From Brevibacillus humidisoli (lineage in GTDB: Bacteria > Bacillota > Bacilli > Brevibacillales > Brevibacillaceae), in contig NZ_CP087263.1 of assembly GCF_020923435.1 (NCBI RefSeq), positions 4,359,970 to 4,423,969 on the forward strand: a DNA stretch of 64,000 nt, read 5' to 3'. The position numbers and the translations under genes were made by a program. Position 1 is the first letter of the stretch. The number at the start of each line of letters is the position of its first letter. Below, one piece after another: positions 1-64,000 of the stretch. The notes under the pieces are model-generated. The model made no database searches and was not told the DNA's origin. It saw nothing but the letters and a program-made list of their open reading frames with translations.

Positions 1-221
1 GTGCCGCTGGCGACGCTTCGTTTCCTGTCTTCATCGGGATTCTGTCGATGTGGGGGATTAGTGTGCCGCTTTCCTATCTCCTAGGTATCTCGTTGGAATT
101 GGGTCTTCCAGGAGTTTGGATCGCTTTGACGATCGATGAGTGGTTCCGGGGAATCTGCATGTATTATCGCTGGAAGAGCAGAGTCTGGGAGCGAAAGGTG
201 CTGGTATCGGAAGGAGTGTAG
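1..221 (+). CDS. C-terminal fragment of a MATE-family multidrug exporter (partial)
   Basis: The gene enters from the left edge; reading frame 3 (first full codon at base 3) is open to TAG at 219-221. The 72 visible residues contain hydrophobic stretches and the run PLSYLLGISLELGLPGVWIA followed by a W-F-R-G segment and a short basic tail. This matches the last two membrane helices of MATE (NorM/DinF type) cation/drug antiporters, where a G-x-x-G-x-W-I-A element is common. Nothing upstream is visible, so substrate and start are unknown. A hairpin terminator follows at 313-345. The family call rests on a short segment; another polytopic transporter is possible. Confidence 0.55.
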   Translation, partial: AAGDASFPVFIGILSMWGISVPLSYLLGISLELGLPGVWIALTIDEWFRGICMYYRWKSRVWERKVLVSEGV

Positions 222-312
222 GCTAACGCGAGAGTGAGCATCCTTTTCCTGCCGTCTCTGCTTCCGGAAAAGGGACACTCTCCTGCTTGTTCCAAGGCTG
301 TGTCTGACACGG

Positions 313-345
313 GGAGCTACTCCTTGAAATGGAGTGGCTCTTTTT
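313..345 (+). terminator. Rho-independent terminator
   Basis: Ten-base arms GAGCTACTCC (314-323) and GGAGTGGCTC (331-340) pair with one G-U wobble around a 7-base loop and are followed by five T. It ends the exporter transcript just ahead of the ars promoter. Confidence 0.8.
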
Positions 346-346
346 C

Positions 347-379
347 TTGATTCATATAACCATATAGTTATAATATAAT
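347..379 (+). promoter_or_regulatory. ars operon promoter with ArsR-type operator
   Basis: TTGATT (347-352) and TATAAT (369-374) are 16 bases apart. The inverted repeat TATAAC-N6-GTTATA (355-372) lies between and over these elements, the position expected for a repressor of the ArsR family. Bound ArsR would block RNA polymerase until As(III) or Sb(III) releases it. The operator is seen in sequence; the regulator assignment is inferred from the adjacent arsR. Confidence 0.6.
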
Positions 380-412
380 CTATAGCGATATCGGATGAAA
401 AGAGGGGATATC

Positions 413-760
413 ATGCTCGACCTGCCACGATTGGCTGAAGTGCTGAAAGCGCTGGGAGATTCAACCCGGCTGACGATCATTGCACTGCTCAATCATCGAG
501 ACTGCTGTGTCTGCGAACTGGTCCCGATCTTCAACATTTCGCAACCGGCCATCTCCAAGCACCTGAGCCGCCTGAAAAGTGCCGGTTTGGTAACAGAAAC
601 ACGCCGGGGACAATGGGTCTTTTATGCGCTCAACCGAAAGCAGTTGGAACAAGTGGGATTATCATTGAACAATCTGCCCGATGTTTCCGACCGGTTTGCC
701 GCGCTGGCCGAGCAAGGAAAGCTGGTTAGCTGTGAGCAGCCTCCAATGACCGGGTCATGA
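413..760 (+). CDS. arsR: Arsenic-responsive repressor ArsR
   Basis: A 115-residue winged-helix repressor. Cys31, Cys32 and Cys34 form the D-C-C-V-C-E-L metalloid-binding motif at the start of the DNA-recognition region, followed by the recognition helix around ISQPAISKHLSRLKSAGLV. In this family As(III) or Sb(III) binding to the cysteines releases the protein from its operator. An in-frame ATG at 395 exists, but the AGAGGGG ribosome site (400-406) lies correctly in front of ATG 413, so 413 is preferred. It is first in an arsR-arsB-arsC operon and probably autoregulates through the palindrome at 355-372. Confidence 0.92.
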   Translation: MLDLPRLAEVLKALGDSTRLTIIALLNHRDCCVCELVPIFNISQPAISKHLSRLKSAGLVTETRRGQWVFYALNRKQLEQVGLSLNNLPDVSDRFAALAEQGKLVSCEQPPMTGS

Positions 761-796
761 ATGGGAAAAGCGTACAGAGGGATGGGATAGACAATT

Positions 797-2110
797 ATGG
801 TTGATGCATCGAATGCAGCTATGTGGAGTGCGTTTTTAATTTTTGTCGTTACACTTGCAGTCGTCATCTGGCAGCCGCGAGGGCTGGGGATTGGCTGGTC
901 GGCTGCCGGGGGTGCCTTGCTGGCTCTACTGCTGGGCGTCGTTACGTTTTCGGATGTACTTACGGTCACAGGCATGGTTTGGAATGCGACGCTTACATTT
1001 GTTGCGGTCATCCTCATCTCGTTGATTCTTGATGAGATTGGCTTTTTTGAATGGTGTGCGCTGCATATGGTCAGAATGGCGAGAGGCGATGGCCGCCGCA
1101 TGTTTGTCTACGTCATCCTGCTTGGCGCGCTGGTGTCGGCTTTCTTCGCCAATGACGGGGCGGCATTGATCCTCACTCCGATCGTTTTGGCCCAAGTCCG
1201 GGCCCTGCGGTTTGAAGAGAAGATGGTTCTGCCGTTTGTCATGGCCAGCGGTTTTGTCGCCGATACGACGTCTCTCCCGCTGATCGTCAGCAATCTGGTC
1301 AACATCGTCTCAGCCGATTACTTTCAGATCGGCTTCGTTGAATACGCCAGCCGGATGATCGTGCCCAATCTCTTTGCGCTGCTGGCCAGCTTGGCTGTTC
1401 TCTACCTGTTTTTTCGCAAGAACATTCCGCGTAAGTACGATTTGGCCCAACTAAAACAGCCGCATGAAGTGATAAAAGACGAGACTCTTTTCCGTGTATC
1501 GTGGGTGATTCTGGCCGTACTGCTGCTGGCTTATCTGCTGAGCGAGATCCTGCCCGTACCGGTATCGCTCATCGCGGGAACAGCAGCACTTATCTTCATC
1601 CTGGCCGCGCGCAGAAGCCCTGTGATCCACACGATGCGCATCGTGGGGGAAGCCCCCTGGTCTGTGGTTGTTTTTTCCATCGGGATGTACGTAGTCGTCT
1701 ACGGCTTGCGCAATGTCGGTCTGACCGATCTGTTGGGACAACTGATTCAATCATTTGCCGAACAGGGGCTGCTGGCGGCGACGATGGGGATGGGCTTCTT
1801 GGCCGCTGTACTCTCCTCCGTGATGAACAATATGCCGACGGTGATGATCGATGCGCTGGCGATCCAGGGGACACAGACGGAAGGAATCGTCCGCGAAGCA
1901 CTCATCTACGCCAATGTGATCGGTTCCGATCTGGGACCCAAGATTACGCCAATCGGCTCGCTTGCGACCCTGCTCTGGCTGCATGTGCTCTCCAAAAAAG
2001 GGGTGCGGATCACATGGGGGTACTACTTCCGAATTGGCGTCGTATTGACCGTACCCACTCTGTTGATCACGCTAGCGGGGTTGTATCTATGGCTCACCCT
2101 GCTTGGCTGA
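797..2110 (+). CDS. arsB: Arsenite efflux permease ArsB
   Basis: A 437-residue polytopic membrane protein with about 11-12 hydrophobic segments, the usual size for ArsB. It shows the conserved [13 protein letters not shown] segment (residues ~115-127) and a late N-N-M-P-T region, both typical of the ArsB/NhaD-like ion transporter superfamily. It expels arsenite and antimonite, powered by the proton gradient. No arsA ATPase gene is present, so it presumably works as a secondary carrier. It lies 36 bases after arsR and 44 bases before arsC, consistent with one transcript. Confidence 0.92.
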
Positions 2111-2154
2111 GGAACGGGAGAACATCCTAACCGGATAAAAAAGGAGGATCAACC

Positions 2155-2589
2155 ATGGAGAAGAAACGGGTGTATTTTCTCTGTACCGGCAATTCATGCC
2201 GCAGCCAGATGGCTGAAGGTTTTCTGAAAGCGTTGGGTCATGATCAATACGAGGTGAGAAGCGCCGGCTTGGAAGCGCACGGGTTGAATCCGCGTGCCGT
2301 ACTCGTGATGCAGGAAGCAGGGGTAGACATTAGCGGACAGAGCTCTGATGTGATGGATCCTGAATGGTTGAACAAGGCTGATTATGTGATCACGCTTTGC
2401 GGACATGCTGATGAACACTGTCCTGTCATCACTAATCCCAACGTCGTCAAATGGCATTGGGGGTTCGAGGACCCGGCTAAAGCGACGGGGACAGAAGAAG
2501 AGGTGATGACGAGCTTTCGGTCGGTGCGAGATGCGATCAGGCGAAGAATCGAGCAGTTCGTCAGCGAGAGCCAATCGAAATCTATATGA
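2155..2589 (+). CDS. arsC: Thioredoxin-coupled arsenate reductase ArsC
   Basis: A 144-residue protein of the low-molecular-weight tyrosine phosphatase fold. The P-loop C-T-G-N-S-C-R-S begins at Cys10, and the redox pair Cys82 and Cys89 lies in L-C-G-H-A-D-E-H-C. These positions coincide with the three catalytic cysteines of the S. aureus/B. subtilis thioredoxin-dependent class. It reduces As(V) to As(III), the substrate of ArsB. AAGGAGG stands just upstream of ATG 2155. It is the last recognisable gene of the ars operon; no clear terminator was seen in the 130 bases that follow. Confidence 0.95.
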
Positions 2590-2719
2590 CGGCAGGGTAA
2601 AGTTTCTGAAAATTTTTCGTGGATTCCGAACGTTTCCCCGTCCAATCGTATATCGTAGTGGTAAGCACTTCTATCTTGTGATCCTGCCCATATATTTTAG
2701 GGAAGAGGGAGGGATGTAG

Positions 2720-3223
2720 GTGGGAGGTACCACAGCCAGGCAAGAGGAGCAAACGGTCTATTTTCGCAGCCCAACCAAGGGGTTGATGGACAAAAGCCAG
2801 GTCTTTGCAGACATCGAACAGGCCGTCTCCTGGATGCCGGGAGCGTACGAGATCGTCGTAGGAACCGACTCTCAGGTGCGGCATCGCCACACGTCATTTG
2901 TCATCGCGATCTCGGTGATTCGGACGGGCAGCGGAGGAACTTTTTTTTACTATCGGTTTCAGGAGCAGCGCATTACTTCGCTGCAGCAGCGGGTGTACAT
3001 GGAAGCGTTCCATTCCGTATGCTTGGCTGCGGAATTGAGGGAGTACCTGAAGGATCGCATGCTGTCCATTCCGATCCGCTTACATTTTGACATTGGTCAT
3101 AACGGACCGACACACAAGTACGTCAAACGGCTGATGCAGTTGGCCAAAGCAAACGATTTTGAGGCTCATGTCAAGCCAGATTCTTTTGGCGCCTCCACGA
3201 TAGCTGACAAGTTTACCAAGTGA
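2720..3223 (+). CDS. ykuK: YkuK-family RNase H-like protein
   Basis: A 167-residue protein starting at GTG 2720 behind an AGGGAGGG ribosome site. Signature segments of the YkuK (DUF458) family are visible: V-G-T-D-S-Q (~residues 51-56), H-F-D-I-G-x-N-G-x-T-H (~115-125) and K-P-D-S-F-G-A-S-x-x-A-D-K-F-T-K at the C-terminus. The acidic residues in these motifs are those expected for an RNase H-like active site; the cellular substrate is not established. It lies alone between ars and the SRP RNA gene. Confidence 0.8.
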   Translation: MGGTTARQEEQTVYFRSPTKGLMDKSQVFADIEQAVSWMPGAYEIVVGTDSQVRHRHTSFVIAISVIRTGSGGTFFYYRFQEQRITSLQQRVYMEAFHSVCLAAELREYLKDRMLSIPIRLHFDIGHNGPTHKYVKRLMQLAKANDFEAHVKPDSFGASTIADKFTK

Positions 3224-3309
3224 CCTGAATCCTGGAGCGAGGCCAGACGGTTTTTGACCAAGTGATCTCTGCAAAGGGTGGGTTTCCCTGTGTTGGTGGG
3301 GTTTGTGAC

Positions 3310-3339
3310 TTGCGATCATTCTTTTCGATGTGATATGCT
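3310..3339 (+). promoter_or_regulatory. Putative sigma-A promoter of the SRP RNA gene
   Basis: TTGCGA (3310-3315) and TATGCT (3334-3339) are 18 bases apart. A small perfect hairpin AGGCAAC/GTTGCCT follows between this site and the mature RNA and could be part of a longer precursor, as known for the B. subtilis scRNA. Confidence 0.45.
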
Positions 3340-3386
3340 AAGTAGGCAACTTCTGATGAGGTTGCCTTCAATTCGTTTTTAAAATT

Positions 3387-3655
3387 TGCCGTGCTAGACG
3401 GGGAGGTTGCGGTGCCCTGTAACCTGCAATCCGCAACAGCAGGGTTGAATTCCTGTACGAGGCCTTGTCATGTGAGGCTGCCTTATGTAGAGCGGTGTTG
3501 ATGCTTGGGTCCTGCGCAACGTGAACCCATGAACCTGGTCAGGTCCGGAAGGAAGCAGCCATAAGTGGACTTTCGCGTGTGCCGCAGAATCGCCTGGGCG
3601 GAGCCGGTCTCATAAGTAACGCTTGGATGGCACGTGTCGAATACAGGTGCACGGC
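3387..3655 (+). ncRNA. ffs: Signal recognition particle RNA, large Bacillus type
   Basis: About 269 nt. The ends TGCCGTGC and GTGCACGGCA pair to close the molecule. The universally conserved SRP core, with GGTCAGGTCCGGAAGGAAGC in the range 3537-3559, binds Ffh. Blocks such as GGGTCCTGCGCAACG and TGTGCCGCAGAATCGCCTGGGC match the B. subtilis scRNA, and the Alu-like 5' domain is present. It guides nascent membrane and secreted proteins to the membrane together with Ffh and FtsY. Its place close upstream of dnaX is conserved in Bacillales. Exact ends are estimated from pairing. Confidence 0.95.
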
Positions 3656-3692
3656 ATCCTATTACATATACGATCCATCAGGTATGTTTTAA

Positions 3693-3727
3693 GCGGTAGT
3701 CGCGCCTAGGTGCGACTGCCGTTTTTT
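3693..3727 (+). terminator. Terminator of the SRP RNA transcript
   Basis: CGGTAGTCGC (3694-3703) pairs with GCGACTGCCG (3712-3721) around an 8-base loop and is followed by six T. Confidence 0.85.
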
Positions 3728-3898
3728 GTGCAGCGAGATAGGTGGCCGACGATTCTTGGCGGGTTTTGTTGCATTCTGGCGAGTGATAGCGAAAGATATT
3801 TTTGGAAAAGTAGAAGGCAAGAGCAGGGCATCCCCCGCTGTCTGCCGAACCTTTTTGAAAAAGGCAGATCGTATGCGGAAGATAAGGGGGGAACAACG

Positions 3899-5329
3899 GT
3901 GGGAATAACGTTTCCTTTAGATCTTTGGGGTTCATTCCAGCGACTGAAGCATTTTATGCAGTATTTGCCTCATGCCGTTTTTGCAGCAGATCGAACAGGA
4001 CGAATTGTCGAAGTAAACGAAGCATTGATTCGGGCCACTGGGTACACACGTGAAGAATTGGTGAACCATCCGTTTTTCCAAGTACTTCCCTATCGCGGAA
4101 CGATTGGGCAGCTTCATTCGGAGTTGATCGCCATCGAAGAGACGGGCAGCGTTCCGGCTGAAGTAGAATACCGGAACAAGGAAGGCAAGCTGGCCAAAAC
4201 AAAAGCGATGATCGTCGTTCCGCAATCAGATCCCCCGCTATACATGGTGAATCTGTTTCAACTGAACAGGAGCACGGATGACAACCTGATGGAAAAAGTG
4301 GTGGATCAGTTGATCACGGAAGCAAATCTGGGAGTGGTCGTCCTCAATGTGCGAGGGTGCATCGTCGAGATCAGCCAGATGGCCTGCAGACTGCTCGGTC
4401 TTGAACGCGGCAAAGTGATCAATCAGCACATCGACAAGGCGTTTGCCGGCATTCCGGAAGAACACCGCTTGGTGAAGCGGGAGCTGCTGGAAGGAGTCAA
4501 GATGCAGAACAAGGCCATGTCTTGGACGAACAGCAGCCAACGATACGAACTGCTGGTCGATTCGGAAACCGTCTATAATGAGGCGGGTCAAGTGGCAGGT
4601 GCCTACATCCTCTTCAAAGACGTCACCAATCTTCGTTCCCTCGATCAAAAGATTGAGCGAAACGACCGCTTGGCCATGATCGGCCAGATTGCTGCCGGCA
4701 CAGCCCACGAGATCCGCAATCCGCTTACCTCCATCAAAGGCTTTTTACAGATGTTCCAACAGTCATTTACAGAGAGCGGGATGGAACGGGAGCGTGCCTA
4801 CACAGAGATCATGCTGACCGAAATCAACCGGATAAACGCTCTGGTCAGCGAATTCCTGCTCCTAAGCAAGCCGCGCGATGTACAGTATCAGATCGTTGAT
4901 TTAAACATTGTCTTCGAAGAGATCCTGCCGATCGTGGAAAGTCAGGCACTGCTTCACGGTATTGACGTCAACTACGCTTCCCGGGGTCAACTGCCGATGG
5001 TGGTGGGAGATAATGAACTGTTGAAACAGGTGTTTCTGAACATATGCAAAAACGGAATTGAAGCAATGGGCAATGAGGGCGTGCTTTCGATTCATCATCA
5101 CATCGACATCGAACGGGACCTGATCAGTATTGATATCCACGACAACGGTCCAGGTATCCCCCCATACGTGATTGACAAAATCTTTGATCCGTTTTTTACC
5201 ACCAAGGAAGAAGGGACTGGATTGGGACTAGCCGTTTGCCAAAAAATCATCCACGATATCGGCGGACAAATCCGGGTCTCGTCCAAAGGATACGGTACCA
5301 CGTTTCAAATCTTGCTCCCCTATCTGTGA
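3899..5329 (+). CDS. PAS-domain sensor histidine kinase (orphan, phosphorelay type)
   Basis: A 476-residue kinase without membrane segments. A first PAS domain spans about residues 18-120 and a second about 135-250. The H-box H-E-I-R-N-P carries phospho-acceptor His270; N-box N-I-C-K-N-G-I-E-A-M begins near 380, G1 D-N-G-P-G-I-P near 415, and the F and G2 boxes F-F-T-T-K-E-E-G-T-G-L-G-L follow. The frame is open further upstream into the SRP terminator, but AAGGGGGG at 3884-3891 precedes GTG 3899, so that start is chosen. No response regulator lies beside it. A kinase of this build commonly feeds Spo0F in the sporulation phosphorelay; this role is inferred. Confidence 0.85.
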   Translation: MGITFPLDLWGSFQRLKHFMQYLPHAVFAADRTGRIVEVNEALIRATGYTREELVNHPFFQVLPYRGTIGQLHSELIAIEETGSVPAEVEYRNKEGKLAKTKAMIVVPQSDPPLYMVNLFQLNRSTDDNLMEKVVDQLITEANLGVVVLNVRGCIVEISQMACRLLGLERGKVINQHIDKAFAGIPEEHRLVKRELLEGVKMQNKAMSWTNSSQRYELLVDSETVYNEAGQVAGAYILFKDVTNLRSLDQKIERNDRLAMIGQIAAGTAHEIRNPLTSIKGFLQMFQQSFTESGMERERAYTEIMLTEINRINALVSEFLLLSKPRDVQYQIVDLNIVFEEILPIVESQALLHGIDVNYASRGQLPMVVGDNELLKQVFLNICKNGIEAMGNEGVLSIHHHIDIERDLISIDIHDNGPGIPPYVIDKIFDPFFTTKEEGTGLGLAVCQKIIHDIGGQIRVSSKGYGTTFQILLPYL

Positions 5330-5331
5330 GA

Positions 5332-5366
5332 AAGCGCTCCTGTCAAGACAAGGGGCGCTTTTCTTG
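5332..5366 (+). terminator. Terminator of the histidine kinase gene
   Basis: AAGCGCTCC (from 5332) pairs with GGGGCGCTT around an interior loop and is followed by T-rich sequence. Confidence 0.65.
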
Positions 5367-5468
5367 CCATCCCCCTCTGTTCGATTTATCAGCAACAACT
5401 GACTGCTCTCGTACCAAAGCATAAGAAGAGCAATTGATCTGTTGGAAGGGATGGCATGGAGAGGAGAC

Positions 5469-5548
5469 GGTCATCCCAACTTCCCCACAGGCACTGGCAC
5501 GAGCGGAGCGAACCTGTTTTTCTCTTTGCGCCCCCCACTATGTTCGTC
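5469..5548 (+). repeat. Dispersed repeat, copy 1 (single arm)
   Basis: These 80 bases align without gaps of note to 49690-49769, with only scattered differences. The shared core includes CAGGCACTGGCACGAGCGGA and CCTGTTTTTCTCTTTGCGCC. The copy lies in the intergenic region before dnaX. The opposing arm found beside the 49.6 kb copy is not present here. Short frames run through it but show no start with ribosome site and no conserved codon pattern, so it is treated as non-coding. Confidence 0.8.
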
Positions 5549-5607
5549 ACACCGGCACAGGAGATCCAGCTCGGCTTTTCCCCAGACGGTTTTTCTCACC
5601 GATGCTT

Positions 5608-5637
5608 TTGGAAATGCAAAGGGCAATGTAGTATAAT
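5608..5637 (+). promoter_or_regulatory. Putative sigma-A promoter of the dnaX operon
   Basis: TTGGAA (5608-5613) and TATAAT (5632-5637) are 18 bases apart, 55 bases ahead of the dnaX start. Confidence 0.6.
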
Positions 5638-5691
5638 AAGCAGGATACAGATGAAGCAGAAAGCGACCCAATCGGTTGGGAGTTGGCAAGG

Positions 5692-7410
5692 ATGGCTTAC
5701 ACGGCACTTTATCGTGTTTACAGACCAGATACCTTCGGAGACATTGTCGGGCAGTCCCATGTGACAACGACGCTGCGCAATGCCCTGCGGGAGGGGCGGC
5801 TTTCCCATGCCTATCTATTTAACGGACCACGCGGCACCGGCAAGACCAGTGCGGCCAAGATTCTGGCCAAAGCAGTGAACTGTGAAAACCCACAGGATGG
5901 GGAGCCTTGCAATGCCTGCAATTCATGCAAGGCGATCAGCGGGGGTGTCGTTACGGATGTGCTGGAGATTGATGCCGCCTCCAATCGCGGGGTGGAAGAG
6001 ATCCGCGATATCCGGGACAAGGTGAAGTTTGCTCCAAGTGACGTGAAGTACAAGGTGTACATCATCGATGAGGTGCATATGCTGACCACGGAGGCCTTCA
6101 ACGCCCTGTTGAAGACTCTGGAGGAACCACCATCCCATGTGATGTTTATCCTGGCGACGACAGAGCCGCACAAGCTGCCGGCGACGATCATCTCCCGCTG
6201 TCAGCGCTTTGATTTTCACCGGATCGCGCTGTCGGAGATTGTAGGCCGCCTGCAGCAGATCTGTACGGAGCAGCAGGTGGAAGCAGATGAGCAAGCGCTG
6301 CTGCTGGTCGCCAAGATGTCGGAAGGCGGGATGCGGGATGCGCTCAGTCTGTTGGATCAGGCGATCAGCTACAGTGGGGATCGCGTTACAACAGGCGATA
6401 TCCTGCAGATTACCGGTTCAGTGGCGCAGACCTACTTCTCCACGGTAGCCCGGATGATTGCAGAGCAGGATGTGGCCAACGTATTGGAGCAGTTTAACCA
6501 GGTGATGGCCCAGGGGAAGGATCCGGAACATTTTTTGCAGGATCTGATGCACTATTATCGTGATATGCTGTTGCTAAAGACTGCGCCCGGACTAAAAGAA
6601 GCGGTTGATCGTACCCTGCTTGACGATCAGTTTGCCGGGGTTGCTGAGTCTTATGAACTGCCGGTTCTGTACGAGATCATCGAATCGCTGAATCAGTCGC
6701 TCACGCAGTTGAAGTGGTCCAGCTACGCGCGAGTACTGGCAGAACTGAGTTTGGTCAAGTTGTGCCAGATGGCAGGCGGCGGCCTCCCGCAGCAGTCGGG
6801 AGCGGCGGCCACATCGGAGCCGACGGCGCGTGCGGATGCGGTGGAAATCCTGGTCAAACGCGTGCGCTCACTCGAAGAAAAGCTGGAGCTGATCAGTAGG
6901 GGACAGGTAAAGACGGAAGCCGAAGCAAGTAACGGCGAGTCACGTCAGACTGAACCCCGGAGACCTCGGGCTGCAGGAGGGCCTGCTCATGCCTCCACGC
7001 AAAAACTGCAGAGACTGGCCAGCTCTCTCGATGAAGCGATGACGCAGCGCATCCGTGGAGCATGGGCACAGATTCTCGCCGAATTGAAGAAAATAAAGAT
7101 TCAGTATCAAGCCTGGCTGGTAAGCGGCCAACCCGCCATCGTCAGCGGCGATACGCTGATTGTCACCTTTAAAAGCACCATCCACTGCGAAAAGACGATG
7201 GAACCAGAGTTAAAAAGTGTGGTCGAGCGGGTTGTGCACGACTTGACTGGCAGACCGCTGCAGCTCTTGTCCGTGATGGAAGAACAGTGGCAAAGCGTTG
7301 AGGCGGATGCAGCCGTCCCGGAAACGGATGATCAGCAGGAGGCCGAGGATCCATTTGTCTCCGAGGCGATCAAGCTGGTAGGCGAACAGTTGGTAGAAGT
7401 GAAAGAATAA
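5692..7410 (+). CDS. dnaX: DNA polymerase III subunits gamma/tau
   Basis: A 572-residue clamp-loader ATPase. Walker A G-P-R-G-T-G-K-T lies at residues 45-52, a four-cysteine zinc site (C-E-N...C-N-A-C-N-S-C) follows, then Walker B with I-I-D-E-V-H and the SRC motif. The N-terminus M-A-Y-T-A-L-Y-R-V-Y-R-P matches the family start, so ATG 5692 is preferred over the in-frame TTG at 5683. The C-terminal third (tau region, binding the polymerase and helicase) is less conserved. It heads the dnaX-yaaK-recR transcript. No slippery frameshift site was recognised. Confidence 0.97.
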   Translation: MAYTALYRVYRPDTFGDIVGQSHVTTTLRNALREGRLSHAYLFNGPRGTGKTSAAKILAKAVNCENPQDGEPCNACNSCKAISGGVVTDVLEIDAASNRGVEEIRDIRDKVKFAPSDVKYKVYIIDEVHMLTTEAFNALLKTLEEPPSHVMFILATTEPHKLPATIISRCQRFDFHRIALSEIVGRLQQICTEQQVEADEQALLLVAKMSEGGMRDALSLLDQAISYSGDRVTTGDILQITGSVAQTYFSTVARMIAEQDVANVLEQFNQVMAQGKDPEHFLQDLMHYYRDMLLLKTAPGLKEAVDRTLLDDQFAGVAESYELPVLYEIIESLNQSLTQLKWSSYARVLAELSLVKLCQMAGGGLPQQSGAAATSEPTARADAVEILVKRVRSLEEKLELISRGQVKTEAEASNGESRQTEPRRPRAAGGPAHASTQKLQRLASSLDEAMTQRIRGAWAQILAELKKIKIQYQAWLVSGQPAIVSGDTLIVTFKSTIHCEKTMEPELKSVVERVVHDLTGRPLQLLSVMEEQWQSVEADAAVPETDDQQEAEDPFVSEAIKLVGEQLVEVKE

Positions 7411-7437
7411 GCAGAACAACGCAAGGAGGGTACGCCG

Positions 7438-7749
7438 ATGAAAAACATGCAGCAGATGATGAAACAAGTGAAAAAGATGCAGCAGGAGATGCAAAAGGCG
7501 CAGGAAGAACTGAAAGAGAAAGTGATCGAGGGGTCGGCAGGCGGTGGTGCCGTTGTCGTCAAGGCGAACGGGCACAAGCAGATCGTGGATATCGCAATCA
7601 AGCCGGAAGTGATTGACCCGGATGATGTGGAAATGATGCAGGACCTGGTTCTGACGGCTGTCAATGATGCCTTGAAAAATGTAGACGAACTGGTGAACAA
7701 AGAGATGGGACGTTTTACAGGTGGCATGAACATCCCGGGCCTGTTTTAA
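7438..7749 (+). CDS. yaaK: YbaB/EbfC nucleoid-associated protein
   Basis: A 103-residue protein with a Met/Gln/Lys-rich N-terminal coiled coil (residues 1-30) and the family core [13 protein letters not shown]. Members bind DNA as dimers and act as nucleoid-associated factors; the gene sits between dnaX and recR in very many bacteria, as here. An AAGGAGGGT site precedes the ATG. Confidence 0.95.
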
Positions 7750-7774
7750 CCGGACGTCAAAGGAGTAGAGAGAG

Positions 7775-8371
7775 ATGTTTTATCCCGAACCTATTTCCAA
7801 GCTGATTGAGGGGTTCATGAAGTTGCCGGGCATCGGTCCCAAAACGGCGGGCCGCCTGGCGTTTTTTGTCTTGGGCATGAAAGAAGATGACGTGCTGGAC
7901 TTGGCCAAAGCGCTGGTCAATGCCAAACGGCAGCTTCAGTACTGTTCGGTTTGCAACAATATTACCGATGTGGACCCTTGTCATATCTGCCGCGACAAGC
8001 AGCGTGACGGCTCTGTCATTTGTGTCGTACAAGAGCCGAAGGATGTGGTGGCGATGGAGAAGACGCGTGAGTACGAAGGGTACTACCATGTCTTGCACGG
8101 GGCGATTTCGCCGATGGATGGAATCGGGCCGGAAGATATCAAGATTCCCAACCTGTTGAAACGGCTGAGCGATGAGCAGGTGCAGGAAGTGATTCTGGCG
8201 ACCAACCCCAATATTGAGGGAGAAGCGACCGCCATGTACATCTCCCGTCTGGTCAAGCCGTTTGGCATTCGGGTCACCCGGATCGCTCATGGGCTGCCGG
8301 TCGGCGGCGATCTCGAATATGCGGACGAGGTAACACTGACGAAAGCGCTGGAAGGGCGACGGGAGCTATAA
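7775..8371 (+). CDS. recR: Recombination mediator RecR
   Basis: A 198-residue protein with an N-terminal helix-hairpin-helix (LPGIGPKTA), a C4 zinc finger (C-S-V-C...C-H-I-C, residues ~57-71) and a Toprim domain containing V-V-Q-E-P-K-D and the [11 protein letters not shown] segment. It works with RecO and RecF to load RecA on gapped DNA. It is 25 bases downstream of yaaK and ends the replication/recombination trio; a hairpin terminator follows. Confidence 0.97.
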
Positions 8372-8396
8372 AGGCCATGATCGTGCGGATGAGGAG

Positions 8397-8420
8397 GGCA
8401 GGAGAGATCCTGTCTTTTTT
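8397..8420 (+). terminator. Terminator after recR
   Basis: GGCAGGA (8397-8403) pairs with TCCTGTC (8408-8414) across a 4-base loop, then six T. A second short palindrome (CGCAAAA/TTTTGCG near 8436-8451) with a T run follows and may assist. Confidence 0.7.
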
Positions 8421-8499
8421 CGACTCTGTCCCTTCCGCAAAAAGTTTTGCGACTTTTTCCGGTGGACAGGGCATAGAGTGGAGATAGGAGTGTGAGGCG

Positions 8500-9474
8500 A
8501 TGCAAACAGGGCCACAAATCTATTTGGATCAAGAGACAGAGCTGCGTCAATCGAGAGGCTGGGCCATATTGCTGGTAGTGGGATACCTGTATCAACTCAT
8601 CTTTGAACTATCGTTGATCCGCTTTACGCCGGGGTCTGACGGTCGTTGGGTTGCCTCCACGCTCCAGGAACCAACACCGCTGATGACCTTGCTGCTGCTG
8701 GTTGGAAGTTCATTCAGTTTGATTGTGGGGTTTGGATTCGTCCGTTCCTTTATCAGAGAACAGGCTGTCGGCAGGAGTCTGCGGCTTCGCTCCACACTGG
8801 ATGGATCCGATGTGCTGTACATGCTGGCATGGCTTCATCTGATAAACACCGTGATGTTGTTCCTATACAGTTTTTTCCTTCCCTATCCGCTCTTTCCCGA
8901 GGGGACGGTCGGAGGCTTGCTGGAGTCGGCATCTTTGCAGCTGTTTATCTTGTTGATCGCCTTCTTCATGTTTCGGGGAAGGGGAGCCCTCATCGGCTTT
9001 TGCCGGCCTCGGAAGATTCGCGGTATGCTGGTCACGCTTGCGGTCATGTTTCTCTTCATCGTGTTTGCTCTTGATGCGTTGTTGACCAATCCCATCGCCG
9101 ATCTGTTCCAGCTGTCGTTGGAATCGGAGCGGGAGCAGGGGATTGAGAGCGAGATTGTGGAAGCGAAAGAGAACCACTGGCTGACTGGCCTGTGGGCTGT
9201 GATGATCATAGGCATCATGGTACCGATTGCCGAGGAAACGATGTATCGCGGTGTCATCCAGACCTACCTGGTGAAGCGATGGGGTGCAGTTGTCGGTATT
9301 TTGCTGACCAGCTTTTGGTTTGCCTTGATTCATATCGATGTCGCCTTATTTGTTCCGCTGTTCGTGATCGGAGTGGGGCTGGGTGTGATTCGCCATCAGT
9401 TCCAGTCACTCTGGGGAGCGATCCTGCTTCACAGCCTGAACAATCTGACAAGTGTGCTCTATTATTATTTCTAG
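8500..9474 (+). CDS. CPBP-family intramembrane metalloprotease
   Basis: A 324-residue membrane protein with about eight hydrophobic segments. The three CPBP (CAAX protease/bacteriocin-processing) motifs are present: E-E-T-M-Y-R with Glu245, Glu246 and Arg250; F-A-L-I-H with His278; and H-S-L-N-N with His311 and Asn315. These residues form the active site in Rce1-like glutamyl intramembrane proteases. The substrate is unknown. The ~50-residue loop between helices before the first motif is rich in Glu. It lies between recR and yaaL, where B. subtilis has no such gene, so it is a lineage-specific insertion in this block. Confidence 0.85.
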   Translation: MQTGPQIYLDQETELRQSRGWAILLVVGYLYQLIFELSLIRFTPGSDGRWVASTLQEPTPLMTLLLLVGSSFSLIVGFGFVRSFIREQAVGRSLRLRSTLDGSDVLYMLAWLHLINTVMLFLYSFFLPYPLFPEGTVGGLLESASLQLFILLIAFFMFRGRGALIGFCRPRKIRGMLVTLAVMFLFIVFALDALLTNPIADLFQLSLESEREQGIESEIVEAKENHWLTGLWAVMIIGIMVPIAEETMYRGVIQTYLVKRWGAVVGILLTSFWFALIHIDVALFVPLFVIGVGLGVIRHQFQSLWGAILLHSLNNLTSVLYYYF

Positions 9475-9532
9475 GTTGGGGCAGACTCCTGGGTGGCTGT
9501 CAGCGGCAAGATCAAAACGGGAGTGAGTTGCG

Positions 9533-9769
9533 ATGAAGTGGTTCATCCGGAACAAGAAGCCAGCAGCGGTAACCGATGAGTGGGCAGACCTGCTGCAATC
9601 GATTGAACAGGCCAGAAAGGACTGGCACTATGCGCAGCATCACGTCAGCTTGTCGGAAGGTAAGGAAGCGATTGACCGAGCTATCTACCATTTGCGGTTG
9701 ACGGAGAAGCGGTACATGTTCCTGTTGGATTGTGCCCGCCGCTATCATCAGATGTGCCGTCAAGCGTAG
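9533..9769 (+). CDS. yaaL: YaaL family protein (DUF2508)
   Basis: A 78-residue helical protein of unknown function. The pattern L-R-L-T-E-K-R-Y-M-F-L-L near residues 55-66 resembles the most conserved part of DUF2508, and the place between recR and bofA is that of yaaL in Bacillales. No signal peptide or membrane segment. It lies 13 bases ahead of bofA and is probably co-transcribed with it. Confidence 0.8.
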   Translation: MKWFIRNKKPAAVTDEWADLLQSIEQARKDWHYAQHHVSLSEGKEAIDRAIYHLRLTEKRYMFLLDCARRYHQMCRQA

Positions 9770-9782
9770 GAGGGATTCCCGG

Positions 9783-10049
9783 ATGCCGATTGAATACGTG
9801 ATTGCCATCGTTATCGCCGGTTTTTTGTTTATTGTTGCGGCCAGCAAGTCGGTCAAAACACCGCTTCGCTGGGTAGGGTTGGCTGCATTAAACTTGGTAA
9901 TCGGGGCGGTGCTGCTGTTTTTCGCCAACCTAGTCGGCGAGATGGCAGGGTTCCACCTTCCAATCAACCCGGTGACAGCCTTGATTGCCGGCTTCCTGCG
10001 ACTGCCAGGATTGGCAGCGTTGGTGATGATCAAACTGTTTATGATGTGA
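9783..10049 (+). CDS. bofA: BofA, regulator of pro-sigma-K processing
   Basis: An 88-residue membrane protein with two to three hydrophobic segments (about 1-20, 30-50 and 60-85), the usual BofA length. The ending I-N-P-V-T-A-L-I-A-G-F-L-R-L-P-G matches the conserved BofA C-terminal region. In B. subtilis BofA, with SpoIVFA, holds the SpoIVFB protease inactive in the outer forespore membrane until a forespore signal arrives. The frame is open further upstream, but AGGAGGG at 9769-9775 precedes ATG 9783. Confidence 0.9.
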   Translation: MPIEYVIAIVIAGFLFIVAASKSVKTPLRWVGLAALNLVIGAVLLFFANLVGEMAGFHLPINPVTALIAGFLRLPGLAALVMIKLFMM

Positions 10050-10061
10050 TGCCCAACGGTG

Positions 10062-10577
10062 TCAACCGTCTGTTTGCAGAAAAGCGATGCTCCCTTGTTC
10101 GTACCGTACCCGGCAGTGTCCAGGCTGACGGTACGTGAGCAACAGCGCAGACAACCGCGGGATGATGAAGACGACAGATCCGATTGCCAGTGTAACCCCA
10201 TAAGAAAAGGGAAGCCAGGCAAACAGGAAAGCTGAGGTGAGGACGCTCCCCAGCGTGACAGTCGCTTCCGCACGGCGAAAAAAGGAGAGCGAGACAGGAT
10301 AGGTTGTACCAGCCCCCCACCAGACGGAAAACAGAGCGTCAGGTGATGTTTTTACCTGTTCTGAAGCCGTGTAGACATAAAAGCGAAACAGCAGGTGATG
10401 GACAATTGGGAGAACGGCGAGTATGGACAGAGAAAATAACAGCTCCCAAGAGTCTGACACAGGCAGGGCAAAGACGATCAGGCCTGCCGCCAGTCCGGCA
10501 AGCTGCAGCAGAACGCCGGGCCACCGCCAGCGAAAACGGGATAGCAGCTTATAGCTATAGATGGTCTGCTCTTTCAT
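10062..10577 (-). CDS. Uncharacterised four-helix membrane protein
   Basis: A 171-residue protein not recognised as any named family. It shows four hydrophobic segments (about residues 18-37, 45-65, 105-125, 128-148) and a short soluble end. An AAAGGAGG ribosome site precedes the ATG, which supports that it is real. It is the only gene on the reverse strand in the first 22 kb and converges on bofA with 12 bases between stop codons. No function is proposed. Confidence 0.65.
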   Translation of the reverse strand: MKEQTIYSYKLLSRFRWRWPGVLLQLAGLAAGLIVFALPVSDSWELLFSLSILAVLPIVHHLLFRFYVYTASEQVKTSPDALFSVWWGAGTTYPVSLSFFRRAEATVTLGSVLTSAFLFAWLPFSYGVTLAIGSVVFIIPRLSALLLTYRQPGHCRVRYEQGSIAFLQTDG

Positions 10578-10806
10578 GGCAGGCCTCCTTTTTTATGATG
10601 AGAACTAGACAGCAGCTAGCGAGGTTACGCACTTTTTTCATAGGATGATCCTGTTCTGTGTTATACAGATCACACCTAAGTCTAATCTATATTATACGTT
10701 TGGCTGATAGAGTCGAACATAGGGAGAGTCGGGCCAATGATGTGATGGGTTGACGGTTTATGGGAAAGATAAACGAGTCAAGCCGGAATCAAGAGGGGGA
10801 TAGAGC

Positions 10807-11856
10807 GTGTATGTGAACGAGCTTCTCCTGCTATGTGACCAAGAAGAAAGGCGAGGTGCAGAACCGATACGAGAGCAGCTGATCGAGAAAGGGCTGTTTC
10901 AGGCGGCAGCCAAGTGGGACGAGCCGGTCGCTGGCCTACTCATTGACGAGCCGGTGGATCAGTCCGTTCTCTTTGCCACGGTCAAGCACTTATTGGATAC
11001 CGGGCGCAGTGGTAATCATCCGCTGCTGCTGTTAGTCCTGGGCGATATGGTGCCTTATGGCTTTGCCAGCCAACTGACAGAGCGCTTTGCCGGGCATTCC
11101 GTAGAAGTGGTGAGGCTGGTTCTGCTGGCCGACGGAGACCGTGCCGTTCTCGGGGGCGATCCTTACGGCGTCTGGCTGCATCGGCTGCGTCATCGGCTGG
11201 CTGACTGCCGTATCGTATCTCTTGTTTGTCGACTTGTCGAAGCAGATGAGGTATCTCGTGCTCTCGTGCAGTTTTTGGCGCTAAAACAGCGGTTCTTCTA
11301 CCGAATGGCACAGCACTGTGATCGTACAGGTGCCCGTTTTGAACAGGTAGCGCAGGGGATCGGGATGGACCGCCGTGTAGGTCAGCAGTGGCTGCTGCCC
11401 TCCTTTTCCCGTACAGATGCGTTGTTGCTGCAGGTGGAACGCTGGTTGCTGCGGCAGTTGAAACAAGTTTGGCAGAAAACGAACCTCTCACACATCGCCA
11501 TCTGGGGCGATCCAACACCCTATCCGCGGTTGATCCAACAACTGCTGCAGACGAAGCAGGTACATGTCACGTATAGGCTTGCCCGACAAAAGCCGAACAA
11601 TCTACCGGCAGGATGGAAAAGAGTTTCCACCCCATTGGAAGCGCTGGATCAAGCCCACCTGCTACTGATCCTGGAAGCGGACCCATCCGTATGCGAGCTG
11701 GACCTGGGAGAACTGGTCCGACGGATGCAGGAGCCGACAGTAATCGACACGTGTGCCTGTTATCCTCTTGCGGAGGCGGAAGCGTATCGGCTGATGTATC
11801 GAACATTTGGTCAAAACACGAACGTTTGGAATGCAACTGCTTATAATAGGATATAA
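10807..11856 (+). CDS. Degenerate UDP-glucose/GDP-mannose dehydrogenase-like protein (probable pseudoenzyme)
   Basis: A 349-residue protein. Residues ~155-195 (F-L-A-L-K-Q-R-F-F...A-R-F-E-Q-V-A-Q-G-I-G-M-D) follow the central dimerisation domain of UDP-glucose dehydrogenases. The C-terminal third contains T-P-L-E-A-L-D-Q-A-H-L-L-L-I-L and P-T-V-I-D-T-C, like the UDP-binding domain. The N-terminal nucleotide-binding glycine motif is absent, and the G-Y-G-G-S-C-F-P-K-D motif with the catalytic cysteine is not found. The protein therefore looks non-catalytic. It starts at GTG 10807 behind AGAGGGGGA and lies 33 bases before csfB. Role unknown; a scaffold or sugar-nucleotide sensor in sporulation is only a guess from position. 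Confidence 0.65.
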   Translation: MYVNELLLLCDQEERRGAEPIREQLIEKGLFQAAAKWDEPVAGLLIDEPVDQSVLFATVKHLLDTGRSGNHPLLLLVLGDMVPYGFASQLTERFAGHSVEVVRLVLLADGDRAVLGGDPYGVWLHRLRHRLADCRIVSLVCRLVEADEVSRALVQFLALKQRFFYRMAQHCDRTGARFEQVAQGIGMDRRVGQQWLLPSFSRTDALLLQVERWLLRQLKQVWQKTNLSHIAIWGDPTPYPRLIQQLLQTKQVHVTYRLARQKPNNLPAGWKRVSTPLEALDQAHLLLILEADPSVCELDLGELVRRMQEPTVIDTCACYPLAEAEAYRLMYRTFGQNTNVWNATAYNRI

Positions 11857-11889
11857 TGGTTGGTAGATTACGGAAGGGTGGACGTAACG

Positions 11890-12072
11890 ATGGACCGATC
11901 TAGTCAGCGCTGCATCGTCTGTGGAGAAGAACGGGCTGTCGGCATCGCCATATGGCAGCAGTTCATCTGTTATCCCTGTGAACAGGAGATGGTGAAGACA
12001 GACGTTATGGACGAGAAATACCCCTTCTTCATCAAGCAAATGCGACAGATCTGGCTAAAACAGAATGCGTAA
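11890..12072 (+). CDS. csfB: Anti-sigma-G factor Gin (CsfB)
   Basis: A 60-residue protein with two CxxC pairs, Cys8/Cys11 and Cys27/Cys30, that form the zinc-binding knuckle of Gin. The F-I-C-Y-P-C-E segment matches B. subtilis CsfB (F-I-C-L-D-C-E). Gin holds sigma-G (and sigma-E) inactive until engulfment is complete. The frame is open to 11860, but GGAAGGG precedes ATG 11890 at good distance. It keeps the bofA-csfB-tmk gene neighbourhood of Bacillales. Confidence 0.88.
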   Translation: MDRSSQRCIVCGEERAVGIAIWQQFICYPCEQEMVKTDVMDEKYPFFIKQMRQIWLKQNA

Positions 12073-12103
12073 GCTGCCTGTCTGATCATGCAGCGCCACA
12101 AGA

Positions 12104-12143
12104 GGCATCCGCTATCGTATAGCAGATGCCCTTTTGCTTTTTG
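12104..12143 (+). terminator. Terminator after csfB
   Basis: GGCATC-C-GCTAT and ATAGC-A-GATGCC form a long hairpin with a 3-base loop and one internal mismatch, followed by CTTTTGCTTTTT. Confidence 0.75.
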
Positions 12144-12168
12144 ATATCCATGTTACAATAGGGTATAT

Positions 12169-13665
12169 ATGAAAAAAGGACGTGAACGACGGTTGCAGAG
12201 CGGAGATGCCTTTTGGGAGAGACAACGGTGTGCGCCGCTGTATCAGGCGCTGATCCAACACGCCGAGCGGCGGCCGCATCCTTTCCACGTTCCCGGACAC
12301 AAGATGGGGCGAAGCTTTGATCAGGAGGCAAAACAACAGTATTTGCCGCTTCTCCCCCTCGATCTGACAGAGATCAGTGGATTGGACGACCTGCACCAGC
12401 CGGAGGGTGTGATCGCAGAGGCACAAGCACTGGCGGCAGAGGCGTACGGAGCGGAAGAGACCCGCTTTCTTGTCGGCGGTACGACTGCTGGCAACATCGC
12501 CTTGATCCTCGCTGTCTGCAGGCCAGGAGAAAAAATCGTGATCCAGCGCAATTGCCACAAGTCAGTCTATCACGGAATCATTCTCGCCAGGGCCAAACCG
12601 ATCTACGTAGTACCTGCTGTTGATCCGGCAACAGGTGTCGCGGCCGGACTGCGGCGGGAGGATGTGGAGAGGACGCTGCAGGAACATCCCGACGCCAAAG
12701 CTGTTTTCTTGACCAACCCTACCTATTACGGCATGGGCATCGACCTGCGCAGGATGGCGGCAGTAGTCCATCGGTTCGGGATCCCGCTATTGGTAGACGA
12801 AGCTCACGGCAGCCATTTTGGATTTCACCCGGAATTGCCTGATTCGGCTATGGGCAGCGGAGCAGACGCGTCCGTCCAATCCACACACAAGATGGGGACA
12901 GCGATGACAATGTGCTCGATGCTTCATCTGAGAGGGGAGCGGATTAACCGCAGTCGCCTCTACCAGGCGTTGGGGATGATTCAGTCATCCAGCCCCTCTT
13001 ATCCGCTGCTGGCTTCACTTGATCTGGCCCGCAGGCATATGCTGATAGAGGGAGCGAAGGAACTGGATCGGGTACTGCCGCTATTGAAGCGATTGAGGGA
13101 ACGGTTGGCTTCACTTGCCTGGCTTGCACTGCCTCAGCTTACCGAGAACGGCGTCTATACCACACTCGATCCGCTAAAACTAATGCTTGATCTGCGCACG
13201 GAAGCCTTGACCGGGTACCAACTGCAGCAGATCTTGGAGCAGTATGCGATTTTTCCGGAACTGACTTCCTCCCAACACGTATTACTAGCTGCTTCGACAG
13301 GAACTTCCCCGGAGGACGTCGAAAGAGTATGGCAAGTACTTGAGAGTATCGACCTCCCGCCATCCAGCGGAGGATATCGGATAAGACAGACAGGGGGCGT
13401 TCTATCCTCCTGGTTCCTGCGGGAACAGGTGATGGCGATGCACGAGGCGCTTGACGCCGATCGCTTCCCGATCCCGCTCGAAGAATCGGAAGGTCGTATC
13501 GCCGGTGAGATGGTGATCCCTTACCCACCGGGCATCCCCCTGCTCGTACCGGGTGAGCGGATCGATCAGCAGGCGCTGCAGTGGCTGCTTGCGCTTAAGC
13601 GGCAGAAGATACGTTTTCACGGTGTACACGACCCGTCACTGACAACGATACAGATCGTCACTTGA
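12169..13665 (+). CDS. yaaO: Orn/Lys/Arg decarboxylase-family PLP enzyme (YaaO-like)
   Basis: A 498-residue fold-type I PLP enzyme of the short decarboxylase group. Visible are H-V-P-G-H-K-M-G (~residue 41), G-G-T-T-A-G-N-I-A-L for phosphate binding, D-E-A-H-G-S-H-F-G-F-H with the PLP aspartate, and S-T-H-K with Schiff-base Lys241. A C-terminal domain follows. The family decarboxylates arginine, lysine or ornithine to the amine; which substrate is used cannot be told from sequence. A TGTTACAAT extended -10 lies at 12151-12159, so the untranslated leader would be very short. It stands 12 bases before tmk. Confidence 0.85.
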   Translation: MKKGRERRLQSGDAFWERQRCAPLYQALIQHAERRPHPFHVPGHKMGRSFDQEAKQQYLPLLPLDLTEISGLDDLHQPEGVIAEAQALAAEAYGAEETRFLVGGTTAGNIALILAVCRPGEKIVIQRNCHKSVYHGIILARAKPIYVVPAVDPATGVAAGLRREDVERTLQEHPDAKAVFLTNPTYYGMGIDLRRMAAVVHRFGIPLLVDEAHGSHFGFHPELPDSAMGSGADASVQSTHKMGTAMTMCSMLHLRGERINRSRLYQALGMIQSSSPSYPLLASLDLARRHMLIEGAKELDRVLPLLKRLRERLASLAWLALPQLTENGVYTTLDPLKLMLDLRTEALTGYQLQQILEQYAIFPELTSSQHVLLAASTGTSPEDVERVWQVLESIDLPPSSGGYRIRQTGGVLSSWFLREQVMAMHEALDADRFPIPLEESEGRIAGEMVIPYPPGIPLLVPGERIDQQALQWLLALKRQKIRFHGVHDPSLTTIQIVT

Positions 13666-13677
13666 GGAGGTACCTTT

Positions 13678-14331
13678 TTGACCGGATTGTTTATTACATT
13701 TGAAGGACCAGACGGAGCAGGAAAGACGACACAGGTAGAGGCCTTTTCCCGGGGATTGCGGCAAAAAGGGTACGATGTACTGGTGACGAGGGAACCCGGC
13801 GGTACTCCGATCAGTGACAAAATCAGGTCGCTTTTGTTGGACCCCGCACATACAGAGATGACCGATGCGACGGAGGTGCTGCTCTACGCCGCCTCACGCG
13901 CCCAGCACGTGCAGGAAAAAGTGATCCCGGCGCTGCAGAGCGGCAGGATCGTGGTCTGCGATCGTTTTGTCGACGCCAGTATCGCCTACCAGGGCTATGG
14001 ACTGGGGCTGCCGGTTGACATAATCGCGGAGATCAACCGGTTTGCTACAGCAGGATTAAAGCCCGATCGGACGTATCTATTAGATCTCTCCGTATCAGAG
14101 GGGCGCTCGCGACTGGGACGGCGAGACGGACTGGACCGGATCGAGCAAAAAGGTGAGGATTACCATCAACGTGTCAGAGATGGCTTTCAGCACATCGCAC
14201 GCCAGCACCCTGAGAGAATTCGGCTGGTTGATGCCGATCGCTCTATAGATGAAGTTCATGAGGAGATTATGGCCGATTTTTGGGAATGGCAGATTGCAAA
14301 TCATGTAAGGAGAAAGGGTGAGATGGGATGA
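13678..14331 (+). CDS. tmk: Thymidylate kinase
   Basis: A 217-residue kinase that converts dTMP to dTDP. P-loop G-P-D-G-A-G-K-T lies at residues 10-17; the D-R-F motif (V-C-D-R-F-V-D-A-S) and a lid segment (R-L-G-R-R-D-G-L-D-R-I-E) are present. The start is TTG at 13678, fixed by the GAGGAGG site at 13664-13670 and by the conserved F-I-T-F-E-G beginning. The stop overlaps the darA start by four bases, so translation is probably coupled. Confidence 0.96.
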   Translation: MTGLFITFEGPDGAGKTTQVEAFSRGLRQKGYDVLVTREPGGTPISDKIRSLLLDPAHTEMTDATEVLLYAASRAQHVQEKVIPALQSGRIVVCDRFVDASIAYQGYGLGLPVDIIAEINRFATAGLKPDRTYLLDLSVSEGRSRLGRRDGLDRIEQKGEDYHQRVRDGFQHIARQHPERIRLVDADRSIDEVHEEIMADFWEWQIANHVRRKGEMG

Positions 14332-14657
14332 AGATGATTGTCGCGGTGGTGCAGGACAAAGACAGCGGACGGCTGTCGCAAGCGTTGGTCAAAAATGGTT
14401 TTCGTGCAACGAAACTGGCTAGTACCGGCGGTTTTATGCGAGCAGGCAACACGACCTTTCTGGTCGGTACCGAGGATGAACAGGTGTCCGAAGTGATGGA
14501 TATCATCAAACAAAGCTGCAAGTCGCGCAAGCAGATGGTCACACCCGTATCTCCGCTCGGCAGTGCGGTTGACTCGTTTTTACCGTATCCGGTTGAAGTA
14601 CAGGTAGGCGGAGCGGCAGTGTTTGTGCTGGATGTGGAACAATTCCATTCGTATTAG
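14328..14657 (+). CDS. darA: Cyclic di-AMP receptor DarA (PII-like)
   Basis: A 109-residue PII-like protein with the conserved opening M-K-M-I-V-A-V-V-Q-D-K-D and the loop segments L-A-S-T-G-G-F-M-R-A-G-N-T-T-F-L of the YaaQ/DarA family. DarA trimers bind c-di-AMP; the downstream target is not known. It overlaps tmk (ATGA). Confidence 0.94.
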   Translation: MKMIVAVVQDKDSGRLSQALVKNGFRATKLASTGGFMRAGNTTFLVGTEDEQVSEVMDIIKQSCKSRKQMVTPVSPLGSAVDSFLPYPVEVQVGGAAVFVLDVEQFHSY

Positions 14658-14675
14658 GCAGCATCTGACGGGGGT

Positions 14676-15128
14676 ATGGAGATGAAAATCGGGGAACGGC
14701 TGCAGCCCACATTTGACACGTTCAAAGGTGCGGATCTCAAGAAGGCGGCGCAGGTGGACAAACTCTCGTTTGGCGACCTGGTCAAAAGCGAACACCAACG
14801 TTTGTCGCAAGAACGGCTTAACCAGCTTTTGCAAGAAATAGACAAGCAGGCTCAACTGCTTGCTCGCTCCCGTTCTGTCCGCGACTTTTACGCGTACAAA
14901 AACCTGGTCAAACGCTTTATGGAAGAAGCGGTGAAATACGGTGTCGCGTTGGAGGATCGCCGGGGTGTCAACCGTCGGGGGAGAAGCCGCCTGTACAAGA
15001 TCGTCAAACAGGTGGACGAGCAGTTGCTCCTGCTGGCGGACGAGCTGTTGGAGGAACAGGGTGCGACAATCGACCTCCTGGCTCGCATCGGCGAAATCCG
15101 TGGAATGCTGATCAATCTCTACTTTTAG
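14676..15128 (+). CDS. yaaR: YaaR family protein (DUF327)
   Basis: A 150-residue, mostly helical, charged protein of the YaaR family. The Y-A-Y-K-N-L-V-K-R-F-M segment and the C-terminal I-G-E-I-R-G-M-L-I-N-L-Y are the conserved parts. No membrane segment. Function is not established. It sits between darA and holB as in B. subtilis. An in-frame ATG at 14682 is an alternative start. Confidence 0.9.
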   Translation: MEMKIGERLQPTFDTFKGADLKKAAQVDKLSFGDLVKSEHQRLSQERLNQLLQEIDKQAQLLARSRSVRDFYAYKNLVKRFMEEAVKYGVALEDRRGVNRRGRSRLYKIVKQVDEQLLLLADELLEEQGATIDLLARIGEIRGMLINLYF

Positions 15129-15132
15129 GTGA

Positions 15133-16119
15133 ATGGATATGACTTGGAGCCAAATCACGGAACAACCGCGGGTAACGGATCTGCTGCAGGCAAGCCTGAC
15201 GAACGATCGGTTGGCCCACGCCTATTTGTTTACAGGGCCGCGGGGGACGGGCAAGATGCGCATTGCGATGCACCTGGCCAAATCGATCTTTTGCCGCCAG
15301 CATTCCCACGATGCATGTGAGCAATGCGTCAACTGCCAGCGGATCTCAGGAGGCAATCATCCCGACGTATTCGTGGTCCGACCGGATGGAGCCTCGATCA
15401 AGATCGATCAGATCAGGGCTTTGCAGAAAGAGATGACCATGCGTTCACTGGAGTCCCCACACAAGGTGTACGTGATCGAACACGTAGACAAGATGACGGT
15501 CCAAGCTGCCAACAGTTTACTGAAGTTTCTGGAGGAACCACCCAAAGGGGTGGTGGCTATCCTGCTTACGGAAAACAGTCATGCACTGCTTCCAACCATT
15601 CTCTCCCGCTGTCAAATCATCCCGTTTTCCCCGCTGCCGGTTGAACTTCTGGCTTCACAGTTGATCGCCGAAGGGATCCCGTCCGGTATGGCCCATCTGG
15701 CTTGTCAAATAACGACACAACTGGATGAAGCGAGGGAACTTAGCCAATCAGATTGGTTTGCACAGCTTCGAAACGAAGTGATACAATTGTCACAGGACTG
15801 TAAACAACGCGGCTCTTACGCGCTGTATTCGATACAAGAACTTTTTGTCAAGAATGAGAGATTGAAAGAGGAACTGCCACTATTTCTGGATATGCTCATC
15901 TTATGGCTGCGCGACGTTCTCTATGTGCAGGTAGGTCGCCATGCGCAGTTGATATACAGAGATCAACAGGATATGCTGGAGCGTCAGGCTTATGTCTGGA
16001 CCCAGGCGGAACTTATGCAGGGGATCGGACTAGCCATGGATACGAGAAATCGGATCGAGCGTAACGCGAATCCACAGTTGGCGTTGGAACGGCTGGTTCT
16101 TCAACTCCAGGGGGGATAA
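15133..16119 (+). CDS. holB: DNA polymerase III delta' subunit
   Basis: A 328-residue clamp-loader subunit. G-P-R-G-T-G-K-M replaces the usual G-K-T, a degenerate Walker A normal for delta', which does not hydrolyse ATP. Zinc cysteines (C-E-Q-C-V-N-C), N-S-L-L-K-F-L-E-E-P-P and the S-R-C motif follow. It completes the gamma/tau-delta-delta' loader with DnaX. The start codon lies 4 bases after the yaaR stop; ATG 15139 is a possible alternative. Confidence 0.95.
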   Translation: MDMTWSQITEQPRVTDLLQASLTNDRLAHAYLFTGPRGTGKMRIAMHLAKSIFCRQHSHDACEQCVNCQRISGGNHPDVFVVRPDGASIKIDQIRALQKEMTMRSLESPHKVYVIEHVDKMTVQAANSLLKFLEEPPKGVVAILLTENSHALLPTILSRCQIIPFSPLPVELLASQLIAEGIPSGMAHLACQITTQLDEARELSQSDWFAQLRNEVIQLSQDCKQRGSYALYSIQELFVKNERLKEELPLFLDMLILWLRDVLYVQVGRHAQLIYRDQQDMLERQAYVWTQAELMQGIGLAMDTRNRIERNANPQLALERLVLQLQGG

Positions 16120-16122
16120 CCT

Positions 16123-16923
16123 TTGTATGAAGTGGTAGGTGTTCGCTTCAAGAAAGCAGGCAAGATCTATTATTTTGATCCGGCAGGTTTGCCGGTTGAG
16201 AAAGAATGTCATGTGATTGTCGAGACGGCACGCGGGATTGAGTACGGCAAAGTGGTGATCGGCAAGAAGCAGGTAGGCGAGTCGGATGTGGTTCTGCCGC
16301 TGAAAAAAGTAATCCGGGTGGCCAATGAAAGCGACGCCAGCCAGGTAGACGATAATAAACAGGCGGCGAAACAAGCATTCAAGATCTGCCAGACGAAAAT
16401 ACAGGAGCACAAACTGGAGATGAAGCTGGTCGATGTGGAATACACATTTGACCGCAACAAGATCATCTTTTACTTTACGGCTGACGGCCGGGTCGATTTC
16501 CGGGAACTGGTGAAAGACCTCGCTTCCGTATTCCGTACGCGCATCGAACTAAGACAGATCGGTGTGCGGGATGAAGCGAAAATGCTGGGTGGGATTGGTC
16601 CGTGTGGCCGCTTGCTCTGCTGCTCCACCTTCCTCGGGGACTTCGAGCCAGTCTCCATCAAGATGGCAAAAGATCAAAGCTTGTCCCTTAACCCAGCCAA
16701 GATTTCCGGGCTGTGTGGTCGACTGATGTGCTGTCTCAAATACGAAAATGACAATTACGAGAGTGCAAAAGAAGAGCTGCCAGACGTCGGGACATCTGTG
16801 ATGACCCAGATGGGCTCAGGTCGGGTTGTCAGCGTGAATCTGCTCGATCGGCTGGTACAGGTAGAATTGTCGGAAGCAAACCGGGTGATGGAGTTTGCAT
16901 TGGATGAGATTGTGACCGGATAA
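16123..16923 (+). CDS. ricT: RicT (YaaT), regulator of sporulation and competence
   Basis: A 266-residue PSP1-domain protein. The C-terminal half contains G-P-C-G-R-L-L-C-C-S and C-G-R-L-M-C-C-L-K-Y, whose cysteines help hold Fe-S clusters in the RicAFT complex. Similarity to B. subtilis YaaT is very high (V-G-V-R-F-K-K-A-G-K-I-Y-Y-F-D-P at the N-terminus). RicT with RicA and RicF speeds Spo0A phosphorylation and assists RNase Y in mRNA processing. Start TTG 16123 follows AGGGGGGAT and matches the family N-terminus. Confidence 0.95.
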   Translation: MYEVVGVRFKKAGKIYYFDPAGLPVEKECHVIVETARGIEYGKVVIGKKQVGESDVVLPLKKVIRVANESDASQVDDNKQAAKQAFKICQTKIQEHKLEMKLVDVEYTFDRNKIIFYFTADGRVDFRELVKDLASVFRTRIELRQIGVRDEAKMLGGIGPCGRLLCCSTFLGDFEPVSIKMAKDQSLSLNPAKISGLCGRLMCCLKYENDNYESAKEELPDVGTSVMTQMGSGRVVSVNLLDRLVQVELSEANRVMEFALDEIVTG

Positions 16924-16969
16924 AACCAGAGAATAAGAGAGGCACAGGCAAGCGGGATGGGGTGGTGAA

Positions 16970-17350
16970 GTGGATAAGCGGGAGATATTTGAGAAGATGG
17001 CCAGTATTGAGGAGAGAATTGGCGAGCTCTATCAGGAAGTTGGCGAGTTGAAAAACGTGATTGTCACGTTGATCGAAGAAAACGGCCAACTGCAGTTGGA
17101 AAACGAGCATCTGCGCAACCGGTTGAACGGCAAACCGTCCAAACCGACTCCAAAGCAGCCACAGACGGACCCGAATCAGTCGAAAAAGGCGCCAGATGGC
17201 AGGGGGAAAGTGGTCGGTGAAGGCTACGACAACCTGGCCCGCCTTTATGCCGAAGGGTTCCATATATGCAATATCCACTACGGTAGTCTGCGTAAAGAAG
17301 GGGACTGCTTGTTTTGCCTCTCGTTCTTGAGTGGAGTGATTCAAAAATAG
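16970..17350 (+). CDS. yabA: Replication initiation control protein YabA
   Basis: A 126-residue protein: N-terminal leucine-zipper coiled coil (about 5-60), a Pro/Lys/Gln-rich linker and a C-terminal zinc site H-I-C-N-I-H...C-L-F-C. YabA binds DnaA and the DnaN clamp and prevents over-initiation of replication. GTG start at 16970 with GGGGTGG upstream. A terminator follows. Confidence 0.93.
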
Positions 17351-17354
17351 CAAG

Positions 17355-17394
17355 AAGCGACCTCGTCTCACGTACCGGACCAGGTCGCTTTTTT
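17355..17394 (+). terminator. Terminator after yabA
   Basis: AAGCGACCT (17355-17363) and AGGTCGCTT (17382-17390) are perfect complements, with a T run after them. Confidence 0.85.
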
Positions 17395-17476
17395 CCCGAT
17401 CAGGCAGCTTTCCCGGTGGAAAACGGAAAGTCACAAATGCTGAAAAAGGATTCGGCGTAAAGGAGCAGACAACGGC

Positions 17477-18244
17477 ATGCACCAACCAGATCATATCCCT
17501 TTGCATCAGGGGGAACGGATCGATGATCTGTTAACAAACGAACTGAAAATTATTCAAAGTCATGAGGTATTTTGTTTTTCGATGGATGCTGTCCTGCTGG
17601 CTCGCTTTGCTTCGGTGCCAAAGAGGGGGCGTGTGATGGATTTATGCACCGGCAACGGGGCCATCCCGCTGATGATGAGTACACGCAGCCGCGGGGTAAT
17701 CATTGAGGGACTGGAGATCCAACCGCGCCTGTACGATATGGCCCGCCGCAATGTGCTGTTGAACGGGCTGGAACAGCGAATCCGGATGCACCACGGCGAT
17801 GTAAAGCAGGCCGTTACCCAGTTTGGGTACGGGCAGTTTGATCTGGTCACCTGCAACCCGCCGTACATGCCGGCTGCCAGTGGAGAAGTGAACGAGCGTG
17901 ATCATTTTGCAATCGCTCGCCATGAGATTCTATTAACACTGGAGGACGTGATCCGTGTCAGCAGCCAACTGCTGAGAAACGGCGGCAAGGTGGCGCTGGT
18001 CCACCGGGCGACCCGGTTGATCGACATCGTAACGCTGATGCGGCAGTACAAGATTGAACCGAAAAAAATGCGTTTGGTTCATCCCCGGCGAAATACCGAG
18101 CCAAATATGGTGCTCATCGAAGGCATGCGCGGCGGCAGACCCGAACTGCGGATACAGCCACCGTTAATTGTTTACGAACAAGGGGAAGAATACTGTGAAG
18201 AACTGTACCAGATCTACTATGGACATCGAGACTCCCTCACATAA
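17477..18244 (+). CDS. yabB: tRNA1(Val) (adenine37-N6)-methyltransferase-like protein YabB
   Basis: A 255-residue class I SAM-dependent methyltransferase. The SAM loop is V-M-D-L-C-T-G-N-G-A-I-P and the catalytic N-P-P-Y motif lies in C-N-P-P-Y-M-P. These place it with TrmN6/YfiC-like enzymes, which methylate adenine 37 in a tRNA; the substrate here is inferred. Its 3' end overlaps yazA by 26 bases, and rsmI follows, the usual yabB-yazA-rsmI trio. Confidence 0.9.
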   Translation: MHQPDHIPLHQGERIDDLLTNELKIIQSHEVFCFSMDAVLLARFASVPKRGRVMDLCTGNGAIPLMMSTRSRGVIIEGLEIQPRLYDMARRNVLLNGLEQRIRMHHGDVKQAVTQFGYGQFDLVTCNPPYMPAASGEVNERDHFAIARHEILLTLEDVIRVSSQLLRNGGKVALVHRATRLIDIVTLMRQYKIEPKKMRLVHPRRNTEPNMVLIEGMRGGRPELRIQPPLIVYEQGEEYCEELYQIYYGHRDSLT

Positions 18245-18521
18245 AAGTCACTTCGTCTACATACTGCGGTGTGGGGATGGCACCCTGTACACAGGATACA
18301 CGACGGAACTGCTGCGCCGGATCGCGGAGCACAATGCGGGAAAAGGAGCCAAATACACCCGTGGACGAACACCGGTAGAGCTGGTCTACGTAGAAGAGGG
18401 AGAATCCCGTTCCTGGGGTCTGCGCCGGGAAGAGAGCATCAAACACTTGAGCCGCATCGACAAGGAGAATCTGATCGCCGGAAGACAAGCACACAACGGT
18501 GCTTCCTGCCGGGAAAGGTAA
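18219..18521 (+). CDS. yazA: GIY-YIG domain protein YazA
   Basis: A 100-residue single-domain GIY-YIG protein of the UPF0213 group: V-Y-I-L-R-C and L-Y-T-G-Y-T-T correspond to the GIY/YIG strands, followed by R-R-I-A-E-H-N and G-A-K-Y-T-R-G-R-T-P-V-E-L-V-Y. The nuclease fold is clear, but no substrate is established. The start ATG 18219 lies inside the end of yabB and has only a weak ribosome site, so translational coupling is likely. Confidence 0.88.
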   Translation: MDIETPSHKSHFVYILRCGDGTLYTGYTTELLRRIAEHNAGKGAKYTRGRTPVELVYVEEGESRSWGLRREESIKHLSRIDKENLIAGRQAHNGASCRER

Positions 18522-18534
18522 AGGAGGGTGCGTG

Positions 18535-19416
18535 ATGGAAATCCAGCGAAGCTTTGCCGATCAGCAGGGCGGCATACTTTATCTGGTGGCGACACCGATC
18601 GGAAATCTTGACGACATCTCCGTCCGGGCACTTGCCACACTCCGTGAAGCGGATGTCATTGCCTGCGAAGATACCCGACAGACGCGCAAGCTGCTCAATC
18701 ACTTCCAGATTGAAAAACGGACGGTCAGCTACCATGAACACAATAAACAAGCCAGCGGATCTGGTCTATTGGAGTGGCTGATGGCAGGCAAAACCATTGC
18801 ATTGGTCAGTGACGCCGGGATGCCGGCCATTTCCGACCCTGGCGCGGATTTGGTTCGCGATGCGCTGGCAGCCGGATTTCCTGTCGTACCGATCCCGGGG
18901 GCCAATGCGGCACTCACCGCGTTGATCGCCTCTGGCTTACCCACTGATGCCTTTACCTTTGTGGGCTTTCTGCCGCGTGACAAGAAGGAACGGCAGCTTC
19001 AACTGGAGCGGCTGCGCCACTACCCGGAAACCTTGCTCATCTATGAAGCTCCTCACCGGATCGACAAGACGTTAGAGGCGATGCTGGAAGTGTGGGGGGA
19101 TCGGCGGGCCGTGATCGCTCGTGAACTGACCAAGCGGTACGAAGAATTCGCCCGTGGAACGTTGGCAGAACTGCTGTACTGGCTGAACGAAACGCAGATT
19201 CGCGGAGAGTACTGCATCGTAGTAGAAGGTGCAAAGGAAAGCGACAAGGAAGAAAAAGAGACAGAAGTGATTACCTGGTGGGAACCGCTGACCATCTCCG
19301 AACACGTCGACCAGTACTGTGAAAAGGGATTGAGCAAAAAAGAGGCAGTCAAACAGGCGGCAAATGACCGCGGCCTGCCAAAGCGTGACGTCTACAACGA
19401 GTATCATCGTACATAA
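18535..19416 (+). CDS. rsmI: 16S rRNA 2'-O-ribose C1402 methyltransferase
   Basis: A 293-residue tetrapyrrole-methylase-fold enzyme. Characteristic segments are L-Y-L-V-A-T-P-I-G-N-L-D-D, A-C-E-D-T-R-Q-T-R-K-L-L-N-H and L-V-S-D-A-G-M-P-A-I-S-D-P-G. It makes the 2'-O-methyl group of C1402 in the 16S decoding centre. AAAGGAGGGT precedes ATG 18535, so the longer frame is not used. No clear terminator was seen between it and the following secreted-protein gene. Confidence 0.95.
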   Translation: MEIQRSFADQQGGILYLVATPIGNLDDISVRALATLREADVIACEDTRQTRKLLNHFQIEKRTVSYHEHNKQASGSGLLEWLMAGKTIALVSDAGMPAISDPGADLVRDALAAGFPVVPIPGANAALTALIASGLPTDAFTFVGFLPRDKKERQLQLERLRHYPETLLIYEAPHRIDKTLEAMLEVWGDRRAVIARELTKRYEEFARGTLAELLYWLNETQIRGEYCIVVEGAKESDKEEKETEVITWWEPLTISEHVDQYCEKGLSKKEAVKQAANDRGLPKRDVYNEYHRT

Positions 19417-19529
19417 TCCTGATGAACTGGTACCGACGAACCTTTCGGGATACGCCTCTGTTCTGATAAGGTTGTCTTAGAGATAGAGAAGAAACCATAA
19501 CGAGAGATACCGTAAAAGGGATGGAGCAG

Positions 19530-21053
19530 ATGAAAAAACTACTGACGCTTGTCGCAGCGCTGTGTCTGATCACCCCGGCCCCTGTCGGATTGGCGAGCCC
19601 AGCCGTTCAATCGCCAATCCAACTGGATCTCAACGAAGATGGGACGCCGGAGTACCTGATTTCTGTTGAACGCCGCTTCAGCAGCATGTCGATTGAGCAG
19701 GAAACGTATCAGCATATCGCGTACACGCACTACTTGTTTCGAGAAGCAGGACATACAGACGCCACGTTTCAGCTGACGATTGCCAAAACACCACAGCAGG
19801 ATGCCATGTTCTTCGCCCGGCAAGGGGAGACGATGTGGCCGATGGCTACGACTGTGACGATCCAGGCAAACGAAACGGGACTGGCCTACCGTTATGTGGA
19901 GAACAAGGATCAGGAGACATTTCTGGGCGAATGGACGACCTGGCAGTCTGCTGAAAGCACAGCCGTTTTGCCGCTGCGCCCTGTTTACATGCAGGGAAAC
20001 CGCCTGCATGCGCGTCTTGGACCTGTGAACGTTTTTGAACCACAGGGGCACACTGTTTTGAAGCAGATCAACCGCGTGGCGCCACAGCGGATCCTCAACC
20101 AGTACGATACCCGATGCCAATTCCAGCTTCCCGGCAACGAGCAGACGGTATCGGAGACGTGGGGCATTTTGACTCATCGGCCATTGGTCAACTGGGCATT
20201 TCCACGCGCCACAGACAACGCCCGCAAAATCGATATCGACACGTTCCGTAAACTGCTGTTTGATGGTTTGTACGATGTCACGCCACTCACCTATTCACCA
20301 TCGTCGAAAGAATCGTATTACCGCAATCCAGCCAACATATCTGGACTTTACCACGTCAACGATGCGTCACAAGCACAGTATGGAAGCCTGGTGCAAGTGA
20401 TCCTGACACACTTGGCATACAGGGCGGTGAACGAGCAGAACGAACAAGGATACTGGCCGACATATCCCCAATCGACCTGGCTGTTCACAGATTACCAAAT
20501 CGACGCCAAATACTTTGACAATAGGCGCAATGCTGACAATGCCACCTTTTTACTCAGATTCAACCGTCAATATCCAGATCCTTTGTTTGAAGAATCATTA
20601 AAAAAGTGGGAAGCGTTCCTCTACTACTATATTGATCAAACGGGTTTACAGACGTCCAATCAAGGGTACTTGATCCCTGATTACGTCGACAGTACCTTTA
20701 CACACTTTTCCCATACGGCGTTAAACCATCAAATGGCGATCATCAACTATCTGTTGGAAAGCAACCTGTACAACCCGGATGAGACGAAACGGAGATACAT
20801 CCAGGCCCTTCTGCAAGGTATCGAGGATACACAAGATCGTTGGATCAAGCCCGATTCAGACCTGTACTATGCACTTTACCGGGATTTGCGACCCCATAGC
20901 TACCCCGATTACCACAGTTTGACATTAGAAGATATGATGCTGACTCAGTCGCTATTGCGGCAAAATCACCTGCAGACGAGTCAGGCGCTGGATAAGCTGA
21001 TTCAGTCCAAACAAGCGTGGATGGAAGTACAGCGCTTAAAAGCAGCTCCCTAA
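19530..21053 (+). CDS. Uncharacterised secreted protein
   Basis: A 507-residue protein with a clear signal peptide (M-K-K-L-L-T-L-V-A-A-L, hydrophobic to ~20, likely cut at G-L-A-S). The mature part begins with a region calling to mind an EF-hand-like L-D-L-N-E-D-G-T-P-E-Y. The second half is rich in Trp, Tyr and Asp, with alternating helices that could form an alpha/alpha toroid, as in glycan-active epimerases and lyases; this is a fold guess only. I do not recognise a family. ATG 19530 has AAAGGGAT at suitable distance; ATG 19521 is in frame but too close to it. A strong terminator follows at 21126. Confidence 0.7.
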   Translation: MKKLLTLVAALCLITPAPVGLASPAVQSPIQLDLNEDGTPEYLISVERRFSSMSIEQETYQHIAYTHYLFREAGHTDATFQLTIAKTPQQDAMFFARQGETMWPMATTVTIQANETGLAYRYVENKDQETFLGEWTTWQSAESTAVLPLRPVYMQGNRLHARLGPVNVFEPQGHTVLKQINRVAPQRILNQYDTRCQFQLPGNEQTVSETWGILTHRPLVNWAFPRATDNARKIDIDTFRKLLFDGLYDVTPLTYSPSSKESYYRNPANISGLYHVNDASQAQYGSLVQVILTHLAYRAVNEQNEQGYWPTYPQSTWLFTDYQIDAKYFDNRRNADNATFLLRFNRQYPDPLFEESLKKWEAFLYYYIDQTGLQTSNQGYLIPDYVDSTFTHFSHTALNHQMAIINYLLESNLYNPDETKRRYIQALLQGIEDTQDRWIKPDSDLYYALYRDLRPHSYPDYHSLTLEDMMLTQSLLRQNHLQTSQALDKLIQSKQAWMEVQRLKAAP

Positions 21054-21125
21054 GACTTCTTACAAGATAAGATTCAGGGATGAGGCTGGATGAAGCGTGC
21101 CCCGTGAACACTTCGCGAGGCTGCA

Positions 21126-21167
21126 CCGTTGGGGAAGCTAACAAGTAGCCCCCAACGGTTTTTTTCC
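21126..21167 (+). terminator. Terminator after the secreted-protein gene
   Basis: CCGTTGGGG (21126-21134) pairs perfectly with CCCCAACGG (21150-21158), followed by nine T or near-T bases. Confidence 0.9.
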
Positions 21168-21190
21168 ATAAAACACGATGAAGGTATCAG

Positions 21191-21275
21191 TTTCTGCTAG
21201 GTCTCTTGGCGGACCTATCAGAAAAATTAAATCGAGTAAAAAGATATTCACAAAAATAAAAAAAGATGGTAAACT
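21191..21275 (+). promoter_or_regulatory. Palindrome and putative promoter of the regulator-peptide cassette
   Basis: The 34-base inverted repeat 21191-21224 has arms TTTCTG-N2-AGGTC and GACCT-N2-CAGAAA around an 8-base centre. Downstream, TTCACA (21247-21252) and TAAACT (21270-21275) with a 17-base spacer form a candidate sigma-A promoter in AT-rich DNA. The palindrome lies before the -35 element, a position suited to an activator. That the adjacent regulator binds it is inferred. Confidence 0.45.
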
Positions 21276-21328
21276 GGGCGAAAAGGAAAAAACAGTAATT
21301 GCGGGGAGCCGACTGGAAGGTGGGCATA

Positions 21329-22624
21329 ATGGAGGATCGTGCAGACAACATCCTGTACACAACGATTGGTGAAGTAATCAGGCGGTTACGGGAGAAGGCT
21401 AATCTGACCCTGACGCAACTGGCACATTTGAGCGGCATCAGTAAGGCGGCGATCTCCAAGATTGAAAACGGAGAAACCAAACGTCCGGAATTTCGAACCA
21501 TCAAGCCGATCGCAGAAGTACTGGACATCCCGCATGAACAAATCGTCGAGTCTTATATAGAAGTAGAGCAGAGGATTGATGTGCTGCAGGAATTGCTGCT
21601 GGACGCGATCAAATTATCAAATAAGAGCTTACTTTCAAAAATTGCTTTGCGCTTCCTGCAATCTCCATATGAAGAAAGCTACACGCTGATTGAACGGCTC
21701 TATCAATTAACCAATGAGGTACGTGATGGGGAGATCAGATTGTCGTTGTATGATCTCATCATCAAGTATGCCAGAGAACGTGGGATGCAGAGATTCCTGG
21801 CCAAAGGATTGCTGCAAAAATATCTGATCGAACGACTCGACCTGAAAAAGCTGGAAGATTCTTATCGAGCTGGAGAAGAGATTTTACACTATACCGATTT
21901 CTTGTCCCGGGAAGAGAAGATCACTTTCTACTTCAGGATGGGGCTTCATGCTCACAACATCAAAAGATATAAAGAATGTATTGAGTTGTGCATGGCGGGG
22001 CTGGCGGAGGACACCGCAATCAATGAGCTAAAAGCGAGAGCGCATTTGGCGATGATAAACTCCCTGCTGCTGATTGGCCAATACGATGAAGTAGAGCGTC
22101 AGCTGAAAGTGTACGAAACATATCGCTTCGGATTTGTGGAGGAATCGGCCAAACTGACGCGTGCCATTGTGAAGGCCAAAAAGCGTGAGTACGACCGGGC
22201 CGTTCCCATGTTAAGAGCATGCCTCGATGACATCAGTGAACACTCCCGAATCCATGTAGTCAACGAACTTCTGTCGATCTATTTGGAGATTGGGGATTTG
22301 GAGTCTGTTTCTTCGCTTCTCCATACAGAAGACAGAGTCTTGAACTTTGATGTGAATACGCCTTACAAGCATGCCTCTCTAGGTGCATACTATCGATATA
22401 AAGGAGCTTACCAGTTTCGGGCGGGGATGTTTGAAGAGGGGATGAAAAGCTATCAGACCAGCCTGCTCGCATACGGGGAAATCAGTGCGCACCAGGAGAT
22501 AACGGAATGTATGAACGATATTTTATCTTTTTACACGACACACGGCAAATCGATAGACTTTTACTCTGTTCAACAACTGAAAGAAGTATATAATAAACTT
22601 ATGAAGAAAAAGGAAAAAAAGTGA
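21329..22624 (+). CDS. HTH regulator with C-terminal helical (TPR-like) repeats, RNPP-like
   Basis: A 431-residue protein. Residues 14-68 form an HTH-XRE domain (I-G-E-V-I-R-R-L-R-E-K...L-T-Q-L-A-H-L-S-G-I-S-K-A-A-I-S-K-I-E-N-G). The remaining ~360 residues are almost all helical with repeated ~35-40-residue units resembling tetratricopeptide repeats. This build is that of peptide-responsive regulators (NprR, PlcR, Rgg, AimR types). GGAAGGTG precedes ATG 21329, preferred over upstream in-frame codons. The gene is visibly more AT-rich than its neighbours, suggesting transfer. A secreted-peptide gene starts 10 bases after its stop, which supports peptide sensing. Confidence 0.75.
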   Translation: MEDRADNILYTTIGEVIRRLREKANLTLTQLAHLSGISKAAISKIENGETKRPEFRTIKPIAEVLDIPHEQIVESYIEVEQRIDVLQELLLDAIKLSNKSLLSKIALRFLQSPYEESYTLIERLYQLTNEVRDGEIRLSLYDLIIKYARERGMQRFLAKGLLQKYLIERLDLKKLEDSYRAGEEILHYTDFLSREEKITFYFRMGLHAHNIKRYKECIELCMAGLAEDTAINELKARAHLAMINSLLLIGQYDEVERQLKVYETYRFGFVEESAKLTRAIVKAKKREYDRAVPMLRACLDDISEHSRIHVVNELLSIYLEIGDLESVSSLLHTEDRVLNFDVNTPYKHASLGAYYRYKGAYQFRAGMFEEGMKSYQTSLLAYGEISAHQEITECMNDILSFYTTHGKSIDFYSVQQLKEVYNKLMKKKEKK

Positions 22625-22634
22625 GGTGAGAACA

Positions 22635-22778
22635 GTGAAAAAAATGCTCCTGATGATGATGATGGCTATTGCCCTGCTTTTCTCTGCTAGTGTTTCCGCC
22701 GCCGATACAACGGACTCTACTAGTGAATCGGGCGATAAGGTTTACGTGAAACCGTATGTGTATGATCCAGGCCACTAA
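22635..22778 (+). CDS. Small secreted peptide, candidate pheromone precursor
   Basis: A 47-codon gene, GTG start, with GAGGTGAG at 22623-22630 as ribosome site. The product begins M-K-K-M-L-L-M-M-M-M-A-I-A-L-L-F-S and has a signal-peptidase I type end A-S-V-S-A, leaving about 24-25 residues with a polar spacer (D-T-T-D-S-T-S-E-S-G-D) and the C-terminal segment K-P-Y-V-Y-D-P-G-H. This layout (signal peptide, variable spacer, short C-terminal peptide) is that of Phr, PapR, NprX and AimP precursors. It lies directly behind the HTH-repeat regulator and before a terminator. The mature peptide is not known; the C-terminal 5-9 residues are the likely signal. Confidence 0.7.
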   Translation: MKKMLLMMMMAIALLFSASVSAADTTDSTSESGDKVYVKPYVYDPGH

Positions 22779-22797
22779 ACGACAATGATCGTACGCA

Positions 22798-22824
22798 GGG
22801 ACGCTGATCCAGCGTCCTTTTTTC
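22798..22824 (+). terminator. Terminator of the regulator-peptide cassette
   Basis: GGACGCTG (22799-22806) and CAGCGTCC (22810-22817) are perfect complements around a 3-base loop, followed by six T. Confidence 0.9.
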
Positions 22825-22911
22825 TGTTTCGGCTCATCTTTGTGTGATCCTGTCTGCCGAGTGGACGATAACAGTAGGAACCAAAGGAACGATTTGACAA
22901 AGGTCGTTTTC

Positions 22912-22960
22912 GAATAAAAATAGCGTGTCAGAACTGTCTAACAGTAACAGTCGCACGCTA
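22912..22960 (-). terminator. Terminator of abrB (reverse strand)
   Basis: On the reverse strand TAGCGTG (22960-22954) pairs with CACGCTA (22927-22921) across a long loop that has partial internal pairing, followed by a run of T (22920-22916). Confidence 0.6.
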
Positions 22961-23015
22961 CTTTGAGGGTCATCTGATATGATGTTATAAATTGCTGTGT
23001 ATCTGTTGTAATGTT

Positions 23016-23270
23016 TTATCGGCCTTGGGATACAGGCAGATCGGACACACAGTCTTGGCAAACAATTTTGCCTTTGAAGTATGTAACTTTGTCAGCGTTG
23101 CCACAGAAGATACAGGCAGGTTCGTACTTCTTCAGGATAATGCGCTCACCGTCAACGTAGATCTCCAAGGCATCTTTCTCTGCGATACCCAGAGTACGGC
23201 GCAGCTCGATCGGAATGACCACGCGTCCCAGCTCGTCTACCTTTCTTACGATACCAGTGGATTTCATCAT
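23016..23270 (-). CDS. abrB: Transition-state regulator AbrB, variant with CxxC pairs
   Basis: An 84-residue protein. The N-terminal swapped-hairpin DNA-binding domain (K-S-T-G-I-V-R-K-V-D-E-L-G-R-V-V-I-P-I-E-L-R-R-T-L-G-I-A) is nearly identical to B. subtilis AbrB. The C-terminal part differs: it carries C-I-F-C-G-N and C-Q-D-C, so a small zinc knuckle may replace the usual oligomerisation domain. AbrB represses stationary-phase genes during exponential growth. Two ATG codons (23270 and 23267) are possible. Its promoter region bears a Spo0A box, so repression by Spo0A at sporulation onset is expected. Confidence 0.93.
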   Translation of the reverse strand: MMKSTGIVRKVDELGRVVIPIELRRTLGIAEKDALEIYVDGERIILKKYEPACIFCGNADKVTYFKGKIVCQDCVSDLPVSQGR

Positions 23271-23339
23271 GATTCCAAGTCCCCTCTCAGTTTCTGATTT
23301 TGTCGATTTATTATTGACTTTCGGTAATAATCGTCATTA

Positions 23340-23391
23340 TTCGACAAATTCTCATTAACACTATCATACCAGCGATTCCCAAAGGTGTCAA
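23340..23391 (-). promoter_or_regulatory. abrB promoter with downstream Spo0A box
   Basis: On the reverse strand TTGACA (23391-23386) and TATGAT (23368-23363) are 17 bases apart. About 20 bases further on, TTTGTCGAATAA carries the perfect 0A box TGTCGAA (23346-23340). A weaker TCGACA lies near 23307-23301. In B. subtilis phosphorylated Spo0A binds downstream of the abrB promoters and shuts them off; the arrangement here is the same. Confidence 0.75.
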
Positions 23392-23569
23392 TACGAGAAT
23401 TACATTTCTTTGCATTAATTGGCTGTTACTCTCTCAATACCCATTAAGTATTGTAGGAGAAGGCTGTTTGCAAAAGGATTGGAGTCGTGAACAAGCTTTC
23501 TGGCTGGCTGTGCTGACCGTTAAGTTTGGAAATTTCTTTGCTAATAAATGGATTCTACCCGTCAAAAAA

Positions 23570-23597
23570 TGTCGAATGAGCGTTTTTTTATTCGACA
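23570..23597. promoter_or_regulatory. Inverted pair of perfect Spo0A boxes between abrB and metS
   Basis: TGTCGAAT (23570-23577) and ATTCGACA (23590-23597) form a perfect inverted repeat with 12 bases between. Each contains the full 0A box heptamer. They lie roughly 200 bases upstream of the abrB promoter and 80 bases before the metS T-box. The intergenic stretch 23392-23675 otherwise holds only AT-rich sequence with short frames that I do not regard as genes. Which transcript they control is unclear. Confidence 0.5.
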
Positions 23598-23675
23598 AAA
23601 GCTGGCGTGACGAGAAGACGCTCTGTTACCCGTTTACAAATCGCGCCAGTCGTATAAAATAGTAGGTAGCATAGC

Positions 23676-23960
23676 ATCGACGATGACGGGAAGAGTACGC
23701 TTTGTTTCCTTATTACCAGAGAGCCGGGTAAGGTGAAAGCCGGCATAAGCGAGCAGGCGGAAGATGGCCCCTGAGTCTTCGCAGGCGAACCGCTGGGATG
23801 ATTCTCATGAGACCCGGCCCGGCTAGTCTGTGACGTCATTCCGCGTTAAGGGAAAGTCGAATGCCGACTTGATAAGTCCACGTTTCGTGAGAAGCTGGAG
23901 CATTTGGGTGGTACCACGGGTAGCGAGCTCGTCCCAAACCGGGATGGGCTTTTCTATTTT
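23676..23960 (+). promoter_or_regulatory. Methionine-specific T-box leader of metS
   Basis: The stem I region carries AGTA (23693-23696) and the AG-bulge/distal loop segment AGAGAGCCGGG...GGTGAAAGCC. The specifier region GAAG-ATG-G-CCCCTGAG has AUG at 23764-23766. The T-box proper TGGGTGGTACCACGG is at 23905-23919, followed by a terminator hairpin AGCTCGTCCC/GGGATGGGCT (23926-23950) with a T run. Uncharged initiator or elongator tRNA-Met would pair with the specifier and the T-box bulge and permit readthrough into metS. Confidence 0.9.
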
Positions 23961-23986
23961 TCAGTCATAAAAAGGAGGTATGCATC

Positions 23987-26020
23987 TTGTCGAAACCGAC
24001 GTATTACATTACAACCCCGATCTATTATCCCAGCAACACCCTTCATATCGGCAATGCCTATACGACGATTGCTGCCGATGCGATGGCTCGCTACAAGCGG
24101 CTGCGCGGTTATGATGTCTACTATTTAACAGGGACGGATGAACACGGCCAGAAGTTGCAGGAGAGGGCGGCCAGCGAGGGAAAAGAGCCGCTTGCCTTTA
24201 TCGACCCGATCGTCGAATGGATTCGTGACCTGTGGGACAAACTGGACATCTCCTATGACGACTTCATCCGTACCACTCAGCCTCGGCACAAGGAAGTGGT
24301 GCAAAAAATCTTTCAAAAACTGGTCGATCAAGGAGACATCTACCTCGGCGAGTACGAGGGCTACTACTGTGTGCCAGACGAGGCGTTCTGGACAGAGACG
24401 CAGGCCAAAACCGACAAAGGATACTTTTGCCCTGACTGCGGTCGTGAACTGCGCAAGGTAAAAGAGAAAAACTACTTTTTTCGGTTGTCCAAGTATCAGG
24501 AACGGCTGTTGAAGTATATTGAAGAGCACCCAGACTTTATCCAGCCTGAGAGCCGTCGCAATGAGATGATCAACAACTTTCTCAAGCCTGGTCTGCAGGA
24601 TCTGAGTGTTTCCCGCAGTACGTTTGACTGGGGAATCAAGGTGCCCAATGATCCCGAGCATGTAATCTACGTATGGATCGACGCGCTGACCAATTACATC
24701 TCGGCACTTGGTTACCTGGCTGACGATGACAGCAAATATCAGCGCTACTGGCCGGCCGATGTTCATCTGGTAGGGAAGGACATCCTCCGTTTCCACACCA
24801 TTTACTGGCCCATCCTGCTGATGGCGTTGGACTTGCCGCTGCCGAAAAAAGTATTTGGACATGGTTGGCTGCTGATGCCGGATGGGAAAATGTCCAAATC
24901 AAAAGGGAACGTCATCGATCCCAAGTTTCTGATCGATCGGTACAGCTCCGACGGCGTCCGCTACTTCCTGCTGCGGGAGATCGCATTTGGACAGGATGGC
25001 GTGTTCACACCGGAAAGTTTTATCCAGCGGCTAAACTTTGACCTGGCCAACGATCTTGGCAATCTGGTCAGTCGTACCGTGGCGATGGTCGAGAAGTATT
25101 TTGACGGCGTGATCCCTGCTCCCGAGCAGCCTGGGGAATACGACGAACAGCTCATCCAGTTGGCCCAAGCGACCCCTGCACTAGTGGAAGGTCATCTGGA
25201 CGAGATGCGCTTCAGCAACGCGCTCGGTCACTTATGGGAACTGGTCAGCCGCACCAACAAATACATCGACGAGACCCAGCCGTGGGTGTTGGCCAAATCA
25301 GAAGATACCCGCACGCGCCTGGGAACCGTGATGTACAACCTGGCAGAAAGCATCCGCATCATCTCCATATTGCTGCAGCCGTTTATGACCAAGACGCCTA
25401 CCAAAATCTGGAATCAGTTGGGGATTGACGGCGATTCAACTGCGCAAAGCTGGGAATCGGCCAAGAGATGGGGCGCACTGCCGCCAGGAAGTCGTGTCAG
25501 TCGTGGCGAGCTGCTGTTCCCGCGCCTGGAAGTGGAGAAGGAACTGGCTTTTATCGATGCATCTACAGAGGCGGCCCGCAAACAGGCAGAAGAGAACAAG
25601 AAAAAACAAGAGGCAGTAAAAGGAGAAAGCAAGATGAACAATGCGACCAACCAAGAGACGAAGGCGGCTCCAGACGAGTCGGCGGCCGAACAAAGCTCAT
25701 TGATCAGCATTGATGATTTTGCCAAAGTAGAGCTTCGTGTCGCTGAGGTGAAAGCCTGCAGCAAACACCCCAATGCAGACAAGCTGTTGGTCCTGCAGTT
25801 GGACGTAGGGGAAGAACAACGGCAAGTCATCTCCGGCATCGCCAAGTACTACACGCCGGAAGAGATGGTCGGCAAAAAAGTGCTGCTGGTGGCCAACCTA
25901 AAACCAGTTAAGCTGCGGGGAGAGATCTCGCAGGGAATGATCCTGGCGGCATCGTCGGGTGATCAGCTTGCGTTGGCTACCGTTGATCCGAGTATGCCCA
26001 ATGGCGCAATCGTAAAATAA
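23987..26020 (+). CDS. metS: Methionyl-tRNA synthetase
   Basis: A 677-residue class I aminoacyl-tRNA synthetase. The HIGH-type motif is L-H-I-G-N (residues ~15-20) and K-M-S-K-S is at 301-305. A zinc-binding connective region contains C-P-D-C-G-R. After an Ala/Glu/Lys-rich linker, the C-terminal ~105 residues form the tRNA-binding OB fold (V-E-L-R-V-A-E-V-K-A...V-V-L-type core). Start is TTG 23987 behind AAAGGAGGT. Expression is controlled by the T-box just upstream. tatD follows 19 bases later. Confidence 0.96.
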   Translation: MSKPTYYITTPIYYPSNTLHIGNAYTTIAADAMARYKRLRGYDVYYLTGTDEHGQKLQERAASEGKEPLAFIDPIVEWIRDLWDKLDISYDDFIRTTQPRHKEVVQKIFQKLVDQGDIYLGEYEGYYCVPDEAFWTETQAKTDKGYFCPDCGRELRKVKEKNYFFRLSKYQERLLKYIEEHPDFIQPESRRNEMINNFLKPGLQDLSVSRSTFDWGIKVPNDPEHVIYVWIDALTNYISALGYLADDDSKYQRYWPADVHLVGKDILRFHTIYWPILLMALDLPLPKKVFGHGWLLMPDGKMSKSKGNVIDPKFLIDRYSSDGVRYFLLREIAFGQDGVFTPESFIQRLNFDLANDLGNLVSRTVAMVEKYFDGVIPAPEQPGEYDEQLIQLAQATPALVEGHLDEMRFSNALGHLWELVSRTNKYIDETQPWVLAKSEDTRTRLGTVMYNLAESIRIISILLQPFMTKTPTKIWNQLGIDGDSTAQSWESAKRWGALPPGSRVSRGELLFPRLEVEKELAFIDASTEAARKQAEENKKKQEAVKGESKMNNATNQETKAAPDESAAEQSSLISIDDFAKVELRVAEVKACSKHPNADKLLVLQLDVGEEQRQVISGIAKYYTPEEMVGKKVLLVANLKPVKLRGEISQGMILAASSGDQLALATVDPSMPNGAIVK

Positions 26021-26039
26021 AAAGAGGAGGGATCGCATC

Positions 26040-26816
26040 TTGTTGATCGATACGCATGCGCACCTCAATGCCCAGGAATTCGACGAAGATAGGGAAGCGG
26101 TCATCACACGGGCGCAGGAAAACGGAGTATCGACAATCGTCAACATCGGATTTAACCGGGAGACGATCCCGACCTGCCTGGAGTTGGCAGAACGCTACCC
26201 ATCCATTTATGCCGTCATCGGCTGGCACCCGCAGGACGCGAAAGATATGACGGATGCCGATCTGGAGTGGATCGCCGGACTGACCAAGCACCCCAAAGTG
26301 GTCGGGATGGGGGAAATGGGGTTGGATTATCACTGGGATACGTCACCCCGCGATGTGCAGGCGGAGGTGTTTCGCAAGCAGATCCGACTCGCCCGTCAGC
26401 TCAACCTGCCGATTGTGATTCACAACCGGGATGCCCACCAAGATGTGATCCAGATCTTGCGTGAAGAAAAAGCAGGTGAGGTAGGGGGAATCATGCACTG
26501 CTTTTCGGGCAGTTGGGAGACGGCACAGCAGGCGCTGGAGATGAACTTCTACATCTCGTTTGGCGGACCACTCACGTTCAAAAACGCCAAAAAGCCAAAA
26601 GAAGTGGCCGCCCAGGTACCGCTCGACCGACTGCTGATCGAGACCGATTGTCCGTATCTGACTCCCCACCCGTACCGCGGCAAGCGCAATGAGTCAGGGT
26701 ATGTCCGCTACGTCGCGGAAGAGATGGCCAAGATTCGCGGTCTCAGCTACGAAGAGATGGCTCGTATCACCACAGAGAATGCGCGAAACGTGTTTCGTCT
26801 CCCTGCACCGATGTAG
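26040..26816 (+). CDS. tatD: TatD-family metal-dependent DNase YabD
   Basis: A 258-residue TIM-barrel hydrolase. Metal ligands are visible as D-T-H-A-H-L-N at the N-terminus, G-E-M-G-L-D-Y-H, H-N-R-D-A, H-C-F-S-G and E-T-D-C-P-Y-L-T-P-H-P. Members have 3'-5' DNase and D-aminoacyl-tRNA deacylase-like activities. Start TTG 26040 (M-L-I-D-T-H) matches B. subtilis YabD and follows AGAGGAGGG. Probably read through from metS; a terminator follows. Confidence 0.94.
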   Translation: MLIDTHAHLNAQEFDEDREAVITRAQENGVSTIVNIGFNRETIPTCLELAERYPSIYAVIGWHPQDAKDMTDADLEWIAGLTKHPKVVGMGEMGLDYHWDTSPRDVQAEVFRKQIRLARQLNLPIVIHNRDAHQDVIQILREEKAGEVGGIMHCFSGSWETAQQALEMNFYISFGGPLTFKNAKKPKEVAAQVPLDRLLIETDCPYLTPHPYRGKRNESGYVRYVAEEMAKIRGLSYEEMARITTENARNVFRLPAPM

Positions 26817-26837
26817 TGGAAAAGAGATAAGCAGCAA

Positions 26838-26865
26838 GGCACCGCCACGAAGCGCGGTGCCTTTT
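26838..26865 (+). terminator. Terminator after tatD
   Basis: GGCACCGC (26838-26845) pairs perfectly with GCGGTGCC (26854-26861), followed by four T. Confidence 0.8.
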
Positions 26866-26948
26866 CCTGTTTGGTCTAACGGTGAGCACGTCTGCATAGG
26901 ATAAGTAGGGCGATGACCCTGTTGCAAGTCAAAAGGATGTGGGTGTGT

Positions 26949-26987
26949 TGTCGAACAAATCAGAAAAACAAACAGAATCTTTCGACA
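26949..26987. promoter_or_regulatory. Inverted pair of perfect Spo0A boxes upstream of yabE
   Basis: TGTCGAA (26949-26955) and TTCGACA (26981-26987) lie 25 bases apart in opposite orientation in the 350-base gap between tatD and yabE. Their spacing suggests binding by Spo0A at a promoter; no strong -10/-35 pair could be assigned close by. The rest of the gap holds a small hairpin GTCAGC/GCTGAC around 27160-27180 and no gene that I can support. Confidence 0.45.
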
Positions 26988-27216
26988 AAAAGTCCCTATC
27001 TTTTCTATCTGTGCTTTGATATTGTAAGGTGTACCCTGGTCTACCGGTCAGTTTCTCATGTCAATAGGAGTTCGGTTGGAAGGCAGAGTTTGACAAACAG
27101 ACTAAAGTAGCATACAATCATACCGATTTGCTCAGGAGGGGAAGTAGAAACAATTTCCAGTCAGCGGTTTTTGGCTGACAGGACTGCAGCGGGTTATCGA
27201 AAAGGGAGTGTGAGAA

Positions 27217-28299
27217 ATGGAGATAGGCAAGATATGGACAGCGCATAAGGCGGTGATCCTCTCGCTGACTGTGGGAGTGGCCTTGATCGCGTCGTCCATG
27301 GCGAGCTACTTCTTCTTGATCCTAGCTGCCCAGCCTAAACAGGTTACGCTAAACGTGGATGGAGTCACGCAGACGTTTCAGACGCGAGCGGACACTGTCG
27401 CACAATTTCTAACAGAGCGAAACATTACCATACGAGACATAGATGTACTTACACCTGATGCTGATACGTCGATAAGCGATTCGCTAGTGATTCAGTTGCA
27501 AACAAGCTGGGAAGTGCCCGTCCTGGTAGGGACGGAAAAGAAAGTAGTACATACCGCAAAAAGAGATGTTGCCGGTGTACTACAAGACGCAGGGATCGCG
27601 TTGGGACAGTCTGACCGGGTAGAGCCGTCGCTCACCAGCAAGATTGAACCAGATACGCAGATTGTAGTTACCAAAGTCAAAGAAAATGTCGTACAAGTAG
27701 AACAAGAGGTACCATTCCAAGAAATTCGTAGAAATGACGGTTCATTGGCAAAAGGAGAAATGCGCGTTCTGCAAAAGGGCGAGCCTGGAAAAGCCGTCAT
27801 GCACTACAAGGTAATGCTTGAGAATGGCAAAGAAGTTTCCCGTGAGCTGATCAAACAAGAAATTATCAAACCGAAAAGTGACCGGATTGTCGCAGTTGGC
27901 ACGGCTCAGGAAAAGACCAACCTGGCTGAGGCGTGGACAACGACGGCGATGGTCTCCCGCGGCGGGGTGCAGTTCAGACCTCGCAGTGTACTAAAAGGCG
28001 TCACGTTAACTGCCTACACGCCGGCAGGTGGTGGAAAAAGCCCCAGTTCACCTGGGTATGGCTATACCGCGATGGGCGTAAAAGCAGTAGAAGGAAAAAC
28101 GATTGCAGTCGATCCCAAGGTAATCCCGCTGGGCTGGTGGGTATACATTGAAGGGATTGGATACAGACGTGCCGAAGACACTGGAGGCGCGATCAAAGGC
28201 AGCAAAATTGACGTCTTTTTCAACAATCGCTCGGAAGCGCTACAATTCGGACGAAAACGAGGGAAAACGGTCTACATCATCGGTCCGCAAAAACCATAG
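27217..28299 (+). CDS. yabE: YabE-type cell-wall protein with DUF348, G5 and 3D domains
   Basis: A 360-residue protein anchored or secreted through an N-terminal hydrophobic segment (about 13-38). Two DUF348 repeats follow (T-L-N-V-D-G-V-T-Q-T-F at ~45 and V-H-T-A-K-R-D-V-A at ~108), then a G5 domain (~150-235) and a C-terminal 3D domain (T-A-Y-T-P-A-G-G-G...A-V-D-P-K-V-I-P-L-G...A-E-D-T-G-G-A-I-K-G) with the three conserved aspartates of lytic-transglycosylase-like barrels. Relatives (Rpf/Sps type) remodel peptidoglycan. GTGTGAG precedes ATG. A terminator follows. Confidence 0.92.
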   Translation: MEIGKIWTAHKAVILSLTVGVALIASSMASYFFLILAAQPKQVTLNVDGVTQTFQTRADTVAQFLTERNITIRDIDVLTPDADTSISDSLVIQLQTSWEVPVLVGTEKKVVHTAKRDVAGVLQDAGIALGQSDRVEPSLTSKIEPDTQIVVTKVKENVVQVEQEVPFQEIRRNDGSLAKGEMRVLQKGEPGKAVMHYKVMLENGKEVSRELIKQEIIKPKSDRIVAVGTAQEKTNLAEAWTTTAMVSRGGVQFRPRSVLKGVTLTAYTPAGGGKSPSSPGYGYTAMGVKAVEGKTIAVDPKVIPLGWWVYIEGIGYRRAEDTGGAIKGSKIDVFFNNRSEALQFGRKRGKTVYIIGPQKP

Positions 28300-28321
28300 A
28301 AGAGTGGCGAAACGGCCGATC

Positions 28322-28356
28322 CGGCAGGAGGTGATTCTCCTGCCGATTGTTTTTTT
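28322..28356 (+). terminator. Terminator after yabE
   Basis: CGGCAGGAG (28322-28330) and CTCCTGCCG (28337-28345) are perfect complements around a 6-base loop, then seven T. Confidence 0.9.
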
Positions 28357-28491
28357 ATCGCTATTTTCGCCAAACGCGAACGATTTGTGGTAAGCTTCTC
28401 TATCAGATAAGACGTTTGGAGAAGAGGATTCGTTTCACGATTTTTTTCATGGAATATCCGTGACTTGAAAACAATAACCGGGTGAGATGGT

Positions 28492-29969
<1,478 letters not shown>

Positions 29970-30069
29970 ACTGATCAATGAACCGTTGGCCTTCGCTTCC
30001 ACCCATCGCCGTGTCGAATCGGCACGATAAAAAAAGAGATAATAGCCCAGCATTCAGCAAAAGAGACCG

Positions 30070-30139
30070 TTGACAAAAACACAATTGGGTTGCTATAATT
30101 TTAAATTTATTTGACACAATAAAGGTAGGCTGTTATAAT
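30070..30139 (+). promoter_or_regulatory. Tandem strong sigma-A promoters of veg
   Basis: P1: TTGACA (30070-30075), 18 bases, TATAAT (30094-30099). P2: TTGACA (30111-30116), 17 bases, TATAAT (30134-30139) with an extended TG. Both hexamer pairs are full consensus. veg promoters are known in B. subtilis as among the strongest vegetative ones, and this fits. Confidence 0.9.
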
Positions 30140-30165
30140 AGAAACAAGCGAGGTGGATGATACAA

Positions 30166-30438
30166 ATGGCCAGAAACGCGTTAATTGATATTAAACGCAG
30201 TTTAGACCTCCATGTTGGCGAGCGTATCATGCTCAAGGCCAATGGTGGTCGCCGCAAGACCGTTGAACGGACGGGCATCCTCGAAGAGACTTATCCATCG
30301 GTGTTTGTCGTCAAACTTGACGACGATCAGTTGTTTGAACGGGTATCCTACAGCTACGCAGATATTCTCACGGAGACAGTAGAACTGACTGTCTGTCGGG
30401 ATCAAGAACATATTCGCATCACCGTTGTTCAACAGTAG
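30166..30438 (+). CDS. veg: Veg protein
   Basis: A 90-residue small protein. D-I-K-R-S-L-D and [17 protein letters not shown] and [16 protein letters not shown] are near identical to B. subtilis Veg. In B. subtilis Veg promotes biofilm matrix expression by acting against SinR; its biochemical mode is not settled. GAGGTGG at 30150-30156 places the start at ATG 30166 rather than 30157. It has its own strong promoters and terminator. Confidence 0.94.
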
Positions 30439-30463
30439 AGCGGCCGCTCTGCTGTTTTGTTTT
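30433..30463 (+). terminator. Terminator after veg
   Basis: The palindrome around AGAGCGGCCGCTCT with outer CAG/CTG pairs forms a hairpin directly at the veg stop, followed by TGTTTTGTTTT. Confidence 0.75.
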
Positions 30464-30513
30464 GCCGCGAGTGGCGTATACTAACGCTGTCAACGAGAAG
30501 GAGGTTGTTGCGC

Positions 30514-30696
30514 GTGGGTCGTAGACGCGGCATCATGTCGGATGAACTCAAGAACGAACTCGCGAAAGAGCTAGGCTTTTACGACACCGTTGTCAATGAA
30601 GGCTGGGGCGGTATCAAGGCGCGAGATGCCGGGAACATGGTGAAGCGAGCTATTCAAATCGCGGAAGAAGCGTTGGCCAACCAGAAACAACAATAA
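30514..30696 (+). CDS. sspF: Small acid-soluble spore protein SspF
   Basis: A 60-residue alpha/beta-type [24 protein letters not shown] and the signature [15 protein letters not shown] are present. It coats spore DNA and protects it. GTG 30514 behind AAGGAGGTTG matches the B. subtilis start. A TATACTA element at 30477-30483 resembles a sigma-G -10, but no fitting -35 was seen. A terminator follows. Confidence 0.93.
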
Positions 30697-30710
30697 CAAC
30701 TCGTTGACGA

Positions 30711-30733
30711 AAAGCCGGTGAACCCGGCTTTTT
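30711..30733 (+). terminator. Terminator after sspF
   Basis: AAGCCGG and CCGGCTT pair around a short loop and are followed by T-rich sequence. Confidence 0.75.
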
Positions 30734-30829
30734 CTTTTGCTCGAAGGCTTATAGGTGGTAAGGCCGTTTGCGCCTATGTTACAATATGTGACTAGGTAAA
30801 CCATACATAGGCAAAGGTGTGAAAAGAAC

Positions 30830-31708
30830 GTGAGGATCTCAGTCAAAGCTCCGGCAAAAATCAATCTGACTCTGGATGTCTTGTCCAAGCGGGCAGATGG
30901 ATACCACGAAGTGGAGATGGTGATGACCACGGTGGATCTGGCTGACCGAGTCGATTTGACGTTGCTCGAGAGCGACGAGATCCATCTGGATTGCTCTGCA
31001 AGCTTTGTCCCAGTCGATGAGCGGAATCACGCATACAAGGCGGCGAAACTGCTGCAGGAGCGGTATGGCGTCCAAAAGGGGGTGCGGATGTACATCGACA
31101 AGCAAATCCCTGTAGCGGCAGGGCTTGGCGGAGGGAGCAGCGATGCCGCGGCCGCTCTGCGCGGGCTCAATATGCTTTGGGGGTTAGACTTGTCGCTTGA
31201 TGAGTTGGCCAGCATCGGTGCCGAGATCGGATCGGACGTACCGTTTTGCGTATACGGAGGGACCGCCTTCGCTCAAGGACGGGGGGAGATTGTAACACCG
31301 CTTGGAACCCCGGCTCCATGCTGGGTGGTACTGGCCAAGCCGTCCATTGGTGTCTCCACGGCTGATGTGTACGGCAACCTGCGGGTGGACAAGATCGGGG
31401 AGCACCCCCAGACTGAAGTGATGCTCCAAGCGATCGAAGCCCAGGATTTCTGGCTGATGTGCCATTCGCTCTGTAACGTATTGGAGGAAGTGACGCTTTC
31501 CCGCTATGCACAGGTGCGCCAGATCAAGGAGCTGATGGTGGAGTCAGGGGCGGACGGCGTGCTGATGTCGGGCAGCGGTCCCACCGTATTTGCACTGGTG
31601 CAAAAGCAGGCGAGAGTACAGCGGATTTACAACGCATTGCGCGGATTTGTGAAAGAAGTGTATGCAGTGCGCATGTTGGGCGGGTCGGAAGCGGAAGTAC
31701 TTGCGTAA
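30830..31708 (+). CDS. ispE: 4-diphosphocytidyl-2-C-methyl-D-erythritol kinase
   Basis: A 292-residue GHMP kinase of the non-mevalonate isoprenoid pathway. N-terminal [11 protein letters not shown], the ATP loop [14 protein letters not shown] and the C-terminal [11 protein letters not shown] motif are all present. GTG start at 30830 with AAAGGTG upstream. It lies between sspF and purR as in B. subtilis. Confidence 0.96.
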
Positions 31709-31769
31709 TTCCGTACAAAAATGATAAATTAACAGCAAACATTCGGTTTTTGGTCTGGGGGAACAAGGA

Positions 31770-32591
31770 ATGAAAAAAATGCGCAGAAGCGCCCGCCTGG
31801 TAGACATGACACAGTATTTACTCGCACATCCACATAGATTGATTCCACTTACGCTGTTTTCCGAGCAGTACGGCGCAGCCAAATCTTCCATTAGCGAGGA
31901 TTTGTCGATTATCAAAGAGGCGTTTGAGAGTGAAGGCATCGGCGTGCTGAGGACGGTTGCTGGTGCGGCAGGTGGAGTGCGATATATTCCGCAGACAGGC
32001 AAAGAACAGGCAGTTCTTTTTATGAAGGAACTGGCCGCACAGTTGGAGAATCCGGAACGCCTGCTCCCAGGGGGCTATTTGTACATGTCCGACATCCTGG
32101 GCCATCCATCTACGCTTGGCAAGATCGGCAAACTGTTCGCCACTGCTTTTGCGGACAAGGAAGTGGAAGTGGTGATGACCGTGGAAACCAAGGGGATCCC
32201 GCTTGCTTATGCGACGGCCGGTTATCTCAATGTTCCGGTTGTGATTGTTCGTCGTGACAACAAGGTAACGGAAGGATCGGTCGTCAGCATCAACTACGTC
32301 TCCGGTTCCAGCAAGCGGATACAGACGATGTCTTTGGCCCGTCGGGCACTGGCCGAAGAGTCGCGCGTGCTGATTGTCGACGATTTCATGAAAGCAGGCG
32401 GCACGATTCGCGGGATGATTGATCTGTTGCAGGAGTTTAAGGCAACCGTCGTTGGCTGCGGCGTTTTTGTCGAAACCTCTGATGTGACTGAGCGGTTGGT
32501 AGATGATTATATTTCATTGGCCAAGATCCGTGATGTTGATGTAAAAGGCAAGCAGATTGGAATTGATCTAGGCAGTTACTTTACCAGTTAA
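31770..32591 (+). CDS. purR: Purine operon repressor PurR
   Basis: A 273-residue repressor with an N-terminal winged helix ([12 protein letters not shown]) and a C-terminal type I phosphoribosyltransferase-like domain with the PRPP motif [13 protein letters not shown]. High PRPP releases it from PurBox sites, so purine genes are induced. prs further downstream makes that PRPP. ridA follows by 13 bases. Confidence 0.96.
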
Positions 32592-32604
32592 AGGAGAGAA
32601 GATC

Positions 32605-32991
32605 ATGAGTAAACTGACCTATGTAGCGACCGATAAGGCGCCAGAAGCAATTGGTCCGTACAGCCAAGCGGTACAGGTAGGACCCTTTCTCTTTACATCG
32701 GGACAGATTCCGTTGAAGCCGGATGGCACCCTTGTTACGGGTGACGTAGCGGAACAGACCCATCAGGTCTTCGCCAATCTAAAGGCAATCCTGGATGAAG
32801 CTGGGGTTTCATTTGCCGATGTGGTCAAAGCAACTGTTTTTATTAAGGACATGAACGACTTCTCCAGCCTCAATGAGGTATACGCGCACTATTTTGGCGA
32901 TCATCGCCCAGCCAGATCGACAGTAGAAGTAGCCCGTTTGCCGAAAGATGTACGCGTGGAAATCGAAGTTGTCGCCTATCTGGGAGGATAG
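32605..32991 (+). CDS. ridA: RidA-family enamine/imine deaminase (YabJ)
   Basis: A 128-residue protein with the RidA signatures G-P-Y-S-Q-A-V, F-T-S-G-Q-I-P, and [10 protein letters not shown]. The catalytic arginine lies in A-R-S-T-V-E-V. It hydrolyses reactive 2-aminoacrylate made by PLP enzymes. Placed between purR and spoVG as in B. subtilis, where it was named yabJ and linked to purine regulation. Confidence 0.96.
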
Positions 32992-33034
32992 TCAGATATT
33001 TTTCCGGTTTTTTTTACAATTTTTCGGAAGTATG

Positions 33035-33064
33035 GAAGGAATATTTACCCATCATGTTGAAGTA
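33035..33064 (+). promoter_or_regulatory. Putative sigma-H promoter of spoVG
   Basis: GAAGGAATA (33035-33043) fits the sigma-H -35 (RNAGGAWWW); after 12 bases GTTGAAGTA (33056-33064) fits the -10 (RNNGAATWW) with one mismatch. spoVG is a classical sigma-H gene, which supports the call. Confidence 0.6.
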
Positions 33065-33096
33065 ATGTATCCAGTTGATACAGATAAAGGGAGTGA

Positions 33097-33387
<291 letters not shown>

Positions 33388-33395
33388 TCCACGAA

Positions 33396-33425
33396 AAAAG
33401 TACCCTGTTCAGGGGTGCTTTTTTT
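33396..33425 (+). terminator. Terminator after spoVG
   Basis: GTACCC (33400-33405) and GGGTGC pair with one wobble in an A-run/T-run context, ending in seven T. Confidence 0.75.
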
Positions 33426-33517
33426 GTTGTTGATGAGACGAAAGACTACGCATGGTGCCGATTTGTGACGAAGCGTTGACCCTTGCCGTTTTTCAGGCGG
33501 AATTGCTCGTTCGCTTC

Positions 33518-33546
33518 TTGAAATCGCCATACGATTAAGATATAGT
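33518..33546 (+). promoter_or_regulatory. Putative sigma-A promoter of glmU-prs
   Basis: TTGAAA (33518-33523) and TATAGT (33541-33546) are 17 bases apart, 31 bases before the glmU start. Confidence 0.65.
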
Positions 33547-33577
33547 CAGGATGGAACTTATACGCTGGAGGGTTATC

Positions 33578-34963
33578 ATGTCGAATAGATACGCCGTGGT
33601 TCTCGCCGCTGGCCAAGGGACGAGGATGAAGTCGAAGCTCCACAAGGTTCTCCACCTCGTATGCGGCAAGCCAATGGTTCAACACGTGCTGGACACCCTG
33701 GCCGTGATGCAGGTGCATGATGTGGTGGTCGTTGTCGGACATGGGGCCGAGGCTGTTAAGAGCACGCTGGGAGACGGAATCACCTATGCCCTGCAGGCTG
33801 AGCAGCTTGGCACGGCACATGCCGTACAACAGGCACTTCCTTTCCTCAAAGACAAGCACGGTACGACACTGATTTTGTACGGAGACGTACCCCTTCTAAC
33901 TGCTGACACGCTGACTGCGCTGACCGATCATCACCATCAGCAGCAAGCAGCCGCAACGGTGCTAACCGCGCAACTGTCCGATCCGACCGGATACGGCAGA
34001 ATTGTCCGTGACGAAGCGGGCGAAGTATTGCGAATTGTTGAACATAAAGATGCCAATGAAACAGAACGTTCGATCCAGGAGATTAATACTGGCATTTATT
34101 GTTTTGACAATGAAAAGATGTGGAAGGCACTAGCGCAGGTGGGCAATGATAATGTGCAAGGGGAATACTATTTGACGGATTGCATCGAGATTCTACGGAA
34201 AGCGGGAGAGAAAGTAACCGCTTTTGTCATGTCTGATCCCGAAGAGTCAAACGGTGTGAATGACCGGGTCCAGTTGGCGCAGGCAGAGGCTTACATGCGT
34301 AAGCGGATCTGTGAGCGGCACATGAGAAACGGCGTCACGATCGTTGACCCCGGCCACACCTATATCGATAGCGATGTCACGATCGGGATGGACACAGTGA
34401 TTCATCCGGGAACGTATCTGCGCGGCAAGACCGAGATCGGGGCCGATTGTGTGATTGGGCCTCAGGCTGACCTGACGGATGTGGTGATAGCAGACAAGGT
34501 ATCCTTGTCATACACTGTAGTAACAGGCAGTCAGGTGGAAACCGAAGCGGTGATCGGACCGTTCGCGTATGTGCGCCCCGGCTCCCACATTGGCAGCAAG
34601 GTGAAAATCGGCGATTTTGTCGAGGTGAAAAATACGAAAGTGGGAGCAGGCAGCAAGATCCCCCATCTGAGCTACGTGGGTGATGCGGAGATCGGCCAAG
34701 CGGTCAATATTGGCTGCGGCACTGTCACTGTCAATTATGACGGAGCGAAAAAACACAAGACGATCGTAGAAGACCATGCTTTTATCGGCTGCAATACAAA
34801 CCTGATTGCACCGATTCACGTAGGCAAACATGCGTATGTGGCTGCCGGCTCCACTGTTAACCAGGATGTTCCGGACGAAGCGCTGGCGATTGCCCGGGAG
34901 CGGCAAGTAAACAAACCGGGATATGCCAACAAGTTGCCTCGTAAACAGGGGAAAAAGCAGTAA
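33578..34963 (+). CDS. glmU: Bifunctional GlmU (N-acetylglucosamine-1-P uridylyltransferase / glucosamine-1-P acetyltransferase)
   Basis: A 461-residue two-domain enzyme making UDP-GlcNAc for peptidoglycan and teichoic acids. The N-terminal pyrophosphorylase loop is L-A-A-G-Q-G-T-R-M-K-S-K; G-T-A-H-A-V and Y-G-D-V-P-L-L follow. The C-terminal left-handed beta helix (from ~residue 250) contains the acetyltransferase segment P-F-A-Y-V-R-P and N-Y-D-G-A-K-K. GGAGGGTT places the start at ATG 33578. prs follows 23 bases later. Confidence 0.97.
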   Translation: MSNRYAVVLAAGQGTRMKSKLHKVLHLVCGKPMVQHVLDTLAVMQVHDVVVVVGHGAEAVKSTLGDGITYALQAEQLGTAHAVQQALPFLKDKHGTTLILYGDVPLLTADTLTALTDHHHQQQAAATVLTAQLSDPTGYGRIVRDEAGEVLRIVEHKDANETERSIQEINTGIYCFDNEKMWKALAQVGNDNVQGEYYLTDCIEILRKAGEKVTAFVMSDPEESNGVNDRVQLAQAEAYMRKRICERHMRNGVTIVDPGHTYIDSDVTIGMDTVIHPGTYLRGKTEIGADCVIGPQADLTDVVIADKVSLSYTVVTGSQVETEAVIGPFAYVRPGSHIGSKVKIGDFVEVKNTKVGAGSKIPHLSYVGDAEIGQAVNIGCGTVTVNYDGAKKHKTIVEDHAFIGCNTNLIAPIHVGKHAYVAAGSTVNQDVPDEALAIARERQVNKPGYANKLPRKQGKKQ

Positions 34964-34986
34964 ACTAGGAGGTTTATGAAGATAAA

Positions 34987-35937
34987 ATGGCGAACTACCG
35001 CGATCCGAAACTAAAAGTATTTACCTGTAATGCTAATCCACAGTTGGCACAAGAGATTGTCGAACATATCGGACTTCCCCTAGGCAACGCAGAAGCGATC
35101 CGGTTTAGCGATGGCGAATGCCAGATCAAGCTGAACGAGAGCGTCAGGGGAGCCGACGTATTCGTCATCCAACCGACCAGTGCCCCGGTCAACGAGCATC
35201 TGATGGAACTTTTGGTGATGGTAGATGCACTGAAACGGGCATCGGCCAAAAGCATCAACGTCGTGATCCCTTATTACGGGTATGCGCGTCAAGACCGGAA
35301 AGCACGAGCTCGCGATCCGATAACTGCAAAACTGGTCGCCAATCTGATTGAAACAGCAGGAGCTCATCGGGTGATTACGATGGATCTGCACGCCACCCAG
35401 ATCCAGGGTTTCTTTGATATCCCGGTGGACCATCTGTTAGGTGTGCCAATCCTGGGCAACTATTTCACACAAAAAGGACTATCTGACATCGTGGTGGTTT
35501 CCCCTGATCATGGTGGGGTGACACGCGCCCGCAAACTGGCTGAACGTCTGGAAGCCCCGATCGCCATCATCGACAAGCGGCGTCCCGAGCCCAATGTCGC
35601 AGAAGTGATGAATATCGTCGGCAACATCGAGGGCAGAACAGCGATCATCATCGACGACATTATCGATACGGCGGGTACCATCTCGCTGGCTGCCAATGCG
35701 CTGGTGGAAGCAGGAGCAAAGGATGTCTACGCCTGTTGCACCCATCCGGTGCTCTCAGGACCGGCAATCGAGCGGATCGACAATTCCAAGATTCGTGAAC
35801 TGGTTGTGACCAATACCATCCCGCTGTCTCCCGACAAAATGATCGACAAAATCAAAATCCTGTCCGTTGCCCCGATCATCGGTGAAGCGATTATCCGGGT
35901 TCACGAGGAACTGTCTGTCAGCAAGTTGTTTGACTAA
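34987..35937 (+). CDS. prs: Ribose-phosphate pyrophosphokinase
   Basis: A 316-residue PRPP synthetase (class I). [15 protein letters not shown] catalytic loop, [11 protein letters not shown] and the PRPP motif [11 protein letters not shown] are present. It supplies PRPP for nucleotides, His, Trp and NAD, and for sensing by PurR. The AGGAGG site (34967-34972) is 14 bases from ATG 34987 but 3 bases from an out-of-frame ATG at 34976 that opens a 12-codon frame ending inside prs. No earlier in-frame start exists. Confidence 0.97.
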
Positions 35938-35962
35938 TTGTTTATCACACAGTCTTTGACTC

Positions 35963-36026
35963 AAAACCTCCTGGAGTGGACAAGCTAGAAGAGAAGAAAT
36001 TTCTGGTGCGTCCCCAAGGAGGTTTT
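35963..36026 (+). promoter_or_regulatory. Hairpin able to mask the ctc ribosome binding site
   Basis: AAAACCTCC (35963-35971) is perfectly complementary to GGAGGTTTT (36018-36026), which contains the ribosome site of ctc. A nested stem (CTAGAA with TTCTGG, one wobble) lies inside. Folding would hide the AAGGAGG site. Translational control, for example by free L25-type protein or by 5S rRNA availability, is an inference. Confidence 0.55.
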
Positions 36027-36029
36027 GCT

Positions 36030-36644
36030 GTGGAAACGATTGAAGCGCAAAAGCGCCAAACCGGGGCGGGAAACTACGTGAAAGCGCTGCGCCGTTCCGG
36101 TTGGGTCCCGGCAGTGCTGTACGGAAAAGAGGTGGCTAACCTGCCGATTCAGGTACGCGGAAAGGACCTGGATCAGTCGCTACGGCATGATACCACCAAT
36201 AAGCCGCTTCTGCTGCAAATAAACGGTCAGGATTACAACGTCATGATCTATGAATTACAGCGTCATCCCGTGATGGGAAACGTACTCCATGTGGACTTTA
36301 AGCAAATCAACATGAAGGAACGGGTGCATACATCCGTCCCGATTGTGATCGAGGGCAAAACGGAATACGGTGTACCCTCACTGGTTCGTCACAGCCTGGA
36401 GATCGCCTGTCTGCCGGGAGATATTCCCGAGTCGTTCCCGGTACAGGTTGAAGGATTGCAGGTAGGTGACGTGATCCTCGTCAAAGATTTGGACATCCCC
36501 GCCAACATCGATGTGGGCCTGGACGAAATGGAAGTGATCGTCAGCGTACTTGCGCCTAAAGCCGCGTCAGAAGAGTCGGTGGAAGCTGAAGAAGAGGCAG
36601 AAGAACAGACGGAAGAGACAGAACAAACCGGTGCAGGTGCTTGA
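36030..36644 (+). CDS. ctc: 50S ribosomal protein L25 / general stress protein Ctc
   Basis: A 204-residue protein, the same length as B. subtilis Ctc. The N-terminal L25 domain (G-N-Y-V-K-A-L-R-R-S-G-W-V-P-A-V-L-Y-G-K) binds 5S rRNA; the C-terminal TL5 domain ends in a Glu/Thr-rich tail. AAGGAGG at 36016-36022 fixes GTG 36030 as start rather than the earlier in-frame GTG at 35976. The ribosome site can be sequestered in a hairpin. Confidence 0.94.
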   Translation: METIEAQKRQTGAGNYVKALRRSGWVPAVLYGKEVANLPIQVRGKDLDQSLRHDTTNKPLLLQINGQDYNVMIYELQRHPVMGNVLHVDFKQINMKERVHTSVPIVIEGKTEYGVPSLVRHSLEIACLPGDIPESFPVQVEGLQVGDVILVKDLDIPANIDVGLDEMEVIVSVLAPKAASEESVEAEEEAEEQTEETEQTGAGA

Positions 36645-36656
36645 CCAAGAGCAACG

Positions 36657-36682
36657 AAGAGCGTCGTGTGGCGCTCTTTTTC
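36657..36682 (+). terminator. Terminator after ctc
   Basis: AGAGCG (36658-36663) and CGCTCT (36672-36677) pair, followed by T-rich sequence. A weak promoter TTGTTG-N18-TACAAT (36683-36712) for pth overlaps its tail. Confidence 0.7.
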
Positions 36683-36803
36683 TTGTTGTACACCACTTTT
36701 GTTAGGTACAATGAGGATAGTGTAAGAAAGGAAGAGCAATAACCGGGGAAAACGGTGCCTCGCCCGGGACATAGGCGGACTTACTCTCATGGAGGAATGA
36801 GCA

Positions 36804-37373
36804 GTGAAAGTGATTGTAGGACTGGGAAATCCAGGCCGGAAATACGAAGAGACCAGGCATAATCTAGGTTTTAAAGCCATAGATAAGATTAGTGACAAAT
36901 GGTCCATACCTGTACAGCAGAACAAGTTTCGCGCACTGGTTGGAGAAGGGCGCATAGAATCGGAACGAATCTTGTTGGTGAAACCGCAGACGTATATGAA
37001 CCTGTCAGGGGAATCGGTCAGTGAAGTACTGTCTTTCTACAAACTGACCCCAGATGATCTGCTGGTGGTCCACGATGATCTCGATTTGCCGGTAGGGAAG
37101 CTCCGTTTGAGGGAGAAAGGAAGCGCTGGCGGGAATAACGGACTCAAATCGATTATCCAACACCTCGGCACCCAGGAATTCAAGCGAATCAAGATTGGCA
37201 TTGGTCGCCCTGAGCCAGGTAGAAGTGTAAGTGATTATGTGCTTCAAGTGTTTTCGCCAAGTGACCGCGAAGTGGTTGAACAAGCTGTCGAGCAGGCGGC
37301 AGAGGCCGCAGTCAAGTGGACAGGAATCCCTTTTTTACAGGTCATGAACGAGTACAACCAGGTTAGAAGCTGA
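36804..37373 (+). CDS. pth: Peptidyl-tRNA hydrolase
   Basis: A 189-residue hydrolase that recycles peptidyl-tRNA. G-L-G-N-P-G-R-K-Y-E-E-T-R-H-N-L-G-F carries catalytic His near residue 20; P-Q-T-Y-M-N-L-S-G, H-D-D-L-D-L-P-x-G and G-G-N-N-G-L-K-S are conserved. GTG start with GGAGG upstream. Also called spoVC in B. subtilis because its loss blocks sporulation. Confidence 0.97.
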   Translation: MKVIVGLGNPGRKYEETRHNLGFKAIDKISDKWSIPVQQNKFRALVGEGRIESERILLVKPQTYMNLSGESVSEVLSFYKLTPDDLLVVHDDLDLPVGKLRLREKGSAGGNNGLKSIIQHLGTQEFKRIKIGIGRPEPGRSVSDYVLQVFSPSDREVVEQAVEQAAEAAVKWTGIPFLQVMNEYNQVRS

Positions 37374-37487
37374 ACGAGGGTGCGGTATGTTTCCTTTTCT
37401 TGCAGGCCATACTAGGTGGTAGTACATGCGGTCGCGACCACGCAGTGGTTTGTTGCGATCGCTGCCGATACCTGGGGGTGGCATGGT

Positions 37488-37718
37488 TTGAGTTTTCGTT
37501 ACGTCTGTCGCTGCTGCGGCATGAGAATCGCTGAGTTTGACCAAACAGATTTGTCGGAGGTTCAATTGGGCCTTGATTCCTTGACCCCGGAAGAACGTGA
37601 ACATATAATAACCAGAGACGCAGGCGGGGATACTGTCATCCGGATTACGTGTGACTATTGCCGCGATGCACTGGATCGGCATCCCGAGCTTTCATTGATA
37701 GGGAATCCGTTGCAGTGA
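37488..37718 (+). CDS. fin: Anti-sigma-F factor Fin (YabK)
   Basis: A 76-residue protein with two zinc CxxC elements: C-R-C-C (residues 7-10) and C-D-Y-C. L-D-S-L-T-P-E-E-R-E-H-I-I and A-L-D-R-H-P match B. subtilis Fin, which is also 76 residues. Fin shuts off sigma-F so that sigma-G takes over in the forespore. The frame is open upstream to 37416, but GGGGGTGG precedes TTG 37488, giving the family length. It sits between pth and mfd as in B. subtilis. Confidence 0.88.
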   Translation: MSFRYVCRCCGMRIAEFDQTDLSEVQLGLDSLTPEEREHIITRDAGGDTVIRITCDYCRDALDRHPELSLIGNPLQ

Positions 37719-37806
37719 GAAAAAGAGGCTATCCATTGAAGCCTTGGCTAGCGGTGAAGCTGAGGCTTATTTTCGCATGAGAAACGGCCGGAGAGGAGTT
37801 CAGTAA

Positions 37807-40800
37807 ATGCAAGTCATCATCAATCGCTTGAAAGAGGACCCTAATTACGAAACGATCGTTGCCGGCCTCTCGCGCGGACTGTCAGAGCAATTGATCTCCG
37901 GTCTTGCCGGCTCCTCGCGCCAAGTGCTGATGTGTGCACTCTATCAGCAGGTACAACGGCCCCTTTGTGTGGTCACACACAATATGTTTCAAGCACAGAA
38001 AGTGTACGAGGATTTGTCGGAACTGGTAGCGGAAGATCAGTTGCTCTTGTTTCCAGCCAATGAACTGATCGGGTCGGAATTGGCCATTGCCAGTCCGGAG
38101 ATGCTGGCCCAGCGGATTCATGTGCTGAACCGTTTGGCCCAAGGATTTACGGGTATACTGGTTGTGCCGATCGCCGGGCTTCGCCGCTTGGTGGTACCAG
38201 GGGATGTGTGGAAAGAGGCGCAGATCACCCTGCAAGTAGGAGCGGAATTGGAGATTGCCAGTTTCCTAGAGAAGGTCATAGAGTTGGGCTATGAGCGCGT
38301 GGATATGGTAGAGCGCAAAGGCGAGATGAGTGTCCGTGGCGGCATCATCGACTTATATCCAATCGATTCAGAATGGCCTGTGCGGATTGAGCTGTTTGAC
38401 GTGGAAATCGACTCCATCCGTACGTTTGACATGAATACACAGCGTTCCCATGAATCGGTTTCGTCCTACACGATCGGTCCGGCCAAGGAGATGATCGTCT
38501 CTACTCCTGTCCTGCAGGAGGCGGCGGTACGTCTCGAAAAGAAGCTGGGCGAAACATTGGGCAAGTTGAAAGACAGCGCAGCCAAGGAAAAGCTGGTCGA
38601 GCATATTGGCGAAGATATGGAGCGGATGCAGCAGGGACAGCGTTTTTCGCATCTGTTTTCCTACATTTCTGTCATCTATCCAGATCAGCAAACGCTGCTT
38701 GATTACCTGCCCGATCAAACGCTCCTGGTGATTGATGAGCCGTCACGAGTGCTGGATACGGCTGCCCAACTACAAAAGGAAGAATTGGAGTGGCAGACCG
38801 AGCGGATCTCGCAAGGGCTGTTCATGGCCAATCTATCCCTATCGGTGTCGTATGAGGAACTGATCATGGAGCAGCGTCGGCAGATTGTCTACTTGTCGCT
38901 GTTCCTGCGGCAGACGCCGCGCACCCAACCGCAAAATATCGTCAACATGAACTGCAGAACGATGCAGAACTTCCATGGCCAGATGAATGTGCTGAAAAGC
39001 GAGATGGGACGCTGGCAGAAGGGGCAGCACCAGATTGTGTTTGTAGCCGCTGATGCGGAACGGGCAAAGCGCCTGGAACGCATCCTGCACGACTATGGGA
39101 TGGAAGCGGATCTGCTCCTGGAGGTGCCGGAGACGATTCCTCCGGGTCGACCCACGATTATCATCGGCAACCTACAGAGCGGGTTTGAACTGCCGCTCAA
39201 CAAGATCGTGGTCGTAACCGAGGGTGAAGTGTTTACACCGAAGCAGCGCAAGGCCCGGAAAATGCAGCAGACGATGAGCAATGCGGAGCGGATCAAGAAC
39301 TACCTGGAATTGAAGCCGGGTGACTACGTGGTGCATATCAACCATGGGATCGGCAAATACCTCGGGATTGAGACCAAGGAGATTCTCGGCATACACAAAG
39401 ATTATCTCCACGTCCGTTACGCGGGTGGGGACAGTCTGTTTGTCCCGATCGAGCAGATCGATCACGTGCAAAAGTACGTCGGCAGCGAAGAAGCGGAACC
39501 GAAGATTTACAGTCTTGGTGGGAGTGAGTGGAAGCGAGTCAAAAACAAAGTGCAGTCATCCGTCAAGGATATTGCCGAGGATTTGATCAAGCTGTACGCC
39601 GCGAGGGAGTCTAGCGTCGGGTATCGATTTAGTGAGGATACGCTGGAACAGCGCGAATTCGAGGCGATGTTTCCATACCAGGAAACCGCCGATCAGCTGC
39701 GGGCAATCACTGAGGTCAAGGCCGACATGGAACAAAACCGGCCGATGGACCGTCTCATATGTGGGGATGTTGGTTACGGCAAAACGGAAGTAGCGATCCG
39801 CGCCGCGTTCAAGGCGGTGATGGATGGCAAGCAGGTAGCGGTGCTGGTACCGACAACCATCCTCGCCCAGCAGCACTACGAGACATTTCGCGAGCGGTTT
39901 GCCGATTACCCGATTCGCGTAGAAGTGATGAGTCGGTTCCGCTCCCGCAAAGAGCAGAACGCCACGATGAAAGGGTTAAAAGAAGGAACCGTCGATGTGG
40001 TGATCGGCACTCACCGAATATTGTCAAAAGATGTTCAGTTTCGCGACTTGGGGTTGCTGATCGTCGACGAAGAGCAGCGCTTCGGCGTCAGTCATAAGGA
40101 AAAACTGAAGCAGTTGAAGACCAATGTAGACGTACTGACGCTAACCGCGACGCCAATCCCGCGTACCTTGCATATGTCGATGCTGGGTGTTCGCGACTTG
40201 TCCGTCATCGAGACCCCTCCGGAAAACCGCTTTCCGGTGCAAACCTACGTGTTGGAGTACAGTCCGACACTGGTGAGGGAAGCCATTGAGCGGGAGTTGG
40301 CGCGAGAAGGACAGGTGTTTTTCCTGTACAACCAGGTACAGGGGATTGAGCAGATGGCTGAGCATATTCGTACCCTTGTTCCTGATGCCCGGGTGGCTGT
40401 GGCACATGGACAGATGAACGAAAGCGAACTGGAAGCCATCATGCTTGACTTCCTGGACGGTCAGTATGACGTGCTGGTGAGTACGACGATCATTGAAACC
40501 GGTGTGGACATTCCCAACGTTAACACCCTGATCATCTACGACGCGGACAAAATGGGACTGTCTCAACTGTATCAATTGCGCGGGCGCGTCGGCCGTTCCA
40601 ATCGGATCGCCTATGCCTACTTCACCTATCAAAGGGACAAGGTGCTGACCGAGGTGGCTGAGAAGCGGCTGCAGGCGATCAAGGAGTTCACGGAACTGGG
40701 ATCAGGCTTTAAAATCGCGATGCGCGATCTTGCCATCCGTGGTGCCGGCAATCTGCTGGGCGCTGAGCAGCACGGGTTCATCAACTCCGTTGGGTTTGAC

Positions 40801-41376
40801 CTGTATACGCAGATGCTGAAAGAGGCGATTGATGAGTTAAGAGGGGAAGCAAAGCAGGAGATCCATTCGCCGGTAGAGATCAATCTGCAGCTTGACGCGT
40901 ATATCCCGTCCACCTACATCACGGACAGTCGACAGAAAATCGAGATGTACAAGAAGTTTGTCGCCGCTTCCACGTTGGAAGAAGTGGACGATCTGGCCGA
41001 AGAGCTGGTGGACCGCTTCGGCGACATCCCGAAACCAGTGGAGAATTTGCTGGCGATTTCACGCTGTCGCGTCTATGCGCTTCAGCATCACATCGTGGAG
41101 ATCAGCCAAAAGGATCCCGATGTGATCAAGCTTCATCTGCATCCAAGCCAGAACAACAATATTGACGGTGGAGCACTGTTTACGATAGCTAAAAAATGGG
41201 ATCGCAGGATCGGGCTTTCGACTGGACAACAGATTGTGATTACTGTTAAAGTGAAAGGGTTGAGCACTGAAGAGGGCGCCAAGCTGGTGGAGGAACTGCT
41301 CAGCCAGTTCCACCTGGTGCGTCGTGATTGGGGTGCCCATAACGCAGTGACTGACCAACTCGGCATCAGCCGATAG
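37807..41376 (+). CDS. mfd: Transcription-repair coupling factor Mfd
   Basis: A 1189-residue ATP-dependent translocase. N-terminal UvrB-like region, then the RNA-polymerase-interacting domain (~500-570, K-P-G-D-Y-V-V-H-I-N-H-G-I-G-K-Y), then the RecG-like motor with G-D-V-G-Y-G-K-T-E-V (~653), D-E-E-Q-R-F-G-V and L-T-A-T-P-I-P-R-T-L, and the C-terminal TRCF domain. It pushes stalled RNA polymerase off lesions and recruits UvrA. Full length for the family. Confidence 0.97.
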   Translation: MQVIINRLKEDPNYETIVAGLSRGLSEQLISGLAGSSRQVLMCALYQQVQRPLCVVTHNMFQAQKVYEDLSELVAEDQLLLFPANELIGSELAIASPEMLAQRIHVLNRLAQGFTGILVVPIAGLRRLVVPGDVWKEAQITLQVGAELEIASFLEKVIELGYERVDMVERKGEMSVRGGIIDLYPIDSEWPVRIELFDVEIDSIRTFDMNTQRSHESVSSYTIGPAKEMIVSTPVLQEAAVRLEKKLGETLGKLKDSAAKEKLVEHIGEDMERMQQGQRFSHLFSYISVIYPDQQTLLDYLPDQTLLVIDEPSRVLDTAAQLQKEELEWQTERISQGLFMANLSLSVSYEELIMEQRRQIVYLSLFLRQTPRTQPQNIVNMNCRTMQNFHGQMNVLKSEMGRWQKGQHQIVFVAADAERAKRLERILHDYGMEADLLLEVPETIPPGRPTIIIGNLQSGFELPLNKIVVVTEGEVFTPKQRKARKMQQTMSNAERIKNYLELKPGDYVVHINHGIGKYLGIETKEILGIHKDYLHVRYAGGDSLFVPIEQIDHVQKYVGSEEAEPKIYSLGGSEWKRVKNKVQSSVKDIAEDLIKLYAARESSVGYRFSEDTLEQREFEAMFPYQETADQLRAITEVKADMEQNRPMDRLICGDVGYGKTEVAIRAAFKAVMDGKQVAVLVPTTILAQQHYETFRERFADYPIRVEVMSRFRSRKEQNATMKGLKEGTVDVVIGTHRILSKDVQFRDLGLLIVDEEQRFGVSHKEKLKQLKTNVDVLTLTATPIPRTLHMSMLGVRDLSVIETPPENRFPVQTYVLEYSPTLVREAIERELAREGQVFFLYNQVQGIEQMAEHIRTLVPDARVAVAHGQMNESELEAIMLDFLDGQYDVLVSTTIIETGVDIPNVNTLIIYDADKMGLSQLYQLRGRVGRSNRIAYAYFTYQRDKVLTEVAEKRLQAIKEFTELGSGFKIAMRDLAIRGAGNLLGAEQHGFINSVGFDLYTQMLKEAIDELRGEAKQEIHSPVEINLQLDAYIPSTYITDSRQKIEMYKKFVAASTLEEVDDLAEELVDRFGDIPKPVENLLAISRCRVYALQHHIVEISQKDPDVIKLHLHPSQNNNIDGGALFTIAKKWDRRIGLSTGQQIVITVKVKGLSTEEGAKLVEELLSQFHLVRRDWGAHNAVTDQLGISR

Positions 41377-41391
41377 AAGGGAGTAGACACG

Positions 41392-42450
41392 ATGCAAAAG
41401 ACCGATAGACGCAAAGCGCGCTTTTTTCCTATGATGACAGCGATCTTGTTGGCGTTTGCCGTACTCGCAGCCGGCTGCGGCAAAGAAGAAGCAGAGCAGC
41501 CCGCCAAGCCGAACGAACAGGCCGAGCAAAATGATCAGCTAGCCCAGTTTCCGGGGGTGACGCTGCCGTATGAACAGGTCGGCCCGGACACTGTGGTAGC
41601 CGAGTATGAGGGTGGCAAGCTAACTGCAAAACAGTTTGAAGACTTTTTGCGTACATTGAACTTCCTCCAGCCGGGACAGGGACAGGCTATCAAAAATGCA
41701 GATCAGCAAATGCTGGAGACCTACATTCGCGAATACACCGGTACGATTTTGCTGGCCAACCGGGCAGACGAGAAAGTGGCTGGTGAAGCGAAGAAACAGG
41801 CGGAACAAACGTTCGACCGCTTCAAACAAGAGTACATGGGACTTCTGAACAATGAAGAAGCAAATTTTGACAAGCTGATGGACAAGCAGGGAGTCACCAA
41901 AGACGTGGTGATTGAGCAAATGACATTGATCAATTCCTCGATCAGCTATCTGCGCAGCGGGATCAGTGAGGAGGAGCTCAAACAGCGCTACGACAAGGCT
42001 GACAAATCTGCCTTTACCACAGCCTCCGTCCGGCATATCCTGATCTCCAACGAAAGCCGTTCGGATGAGGAAGCAAAGAAACTGGCTGACGATTTGGCGA
42101 AGCGCCTGAAAGCAGGAGAAGATTTTGCCGCACTGGCCAAAGAGTACTCCGATGACCCTGGCAGCAAAGAGACGGGCGGGCTGTATGAAAATGCCAACGT
42201 AAATGACTGGGTGCCGGAGTTCAAGGAGGCTGCCTTAACCTTGCCAATCGGCGAGATCAGTGATCCGGTCAAGACCAGTTACGGCTACCACGTGATGAAG
42301 GTGGAAAAACGCGCCGTCACACCGTTTGAAGAAGCCAAAGACGCACTGCGTGAAACAGCGCTGCAGGAGAAATACAATCAATTCATCAAGGACGAAGTAG
42401 ACAAACTGGTCACCAAATGGAATTACCTAAAAGTAACCCAAAAAAGTTAA
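41392..42450 (+). CDS. PrsA-like peptidyl-prolyl isomerase lipoprotein
   Basis: A 352-residue foldase. The signal peptide ends in a lipobox L-A-A-G-C with Cys29, so it is anchored on the outer face of the membrane. A SurA_N-like helical region precedes a parvulin domain (~213-305): V-R-H-I-L-I, S-D-D-P-G-S-K-E-T-G-G-L-Y and S-Y-G-Y-H-V-M-K-V. Such proteins help exported proteins fold. In B. subtilis the prsA gene is elsewhere; a foldase here between mfd and spoVT is a lineage feature. A perfect terminator follows. Confidence 0.92.
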   Translation: MQKTDRRKARFFPMMTAILLAFAVLAAGCGKEEAEQPAKPNEQAEQNDQLAQFPGVTLPYEQVGPDTVVAEYEGGKLTAKQFEDFLRTLNFLQPGQGQAIKNADQQMLETYIREYTGTILLANRADEKVAGEAKKQAEQTFDRFKQEYMGLLNNEEANFDKLMDKQGVTKDVVIEQMTLINSSISYLRSGISEEELKQRYDKADKSAFTTASVRHILISNESRSDEEAKKLADDLAKRLKAGEDFAALAKEYSDDPGSKETGGLYENANVNDWVPEFKEAALTLPIGEISDPVKTSYGYHVMKVEKRAVTPFEEAKDALRETALQEKYNQFIKDEVDKLVTKWNYLKVTQKS

Positions 42451-42465
42451 TGTACGACAGGAGGA

Positions 42466-42494
42466 AACAGGGAATCGGCCGATTCCCTGTTTTT
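42466..42494 (+). terminator. Terminator of the foldase gene, insertion site of the group II intron
   Basis: A 22-base perfect palindrome CAGGGAATCGG/CCGATTCCCTG (42468-42489) followed by five T. The intron begins six bases after the T run. Confidence 0.9.
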
Positions 42495-42499
42495 GCGTT

Positions 42500-44385
42500 G
42501 TGCGCCCAGCATGGGCGTTATCTTTAGGGTTAAAGTCCTGAATGGCGAAGGCAGTAGTAGCCATTAGCTTAAGACAGGGGTGTCCACCGTGAGGTGGAAT
42601 CTGAAGGAAGTCGGCGGCAAACCTCCGGTCTGAGGGACACGAACCTCATATAAGGCTAGCATTCGTTGGATGAGCCTGCAACACAAGGCAAAGTCCATAC
42701 TGCCGAAGGCGAATGAAAGTAAATGAGGCAGATAGATGGAGGGGAAGATAACGCTCTTACCTGGGGAGACCTGACCGAAACGCCATGCCCTCATGGTAAC
42801 CTTCTTCGCAAGGAGAAGCTGAACGGTCAGGAGTCAGCAGAGGTCATAGTACCCTAGTAAAGGACGCTTGAACAGGGAAGGACCAAACAGCTAGGAAGAA
42901 CGAGAATCTAGGCGTTCATTCTTATCAATGAAGCAGACAATCCGTAAGGACTTACTCAGTGGAGGAAGTGGTGAATCCCACAGGGGACTCTGAGAGGGCT
43001 GAGGTAAGAATGGCACAAGTAGAAAGAACGTTCACGCGAAAGGAATATCTCAATATGATGAAGCAACTCCTGTCACGGGAAAACCTTCTGACAGCGCTAA
43101 AAAGAGTGGAAAAGAATAAAGGAAGTCACGGTGTGGATGGTATGTCCGTTAAAACCCTACGTGAACATATCATGACCAATTGGGACTCCATCCGCCAGCA
43201 GTTAGAGGATGGTACCTACAAACCGTCACCAGTCCGAAGAGTCGAAATCCCGAAACCTAACGGAGGTGTTCGGTTATTAGGTATACCTACTGTGACAGAT
43301 CGCTTCATTCAACAGGCAATCGCGCAAATTCTTACCCCAATTTTCGATCCGATGTTCTCCGAACATAGCTATGGTTTTCGTCCTAACAGACGAGGACATG
43401 ATGCGGTTCGCAAGGCAAAAGGATTTATGAGAGAGGGAAAACGGTGGGTTGTTGATTTAGATTTAGAGAAATTCTTTGATAAAGTAAACCACGACAAACT
43501 AATGGGGCTTTTAGCCAAGGATGTCGAGGATAAAACCCTTCTCAAGCTTATTAGAAGTTACTTAGAGTCCGGCATCATGATTAACGGCCTTGAAACAATT
43601 AATGAACAAGGAGTACCGCAAGGTGGCCCTCTCAGTCCACTTCTATCTAACATCATGTTACATGAGCTAGACAAGGAACTGGAGAAGAGAAATCTTCACT
43701 TCGTCCGGTACGCAGACGACTGTAACATATATGTCTCCTCAAAGAAGGCTGGCCTACGGATAATGGAATCCATTACTAAGTTCATGGAAGAGAAGCTGAA
43801 ACTTAAGGTCAACAAAGACAAAAGTACGGTGGATCGTCCATGGAGACGAAAGTTTCTTGGTTTCAGTTTTACCTCCCAATTCGAACCGAGAATTCGAGTA
43901 GCCAAAGAAAGCATGAAGAAGGTAAAACAGAGAATTCGGGAATTTACCTCAAGATCTAAACCATTACCTATGGAGTATCGGATTGAACAGCTAAACCAAT
44001 ACCTTATCGGCTGGGTTGGATCCTTCTCGCTTGCGGATACACCTTCGGTATTCTCCAGTTTAGATGAATGGATAAGAAGAAGACTCCGCATGTGCCTATG
44101 GAAACAGTGGAAGAAACCTCAAACAAAAGTAAAAAGGCTTTTAACGTTGGGAGCTCCCAAAGTAAAAGCCTATGAATGGGGTAATTCTCGTAAGAAATAC
44201 TGGCGGATTGCTTGTAGTCCAATACTTCACAGAACTTTGGATAATGCCTATTGGCAGACCGAAGGTCTGAAAAGTCTTAAGGAGAGGTACTCTCTTTTAC
44301 GTCATACTTAGCTGAACCGCCGTATACCGAACGGTACGTACGGTGGTGTGAGGAGACGGGGGTTAGCCGCCCCCTCTTACTCGAT
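42500..44385 (+). mobile_element. Group II intron, IIC (bacterial class C) type
   Basis: The 5' end is GTGCGCC at 42500. About 450 bases of structured, non-coding ribozyme (domains I-III) precede the reverse transcriptase frame. Domain V is seen at ~44314-44349: ACCGCCGTA pairs with TACGGTGGT around a GAACGG-containing tip, with a CGC triad. Domain VI follows (GGGGG/CCCCC stem) and the end is read as ACTCGAT (44385). Insertion directly behind a terminator hairpin, the CGC triad and the lack of an endonuclease domain are the hallmarks of IIC introns. The boundaries are estimates of a few bases. The intron seems intact. Confidence 0.88.
42959..44311 (+). CDS. ltrA: Group II intron reverse transcriptase/maturase
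   Basis: A 450-residue intron-encoded protein. RT motifs in order: G-S-H-G-V-D-G, R-R-V-E-I-P-K-P-N-G-G-V-R-L-L-G-I-P, F-D-P-M-F-S-E-H-S-Y-G-F-R-P-N-R, Q-G-G-P-L-S-P-L-L-S-N-I and the active site Y-A-D-D (251-254). The maturase domain (G-I-I-M type, ~360-440) follows. No HNH endonuclease domain is present, so target-primed transcription would rely on nascent DNA strands. Start GTG 42959 or ATG 43010 (GAGGTAAG upstream). Confidence 0.92.
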   Translation: MEEVVNPTGDSERAEVRMAQVERTFTRKEYLNMMKQLLSRENLLTALKRVEKNKGSHGVDGMSVKTLREHIMTNWDSIRQQLEDGTYKPSPVRRVEIPKPNGGVRLLGIPTVTDRFIQQAIAQILTPIFDPMFSEHSYGFRPNRRGHDAVRKAKGFMREGKRWVVDLDLEKFFDKVNHDKLMGLLAKDVEDKTLLKLIRSYLESGIMINGLETINEQGVPQGGPLSPLLSNIMLHELDKELEKRNLHFVRYADDCNIYVSSKKAGLRIMESITKFMEEKLKLKVNKDKSTVDRPWRRKFLGFSFTSQFEPRIRVAKESMKKVKQRIREFTSRSKPLPMEYRIEQLNQYLIGWVGSFSLADTPSVFSSLDEWIRRRLRMCLWKQWKKPQTKVKRLLTLGAPKVKAYEWGNSRKKYWRIACSPILHRTLDNAYWQTEGLKSLKERYSLLRHT

Positions 44386-44390
44386 TGATC

Positions 44391-44419
44391 GCATATTCTG
44401 CATAACGGGGTACATACTA
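44391..44419 (+). promoter_or_regulatory. Sigma-G promoter of spoVT
   Basis: GCATA (44391-44395), 17 bases, CATACTA (44413-44419): both elements fit the sigma-G consensus (GHATR and CATWHTA). spoVT is a known sigma-G gene in B. subtilis. The -35 element begins six bases behind the end of the group II intron. A leader of ~140 bases follows with a CCAC/GTGG hairpin. Confidence 0.75.
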
Positions 44420-44572
44420 TAGTCACTCGCTACCACCCGGGGGAGAGTATAACGAGAGTGGAAAACATTGCAGGTGCACAAGGGATAGTAAAATCAGGGT
44501 TGACGGAAAAAATAAAGATGACCCTCCACAAGTTCACAACCCAATTTCTCAAGAAAGCGAGGCAACATGATT

Positions 44573-45115
44573 ATGAAGGCAACAGGTATTGTTCGTCGAA
44601 TTGACGACCTCGGACGGGTCGTGATCCCAAAGGAAATCCGCCGAACGCTACGCATTCGCGAAGGGGACCCTCTTGAGATTTTTGTCGATCGTGACGGAGA
44701 AGTGATCTTGAAGAAGTACTCTCCCATTGGAGAACTGGGTGATTTCGCCAAAGAATACGCTGATTCACTGTATGAAAGTCTCAATCACGTCGTTTTGATA
44801 TCAGACCGGGATACGATCATTGCTGTTTCCGGCGCATCGAAAAAAGAGTATATGGACAAGCCGGTTGGCAGCATCGTCGAAAAAACATTGGAAGAGCGGA
44901 GAACACGTCTGGAGAAAAACCCAGGTCAATACGAGATCTGCCGCGACATGCCGGAACAATATGCAGCGTTTGTTGTCGCACCGATCATTGCGGGCGGTGA
45001 CCCAATCGGAGCGGTGGTTCTTCTCAGCAAGAACGATGCGGTCAAAATGTCCGATCTGGAGATGAAGATGGCTGAAACGGCTGCTGGCTTCCTCGGCAAA
45101 CAGATGGAGCAGTAG
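44573..45115 (+). CDS. spoVT: Stage V sporulation regulator SpoVT
   Basis: A 180-residue forespore transcription factor. The AbrB-like N-terminus M-K-A-T-G-I-V-R-R-I-D-D-L-G-R-V-V-I-P is identical to B. subtilis; the C-terminal GAF-like domain (~60-178) ends A-A-G-F-L-G-K-Q-M-E-Q. SpoVT adjusts sigma-G genes, both up and down. ATG 44573 matches the family start; ATG 44567 in the same frame lies closer to the GCGAGG site. Second AbrB-type protein in the window. Confidence 0.95.
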   Translation: MKATGIVRRIDDLGRVVIPKEIRRTLRIREGDPLEIFVDRDGEVILKKYSPIGELGDFAKEYADSLYESLNHVVLISDRDTIIAVSGASKKEYMDKPVGSIVEKTLEERRTRLEKNPGQYEICRDMPEQYAAFVVAPIIAGGDPIGAVVLLSKNDAVKMSDLEMKMAETAAGFLGKQMEQ

Positions 45116-45129
45116 ACACAAATAATGGT

Positions 45130-45165
45130 GCAGTCCCTGTTGATCCGCAGGGGGCTGCTTTTTTT
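45130..45165 (+). terminator. Terminator after spoVT
   Basis: GCAGTCCCTG pairs with CAGGGGGCTGC across a short loop (one wobble or bulge), followed by seven T. Confidence 0.85.
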
Positions 45166-45282
45166 CATGCACCGCGGGTGGAGTCGTGCGCCAGGGACAT
45201 ACAGGGGTGGAGGCTTTCTGTTTGAGCAGCAAGATGTGATATAATGGACGAAGTTTGGTTCGAGAGGAGACCGAAACCTTGT

Positions 45283-46950
45283 ATGTTCGCTGAAAAAAGC
45301 TCCAGCCACTTTGTGAAAGGCGCCGCTATTCTGGGGATCGCCGGTTTGATCTCCAAGCTGCTCGGCGCCGTTTATCGCATACCGTATCAAAACATTACGG
45401 GCGATATTGGGCTGTACGTCTATATGCAGGTTTATCCGCTCTACAGCACGCTGTTGATTCTGGCGACGGCTGGGTTTCCGATCGCGATATCGAAAATCGT
45501 ATCCGAACGTCTGGCGTTGGGTGACGTGTTGGGAGCGCGGAAAACATTTCGAGTGGCCAGCATGGTGCTGGCGGGCTTGGGACTTCTTTTCTTTCTCCTG
45601 CTGTACGCGGGAGCACCGTGGATTTCCCGGGTCATGGGGGACGAGCAGTTGACGCTTCCGCTCCGTGCGGTCGCCTGGTCGCTTCCCTTGGTGCCGGTGG
45701 TGGCTATTATGCGCGGTTACTTCCAGGGACATCAAAACATGGTACCAACCGGTGTTTCACAGGTTGTGGAACAGCTATTCCGGGTTATCGTCATTCTCAT
45801 CTCTGCTTTTTGGATGATGAATGTGTATCAAGATGCGTATCTCGCCGGTACCGGAGCGGTGTTTGCGGCTTTTCCGGGTGCGGTGATGGCTATACTGGTG
45901 CTGCTTTTTTACTGGCAGAAGAACACAAGGGCCCAACGGAGAGTGCTTCGACAGCAGCGGAAACAGATGGCAGGCAATGAGTCACAGCTCTCCAACCGGG
46001 CGATTCTGCGCAGTATCGTGGTGTACGCTCTCCCGATCTGCCTCGGCGCACTGGTATTGCCGCTGATACCTCTGGTCGATTCGCTTACGGTAGCTAACAT
46101 GCTGCAGTGGAGCGGTGTGTCGGAAGAGATGTCGAAGATTCTCAAGGGAGTATTTGACCGGGGTCAGCCGCTGATTCAGTTTGGAACCTTCTTCGCCACA
46201 TCGCTCTCGCTGGCTTTGGTGCCGGCGATCAGTGAAGCGGCGGCACAGGGACAGCAGCGGGTGATTGCGGTTCGAACCGAACTGGCGATGAGGCTGACGT
46301 TCCTGCTGGGACTGCCGGCCTCTTTTGGCCTCGCGCTGCTGGCTGAACCGGTTAACGTGATGCTGTACGGCGATGACAGCGGGACACAAGCGTTGGCGAT
46401 ACAAGCGTTTACGATCGTGTTTGCCACCTTGTCGATCTCCTCGTCCGGGATTCTGCAGGGGCTGGGCAGGGTGATGCTGCCCGCCGTTCACCTGATGATT
46501 GGCGTTATCGTCAAACTGCTGGCCAATCTGCTGCTAGTCCCGTTTTTGGGGATTTCAGGTTCGGCGATCGCTACCGTACTCGCCTACGCCGTGGCGATGC
46601 TGCTCAATGCTGTTGCGATTGTTCGCCACACGGGTGCCCGGTTTCCGCTTCGTACGCTGGTCGGCAAACCATTTCTCGCGGTATGCATGATGTCCGTGGT
46701 CGTCTTTGCCGTCGATTATGGCATGCTGGCCCTTCTGACCGATCAGATCGGTTCAGAGCGTCTGCTTCATGCGGTGGTTGGCTTGACCGGAGTGGCAGCC
46801 GGTGCAGTGGTTTACGGGATTTCGTTATTCTTGACAGGGGGGTTGACTCGCTCCGACCTGCGCTTGATCCCCAAGGGAGAGCGGATTGCGGCACTGCTGA
46901 CACGGCTGAGGCTCTTGCGGGAAGAAGTATCGCATGGTGAAACACACTGA
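45283..46950 (+). CDS. yabM: SpoVB/YabM-type lipid or oligosaccharide flippase
   Basis: A 555-residue MOP-superfamily membrane protein with about 14 hydrophobic segments. The opening K-G-A-A-I-L-G-I-A-G-L-I-S-K-L-L-G-A-V-Y-R-I-P is typical of SpoVB/MurJ-like flippases, which move lipid-linked glycans across the membrane. An extended -10 TGATATAAT (45237-45245) lies over the earlier in-frame ATG 45244, so ATG 45283 behind GAGAGGAG is the probable start. It stands between spoVT and yabN like B. subtilis yabM. Confidence 0.88.
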   Translation: MFAEKSSSHFVKGAAILGIAGLISKLLGAVYRIPYQNITGDIGLYVYMQVYPLYSTLLILATAGFPIAISKIVSERLALGDVLGARKTFRVASMVLAGLGLLFFLLLYAGAPWISRVMGDEQLTLPLRAVAWSLPLVPVVAIMRGYFQGHQNMVPTGVSQVVEQLFRVIVILISAFWMMNVYQDAYLAGTGAVFAAFPGAVMAILVLLFYWQKNTRAQRRVLRQQRKQMAGNESQLSNRAILRSIVVYALPICLGALVLPLIPLVDSLTVANMLQWSGVSEEMSKILKGVFDRGQPLIQFGTFFATSLSLALVPAISEAAAQGQQRVIAVRTELAMRLTFLLGLPASFGLALLAEPVNVMLYGDDSGTQALAIQAFTIVFATLSISSSGILQGLGRVMLPAVHLMIGVIVKLLANLLLVPFLGISGSAIATVLAYAVAMLLNAVAIVRHTGARFPLRTLVGKPFLAVCMMSVVVFAVDYGMLALLTDQIGSERLLHAVVGLTGVAAGAVVYGISLFLTGGLTRSDLRLIPKGERIAALLTRLRLLREEVSHGETH

Positions 46951-46963
46951 GAGGGAGGCAGAG

Positions 46964-48436
46964 TTGCCGATGGGGAGTAAGATCCGTGTAGTTGGACTCG
47001 GTGCAGGCACGCTGGATCAACTGCCGCTGGGCATATACAAGTTGCTGAAACACACACCGGTCCTTTATCTGCGGACAGCAGAGCATCCGATTGTGGCCGA
47101 GTTGCAGGCAGAGGGGGTATCGTATGAGTCGTTTGATCGTTTATACGAGAGCTACGATACGTTTGCCGAGGTGTACGAGAAGATAGTAGAACAATTGTTC
47201 CAGGCAGCCTGCTCGAATGATCTAGTCTATGCCGTGCCTGGGCACCCCTTGGTGGCAGAGCAGACCGTCCAATTGCTGCTGCAGCGTGCGCATGAAGCAT
47301 CGGTTGAGGTGGAGATTGTCGGTGGACAGAGTTTTCTCGATCCATTGTTCTCCCGTCTTGGTGTTGATCCGATTGACGGATTTGCTCTGCTGGATGGGAC
47401 CAGTCTGCAGTCGGAGCAGCTAAACCCCTCCCTTCATATCGTGATTGCACAAGTGTATGATCAGTTTACGGCATCTGATGTGAAGCTGACGTTGATGGAT
47501 GTATATCCGGATGAGTATCCTGTGACAGTGGTGACAGCGGTTGGCATACAGGGAGCAGAGCGGATCGAGAGGGTACCGCTGCACGAACTGGATCGCGTCG
47601 GCCATCTCGGCAACCTGAGTCTGGTGTATGTAGCTCCTGCGGAAGATCAGACGATCCGTTACCGTCAGTTTGGCTATCTCAAGGAGATTATCGCGATCCT
47701 GAGAAGTCCGGAGGGGTGTCCATGGGATCGGGAACAGACGCATCGCAGCATCCGCAAAAACCTGATCGAAGAGACGTACGAAGTGCTGGAAGCGATCGAT
47801 GACGACGATCCGGACGCGATGTGCGAAGAGTTGGGCGACCTGCTGCTGCAAATCATGCTTCATTCCCAAATGGCTGCAGAAGATGGATACTTTACGGTAG
47901 ACGATGTGATCGCCGGCCTCAATGAAAAGTTGATCCGCCGGCACCCGCATGTGTTCGGCGAGCAGCAGGCGGAGGACGCCGACCAGGCATTCGCCGGTTG
48001 GCAGGAGATCAAAGCAGCGGAAAAGGCGGCCAAGGGGATTGATCTTGCCGCTCAGTCCAAGTTGGCCGGAATCCCGCGCGATCTACCGGCGCTGATGTAC
48101 GCATACAAGCTGCAGAAGAAGGCGTCGGCTGTCGGATTTGACTGGGACGACCTGACTGACGTCTACCGCAAGATTGAGGAAGAGTACCGCGAATTGCAGC
48201 AAGCCCCCGCTGAGGAGCAGGCGGGAGAACTGGGCGATTTGCTGTTTGCTGTCGTCAACTTGGCCCGCTTTCTCAAAATCGATCCAGAAGAAGCGCTGGC
48301 GTTGACAAACCGCAAGTTTATGTCCCGCTTTCGCTACATCGAACAAAAACTGCAGGAGGCTGGTCGTACATTTGAAGAGACCAGTCTGGCAGAGATGGAC
48401 AAGTGGTGGGAAGAGGCGAAAACAAGAGGTACATAG
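46964..48436 (+). CDS. yabN: YabN: tetrapyrrole-methylase-like plus MazG nucleotide pyrophosphohydrolase
   Basis: About 490 residues in two domains. The N-terminal half (to ~235) has V-V-G-L-G-A-G and V-Y-A-V-P-G-H-P-L-V, the SAM-binding fold of tetrapyrrole methylases. The C-terminal half is MazG, with two E-E-L-G-D-L-L-like metal sites (C-E-E-L-G-D-L-L-L-Q and A-G-E-L-G-D-L-L-F-A) and L-R-S-P-E-G-C-P-W-D. MazG cleaves non-canonical NTPs. GAGGGAGG at 46951-46958 favours TTG 46964; ATG 46970 is next, and ATG 46934 would overlap yabM. Confidence 0.9.
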   Translation: MPMGSKIRVVGLGAGTLDQLPLGIYKLLKHTPVLYLRTAEHPIVAELQAEGVSYESFDRLYESYDTFAEVYEKIVEQLFQAACSNDLVYAVPGHPLVAEQTVQLLLQRAHEASVEVEIVGGQSFLDPLFSRLGVDPIDGFALLDGTSLQSEQLNPSLHIVIAQVYDQFTASDVKLTLMDVYPDEYPVTVVTAVGIQGAERIERVPLHELDRVGHLGNLSLVYVAPAEDQTIRYRQFGYLKEIIAILRSPEGCPWDREQTHRSIRKNLIEETYEVLEAIDDDDPDAMCEELGDLLLQIMLHSQMAAEDGYFTVDDVIAGLNEKLIRRHPHVFGEQQAEDADQAFAGWQEIKAAEKAAKGIDLAAQSKLAGIPRDLPALMYAYKLQKKASAVGFDWDDLTDVYRKIEEEYRELQQAPAEEQAGELGDLLFAVVNLARFLKIDPEEALALTNRKFMSRFRYIEQKLQEAGRTFEETSLAEMDKWWEEAKTRGT

Positions 48437-48515
48437 CGATCACGTGTACCGAACAAATAGACCCGGCAAGTCCGGTTGAAAAGATAGGCAGAGAGGGCAA
48501 GGGGAGGTTTTTCAC

Positions 48516-48809
48516 ATGAGATTGGACAAGTTTCTCAAGGTATCGCGGTTGATTAAACGACGCACATTGGCGAAAGATGTATGCGACCAAGGCCGGGTGG
48601 AGATCAATGACCGTCCGGCAAAGGCATCCAGTACGGTCAAACCAGGCGACAAACTGGCGATCCGATTCGGTCAAAAGGTAGTGGTCGTACAGGTGGAGGA
48701 GATTAAGGAGAACCCGCGCAAAGACGAGGCAGCGTCGCTGTACCAAGTGATCGGGGAGATCCCCGTACCGCGTGATGAGAAAGAAGAGGAGGACTACCTG
48801 CGAGGGTAG
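48516..48809 (+). CDS. rqcP: RqcP (YabO), S4-domain ribosome quality control factor
   Basis: A 97-residue S4 protein: M-R-L-D-K-F-L-K-V-S-R-L-I-K-R-R-T and G-R-V-E-I-N-D-R-P-A-K-A-S form the S4 RNA-binding fold. RqcP acts with RqcH to add alanine tails to nascent chains on split 50S subunits. GGGGAGG precedes ATG. In B. subtilis yabP follows directly; here ~1.15 kb of other DNA lies between. Confidence 0.93.
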   Translation: MRLDKFLKVSRLIKRRTLAKDVCDQGRVEINDRPAKASSTVKPGDKLAIRFGQKVVVVQVEEIKENPRKDEAASLYQVIGEIPVPRDEKEEEDYLRG

Positions 48810-48815
48810 TCTTTT

Positions 48816-49274
48816 TTACAATCCTCTACCTATAACATTGGCTGATATTGGTTGAAGCCCAATCTCTCTTGCCCATATGGATAGCTGACCTATATGGTGA
48901 ATCTCATGTGCAATGACATGGCGTAATAGTTCTCCTTTGGTATAACGTCCTTCAGCCCATGGAACAATCACAATATCGTTTTCGAAATCATTTGACCAAG
49001 TATTAAGGAACGCCTTTGTTTCTAGGAGCCAGGAATCGGACAGTTCCTTTACTTGTTCCAGCGACTTATAGTTCTCATATTGGACTTGGATATCTGGTTT
49101 GCCTTGTATTCCACGAATCCAACTATATTCCACGTCTGAAATATGGAAAAGTGTATAAAGAATACTCCCTGCCCCACCAATTCGATTGCGCAACAATTCT
49201 TCTATTGGGACTTGCTTGCACAGTTCAAACCATTCATCTCTTACCATCCAGTTATACTGAAACAACTTGATCAA
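48816..49274 (-). CDS. DinB-family putative metal-dependent protein (AT-rich insertion)
   Basis: A 152-residue DinB/YfiT-like four-helix bundle. Putative metal ligands are His in L-F-H-I-S-D-V-E (~44) and the two His in H-V-I-A-H-E-I-H-H-I-G-Q (~123-132). Many relatives are thiol-S-transferases, but the substrate is unknown. It lies on the reverse strand, only 6 bases from rqcP, and its codons are clearly more AT-rich than the neighbours, which suggests recent acquisition. No dedicated terminator was seen between the converging ends. Confidence 0.82.
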   Translation of the reverse strand: MIKLFQYNWMVRDEWFELCKQVPIEELLRNRIGGAGSILYTLFHISDVEYSWIRGIQGKPDIQVQYENYKSLEQVKELSDSWLLETKAFLNTWSNDFENDIVIVPWAEGRYTKGELLRHVIAHEIHHIGQLSIWAREIGLQPISANVIGRGL

Positions 49275-49537
49275 CGTAACCGCTCCTTATCAGCCAATGT
49301 AGTCTTTCGTTCATGAAGAAAACGATGCCTGCCTTAGTTTGGAATTTGTTGGGTAAACCTCAAGAATTACCAACATATTCTCCGCTCTATGATGTTATCC
49401 TTGTTTTAGAACAAATGTTCTTGTTTATCAATCTCAAAGGGGAGAGGAACTGGTCACATGATAAGGGATGGATGGATAGGAGGACAAGCTTTTGGACCTA
49501 CGCAAGGAGACACTGCGTACACAAGCAAACGCTACGA
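49275..49537. other. Intergenic stretch upstream of the DinB-type gene
   Basis: AT-rich at first, GC-richer later. An open frame from 49313 (M-K-K-T-M-P-A-L-V-W-N-L) has no convincing ribosome site and runs into the repeat element; it resembles nothing I know and may be debris of a past insertion. No RNA gene seen. Confidence 0.4.
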
Positions 49538-49753
49538 GGCGCAAAGAGAAAAACAGGTGAGCGAAAGCCTTGGCAGTGCCCACAGAGTCGGAGCGGAAAC
49601 AAAGCGGTACACGCTTGACGGCCAACTGCTTCGCTGAAATCCCCACGCCCCTTGAGGGCTTTTGGCCGTCGTACCGGTTTGTTGGAGCGGGTCATCTCAA
49701 CTTCCCTGCAGGCACTGGCACGAGCGGAGTACACCTGTTTTTCTCTTTGCGCC
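49538..49753. repeat. 216-bp inverted-repeat element related to the repeat near dnaX
   Basis: Outer arms GGCGCAAAGAGAAAAACAGG-TG (49538-49559) and their exact complement (49732-49753) match over 22 bases. Inner arms GACGGCCAA (49617-49625) and TTGGCCGTC (49662-49670) match over 9, with GGTAC/GTACC just outside them. The right side, 49690-49769, is the second copy of the 80-base repeat at 5469-5548. The left arm is a third, inverted partial copy. No transposase is present. It may be a miniature inverted-repeat element or encode a structured RNA. Confidence 0.75.
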
Positions 49754-49961
49754 ACCCCCACTATTCGTCCAAAGCAAAGTAGAGGGCCCTCAGAGTGTTT
49801 TTCCCCGTGACCGTATTGCTGAATCGGTGTTCCCTAAAACGGACAACCAATCGCAACAACGGCCCGTTTTCCCCGACCTTCCTGTTCTAAATGGACATCC
49901 CCTTCATAACATGGTACAAGAACGGATATGTCCGCAGTACGGAAAGGGGAGGGAGACAACG

Positions 49962-50246
49962 ATGGTAGAACAAACCAAACGACCGCGCCATGAAATCGTG
50001 ATGATCAATCGCCGCAGTCTCGCCATAAGCGGGGTAAAAAACGTGGAGAGCTTCGACAGCGAAGAGTTCCTGTTGGAAACAGACGCCGGGTTTTTGACCA
50101 TTCGCGGACAAAACTTACATATGAAGAACCTCAGTCTGGAAACCGGCGAAGTGGCGATCGAGGGACTTGTCAGCGAGATGGGATATCTGGAACAGGGGCA
50201 GGCCGGAGACCGGTCGCGGGGCTTCTTCGGCAAGTTGTTCAAGTGA
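49962..50246 (+). CDS. yabP: Sporulation protein YabP
   Basis: A 94-residue YabP/YqfC-type protein: I-N-R-R-S-L-A-I-S-G-V-K-N-V-E-S-F-D-S-E-E-F and L-E-T-G-E-V-A-I-E-G are the conserved core. In B. subtilis it is made under sigma-E in the mother cell and needed with YabQ for spore cortex. The frame is open far upstream, but GGGGAGGGAG places the start at ATG 49962. Stop and yabQ start overlap (GTGA). No clear sigma-E promoter could be assigned upstream. Confidence 0.92.
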   Translation: MVEQTKRPRHEIVMINRRSLAISGVKNVESFDSEEFLLETDAGFLTIRGQNLHMKNLSLETGEVAIEGLVSEMGYLEQGQAGDRSRGFFGKLFK

Positions 50247-50812
50247 GTATCTCCGTTCAACTGCAGACGATTGCGATCATGTCCGCGTGTGGCGTGCTGA
50301 TGGGAATCGGGTTCGACACCTATCAACTGTTCAGGCGGAAACGTCGGGTTCCCGCCTGGCTGGTTTTTTTGCTGGATCTCTGTTTTTGGCTGACAAGTGT
50401 TCTCCTCGTCTTTGCGGTCCTTCGCGAGATAAACGATGGGATCGTGCGCTGGCCGATCTTCATCGGTATGTTGGGTGGTGCCTGGCTGTACTTCACCCTA
50501 GGCAGTAAGATGTATACCCAATTGTTGCTAGCCGTGATAAAATGTATAAGGTGGCTTTATCGGACGGTTTTGACAATCATGGACATTTTGATCGTACAGC
50601 CGATCCTGTTTTTCTACAAGCTGATCTCGATTTTGCTAGGGTTTGTGTTCTCCGTATTGCTGGCTATCGGTTCGTTTTTGTGGAAGATTGTCTTGTTTGT
50701 GACGAATCCGTTTGCCAAATGGAGTCAACATATCGGGAAAGGTTTAGGACGGACAGGAGCAGGAGTATGGGCGCGAATGAAGAATTGGTTGTTGCCGAGA
50801 AAAAAGCGATAG
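50243..50812 (+). CDS. yabQ: Spore cortex protein YabQ
   Basis: A 189-residue membrane protein with hydrophobic segments at about 10-28, 42-62, 66-85 and 115-140 and a basic C-terminus ending in K-K-R. G-I-G-F-D-T-Y-Q-L-F is the family motif. YabQ sits in the outer forespore membrane and is required for cortex formation. Coupled to yabP by a four-base overlap, with GTG as start. Confidence 0.92.
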   Translation: MSISVQLQTIAIMSACGVLMGIGFDTYQLFRRKRRVPAWLVFLLDLCFWLTSVLLVFAVLREINDGIVRWPIFIGMLGGAWLYFTLGSKMYTQLLLAVIKCIRWLYRTVLTIMDILIVQPILFFYKLISILLGFVFSVLLAIGSFLWKIVLFVTNPFAKWSQHIGKGLGRTGAGVWARMKNWLLPRKKR

Positions 50813-50855
50813 GGTACGCTGGGGCTATCCAGCAGGGAAAAGGTGGTGTTGCAGG

Positions 50856-51161
50856 ATGAGACATAGCCCTTCTCAATCAAATCGACAAGGACAAAAGCGC
50901 AGGATTCGCTTCTTCCTGTTCCTCATGCTGTTTTTTTCCATCTGGACGGGCTATACGGCGTATCTGCAAAGCAGTGCATTAGCGGAAAAGGAACAGCAGC
51001 TGCACGAGCTTGAGCAGAAAGTGGCAACCATGCGACAAACCAATAATGAACTGCAGTATAAAATGAATCGCCTGCACGACAAGGAGTACATCGCCGAACT
51101 GGCGCGAAAAAAATACTCGCTTGCCAAGCCGGGTGAGGTGCTGTTCATCCTGCCAGAATAG
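50856..51161 (+). CDS. divIC: Cell division protein DivIC
   Basis: A 101-residue bitopic protein of the FtsB/DivIC group: basic cytoplasmic N-terminus, one membrane segment (~20-38), then a coiled coil (E-K-E-Q-Q-L-H-E-L-E-Q-K-V) and a short extracellular end with A-R-K-K-Y-S-L-A-K-P-G-E. It joins FtsL and DivIB in the divisome. Position after yabQ is conserved. Confidence 0.93.
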   Translation: MRHSPSQSNRQGQKRRIRFFLFLMLFFSIWTGYTAYLQSSALAEKEQQLHELEQKVATMRQTNNELQYKMNRLHDKEYIAELARKKYSLAKPGEVLFILPE

Positions 51162-51181
51162 CACGATGTGGTGTAAGCCGA

Positions 51182-51211
51182 TTGACACGTTTTTTTTCCT
51201 TCCGATATAAT
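51182..51211 (+). promoter_or_regulatory. Sigma-A promoter of yabR
   Basis: TTGACA (51182-51187), 18 bases, TATAAT (51206-51211); both consensus. A GGGAGG ribosome site follows before ATG 51256. Confidence 0.75.
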
Positions 51212-51255
51212 TTAAAATGTTCGAACTATTTTAATAAGGGAGGATTTCCACGTTC

Positions 51256-51627
51256 ATGGTAGTTGAAGTGGGCAGCAAGCTTGAGGGTAAAGTGACGGGT
51301 ATTACCAGTTTTGGAGCATTTGTAGAGCTGCCTGGAGGTGTTACCGGCCTGGTTCATATCAGTGAAATCGCTGATACCTATGTAAAGGATATCCATGAGC
51401 ACTTAAAGATAGGCGACACCGTGACGGTAAAGATCATGAACATCCAACAGGACGGGAAGATCGGGCTGTCGATAAAAAAAGCCGTCGATCGACCGCAAAA
51501 GCCACCTCGTCATGGCCGCGAACGTGGAGAAGGGTTTGAAGAAAAACTATCCAAGTTCTTAAAAGAGAGTGAAGACCGACTCTCTTCCATTCGCAAAAAC
51601 TACGACAAAAGAGGGCGAGGTCGCTAA
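51256..51627 (+). CDS. yabR: S1-domain RNA-binding protein YabR
   Basis: A 123-residue protein with a single N-terminal S1 domain (residues ~4-75: G-S-K-L-E-G-K-V-T-G-I-T-S-F-G-A-F-V-E-L; L-V-H-I-S-E-I-A; G-L-S-I-K-K-A) and a basic, Arg/Lys-rich tail. Members associate with ribosomes or degradosomal RNA; the exact role is unsettled. It has its own promoter. Confidence 0.92.
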   Translation: MVVEVGSKLEGKVTGITSFGAFVELPGGVTGLVHISEIADTYVKDIHEHLKIGDTVTVKIMNIQQDGKIGLSIKKAVDRPQKPPRHGRERGEGFEEKLSKFLKESEDRLSSIRKNYDKRGRGR

Positions 51628-51799
51628 AACCACTTGGCATCTGGCGACAAATAAGGCTTCTCTATCCTATATGCAACAGCGGTTAGAAAAAATATTTGCC
51701 AAAATGATAAAATGACGAGAAAAACAGGAAGGGTTATTCAGATCTTGTGGAGAATGTATATGATATAGCCCGTTTCGCTAGCGCGAATCACCTGATCGG
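51628..51799 (+). other. Untranslated stretch between yabR and an isolated terminator
   Basis: No gene is visible. In B. subtilis two tRNA genes lie here; no tRNA fold or T-loop sequence is present in this window. The stretch could be a long 3' leader of yabR or a small RNA of up to ~170 nt ending at the terminator. Confidence 0.4.
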
Positions 51800-51832
51800 C
51801 CGACGTTGAACGCAAAACGTCGGTTTTTTTTT
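51800..51832 (+). terminator. Strong terminator ahead of spoIIE
   Basis: CCGACGTT (51800-51807) and AACGTCGG (51816-51823) are perfect complements around an 8-base loop, then nine T. Confidence 0.9.
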
Positions 51833-51853
51833 GTCTTGGGTTTTCTCATTTTT

Positions 51854-51920
51854 TGTCGGACGATTCTGTGAATGGCGTCCCAAACTTTTGACAAAATTTC
51901 CACCACCCACTCCGTATAAT
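51854..51920 (+). promoter_or_regulatory. spoIIE promoter, Spo0A-activated type
   Basis: TTGACA (51888-51893) and TATAAT (51915-51920) are consensus but 21 bases apart, a spacing that blocks normal sigma-A use and is typical of Spo0A-activated promoters (spoIIG, spoIIE). TGTCGGA (51854-51860, one mismatch to a 0A box) lies upstream, and TTTGACA at the -35 is one base from the reverse 0A box. Confidence 0.75.
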
Positions 51921-51954
51921 GAGAACCACAAAACGCGAACGGGTGGTGTTAATC

Positions 51955-54432
51955 ATGTTAAACAAGAACCAAGTGATCTCCGATACGGGTCATACCTGGA
52001 CGGCACGATTGGCTAACCAGTGGACGCGGACCATCGGAGGTTGGGGAGAGAGAATGGCAGAATATACCAAGAGATGGCATCTGCTCCCGCTGACGATGGG
52101 CTTCTTGCTCGGACGGGCATTGATTTTAGAAGAGTTGGCTCCGTTTATCGTCCCCTATTTTATCGTGATGTACTTCTTGAAGCGGGACAGTCTGTTGGTT
52201 GGGGCGCTGGCACTGATTGCCGGTGCCGCCACCCATTCGGTTCCGTTAACGCTGCAGGCAGTGCTAAGTGTTGCGCTTTCCCTGGCTGCCTGCAGGGCGG
52301 CAGAGCGGTTTCGGCGCAAAGACTTTTCACTTACCCCGTTTATTGTGCTGGCTACTGTATTTGTCAGCCATCTGCTGTTTGACGTGCTCACCAACCAGGT
52401 GACCACCTACAACCTGGTTATGGTGATGATTGAAGCGATTCTTAGTTTTGTGCTGACGCTGATTTTTATCCAGTCGCTGTCGATCGTTCACTTGGCCAAG
52501 CCTTATGAACCTCTGAAAAACGAGGAGATTGTCTGTCTGGTCATCTTGCTGGCCTCGTTGATGACGGGGACAGTTGGCTGGGTGGTACAGGGGATCTCGA
52601 TGGAGCATGTGCTCTCCCGCTATCTGCTGTTGTTGTTTGCCTTTACCGGTGGTGGTACGGTGGGAGCGGCAGTTGGTGTGGTGACCGGACTGATCCTCAG
52701 CATGGCCAATGTGAGTGCTCTGCAGCAGATCAATCTGCTCGCTTTCTCCGGTCTGCTCGCCGGTCTGTTGAAAGAGGGCGGCAAAGTAGGGGTCTCTGGC
52801 GGGCTGGTGATCGGAACGGCAATCCTCGCGATCTATGGAGGAGCGGAAGATATTTTGTACCCCTCCCTGCTGGAGTCTGCTTTGGCGATTTTGATGTTTG
52901 TGCTGACACCGTCCGCCGTGTGGAAAAAGGTCTCCAGCTTTATCCCTGGCACATTGGAGAACCAGCAGTCCCATCAGGAATATATGCGGCGGGTGCGAGA
53001 CATGACGGCAGGGAAAATTATGCAGTTCTCTGAGCTGTTTACCCAATTGTCTCGCAGTTTTGCCCAAACGTCCGCCCCGCAGTGGCAGGATGAGCAGATT
53101 GACTTGTTCCTCAGTCGAGTCACCGAGTCGACCTGTCAGAGATGCTGGAAAAAAGAGCAGTGCTGGGAGCGGGAGACACAGTCCACCTATGAGGCGATGC
53201 GTGAATTGACAGAAGTGATGCAAGAGCAGGGAACCTTGCAAGGCACCTCACTCAACCCGGAGTGGGAGCGAAAATGTGTGAAAACGGGGAAAGTATTGGA
53301 GACGATGGAGAGTGAATACCGCCGTCAGCAGGTGTACAGCCAGCTGAAAAAACAGGTGCAGGACAGCCGTCGGCTCGTGGCCGATCAACTGTCCGGCGTC
53401 TCCAAAGTGATGGTTGATTTCGCCAAGCAGATCCAACGCGAGGGGATAGAGCTTAGTTTTCAGGAGAAACAGGTGAGCCGCGCCCTGGAGGGACTGGGGC
53501 TGTCTGTGCGGAGGGTAGACATCCACAACCTGGAGGAGGGGAAGGTGGATATTGAGATCAGCCAGCCAACCTGCTATGGACGGGATGAGTGTGCCAAAAT
53601 CGTTGCTCCGATGCTGACGGAAATCCTCGGGGAAACGATTGTGGTCAAAGAACGACACTGCGATGCGTATAAGGATGGTCATTGCAAAATGTGCCTTGCT
53701 TCAGCAAAAGCATTTGATGTGGAGATTGGTGTAGCGGGAGCAGCCAAGGACGGCAAGCTGCTCTCCGGCGACAGTTTCAAGACGATCGATTTGGGCAATG
53801 GAAAAGTGGCCCTGGCCATTAGCGATGGCATGGGCAACGGTGAACGGGCTTATCTGGAAAGCAAATCAGCGCTCGACATGCTGGATCAGTTGCTGCAATC
53901 CGGGTTGGATGAGACGCTGGCGATCAAGACGGTCAACTCTGTGTTGGCCCTTCGCTCCACGGAGGAGATGTTTGCCACTGTCGATCTCGCACTGATCGAC
54001 CTGCAGACGGCCAATACGCGCTTTGTCAAAATCGGTTCCACTCCCAGCTTCGTCAAACGGGGCAAAGAGGTGATTACCGTCACCGCCAATAATCTGCCGG
54101 CCGGCATTCTGGAGGAGATCGAAGTAGATGTGGTCACCAGAAGGCTGCGGCCCGGTGATTTGCTGATCATGATGTCGGACGGCATCTACGAGGCGCCGCG
54201 GCAGATCGAAAATCGACAGCTATGGATGAAGCGGCTGATCAGTGAGCTGGAGACAGATGATCCACAAGAAGTAGCGGACCTGCTGCTGGAGCGGGTGATT
54301 CGCTATCACTGCGGTGAGATTCTGGACGACATGACCGTTCTCGCCGCAAGAATCGAACGCTTCGTCCCGCAGTGGTCGGCGATCCAGATCCAGGGCATGG
54401 AGAAGGTAGAGCGGCCCCGCATTGTCAGCTAA
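51955..54432 (+). CDS. spoIIE: Stage II sporulation serine phosphatase SpoIIE
   Basis: An 825-residue protein, as in B. subtilis. About ten N-terminal membrane segments (to ~325) are followed by a central FtsZ-interacting/oligomerisation region and a C-terminal PP2C domain (~595-800) with metal-binding aspartates in A-I-S-D-G-M-G-N-G and M-S-D-G-I-Y-E. It dephosphorylates SpoIIAA and so activates sigma-F in the forespore, and it shapes the polar septum. The in-frame ATG at 51919 lies inside the -10 box, so ATG 51955 is the start. Confidence 0.96.
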   Translation: MLNKNQVISDTGHTWTARLANQWTRTIGGWGERMAEYTKRWHLLPLTMGFLLGRALILEELAPFIVPYFIVMYFLKRDSLLVGALALIAGAATHSVPLTLQAVLSVALSLAACRAAERFRRKDFSLTPFIVLATVFVSHLLFDVLTNQVTTYNLVMVMIEAILSFVLTLIFIQSLSIVHLAKPYEPLKNEEIVCLVILLASLMTGTVGWVVQGISMEHVLSRYLLLLFAFTGGGTVGAAVGVVTGLILSMANVSALQQINLLAFSGLLAGLLKEGGKVGVSGGLVIGTAILAIYGGAEDILYPSLLESALAILMFVLTPSAVWKKVSSFIPGTLENQQSHQEYMRRVRDMTAGKIMQFSELFTQLSRSFAQTSAPQWQDEQIDLFLSRVTESTCQRCWKKEQCWERETQSTYEAMRELTEVMQEQGTLQGTSLNPEWERKCVKTGKVLETMESEYRRQQVYSQLKKQVQDSRRLVADQLSGVSKVMVDFAKQIQREGIELSFQEKQVSRALEGLGLSVRRVDIHNLEEGKVDIEISQPTCYGRDECAKIVAPMLTEILGETIVVKERHCDAYKDGHCKMCLASAKAFDVEIGVAGAAKDGKLLSGDSFKTIDLGNGKVALAISDGMGNGERAYLESKSALDMLDQLLQSGLDETLAIKTVNSVLALRSTEEMFATVDLALIDLQTANTRFVKIGSTPSFVKRGKEVITVTANNLPAGILEEIEVDVVTRRLRPGDLLIMMSDGIYEAPRQIENRQLWMKRLISELETDDPQEVADLLLERVIRYHCGEILDDMTVLAARIERFVPQWSAIQIQGMEKVERPRIVS

Positions 54433-54512
54433 TCGGGTATGGTTTAAGATCTCCCCGTCGATACTGTTAGAAGTCGTTTGAAAAGTAAGGTAATAGATTG
54501 GGGAGATGAAAA

Positions 54513-55274
54513 GTGGACAAAACGGCAACGCTGCGACAAATACTGGTGGTAACTGATGGCTGCTCCAATGTTGGGATAAGTCCTGTGGCGGCCGCGACAT
54601 TGGCCCGAGAGCAAGGGACAACCGTCAATGTGATTGGCGTGGTCGACCGAGATGAACTAGGGGAACAAGGCGAGCGGGAAATCCGCGAAATGGCCAATGC
54701 CGGTGGTGGGCTGAGCGACATCGTCTATCCCGCCCAGCTGGCTCAGACGGTGCAAATGCTGACGCGCAAAGCGATGACACGGACGATCCAGCATGTGGTC
54801 AATCAGGAGTTGAAAGAGATCCTGGGGGATGCAGCAGTAGCCGGCCTAACCCCAGAAAAACGGGTGCAGGTAGCCGGGATGGTAGATGAACTAGGAGAGC
54901 GAAGTCATCTAGAAGTGGTGATGTTAATCGACACCTCCAGCAGTATGAAGTCAAAGCTGGCCGCTGTTCAGCAGGCAATTCATGACTTCAGCATTAGTTT
55001 GCGCTCTCGCAGCGGCACCAGCCGGATGGCGGTTTGTTCCTTCCCCGGAAAACAGAAGCACATGGATGTCCGCATCCCATGGACGGAGCAGGTAGACAAA
55101 GCGCTCCAACTGACGTCGGGGTTGACGATGAGCGGGGTTACACCGACAGGACCAGCCATCGTCGAGGCACTTGCGCTGTTTGAGCAGGTGGAGTTGCCCA
55201 GCACGCTTGCAGATCGCTATCGTCCGAAGCCGAATCAGGATGATGAGGGTCTGCTGCAAGACCATGTCTTCTAA
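54513..55274 (+). CDS. yabS: VWA-domain protein YabS
   Basis: A 253-residue protein with two von Willebrand A-like parts: an N-terminal one (I-L-V-V-T-D-G-C-S-N-V-G) and a C-terminal one with the MIDAS motif D-T-S-S-S-M (~residues 141-146) and a T-P-T-G-P-A loop. Function unknown; in B. subtilis it forms a pair with yabT. GTG start with GGGGAGAT upstream, which is complementary to 54449-54456. It overlaps yabT by 11 bases. Confidence 0.88.
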   Translation: MDKTATLRQILVVTDGCSNVGISPVAAATLAREQGTTVNVIGVVDRDELGEQGEREIREMANAGGGLSDIVYPAQLAQTVQMLTRKAMTRTIQHVVNQELKEILGDAAVAGLTPEKRVQVAGMVDELGERSHLEVVMLIDTSSSMKSKLAAVQQAIHDFSISLRSRSGTSRMAVCSFPGKQKHMDVRIPWTEQVDKALQLTSGLTMSGVTPTGPAIVEALALFEQVELPSTLADRYRPKPNQDDEGLLQDHVF

Positions 55275-56181
55275 CCGGCTAATCCCTCGTCTGCCTGATC
55301 AGTTTAGCGGGAAGTGGCATCACAAGAGCTATACCATTCTTAAAGAACTGGGCCGAGGTGCCAACGGGGCGGTTTACCTTGCCTTATGCAGCAGCAGGAA
55401 AGTGGCGGTCAAGGTTGGTGCTGATCCATTTGATCTGCTGATCGAAGTGAACATGCTGAAAAGTGTTGATCAGGACCAGTCACTGCGGATAGGTCCGCGA
55501 CTCTATGAGGTTGATGATCTGCTGATCGCCGGACGATCCTACTCGTTTTACGCTATGGAGTACGTAGAAGGGGAGCGGTTGGACGATTACGTCGACCGTA
55601 TCGGACGAGACTGGGTCGTTGTGCTGCTGATTCAGGTTCTGACTCGCTTGGAGGTGCTGCATCAGCAGGGATGGGTGTTTGGCGATGTAAAGCCGGACAA
55701 TATCTTGGTCGGACGAGCCGACAAACAGGTTCACCTGATTGATTTCGGCGGTGTCAGCCAGATCGGCCGTGCCGTTCGTCAGTTTACCGAAGATTATGAC
55801 CGCGCTGTCTGGCAGGCAGGAGACCGTCGAGCCGAACCGTCCTATGATCTGTTTGCTGTCGCCTTGATGATGATCCGTCTGTCGATTGGCCGGGACAGTT
55901 GGCACACCATACGCAACCAAGTGCGCCATCTGCCGGTTCTTTATGATATAATACGTGGCAATAAGGAGTTGTACTTGTTTCGTGAACCTATTCTGAAAGC
56001 ACTTAACGGAAATTTTGCCTCAGCGGAAGAGATGAAGCGGGAACTGGTTGGCATCCTGTGTCATCGGTCTAGCGGAACGCCACCGAGACAGCGCGGCAGT
56101 GCGGCTGAATTCTGGATTGGCGGTCTGTTTGTCGCGTCACTGCTGCTGTTGGCCAGCTCCTTGTACTATCTGTGGATGTGA
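55264..56181 (+). CDS. yabT: Hanks-type serine/threonine kinase YabT
   Basis: A 305-residue membrane-anchored kinase. Gly loop L-G-R-G-A-N-G-A-V-Y, catalytic Lys in V-A-V-K-V, catalytic loop F-G-D-V-K-P-D-N-I-L (HRD replaced by FGD, as in relatives of YabT) and D-F-G are present. A C-terminal membrane segment (~280-300) ends the protein. B. subtilis YabT is DNA-activated and phosphorylates RecA and AbrB-type proteins during sporulation. ATG 55264 lies in the end of yabS; coupling is likely. Confidence 0.9.
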   Translation: MSSNRLIPRLPDQFSGKWHHKSYTILKELGRGANGAVYLALCSSRKVAVKVGADPFDLLIEVNMLKSVDQDQSLRIGPRLYEVDDLLIAGRSYSFYAMEYVEGERLDDYVDRIGRDWVVVLLIQVLTRLEVLHQQGWVFGDVKPDNILVGRADKQVHLIDFGGVSQIGRAVRQFTEDYDRAVWQAGDRRAEPSYDLFAVALMMIRLSIGRDSWHTIRNQVRHLPVLYDIIRGNKELYLFREPILKALNGNFASAEEMKRELVGILCHRSSGTPPRQRGSAAEFWIGGLFVASLLLLASSLYYLWM

Positions 56182-56184
56182 AAG

Positions 56185-56946
56185 GTGCTGATTGGCTTGT
56201 CCAATGAGCTGGTGATGGAGACCTGCCTGCTGGCTGGTGAAATCATGCTGAAAAGCGGTGCAGAGACATATCGGGTGGAAGACACGATGCAGCTCCTCGC
56301 TGGCTCGGTCGGCATGGAGAGTGTGCACAGTTTTGTCACTCCAACCAGCATCATTTTTTCCTATCGGGCGGGCGATGAAGATCATACCCGTATGATTCGC
56401 ATTCCCAACCGGACCATTGACCTGAATAAAGTGACGTTGGTAAACGAAGTATCTCGTCAGCTGGTCTCCGGTCAGATCAGCTTGCAGGAGGCCTATTCCA
56501 AACTGTTGGAGATCGACCTGAAAAAAACGCTGTATCCGCCGCTGCTGCTGCACCTGGCGGCTGGCTTGGCCAGCGGCTCTTTTGCCGTTTTGATTGGCGG
56601 CAATCTGTTTGATTTCCTGCTGACGATCGTATCTGGATTTCTGGTAAATCTGACAGTCTCTTATGTTCAGCAGATTTTACAGGTTAAGCTGTTCGCCGAG
56701 TTCGTCGCCGCTTTTGTGGGGGGCATTGTCGTGCTGCAGGCTGCCTGGTTTTTTCCTGTCCTCCACCTGGACTTGATGCTGATCGGTACGATGATCCCGC
56801 TGTTCCCGGGGATTGCCGTGACCAACTCGCTGCGTGATTTGATGGCGGGCGATCTGGTCGCCGGGGTCTCACGGGGCGTAGAGGCCGTTTTGACCGCACT
56901 TTCGGTAGCGGTGGCTGCGGCGATTGTACTTTCTTTCGTGGGGTGA
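56185..56946 (+). CDS. ThrE-type exporter, large subunit (DUF1212, YjjP-like)
   Basis: A 253-residue protein: soluble N-terminal part (to ~110) with A-G-E-I-M-L-K-S-G-A-E-T-Y-R-V-E-D and five hydrophobic segments after it, including P-L-F-P-G-I-A-V-T-N-S-L-R-D. This is the N-terminal module of threonine/serine exporters, which in many bacteria is a separate protein partnered with the next gene. Substrate is inferred (small organic acids are also exported by such pairs). GTG start four bases after yabT. Confidence 0.85.
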   Translation: MLIGLSNELVMETCLLAGEIMLKSGAETYRVEDTMQLLAGSVGMESVHSFVTPTSIIFSYRAGDEDHTRMIRIPNRTIDLNKVTLVNEVSRQLVSGQISLQEAYSKLLEIDLKKTLYPPLLLHLAAGLASGSFAVLIGGNLFDFLLTIVSGFLVNLTVSYVQQILQVKLFAEFVAAFVGGIVVLQAAWFFPVLHLDLMLIGTMIPLFPGIAVTNSLRDLMAGDLVAGVSRGVEAVLTALSVAVAAAIVLSFVG

Positions 56947-56950
56947 TCGG

Positions 56951-57421
56951 ATGTTCTGGTTGGGGGGACTTTCGTTAAGCTTGTTGTCAGCGGTCTCGTT
57001 TGGGATTTTGTCCAATGTACCGCTGCGGACACTGCCGGCAGTTGGCCTGGTGGGGATGTCTGGATGGGCGATCTATCGACTGGCCACACTAGAGGGGCTG
57101 GCGGCCAGTTTCGCCACTTTTCTGGGATCGACGTTTATATCGTTAGCCAGCCAGACCCTCTCCGTGCGTCTGCGCGTGCCGGCGACCAACTTCAGTGTCG
57201 CCGGCATCATCGTACTGGTTCCGGGTTCAACCGCCTACAAATCAATGCTCGCCTTTATCAATGGCGACTACCTTGGCGGGGTTACCTTGGGAGCACAAAC
57301 CTCCCTTTTGGGAGGGGCGATAGCCGCCGGTCTTATCTTGGGTCTGTCGCTATTCAGGCTGTGGAAAGGATTTGTGTCCCGTTATGCTCGCAATGCTCGC
57401 ACGCGTGCGAAAACAGATTGA
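56951..57421 (+). CDS. ThrE-type exporter, small subunit (DUF3815, YjjB-like)
   Basis: A 156-residue membrane protein with five hydrophobic segments and the motif V-P-A-T-N-F-S-V-A-G-I-I-V-L-V-P-G-S, which resembles the second ThrE module. It should form the transport channel with the protein upstream, from which it is four bases apart. This pair between yabT and tilS is absent at that place in B. subtilis. Confidence 0.85.
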   Translation: MFWLGGLSLSLLSAVSFGILSNVPLRTLPAVGLVGMSGWAIYRLATLEGLAASFATFLGSTFISLASQTLSVRLRVPATNFSVAGIIVLVPGSTAYKSMLAFINGDYLGGVTLGAQTSLLGGAIAAGLILGLSLFRLWKGFVSRYARNARTRAKTD

Positions 57422-58829
57422 TGCGGAGGGGCTGCTGGCCCCAGGTGACAGAATCGTGGTTGGTGTATCGGGAGGAGTCGATTCAACCGCGCTGCTGCAT
57501 GTGCTGTGGTCGTTAAATCGCGAGTACGCCTACGGCTGGACACTGCATGCGGTCCATCTCAATCACGGTTTTCGAGGGGAAGAGGCGAGACAGGATGCCG
57601 ACTACGTCAAACAGGTGTGTGACCAGTTGCAGATAACCTGCCACTTGTTTGCGGAAAACGTCTCCTTATATATGAAAGAACACGGTATCGGGGCACAGGA
57701 AGCTGGTCGCGAGCGTCGTTATGACCTGTATCGACAGGTAGCTCGACAGGTAGGGGCAGCAAAAGTGGCGGTTGGTCACCATGCCGACGATCAGGTGGAG
57801 ACCATTCTTTTCCGGATGCTGCGCGGCACTGGGCTGCACGGTCTGTCCGGCATGCCTGCCCGTCGTTGGCTCATTCCCGGCGAGGTAGAGATCGTGCGTC
57901 CGCTGCTCGTCGCCTATCGTGACGATTTGGAAGCCTATTGTCAGCAGGTAGGATTAAGCCCTCGTCTCGATCAGAGCAACTTGTCCCGCAAGTACAAGCG
58001 CAACAAGCTAAGACTTGATGTACTGCCTCACTTGGCCGAGATCAACCCCCGATATCGCGAGCATCTGCTGCAGCTGGCTTCGTTGGCAGAGGCTGACGAC
58101 GCCTTTTTGAACCGGTTAAGTGATGATCAGTTGGAGCAGGTCATCACAGCTCGCGAGACCAGCCAAATCGTCATCGACGGGAAGAAGTTTCGATCTTGTG
58201 ACCTTGCTTTACAAAGGAGAATGATTCCTCTAATATTAAGTTATCTGTCTACCTTGACAGATTGGTCTTCGCAGCATGTGGAGGCCGTTTTGCGTGTCAT
58301 TTGTGGTGATCACCCGTCTGCCGTTGTACATCTGCCTGATGATCTCGTGGTAAAGCGGGTATATCAATACATACACTTTGTAAGAGAGCGTCGAACAGAG
58401 CCAACAGAAGTGAACTATTGCTATGAGTTGGCTGTTCCAGGGAGAATCTGGATTGAAGAGTGCAGGGCATATCTTGCTGCCGAATGGCGGACAGAGGCTC
58501 CTGATTGGGAGAGATTGACTGCTTTTGATGCTGTGTTTGACGCTGATTTGGTAGCTGGCAGCAGGCTGTTGGTGCGGAATCGCCGGAGGGGGGATCGCAT
58601 CGCTCTGCTTGGTGTGTCCGGGACCAAGAAGCTGAAGAATCTGCTGATTGACTACAAGGTACCCAGAGCTTGGCGTGACCGTCTGCCGCTGGTAGTGGCA
58701 GATGATCGCATCATCTGGGTGCCGGGCGTTCGTCGTTCGCGGCACGGTTTGGTCGGTGAGCAGACCACGCAATACATATGGTTACACACGGAGTTCGCTG
58801 AAGAGTGGCAGGAGGTTTTTTTGGAATGA
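57384..58829 (+). CDS. tilS: tRNA(Ile)-lysidine synthase
   Basis: A 481-residue PP-loop enzyme that changes C34 of tRNA-Ile(CAU) to lysidine. S-G-G-V-D-S lies at residues 29-34; [12 protein letters not shown] and the C-terminal TilS domain ([21 protein letters not shown]) are present. ATG 57384 overlaps the previous gene; TTG 57372 and ATG 57393 are alternatives. Stop overlaps the hprT start (ATGA). Confidence 0.94.
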
Positions 58830-59365
58830 TGAATGACATCAAGGAGATTTTAATAACGGAAGCGGAAATCGCAGAAAAGGTAAAGGAACTGGGTGATACC
58901 CTAGGCGCGGAATATCGGGACAAAAACCCGCTGGTGATCTGTGTATTAAAGGGTGCCGTCCTGTTTATGGCCGATCTGGTGCGTCAGATGAACATTCCTT
59001 GCGAGATGGACTTCATGGCTGTATCCAGCTATGGCACGAGTACGGTCTCTTCCGGTGTGGTGCGCATCCTCAAGGATCTGGACACATCGGTACAGGATCG
59101 TCATGTGCTGATCGTGGAAGATATTATGGACAGCGGTTTGACCCTTAGCCGGCTGGTGGAACTGCTCCAGCACCGGCAGGCCGCATCTGTCAAAGTGGTT
59201 ACGTTGCTGAACAAGCCGGAGAGACGCAAAGTGGAGATCAAGCCTGACTACAGCGGGTTTACCATTCCAGATGAGTTTGTTGTCGGGTATGGCCTTGACT
59301 ACTCCGAAAAGTATCGCAATCTGCCCTTCATCGGCGTGCTCAAACCGGAAGTCTATGCCGGTTAG
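58826..59365 (+). CDS. hprT: Hypoxanthine phosphoribosyltransferase
   Basis: A 179-residue purine-salvage enzyme. PRPP motif [13 protein letters not shown] and [12 protein letters not shown] are typical, and the C-terminal [13 protein letters not shown] matches HPRT. It makes IMP and GMP from hypoxanthine and guanine, using PRPP. AGGAGG lies 11 bases before ATG 58826. tilS-hprT-ftsH order is conserved. Confidence 0.95.
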
Positions 59366-59434
59366 TTTGGTTGTGATGAACAGGAGCGATGTGATAAAAT
59401 GTTGGAAGTGTCTTTTCGCGAGAGGAGGTAAGAA

Positions 59435-61372
59435 ATGAATCGGTTTTTTCGCAATACCGGGTTCTATCTACTTATATTTCTCGTCACGGTTGGGATCGTT
59501 AACTTCGTCCTCTCCGGGACAGACAAAGTATCACAGCTGACGTATCAAGAATTTCGCACCGAGCTGTTAAAAGACAACGTACTCGAGATCACGCTTCAAC
59601 CAGACGGGGGTACATATCGCGTTGAGGGAACACTGAAGCAGGCTCCTCCTGATCGGGAGAAAACCTTTGTCACCCATGTTTTCCTCTACGATTCCGATAT
59701 TATACAGTTGATCAATCAAAAGATCGACAACCAGATCATCGAAGACGTCGTCATCGAGCGGCAAGAAGGAAACAACATTTGGCTAACCTTCCTTACCTCG
59801 ATCATTCCCATCGTGATCATCTTCATCCTGTTCTTCTTCCTGTTCAATCAGGCGCAGGGTGGCGGAAACCGGGTAATGAACTTTGGTAAAAGCCGCGCCA
59901 AGCTGTATAATGATGAGAAAAAGCGTGTTACGTTCGAAGATGTGGCGGGTGCGGATGAGGAAAAGGCGGAACTGGTGGAAGTGGTCGAGTTCCTCAAAGA
60001 CCCGCGCAAGTTTGCTGCGGTTGGCGCACGTATCCCAAAAGGTGTTCTTTTGGTAGGACCGCCTGGAACGGGTAAAACGTTGTTGGCCCGTGCTGTAGCT
60101 GGGGAAGCGGGTGTGCCGTTCTTCAGCATATCCGGTTCTGACTTCGTGGAGATGTTCGTCGGTGTGGGTGCATCCCGTGTACGTGATTTGTTTGAAAATG
60201 CCAAGAAAAACGCACCATGTATCATCTTTATCGATGAGATTGACGCTGTTGGTCGTCAGCGCGGCGCTGGGCTAGGGGGCGGCCACGACGAGAGGGAGCA
60301 GACCCTGAACCAACTGCTTGTAGAGATGGACGGTTTTGGGGCTAATGAAGGGATCATTATCGTTGCTGCTACGAACCGACCGGATATTTTGGACCCGGCG
60401 CTGCTTCGTCCGGGTCGTTTTGACCGGCAGATCACGGTGGATCGCCCCGATATCAAAGGGCGCGAAGCTGTACTCAAAGTCCATGCGCGCAACAAACCGC
60501 TCGGTGATGACATCGACGTGGACATCATCGCCCGCCGTACACCAGGCTTTACCGGTGCCGATCTGGAAAACCTGCTGAACGAAGCGGCGTTGTTAACCGC
60601 ACGGAAAAACAAGAAACAGATCAACATGGAAGATATCGACGAAGCGATTGACCGTGTCATCGCGGGTCCGGCCAAGAAATCACGCGTGGTCAGTGACGAT
60701 GAAAAACGGCTGGTCGCTTATCATGAAGCAGGTCATACGATTATCGGGTACCATCTGAAGCGGGCTGACATGGTCCACAAGGTAACGATCATTCCACGCG
60801 GCCAGGCAGGCGGTTACACCGTGATGCTGCCGAAGGAAGACCGCTATTTTGCGACCAAGTCCGACCTGCTCGACAAGATTACCGGGCTGTTGGGCGGCCG
60901 CGTCGCGGAAGAACTGGTGCTGGGCGACATCAGTACCGGCGCTCACAATGACTTTCAGCGTGCCACGGCGATTGCCCGCAGCATGATTACCGAATACGGT
61001 ATGAGCCAATTGGGGCCGATGCAGTTTGGTCGTTCACAGGGCCAGGTCTTTTTGGGGCGCGATATCGGACATGAGCGCAATTACTCTGAACAGATCGCCT
61101 ACGAAATCGACCAAGAGATGCAGCGGATCATCAATGAGCAGTACGAGCGCTGCAAAGAGCTGCTGATCAAGTACCGCGATCAGTTGGAATTGATCGCACA
61201 AACCTTACTCAAGGTGGAGACGCTCGACGCCGAGCAGATCAAGCAGTTGATTGAAACAGGCAAACTGGAGAAACTGCCGGCCGAGAAGTCCGATGTCGTC
61301 GTGCACATCCAGTCAAAGAATGAAACGCCAGAGCAGGCAAACGATTCAGAGCAGGAAGAAGAAGACAAGTAG
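59435..61372 (+). CDS. ftsH: ATP-dependent zinc metalloprotease FtsH
   Basis: A 645-residue membrane protease. Two N-terminal membrane segments (~8-27 and ~110-133) flank an extracellular region. Walker A G-P-P-G-T-G-K-T is at 208-215, Walker B F-I-D-E-I-D follows, and the zinc motif H-E-A-G-H is at 430-434. It degrades misfolded membrane proteins and the phosphatase Spo0E in B. subtilis. GAGAGGAGG precedes ATG. A candidate promoter TTGTGA-N18-TAAAAT lies at 59371-59400. Confidence 0.97.
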
Positions 61373-61397
61373 GAGCGCCATAGGTGCTCCTTTTTTT
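61372..61397 (+). terminator. Terminator after ftsH
   Basis: GGAGCGCC (61372-61379) and GGTGCTCC (61383-61390) pair with one wobble, followed by seven T. Confidence 0.8.
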
Positions 61398-61487
61398 GAC
61401 AGAAAACAGTCGGTAGGGTACGCTTGCATCATCAAAGGTGGTCAGTCGGGAATAACCTCGCCACCAGATGGATGGAGGAGAGAAAAG

Positions 61488-62357
61488 ATGAGTACACGTG
61501 ATGTTAGGCTGGTTGCATTTGACATGGACGGCACGCTGCTCAATGAAGCATCAGAGATGACCCAGGCGACCAGAGAAGCATGCCAGCAGCTGCAGGCGGA
61601 AGGCTGTCGGTTGGTCATCGCCAGCGGGCGTACCTATAAGTCGGCCCAGTCACCAATCGACGGCTTTTTGTTTGACGGGTATGTTTGCAGCAACGGGGCT
61701 GCTATCTACGAACAGGACGGCAGGTTGGTGACCTGTACGACGCTTGATCCGCTTATGATTGTCCGTGCTGTGGTGAAGATCAGAGAGAGGCCGATCTACT
61801 ACGAACTGCACGATATCGGGAGCAACCGCTTGATGGTTAAAGAAGACCGGGATCGAGTGGAGTCGCTGTTGGATTCAGCGGATCTGACGACTCGGGAGCA
61901 TCTTCTGCGCCACTTTTCTTTTTACAAACTGACGCAAGCGGTAGAGATGGACGATCTTTTTGACAGGATTACTCGTGGGCAGAGTCAGATTACCAAACTG
62001 TTTATCTGGCACAGCCAGCCGACGGAACTGGCGTGGGTACGCGAACAACTGCAGCCATTTGAAGGAGAAGCAACCATTACGTCTTCAGGCATTTACAATG
62101 TGGAAGTGATACCAGCTGGTGTGAGCAAGTGGAAGGGACTGCAGTACTTCCTGGAGAAATGGCAGATCTCGGCGGAGCAGGCAGCGGCATTTGGCGATGC
62201 TGACAACGATCGGGAGATCCTGTCGCAGGTCGGCCACTCGGTCGCGATGGGCAACGCACCTGATGACCTGAAAGCGATCTGTCGCTACGTGGCTGGTCAT
62301 CACGACGAAGATGGGGTGGCAGGTTTTATCCGTAAAAATCTGCTTGGCACTACCTGA
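61488..62357 (+). CDS. Cof-type HAD phosphatase
   Basis: A 289-residue haloacid-dehalogenase-like hydrolase, subfamily IIB. Motif I is F-D-M-D-G-T-L-L, motif II I-A-S-G-R-T, motif III/IV a late Lys and G-D-A-D-N-D. Members dephosphorylate sugar phosphates or flavin nucleotides; the substrate cannot be told. TGGAGG places the start at ATG 61488, not at the longer open frame. Confidence 0.9.
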   Translation: MSTRDVRLVAFDMDGTLLNEASEMTQATREACQQLQAEGCRLVIASGRTYKSAQSPIDGFLFDGYVCSNGAAIYEQDGRLVTCTTLDPLMIVRAVVKIRERPIYYELHDIGSNRLMVKEDRDRVESLLDSADLTTREHLLRHFSFYKLTQAVEMDDLFDRITRGQSQITKLFIWHSQPTELAWVREQLQPFEGEATITSSGIYNVEVIPAGVSKWKGLQYFLEKWQISAEQAAAFGDADNDREILSQVGHSVAMGNAPDDLKAICRYVAGHHDEDGVAGFIRKNLLGTT

Positions 62358-62386
62358 TTCATGCAGGTTACCCAGCCAGATAGCCA

Positions 62387-62415
62387 TTGACATTACCAGG
62401 TACCCGGCTTACAAT
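62387..62415 (+). promoter_or_regulatory. Sigma-A promoter of nadA
   Basis: TTGACA (62387-62392), 17 bases, TACAAT (62410-62415). It lies 55 bases before nadA. Confidence 0.7.
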
Positions 62416-62469
62416 GACCCTAATGAAAAGAGAGAGAGAACGTTGAACAGATGGGGAGGTTAGAACCCT

Positions 62470-63414
62470 ATGGAAGCGTTGGCGTTAGAAAAGAAAGCAC
62501 AGCGCAATGCCGAACTGCGTGAGCGATTGATGCAGTTGAAGAAAGAGAGAAACGCCATCATTCTTGCACACTATTACCAACGGGCTGAAATACAGGAAGT
62601 GGCTGATTATATAGGAGACTCTTTTGGATTGGCACAGAAAGCACGGGAGACGGATGCGGATGTGATCCTGTTCTGCGGCGTTCACTTCATGGGAGAAAGT
62701 GCAAAAATTCTCAATCCCAATAAAACCGTGATTATTCCAGATGAACGGGCCGGCTGTCCGATGGCCGACATGGTTAATGTAGAAGGGCTGCGCAAACTGA
62801 AAGCACAGCATCCAAACGCCAAAGTGGTGGCCTATATCAACACATCGGCCGATGTGAAGGCGGAAACATACATCTGCTGTACGTCGTCCAACGCCAAGAA
62901 AGTAATCGAATCGATTGACAGCGACGAGATCATCTGGGTGCCGGACAAGAACCTGGGGCACTATGTCTCCCAGTTTACCGACAAGAAAATGATCATCTGG
63001 GAAGGGTACTGCAATACGCACGACCAACTCTCGGTACAAGATGTGATGAACCTGAAGCGCGAACATCCGGATGCGCTGTTTGTCGCTCACCCGGAGTGCC
63101 GCCCGGAAGTGGTCGCTTTGGCTGATTTTGTCGGATCGACGACCGGAATCCTCAAGTACTGCCGGGAGTCCTCTCACAAGAAGTTTATCATCGGCACAGA
63201 GGATGGAACGGGGTATATGCTGCAGCAAGACAGCCCGGATAAAACGTTTATCTTTGCGTCCAAATATCTGGTATGCCCCAACATGAAGGTGAACAACCTC
63301 AAAAAATGTGTAGAGGCACTGGAGAAGATGAGTCCGGAGATTTACGTGCCGGAGCATGTAGCAGAAGCGGCACGTGCTTCCCTGGAGCGGATGCTGCAAG
63401 TATCACCCAACTAA
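62470..63414 (+). CDS. nadA: Quinolinate synthase A
   Basis: A 314-residue enzyme that condenses iminoaspartate and dihydroxyacetone phosphate to quinolinate for NAD. A-H-Y-Y-Q-R, V-H-F-M-G-E-S-A-K, H-P-E-C-R and G-T-E-D-G are conserved, and three cysteines for the [4Fe-4S] cluster are visible (C-P-M near 98, H-P-E-C near 200, C-P-N near 280). nadB and nadC, the usual neighbours, are not in the window. Own promoter and terminator. Confidence 0.95.
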   Translation: MEALALEKKAQRNAELRERLMQLKKERNAIILAHYYQRAEIQEVADYIGDSFGLAQKARETDADVILFCGVHFMGESAKILNPNKTVIIPDERAGCPMADMVNVEGLRKLKAQHPNAKVVAYINTSADVKAETYICCTSSNAKKVIESIDSDEIIWVPDKNLGHYVSQFTDKKMIIWEGYCNTHDQLSVQDVMNLKREHPDALFVAHPECRPEVVALADFVGSTTGILKYCRESSHKKFIIGTEDGTGYMLQQDSPDKTFIFASKYLVCPNMKVNNLKKCVEALEKMSPEIYVPEHVAEAARASLERMLQVSPN

Positions 63415-63431
63415 AGAATGACAGGCGTAAC

Positions 63432-63479
63432 AGCCGCCGCACCTTTTCTCGCATAGAGGGGCGGCGGCTTTGTTTTTTT
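63432..63479 (+). terminator. Terminator after nadA
   Basis: AGCCGCCGC (63432-63440) pairs perfectly with GCGGCGGCT (63461-63469), with a run of seven T shortly after. Confidence 0.85.
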
Positions 63480-63543
63480 ATAAGACTTTACCTGTGCCCG
63501 AACTTTGAGGCTCCTTCTCGTGCATCCCGTTTCGCACGATTCT

Positions 63544-63567
63544 CTTTTCCCCTGACGGTTTTTCTCA
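63544..63567 (+). repeat. 24-base segment shared with 5575-5598
   Basis: CTTTTCCCC-W-GACGGTTTTTCTCA occurs here and at 5575-5598 with one mismatch. The copy near dnaX lies just behind the 80-base repeat there. The rest of 63480-63661 holds no gene that I can support. Confidence 0.55.
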
Positions 63568-63661
63568 TGCGGACAGCAAGCACAACAGATACGGATCGCA
63601 GAAAGGTGTGCTTCCGATCCGGCTGCTCTGTTGACTCCATGGGATGTTTTACAAAAAAGAG

Positions 63662-63693
63662 TTGACATTATAGGGTAGGGGGGTATAGTATTT
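63662..63693 (+). promoter_or_regulatory. Copper-responsive promoter with CsoR-like operator
   Basis: TTGACA (63662-63667), 16 bases, TATAGT (63684-63689). The spacer carries TATAGGGTAGGGGGGTATA, a G-tract flanked by TATA ends like the CsoR operator of copZA in B. subtilis. Apo-CsoR there represses until Cu(I) binds. No csoR gene is in the window; assignment is by motif and by the copA gene behind it. Confidence 0.6.
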
Positions 63694-63820
63694 AAGTGTG
63701 ATCACCACTCCTTCGCTGCCATATGGCCCATCTGCGGACGAGTGAAGTCGGACATCATACCAAGCAATCATTAAAAAACAACGCAACAAGGAAAGAATAG
63801 AGAAAGAAAGGGTGAGTGTG

Positions 63821-64000
63821 ATGGAAAAGCAAACCACGCTCCAGATAACAGGAATGACGTGCGCCGCCTGTGCACTGCGTATAGAGAAAGGATTAAACAA
63901 GCTCGATGGCGTTTCAGAGGCCAGTGTGAACTTGGCTCTGGAGAAGGCCTCCATTACGTATGATCCGGCAAAGGTTGATGTGGCTCAGGTGGAACAAAAG
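63821..64000 (+). CDS. copA: Copper-exporting P-type ATPase CopA, N-terminal part
   Basis: The gene runs off the right edge after 60 codons. The visible part is a heavy-metal-associated domain with the Cu(I) site G-M-T-C-A-A-C (Cys14, Cys17), then [12 protein letters not shown] and [12 protein letters not shown] with R-I-E-K-G-L is typical of the CopA N-terminus rather than of the chaperone CopZ. The 131-base leader after the -10 holds no recognised element. The rest of the ATPase cannot be checked here. Confidence 0.82.

Follow-up and report, generated by a model that had tools for sequence, protein, structure and literature searches.

The window analysed here, a stretch of 64,000 nucleotides from a Brevibacillus humidisoli genome that consists of one 4.9 Mb contig, contains a regulator gene and, 10 bases after its stop codon, the GTG of a small gene for a putative propeptide. 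Both reading frames, an HTH_3 match in the regulator and the tail of the small product (KPYVYDPGH) were recovered, in agreement with the original prediction of an HTH and helical-repeat regulator followed by a secreted-peptide gene. A terminator common to both genes had also been proposed, and a single terminator-like stem indeed lies 3' of the peptide gene. The features of the locus are given below.

21191..21224, no strand: 34-base palindrome, 13-base arms with one mismatch and an 8-base loop
21247..21275, plus strand: promoter-like sequence TTCACA-17-TAAACT, conserved in the orthologue of the genus-mate G001
21329..22624, plus strand: gene of the regulator, a putative pheromone receptor; ATG start, TGA stop, 431 aa, HTH and nine TPR-like helical hairpins
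21362..21544, plus strand: HTH DNA-binding domain of the regulator, about residues 12-72, from HTH_3 and HTH_31 matches and the predicted structure
21944..21946, plus strand: codon of Leu206 in the receptor, which aligns with consensus TPR position 9 and occupies the column that follows the last peptide residue most closely
22623..22629, plus strand: Shine-Dalgarno-like GAGGTGA of the peptide gene, found by eye; overlaps the regulator stop and ends five bases before the GTG
22635..22778, plus strand: propeptide gene; GTG start, 47 codons, basic N-terminus, hydrophobic segment, polar spacer, conserved C-terminus
22746..22775, plus strand: conserved C-terminal decapeptide VKPYVYDPGH at the end of the propeptide
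22797..22826, plus strand: shared intrinsic terminator; stem at 22797-22819 with 10 pairs, then a T-rich tail

A second in-frame start of the peptide gene is possible at the GTG at 22626 and would yield 50 aa. The pair is flanked by the gene of a 510-aa protein on one side and by a convergent AbrB-type gene (23016-23270) on the other, with a 16S rRNA 2'-O-methyltransferase gene upstream and a methionyl-tRNA synthetase gene beyond. The 510-aa protein (window positions 19521-21053) had no match in Pfam or NCBIfam. It has a signal-like N-terminus and shares the interval between the rsmI-type and abrB-type genes with the cassette; its end is kept in G001.

The unit has a GC content of 0.450 compared with 0.521 for the window, and 2.9% of 312 segments of the same size are this low. 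The low GC is real, but the idea that the unit was acquired did not hold up: in G001 the orthologous pair occupies the same site, flanked by the end of the same upstream gene and by abrB, and because of this synteny a recent acquisition is unlikely. The palindrome that had been noted before the promoter is a genuine repeat (0 of 200 shuffles scored as high). However, it is absent from the 77%-identical orthologue in G001, and a genome search allowing up to 3 mismatches returned one further site (with 3 mismatches) versus 5 for a control pattern. For these reasons we discarded it as a conserved operator of the regulator. The promoter match is weak when taken alone since six such sites occur in the scanned region where 3.1 are expected; used as a marker of a regulon, the conserved promoter block found its own site only in the whole genome at up to 3 mismatches. 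The terminator stem has a fold z of -3.0.

Pfam recognised HTH_3 in the regulator with an E value of 1.5e-14. All TPR matches were sub-threshold, and neither an NprR nor a PlcR model was among the domain-model matches listed for it. The AlphaFold2 model, built with 26 sequences, reached a pLDDT of 89.0 and a pTM of 0.78 and comprises the HTH and nine helical hairpins. A Foldseek search with this model gave AimR in the first row (E 3.4e-5, TM 0.40, rmsd 19.8), in a listing that also holds PlcR, Rap, OGT (TM 0.48) and other TPR proteins. In VIA-align, NprR with NprX came first (Z 20.0, rmsd 6.1, 282 aligned residues), with unrelated TPR proteins close behind. An HTH joined to a TPR-like peptide-binding domain, one trait of RRNPP receptors, is present in the predicted fold, which other TPR proteins match with close scores. 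The modelled fold agrees with RRNPP receptors but is not decisive: since the eukaryotic TPR proteins LGN and OGT obtain structural scores near or above those of RRNPP receptors, function is not proven by fold alone. Docking by structure prediction, recommended in the original prediction, was unsuccessful. An AlphaFold2 run on a B. laterosporus relative with a tethered peptide left the latter unplaced, with pLDDT values of 35-45 for the last 25 residues and 51-54 for the rest of the added peptide.

At E <= 1e-15, 28 of the 39 host-family genomes contain relatives of the regulator, and a single genome can have as many as 18 matches when fragments are counted. At E <= 1e-30 the family was present in 27 of the 398 genomes sampled from the class, all 27 belonging to the host family, and at E <= 1e-80 in 18 of the 295 genomes sampled from the Paenibacillus apiarius family. 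The genera concerned are Brevibacillus, Paenibacillus and Chengkuizengella. Seven plasmid records from Brevibacillus and Paenibacillus carry the regulator over at least 80% of its length; an eighth, from Alicyclobacillus, matches the HTH only. The regulator is also whole in the Brevibacillus phages SecTim467 (L122, 2492-5927) and Sundance (L123, 2504-4398), and phage Jenst (L124, 2492-2992) has a receptor stub of 166 aa only. The own genome encodes a full-length paralogue with 36% identity (L002, G000:C1:4113788-4115002), whose peptide is signal-like at its N-terminus and falls into the Trp-ending class (MKKWLSV...VVLVEPDW). Peptide tails in genus-mates are VYDPGY (G001) and VVDPGH and LDDPGH (both G002). 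A further large HTH protein of the own genome (L005, G000:C1:366790-367095, in a 445-aa frame) matches the regulator in the HTH region only and could be another peptide receptor.

Peptides were picked downstream of the regulators by position, length, a basic residue and a hydrophobic stretch only, a rule that is blind to the C-terminus and relies on hydrophobicity, not on SignalP. A peptide was picked at 105 of 113 non-redundant full-length regulators, compared with 20/113 on the reverse strand and 8/339 inside the regulator, so the small gene is hardly a product of chance. By the same rule, 8 of 113 regulators of the first set and 18 of 84 of a held-out set have no peptide. Pro occupies position -3 in 85 of the 105 picked peptides and in none of the controls (0/20 on the reverse strand, 0/8 inside the regulator); the 20 of 105 without it include some evident mispicks. 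Peptide entropy is lowest at -1 to -4 and dips again at -10 (Ile/Val) and -7 (Tyr), and these outer dips suggest a signal of up to ten residues. The mature signal of the window pair probably lies within VKPYVYDPGH and would then be 7-10 residues long. When receptor pairs of 40-50% identity were compared (n=948, without the six loci with doubtful picks L067, L089, L096, L099, L109 and L126), their peptides were 65% identical in the last four residues versus 7% at -11 to -20. The loci L067 and L109 have, besides the doubtful pick, another ORF that carries the motif. In a comparison of the peptide gene with its G001 counterpart, the codons for Asp, Pro and Gly each differ at the third base only and thus synonymously. 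Two further RRNPP traits are present: an adjacent small propeptide gene with a secretion signal, as judged by the hydrophobicity rule, and a conserved C-terminus versus a variable spacer. The original prediction was to be abandoned if homologues had no small secreted ORF or did not keep its C-terminus; at the level of sequence, a small ORF with a signal-like N-terminus follows most homologues and its C-terminus is conserved. These downstream ORFs, the C-terminal conservation and the predicted fold argue for the suggested RNPP layout with its own putative secreted peptide.

In some propeptides the motif is duplicated (DPDW...DPDW in L090 and L098), and at L036, L088 and L033 a second propeptide-like ORF lies 170-180 bases past the regulator. 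Many Paenibacillus peptides (L229, L243, L262, L274, L300, L305) have a short tail beyond the Trp, for example PWITNF or DNGWSIQ, and here the mature signal may perhaps not be the extreme C-terminus.

With regard to known systems, the pair is very probably an RRNPP-type receptor-pheromone pair of the published candidate subfamily or cluster 08 of Paenibacillaceae. The available text of PMC10075063 describes cluster 8 of Paenibacillaceae as a novel candidate that occurs on chromosomes, plasmids and phages, and assigns one AloR-AloP pair and one cluster-8 pair to a plasmid of B. laterosporus LMG 15441. On this plasmid, pBRLA33, BRLA_RS22615 is 49% identical to the regulator over 416 of 431 aa and is accompanied by the tail DYDPGY; the other pBRLA33 pair has the AloP-like tail EHGVGG. 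By elimination among the annotated pBRLA33 genes, BRLA_RS22615 is the cluster-8 member. The published criterion for assigning clusters to known receptors is 30% identity over 80%, and the regulator exceeds both values through BRLA_RS22615, itself cluster 8 by elimination. According to the available text of PMC12700828, subfamily 08 stands beside AloR, AimR falls into the same nine-TPR clan, and the peptides of subfamily 08 have a DPG motif. This motif is present in the window peptide as DPGH, and the earlier remark that the tail was not recognised from a described signal has to be corrected accordingly.

In addition, the window pair and subfamily 08, as far as the latter is described in the text available, share a receptor with adjacent propeptide, an HTH with nine TPR, a host among the Paenibacillaceae (in the NCBI sense, which includes Brevibacillus), a distribution over chromosomes, plasmids and phages, and DPG; no mechanistic difference was found in these descriptions. 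A search of the open-licence literature found no experimental validation of a subfamily 08 member. The window pair is a real and probably functional member of this predicted, apparently untested candidate subfamily. Its kind is already in print as a prediction, to which the window adds a clean chromosomal case whose 47-codon propeptide ends in a defined tail.

The arbitrium system AimR-AimP of Bacillus phages is similar in its first Foldseek row, its HTH and nine TPR-like motifs and, according to the available part of PMC6458997, a peptide anchored by a conserved C-terminus. It differs in the tail itself, and in the window family the last residue varies with the receptor. For phi3T AimR, the one AimR compared, there was no significant sequence relationship to the regulator and no usable alignment. 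NprR-NprX and PlcR-PapR of the Bacillus cereus group also consist of an HTH and TPR receptor beside its own propeptide gene, with peptides that differ from the window tail. NprR came first in the structural alignment, where many TPR proteins score close, and PlcR was in the Foldseek listing.

Co-variation of regulator and peptide in related genomes, which had been proposed as a check, was observed, in that peptide class tracks the receptor tree and residue 206 tracks the last peptide residue, with few independent events. Peptide class requires 11 changes on the receptor tree versus a mean of 38.1 for shuffled labels, and 0 of 200 shuffles were as low (98 labelled of 113 rows, 15 rows being without a class). 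Taken alone, this agreement may reflect common descent. In one clade of 24 rows chosen from the tree, position 206 distinguishes peptides with a G ending from those with an H/Y ending in 24 of 24 cases. The runners-up in this clade, 210 and 203 with 207 close, are all located on the same helix. The prediction for 206 arose from this G versus H/Y contrast in one clade and was set down before the held-out set was opened. That set comprised 117 candidates, which after removal of 4 short sequences and 29 duplicates left 84 regulators, 66 of them with a peptide; its rows are not independent of descent. When the last letter was taken literally, H/Y/F/M endings occurred with L206 in 6 of 9 cases. The exceptions were F with I, F with V and M with V, the latter two carrying a tail after Pro-Trp. 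All 28 W endings occurred with a residue other than Leu, 25 of them with a small residue and 3 with F. No G-ending peptide was present in the held-out set, and the other 29 endings were outside the prediction.

Typing by motif, which allows a tail after the Trp, was decided on after the held-out set had been opened. Typed in this way, held-out peptides with P/T-G-[HYFL] went with L206 in 10/10 cases and those of the Trp type with non-L residues in 50/50. Over all typed rows, L206 accompanies P/T-G with H, Y, F, M or L endings in 60/60 cases, F or Y at 206 accompanies G-ending peptides in 11/11, and a non-L residue accompanies the Trp type in 86/88 (76 V/I/A/T/G/S, 6 Phe, 4 Asn). These counts omit 38 untyped rows, 14 old and 24 held-out, among them an HPF peptide with I206. 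Position 206 ranked first among the columns scanned by sensitivity plus specificity. The volume contrast at 206 (r -0.30, p 0.003) does not survive correction for 404 columns, and volume and hydropathy contrasts over all columns brought other columns to the top, e.g. G14 and Y165. Rows L067, L089, L096, L099, L109 and L126 were omitted from these contrasts, and L086 was omitted from another column scan too. We recounted independent pairs with a better tree from which the columns around 206 were omitted and near-alike rows of the same type were thinned, leaving 120 rows. Six pairs lay on supported branches, about 4.8 of them as predicted and 0 opposite (sign test p about 0.06), which makes the 206 rule a testable candidate for a recognition rule built on few independent events.

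Aligned to the consensus TPR 8bu0, L206 pairs with the second Asn of AWYNLGNAYY, which is TPR position 9, and N244, present in 92% of typed rows, aligns with position 9 of the next repeat. TPR position 9 touches ligands in other TPR proteins. In AimR, the available text of PMC6458997 places the C-terminal Ala of the peptide between V198 and L199, with N202 helping to hold its backbone. The spacing of V198/L199-N202 is like that of L206-N210 in the regulator, as a similarity of spacing and not as an established correspondence of residues. We tentatively propose, at slightly less than even odds, that a shape-complementary pocket reads the very C-terminus and that the contact at 206 keeps paralogous channels in the cell and its phages apart. 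If this is true, a single change, L206F or L206V, should shift the preference among DPGH-, DPQG- and EPDW-type signals. The 206 rule would turn the avoidance of cross-talk among many paralogous channels into a one-mutation question. The Trp- and Gly-ending classes and this rule are absent from those published descriptions of subfamily 08 that were consulted.

Overall, we interpret the window pair as a peptide quorum-sensing cassette of the RRNPP type, with a probability of about 0.9. The propeptide would leave the cell by the Sec route and be cut down to a short pheromone from its C-terminus, within VKPYVYDPGH, which an oligopeptide permease would re-import; the genome has 18 OppA-type matches. 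Once inside, the pheromone would sit in the concave groove of the TPR-like domain and alter the DNA binding of the regulator, with a presumptive sign of regulation and presumptive targets. Its Asp-Pro-Gly-His end would act as an anchor, and Leu206 of the receptor would help to read the terminal residue. Alternatively, the small ORF could encode a secreted or membrane-active peptide (bacteriocin-like, a toxin or a surface peptide) that is the target of the regulator and not its ligand. A signal-like N-terminus, the operon shared with the regulator and the tethered model without docking would all be compatible with such a target. However, the spacer varies freely, only the last 4-10 residues are kept, and peptide class tracks both the receptor tree and a residue of the TPR-like domain; because this is the pattern of a ligand, we regard a target peptide as improbable. 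That the ORF arose by chance or is untranslated is hardly conceivable: it is very short, but it has the GAGGTGA, is present at 105/113 loci well in excess of the controls, and shows synonymous changes in conserved codons.

The quorum-sensing pair could also belong to the AloR-AloP subfamily of Paenibacillaceae instead of subfamily 08. According to the available text of PMC7425212, AloR-AloP of Paenibacillus polymyxa has the same gene order, an HTH with divergent TPR, overlapping hosts, Spo0E neighbours and many paralogues per genome. A profile comparison of the regulator with the AloR-like receptor of pBRLA33 gave an E value of 2e-4, but a probability of 47%. This protein, counted as AloR-like by its tail and by elimination, was used in place of AloR13, whose primer from PMC7425212, as given in the text available, had 0 matches in the scanned genome contigs. 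In pairwise comparison it matched the regulator with a BLASTP E value of 0.26, short of 30% over 80%, compared with the 49% over 416 aa to the other pBRLA33 receptor. Moreover, AloP-type tails (SHGRGG; ...EHGVGG) are without the Pro motif and differ from DPGH. An AloR-AloP membership is therefore very unlikely, and we retain subfamily 08 for the pair.

Because many relatives precede a Spo0E-like gene, control of sporulation timing is the likeliest role of the family, a role that we do not extend to the window copy. An ORF with a Spo0E-like signature lies on the same strand within 900 bases downstream at 21/113 loci of the first set and 41/83 of the held-out set; in the control, which covered any position on the reverse strand, it was found at 7/113 and 0/83. 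No Spo0E-like gene is located downstream of the window's own pair. A Pfam model confirmed four Spo0E-like proteins, three of them downstream of the pair (in L008, SecTim467 and Sundance) and the fourth at another site on pBRLA33. The downstream gene in L008 belongs to the copy of a genus-mate. An influence on sporulation has been proposed in general for phage-borne systems, as stated in the available text of PMC10075063. Copies on phages and plasmids that neighbour Spo0E-type genes point to mobile elements influencing sporulation through this same signalling language. In both SecTim467 and Sundance, the receptor is accompanied by a Spo0E-like gene and a peptide of the DPGY/NPGY type. Directly past the Spo0E-like gene, SecTim467 has a second regulator that on visual inspection looks similar to the AloR-like receptor of pBRLA33.
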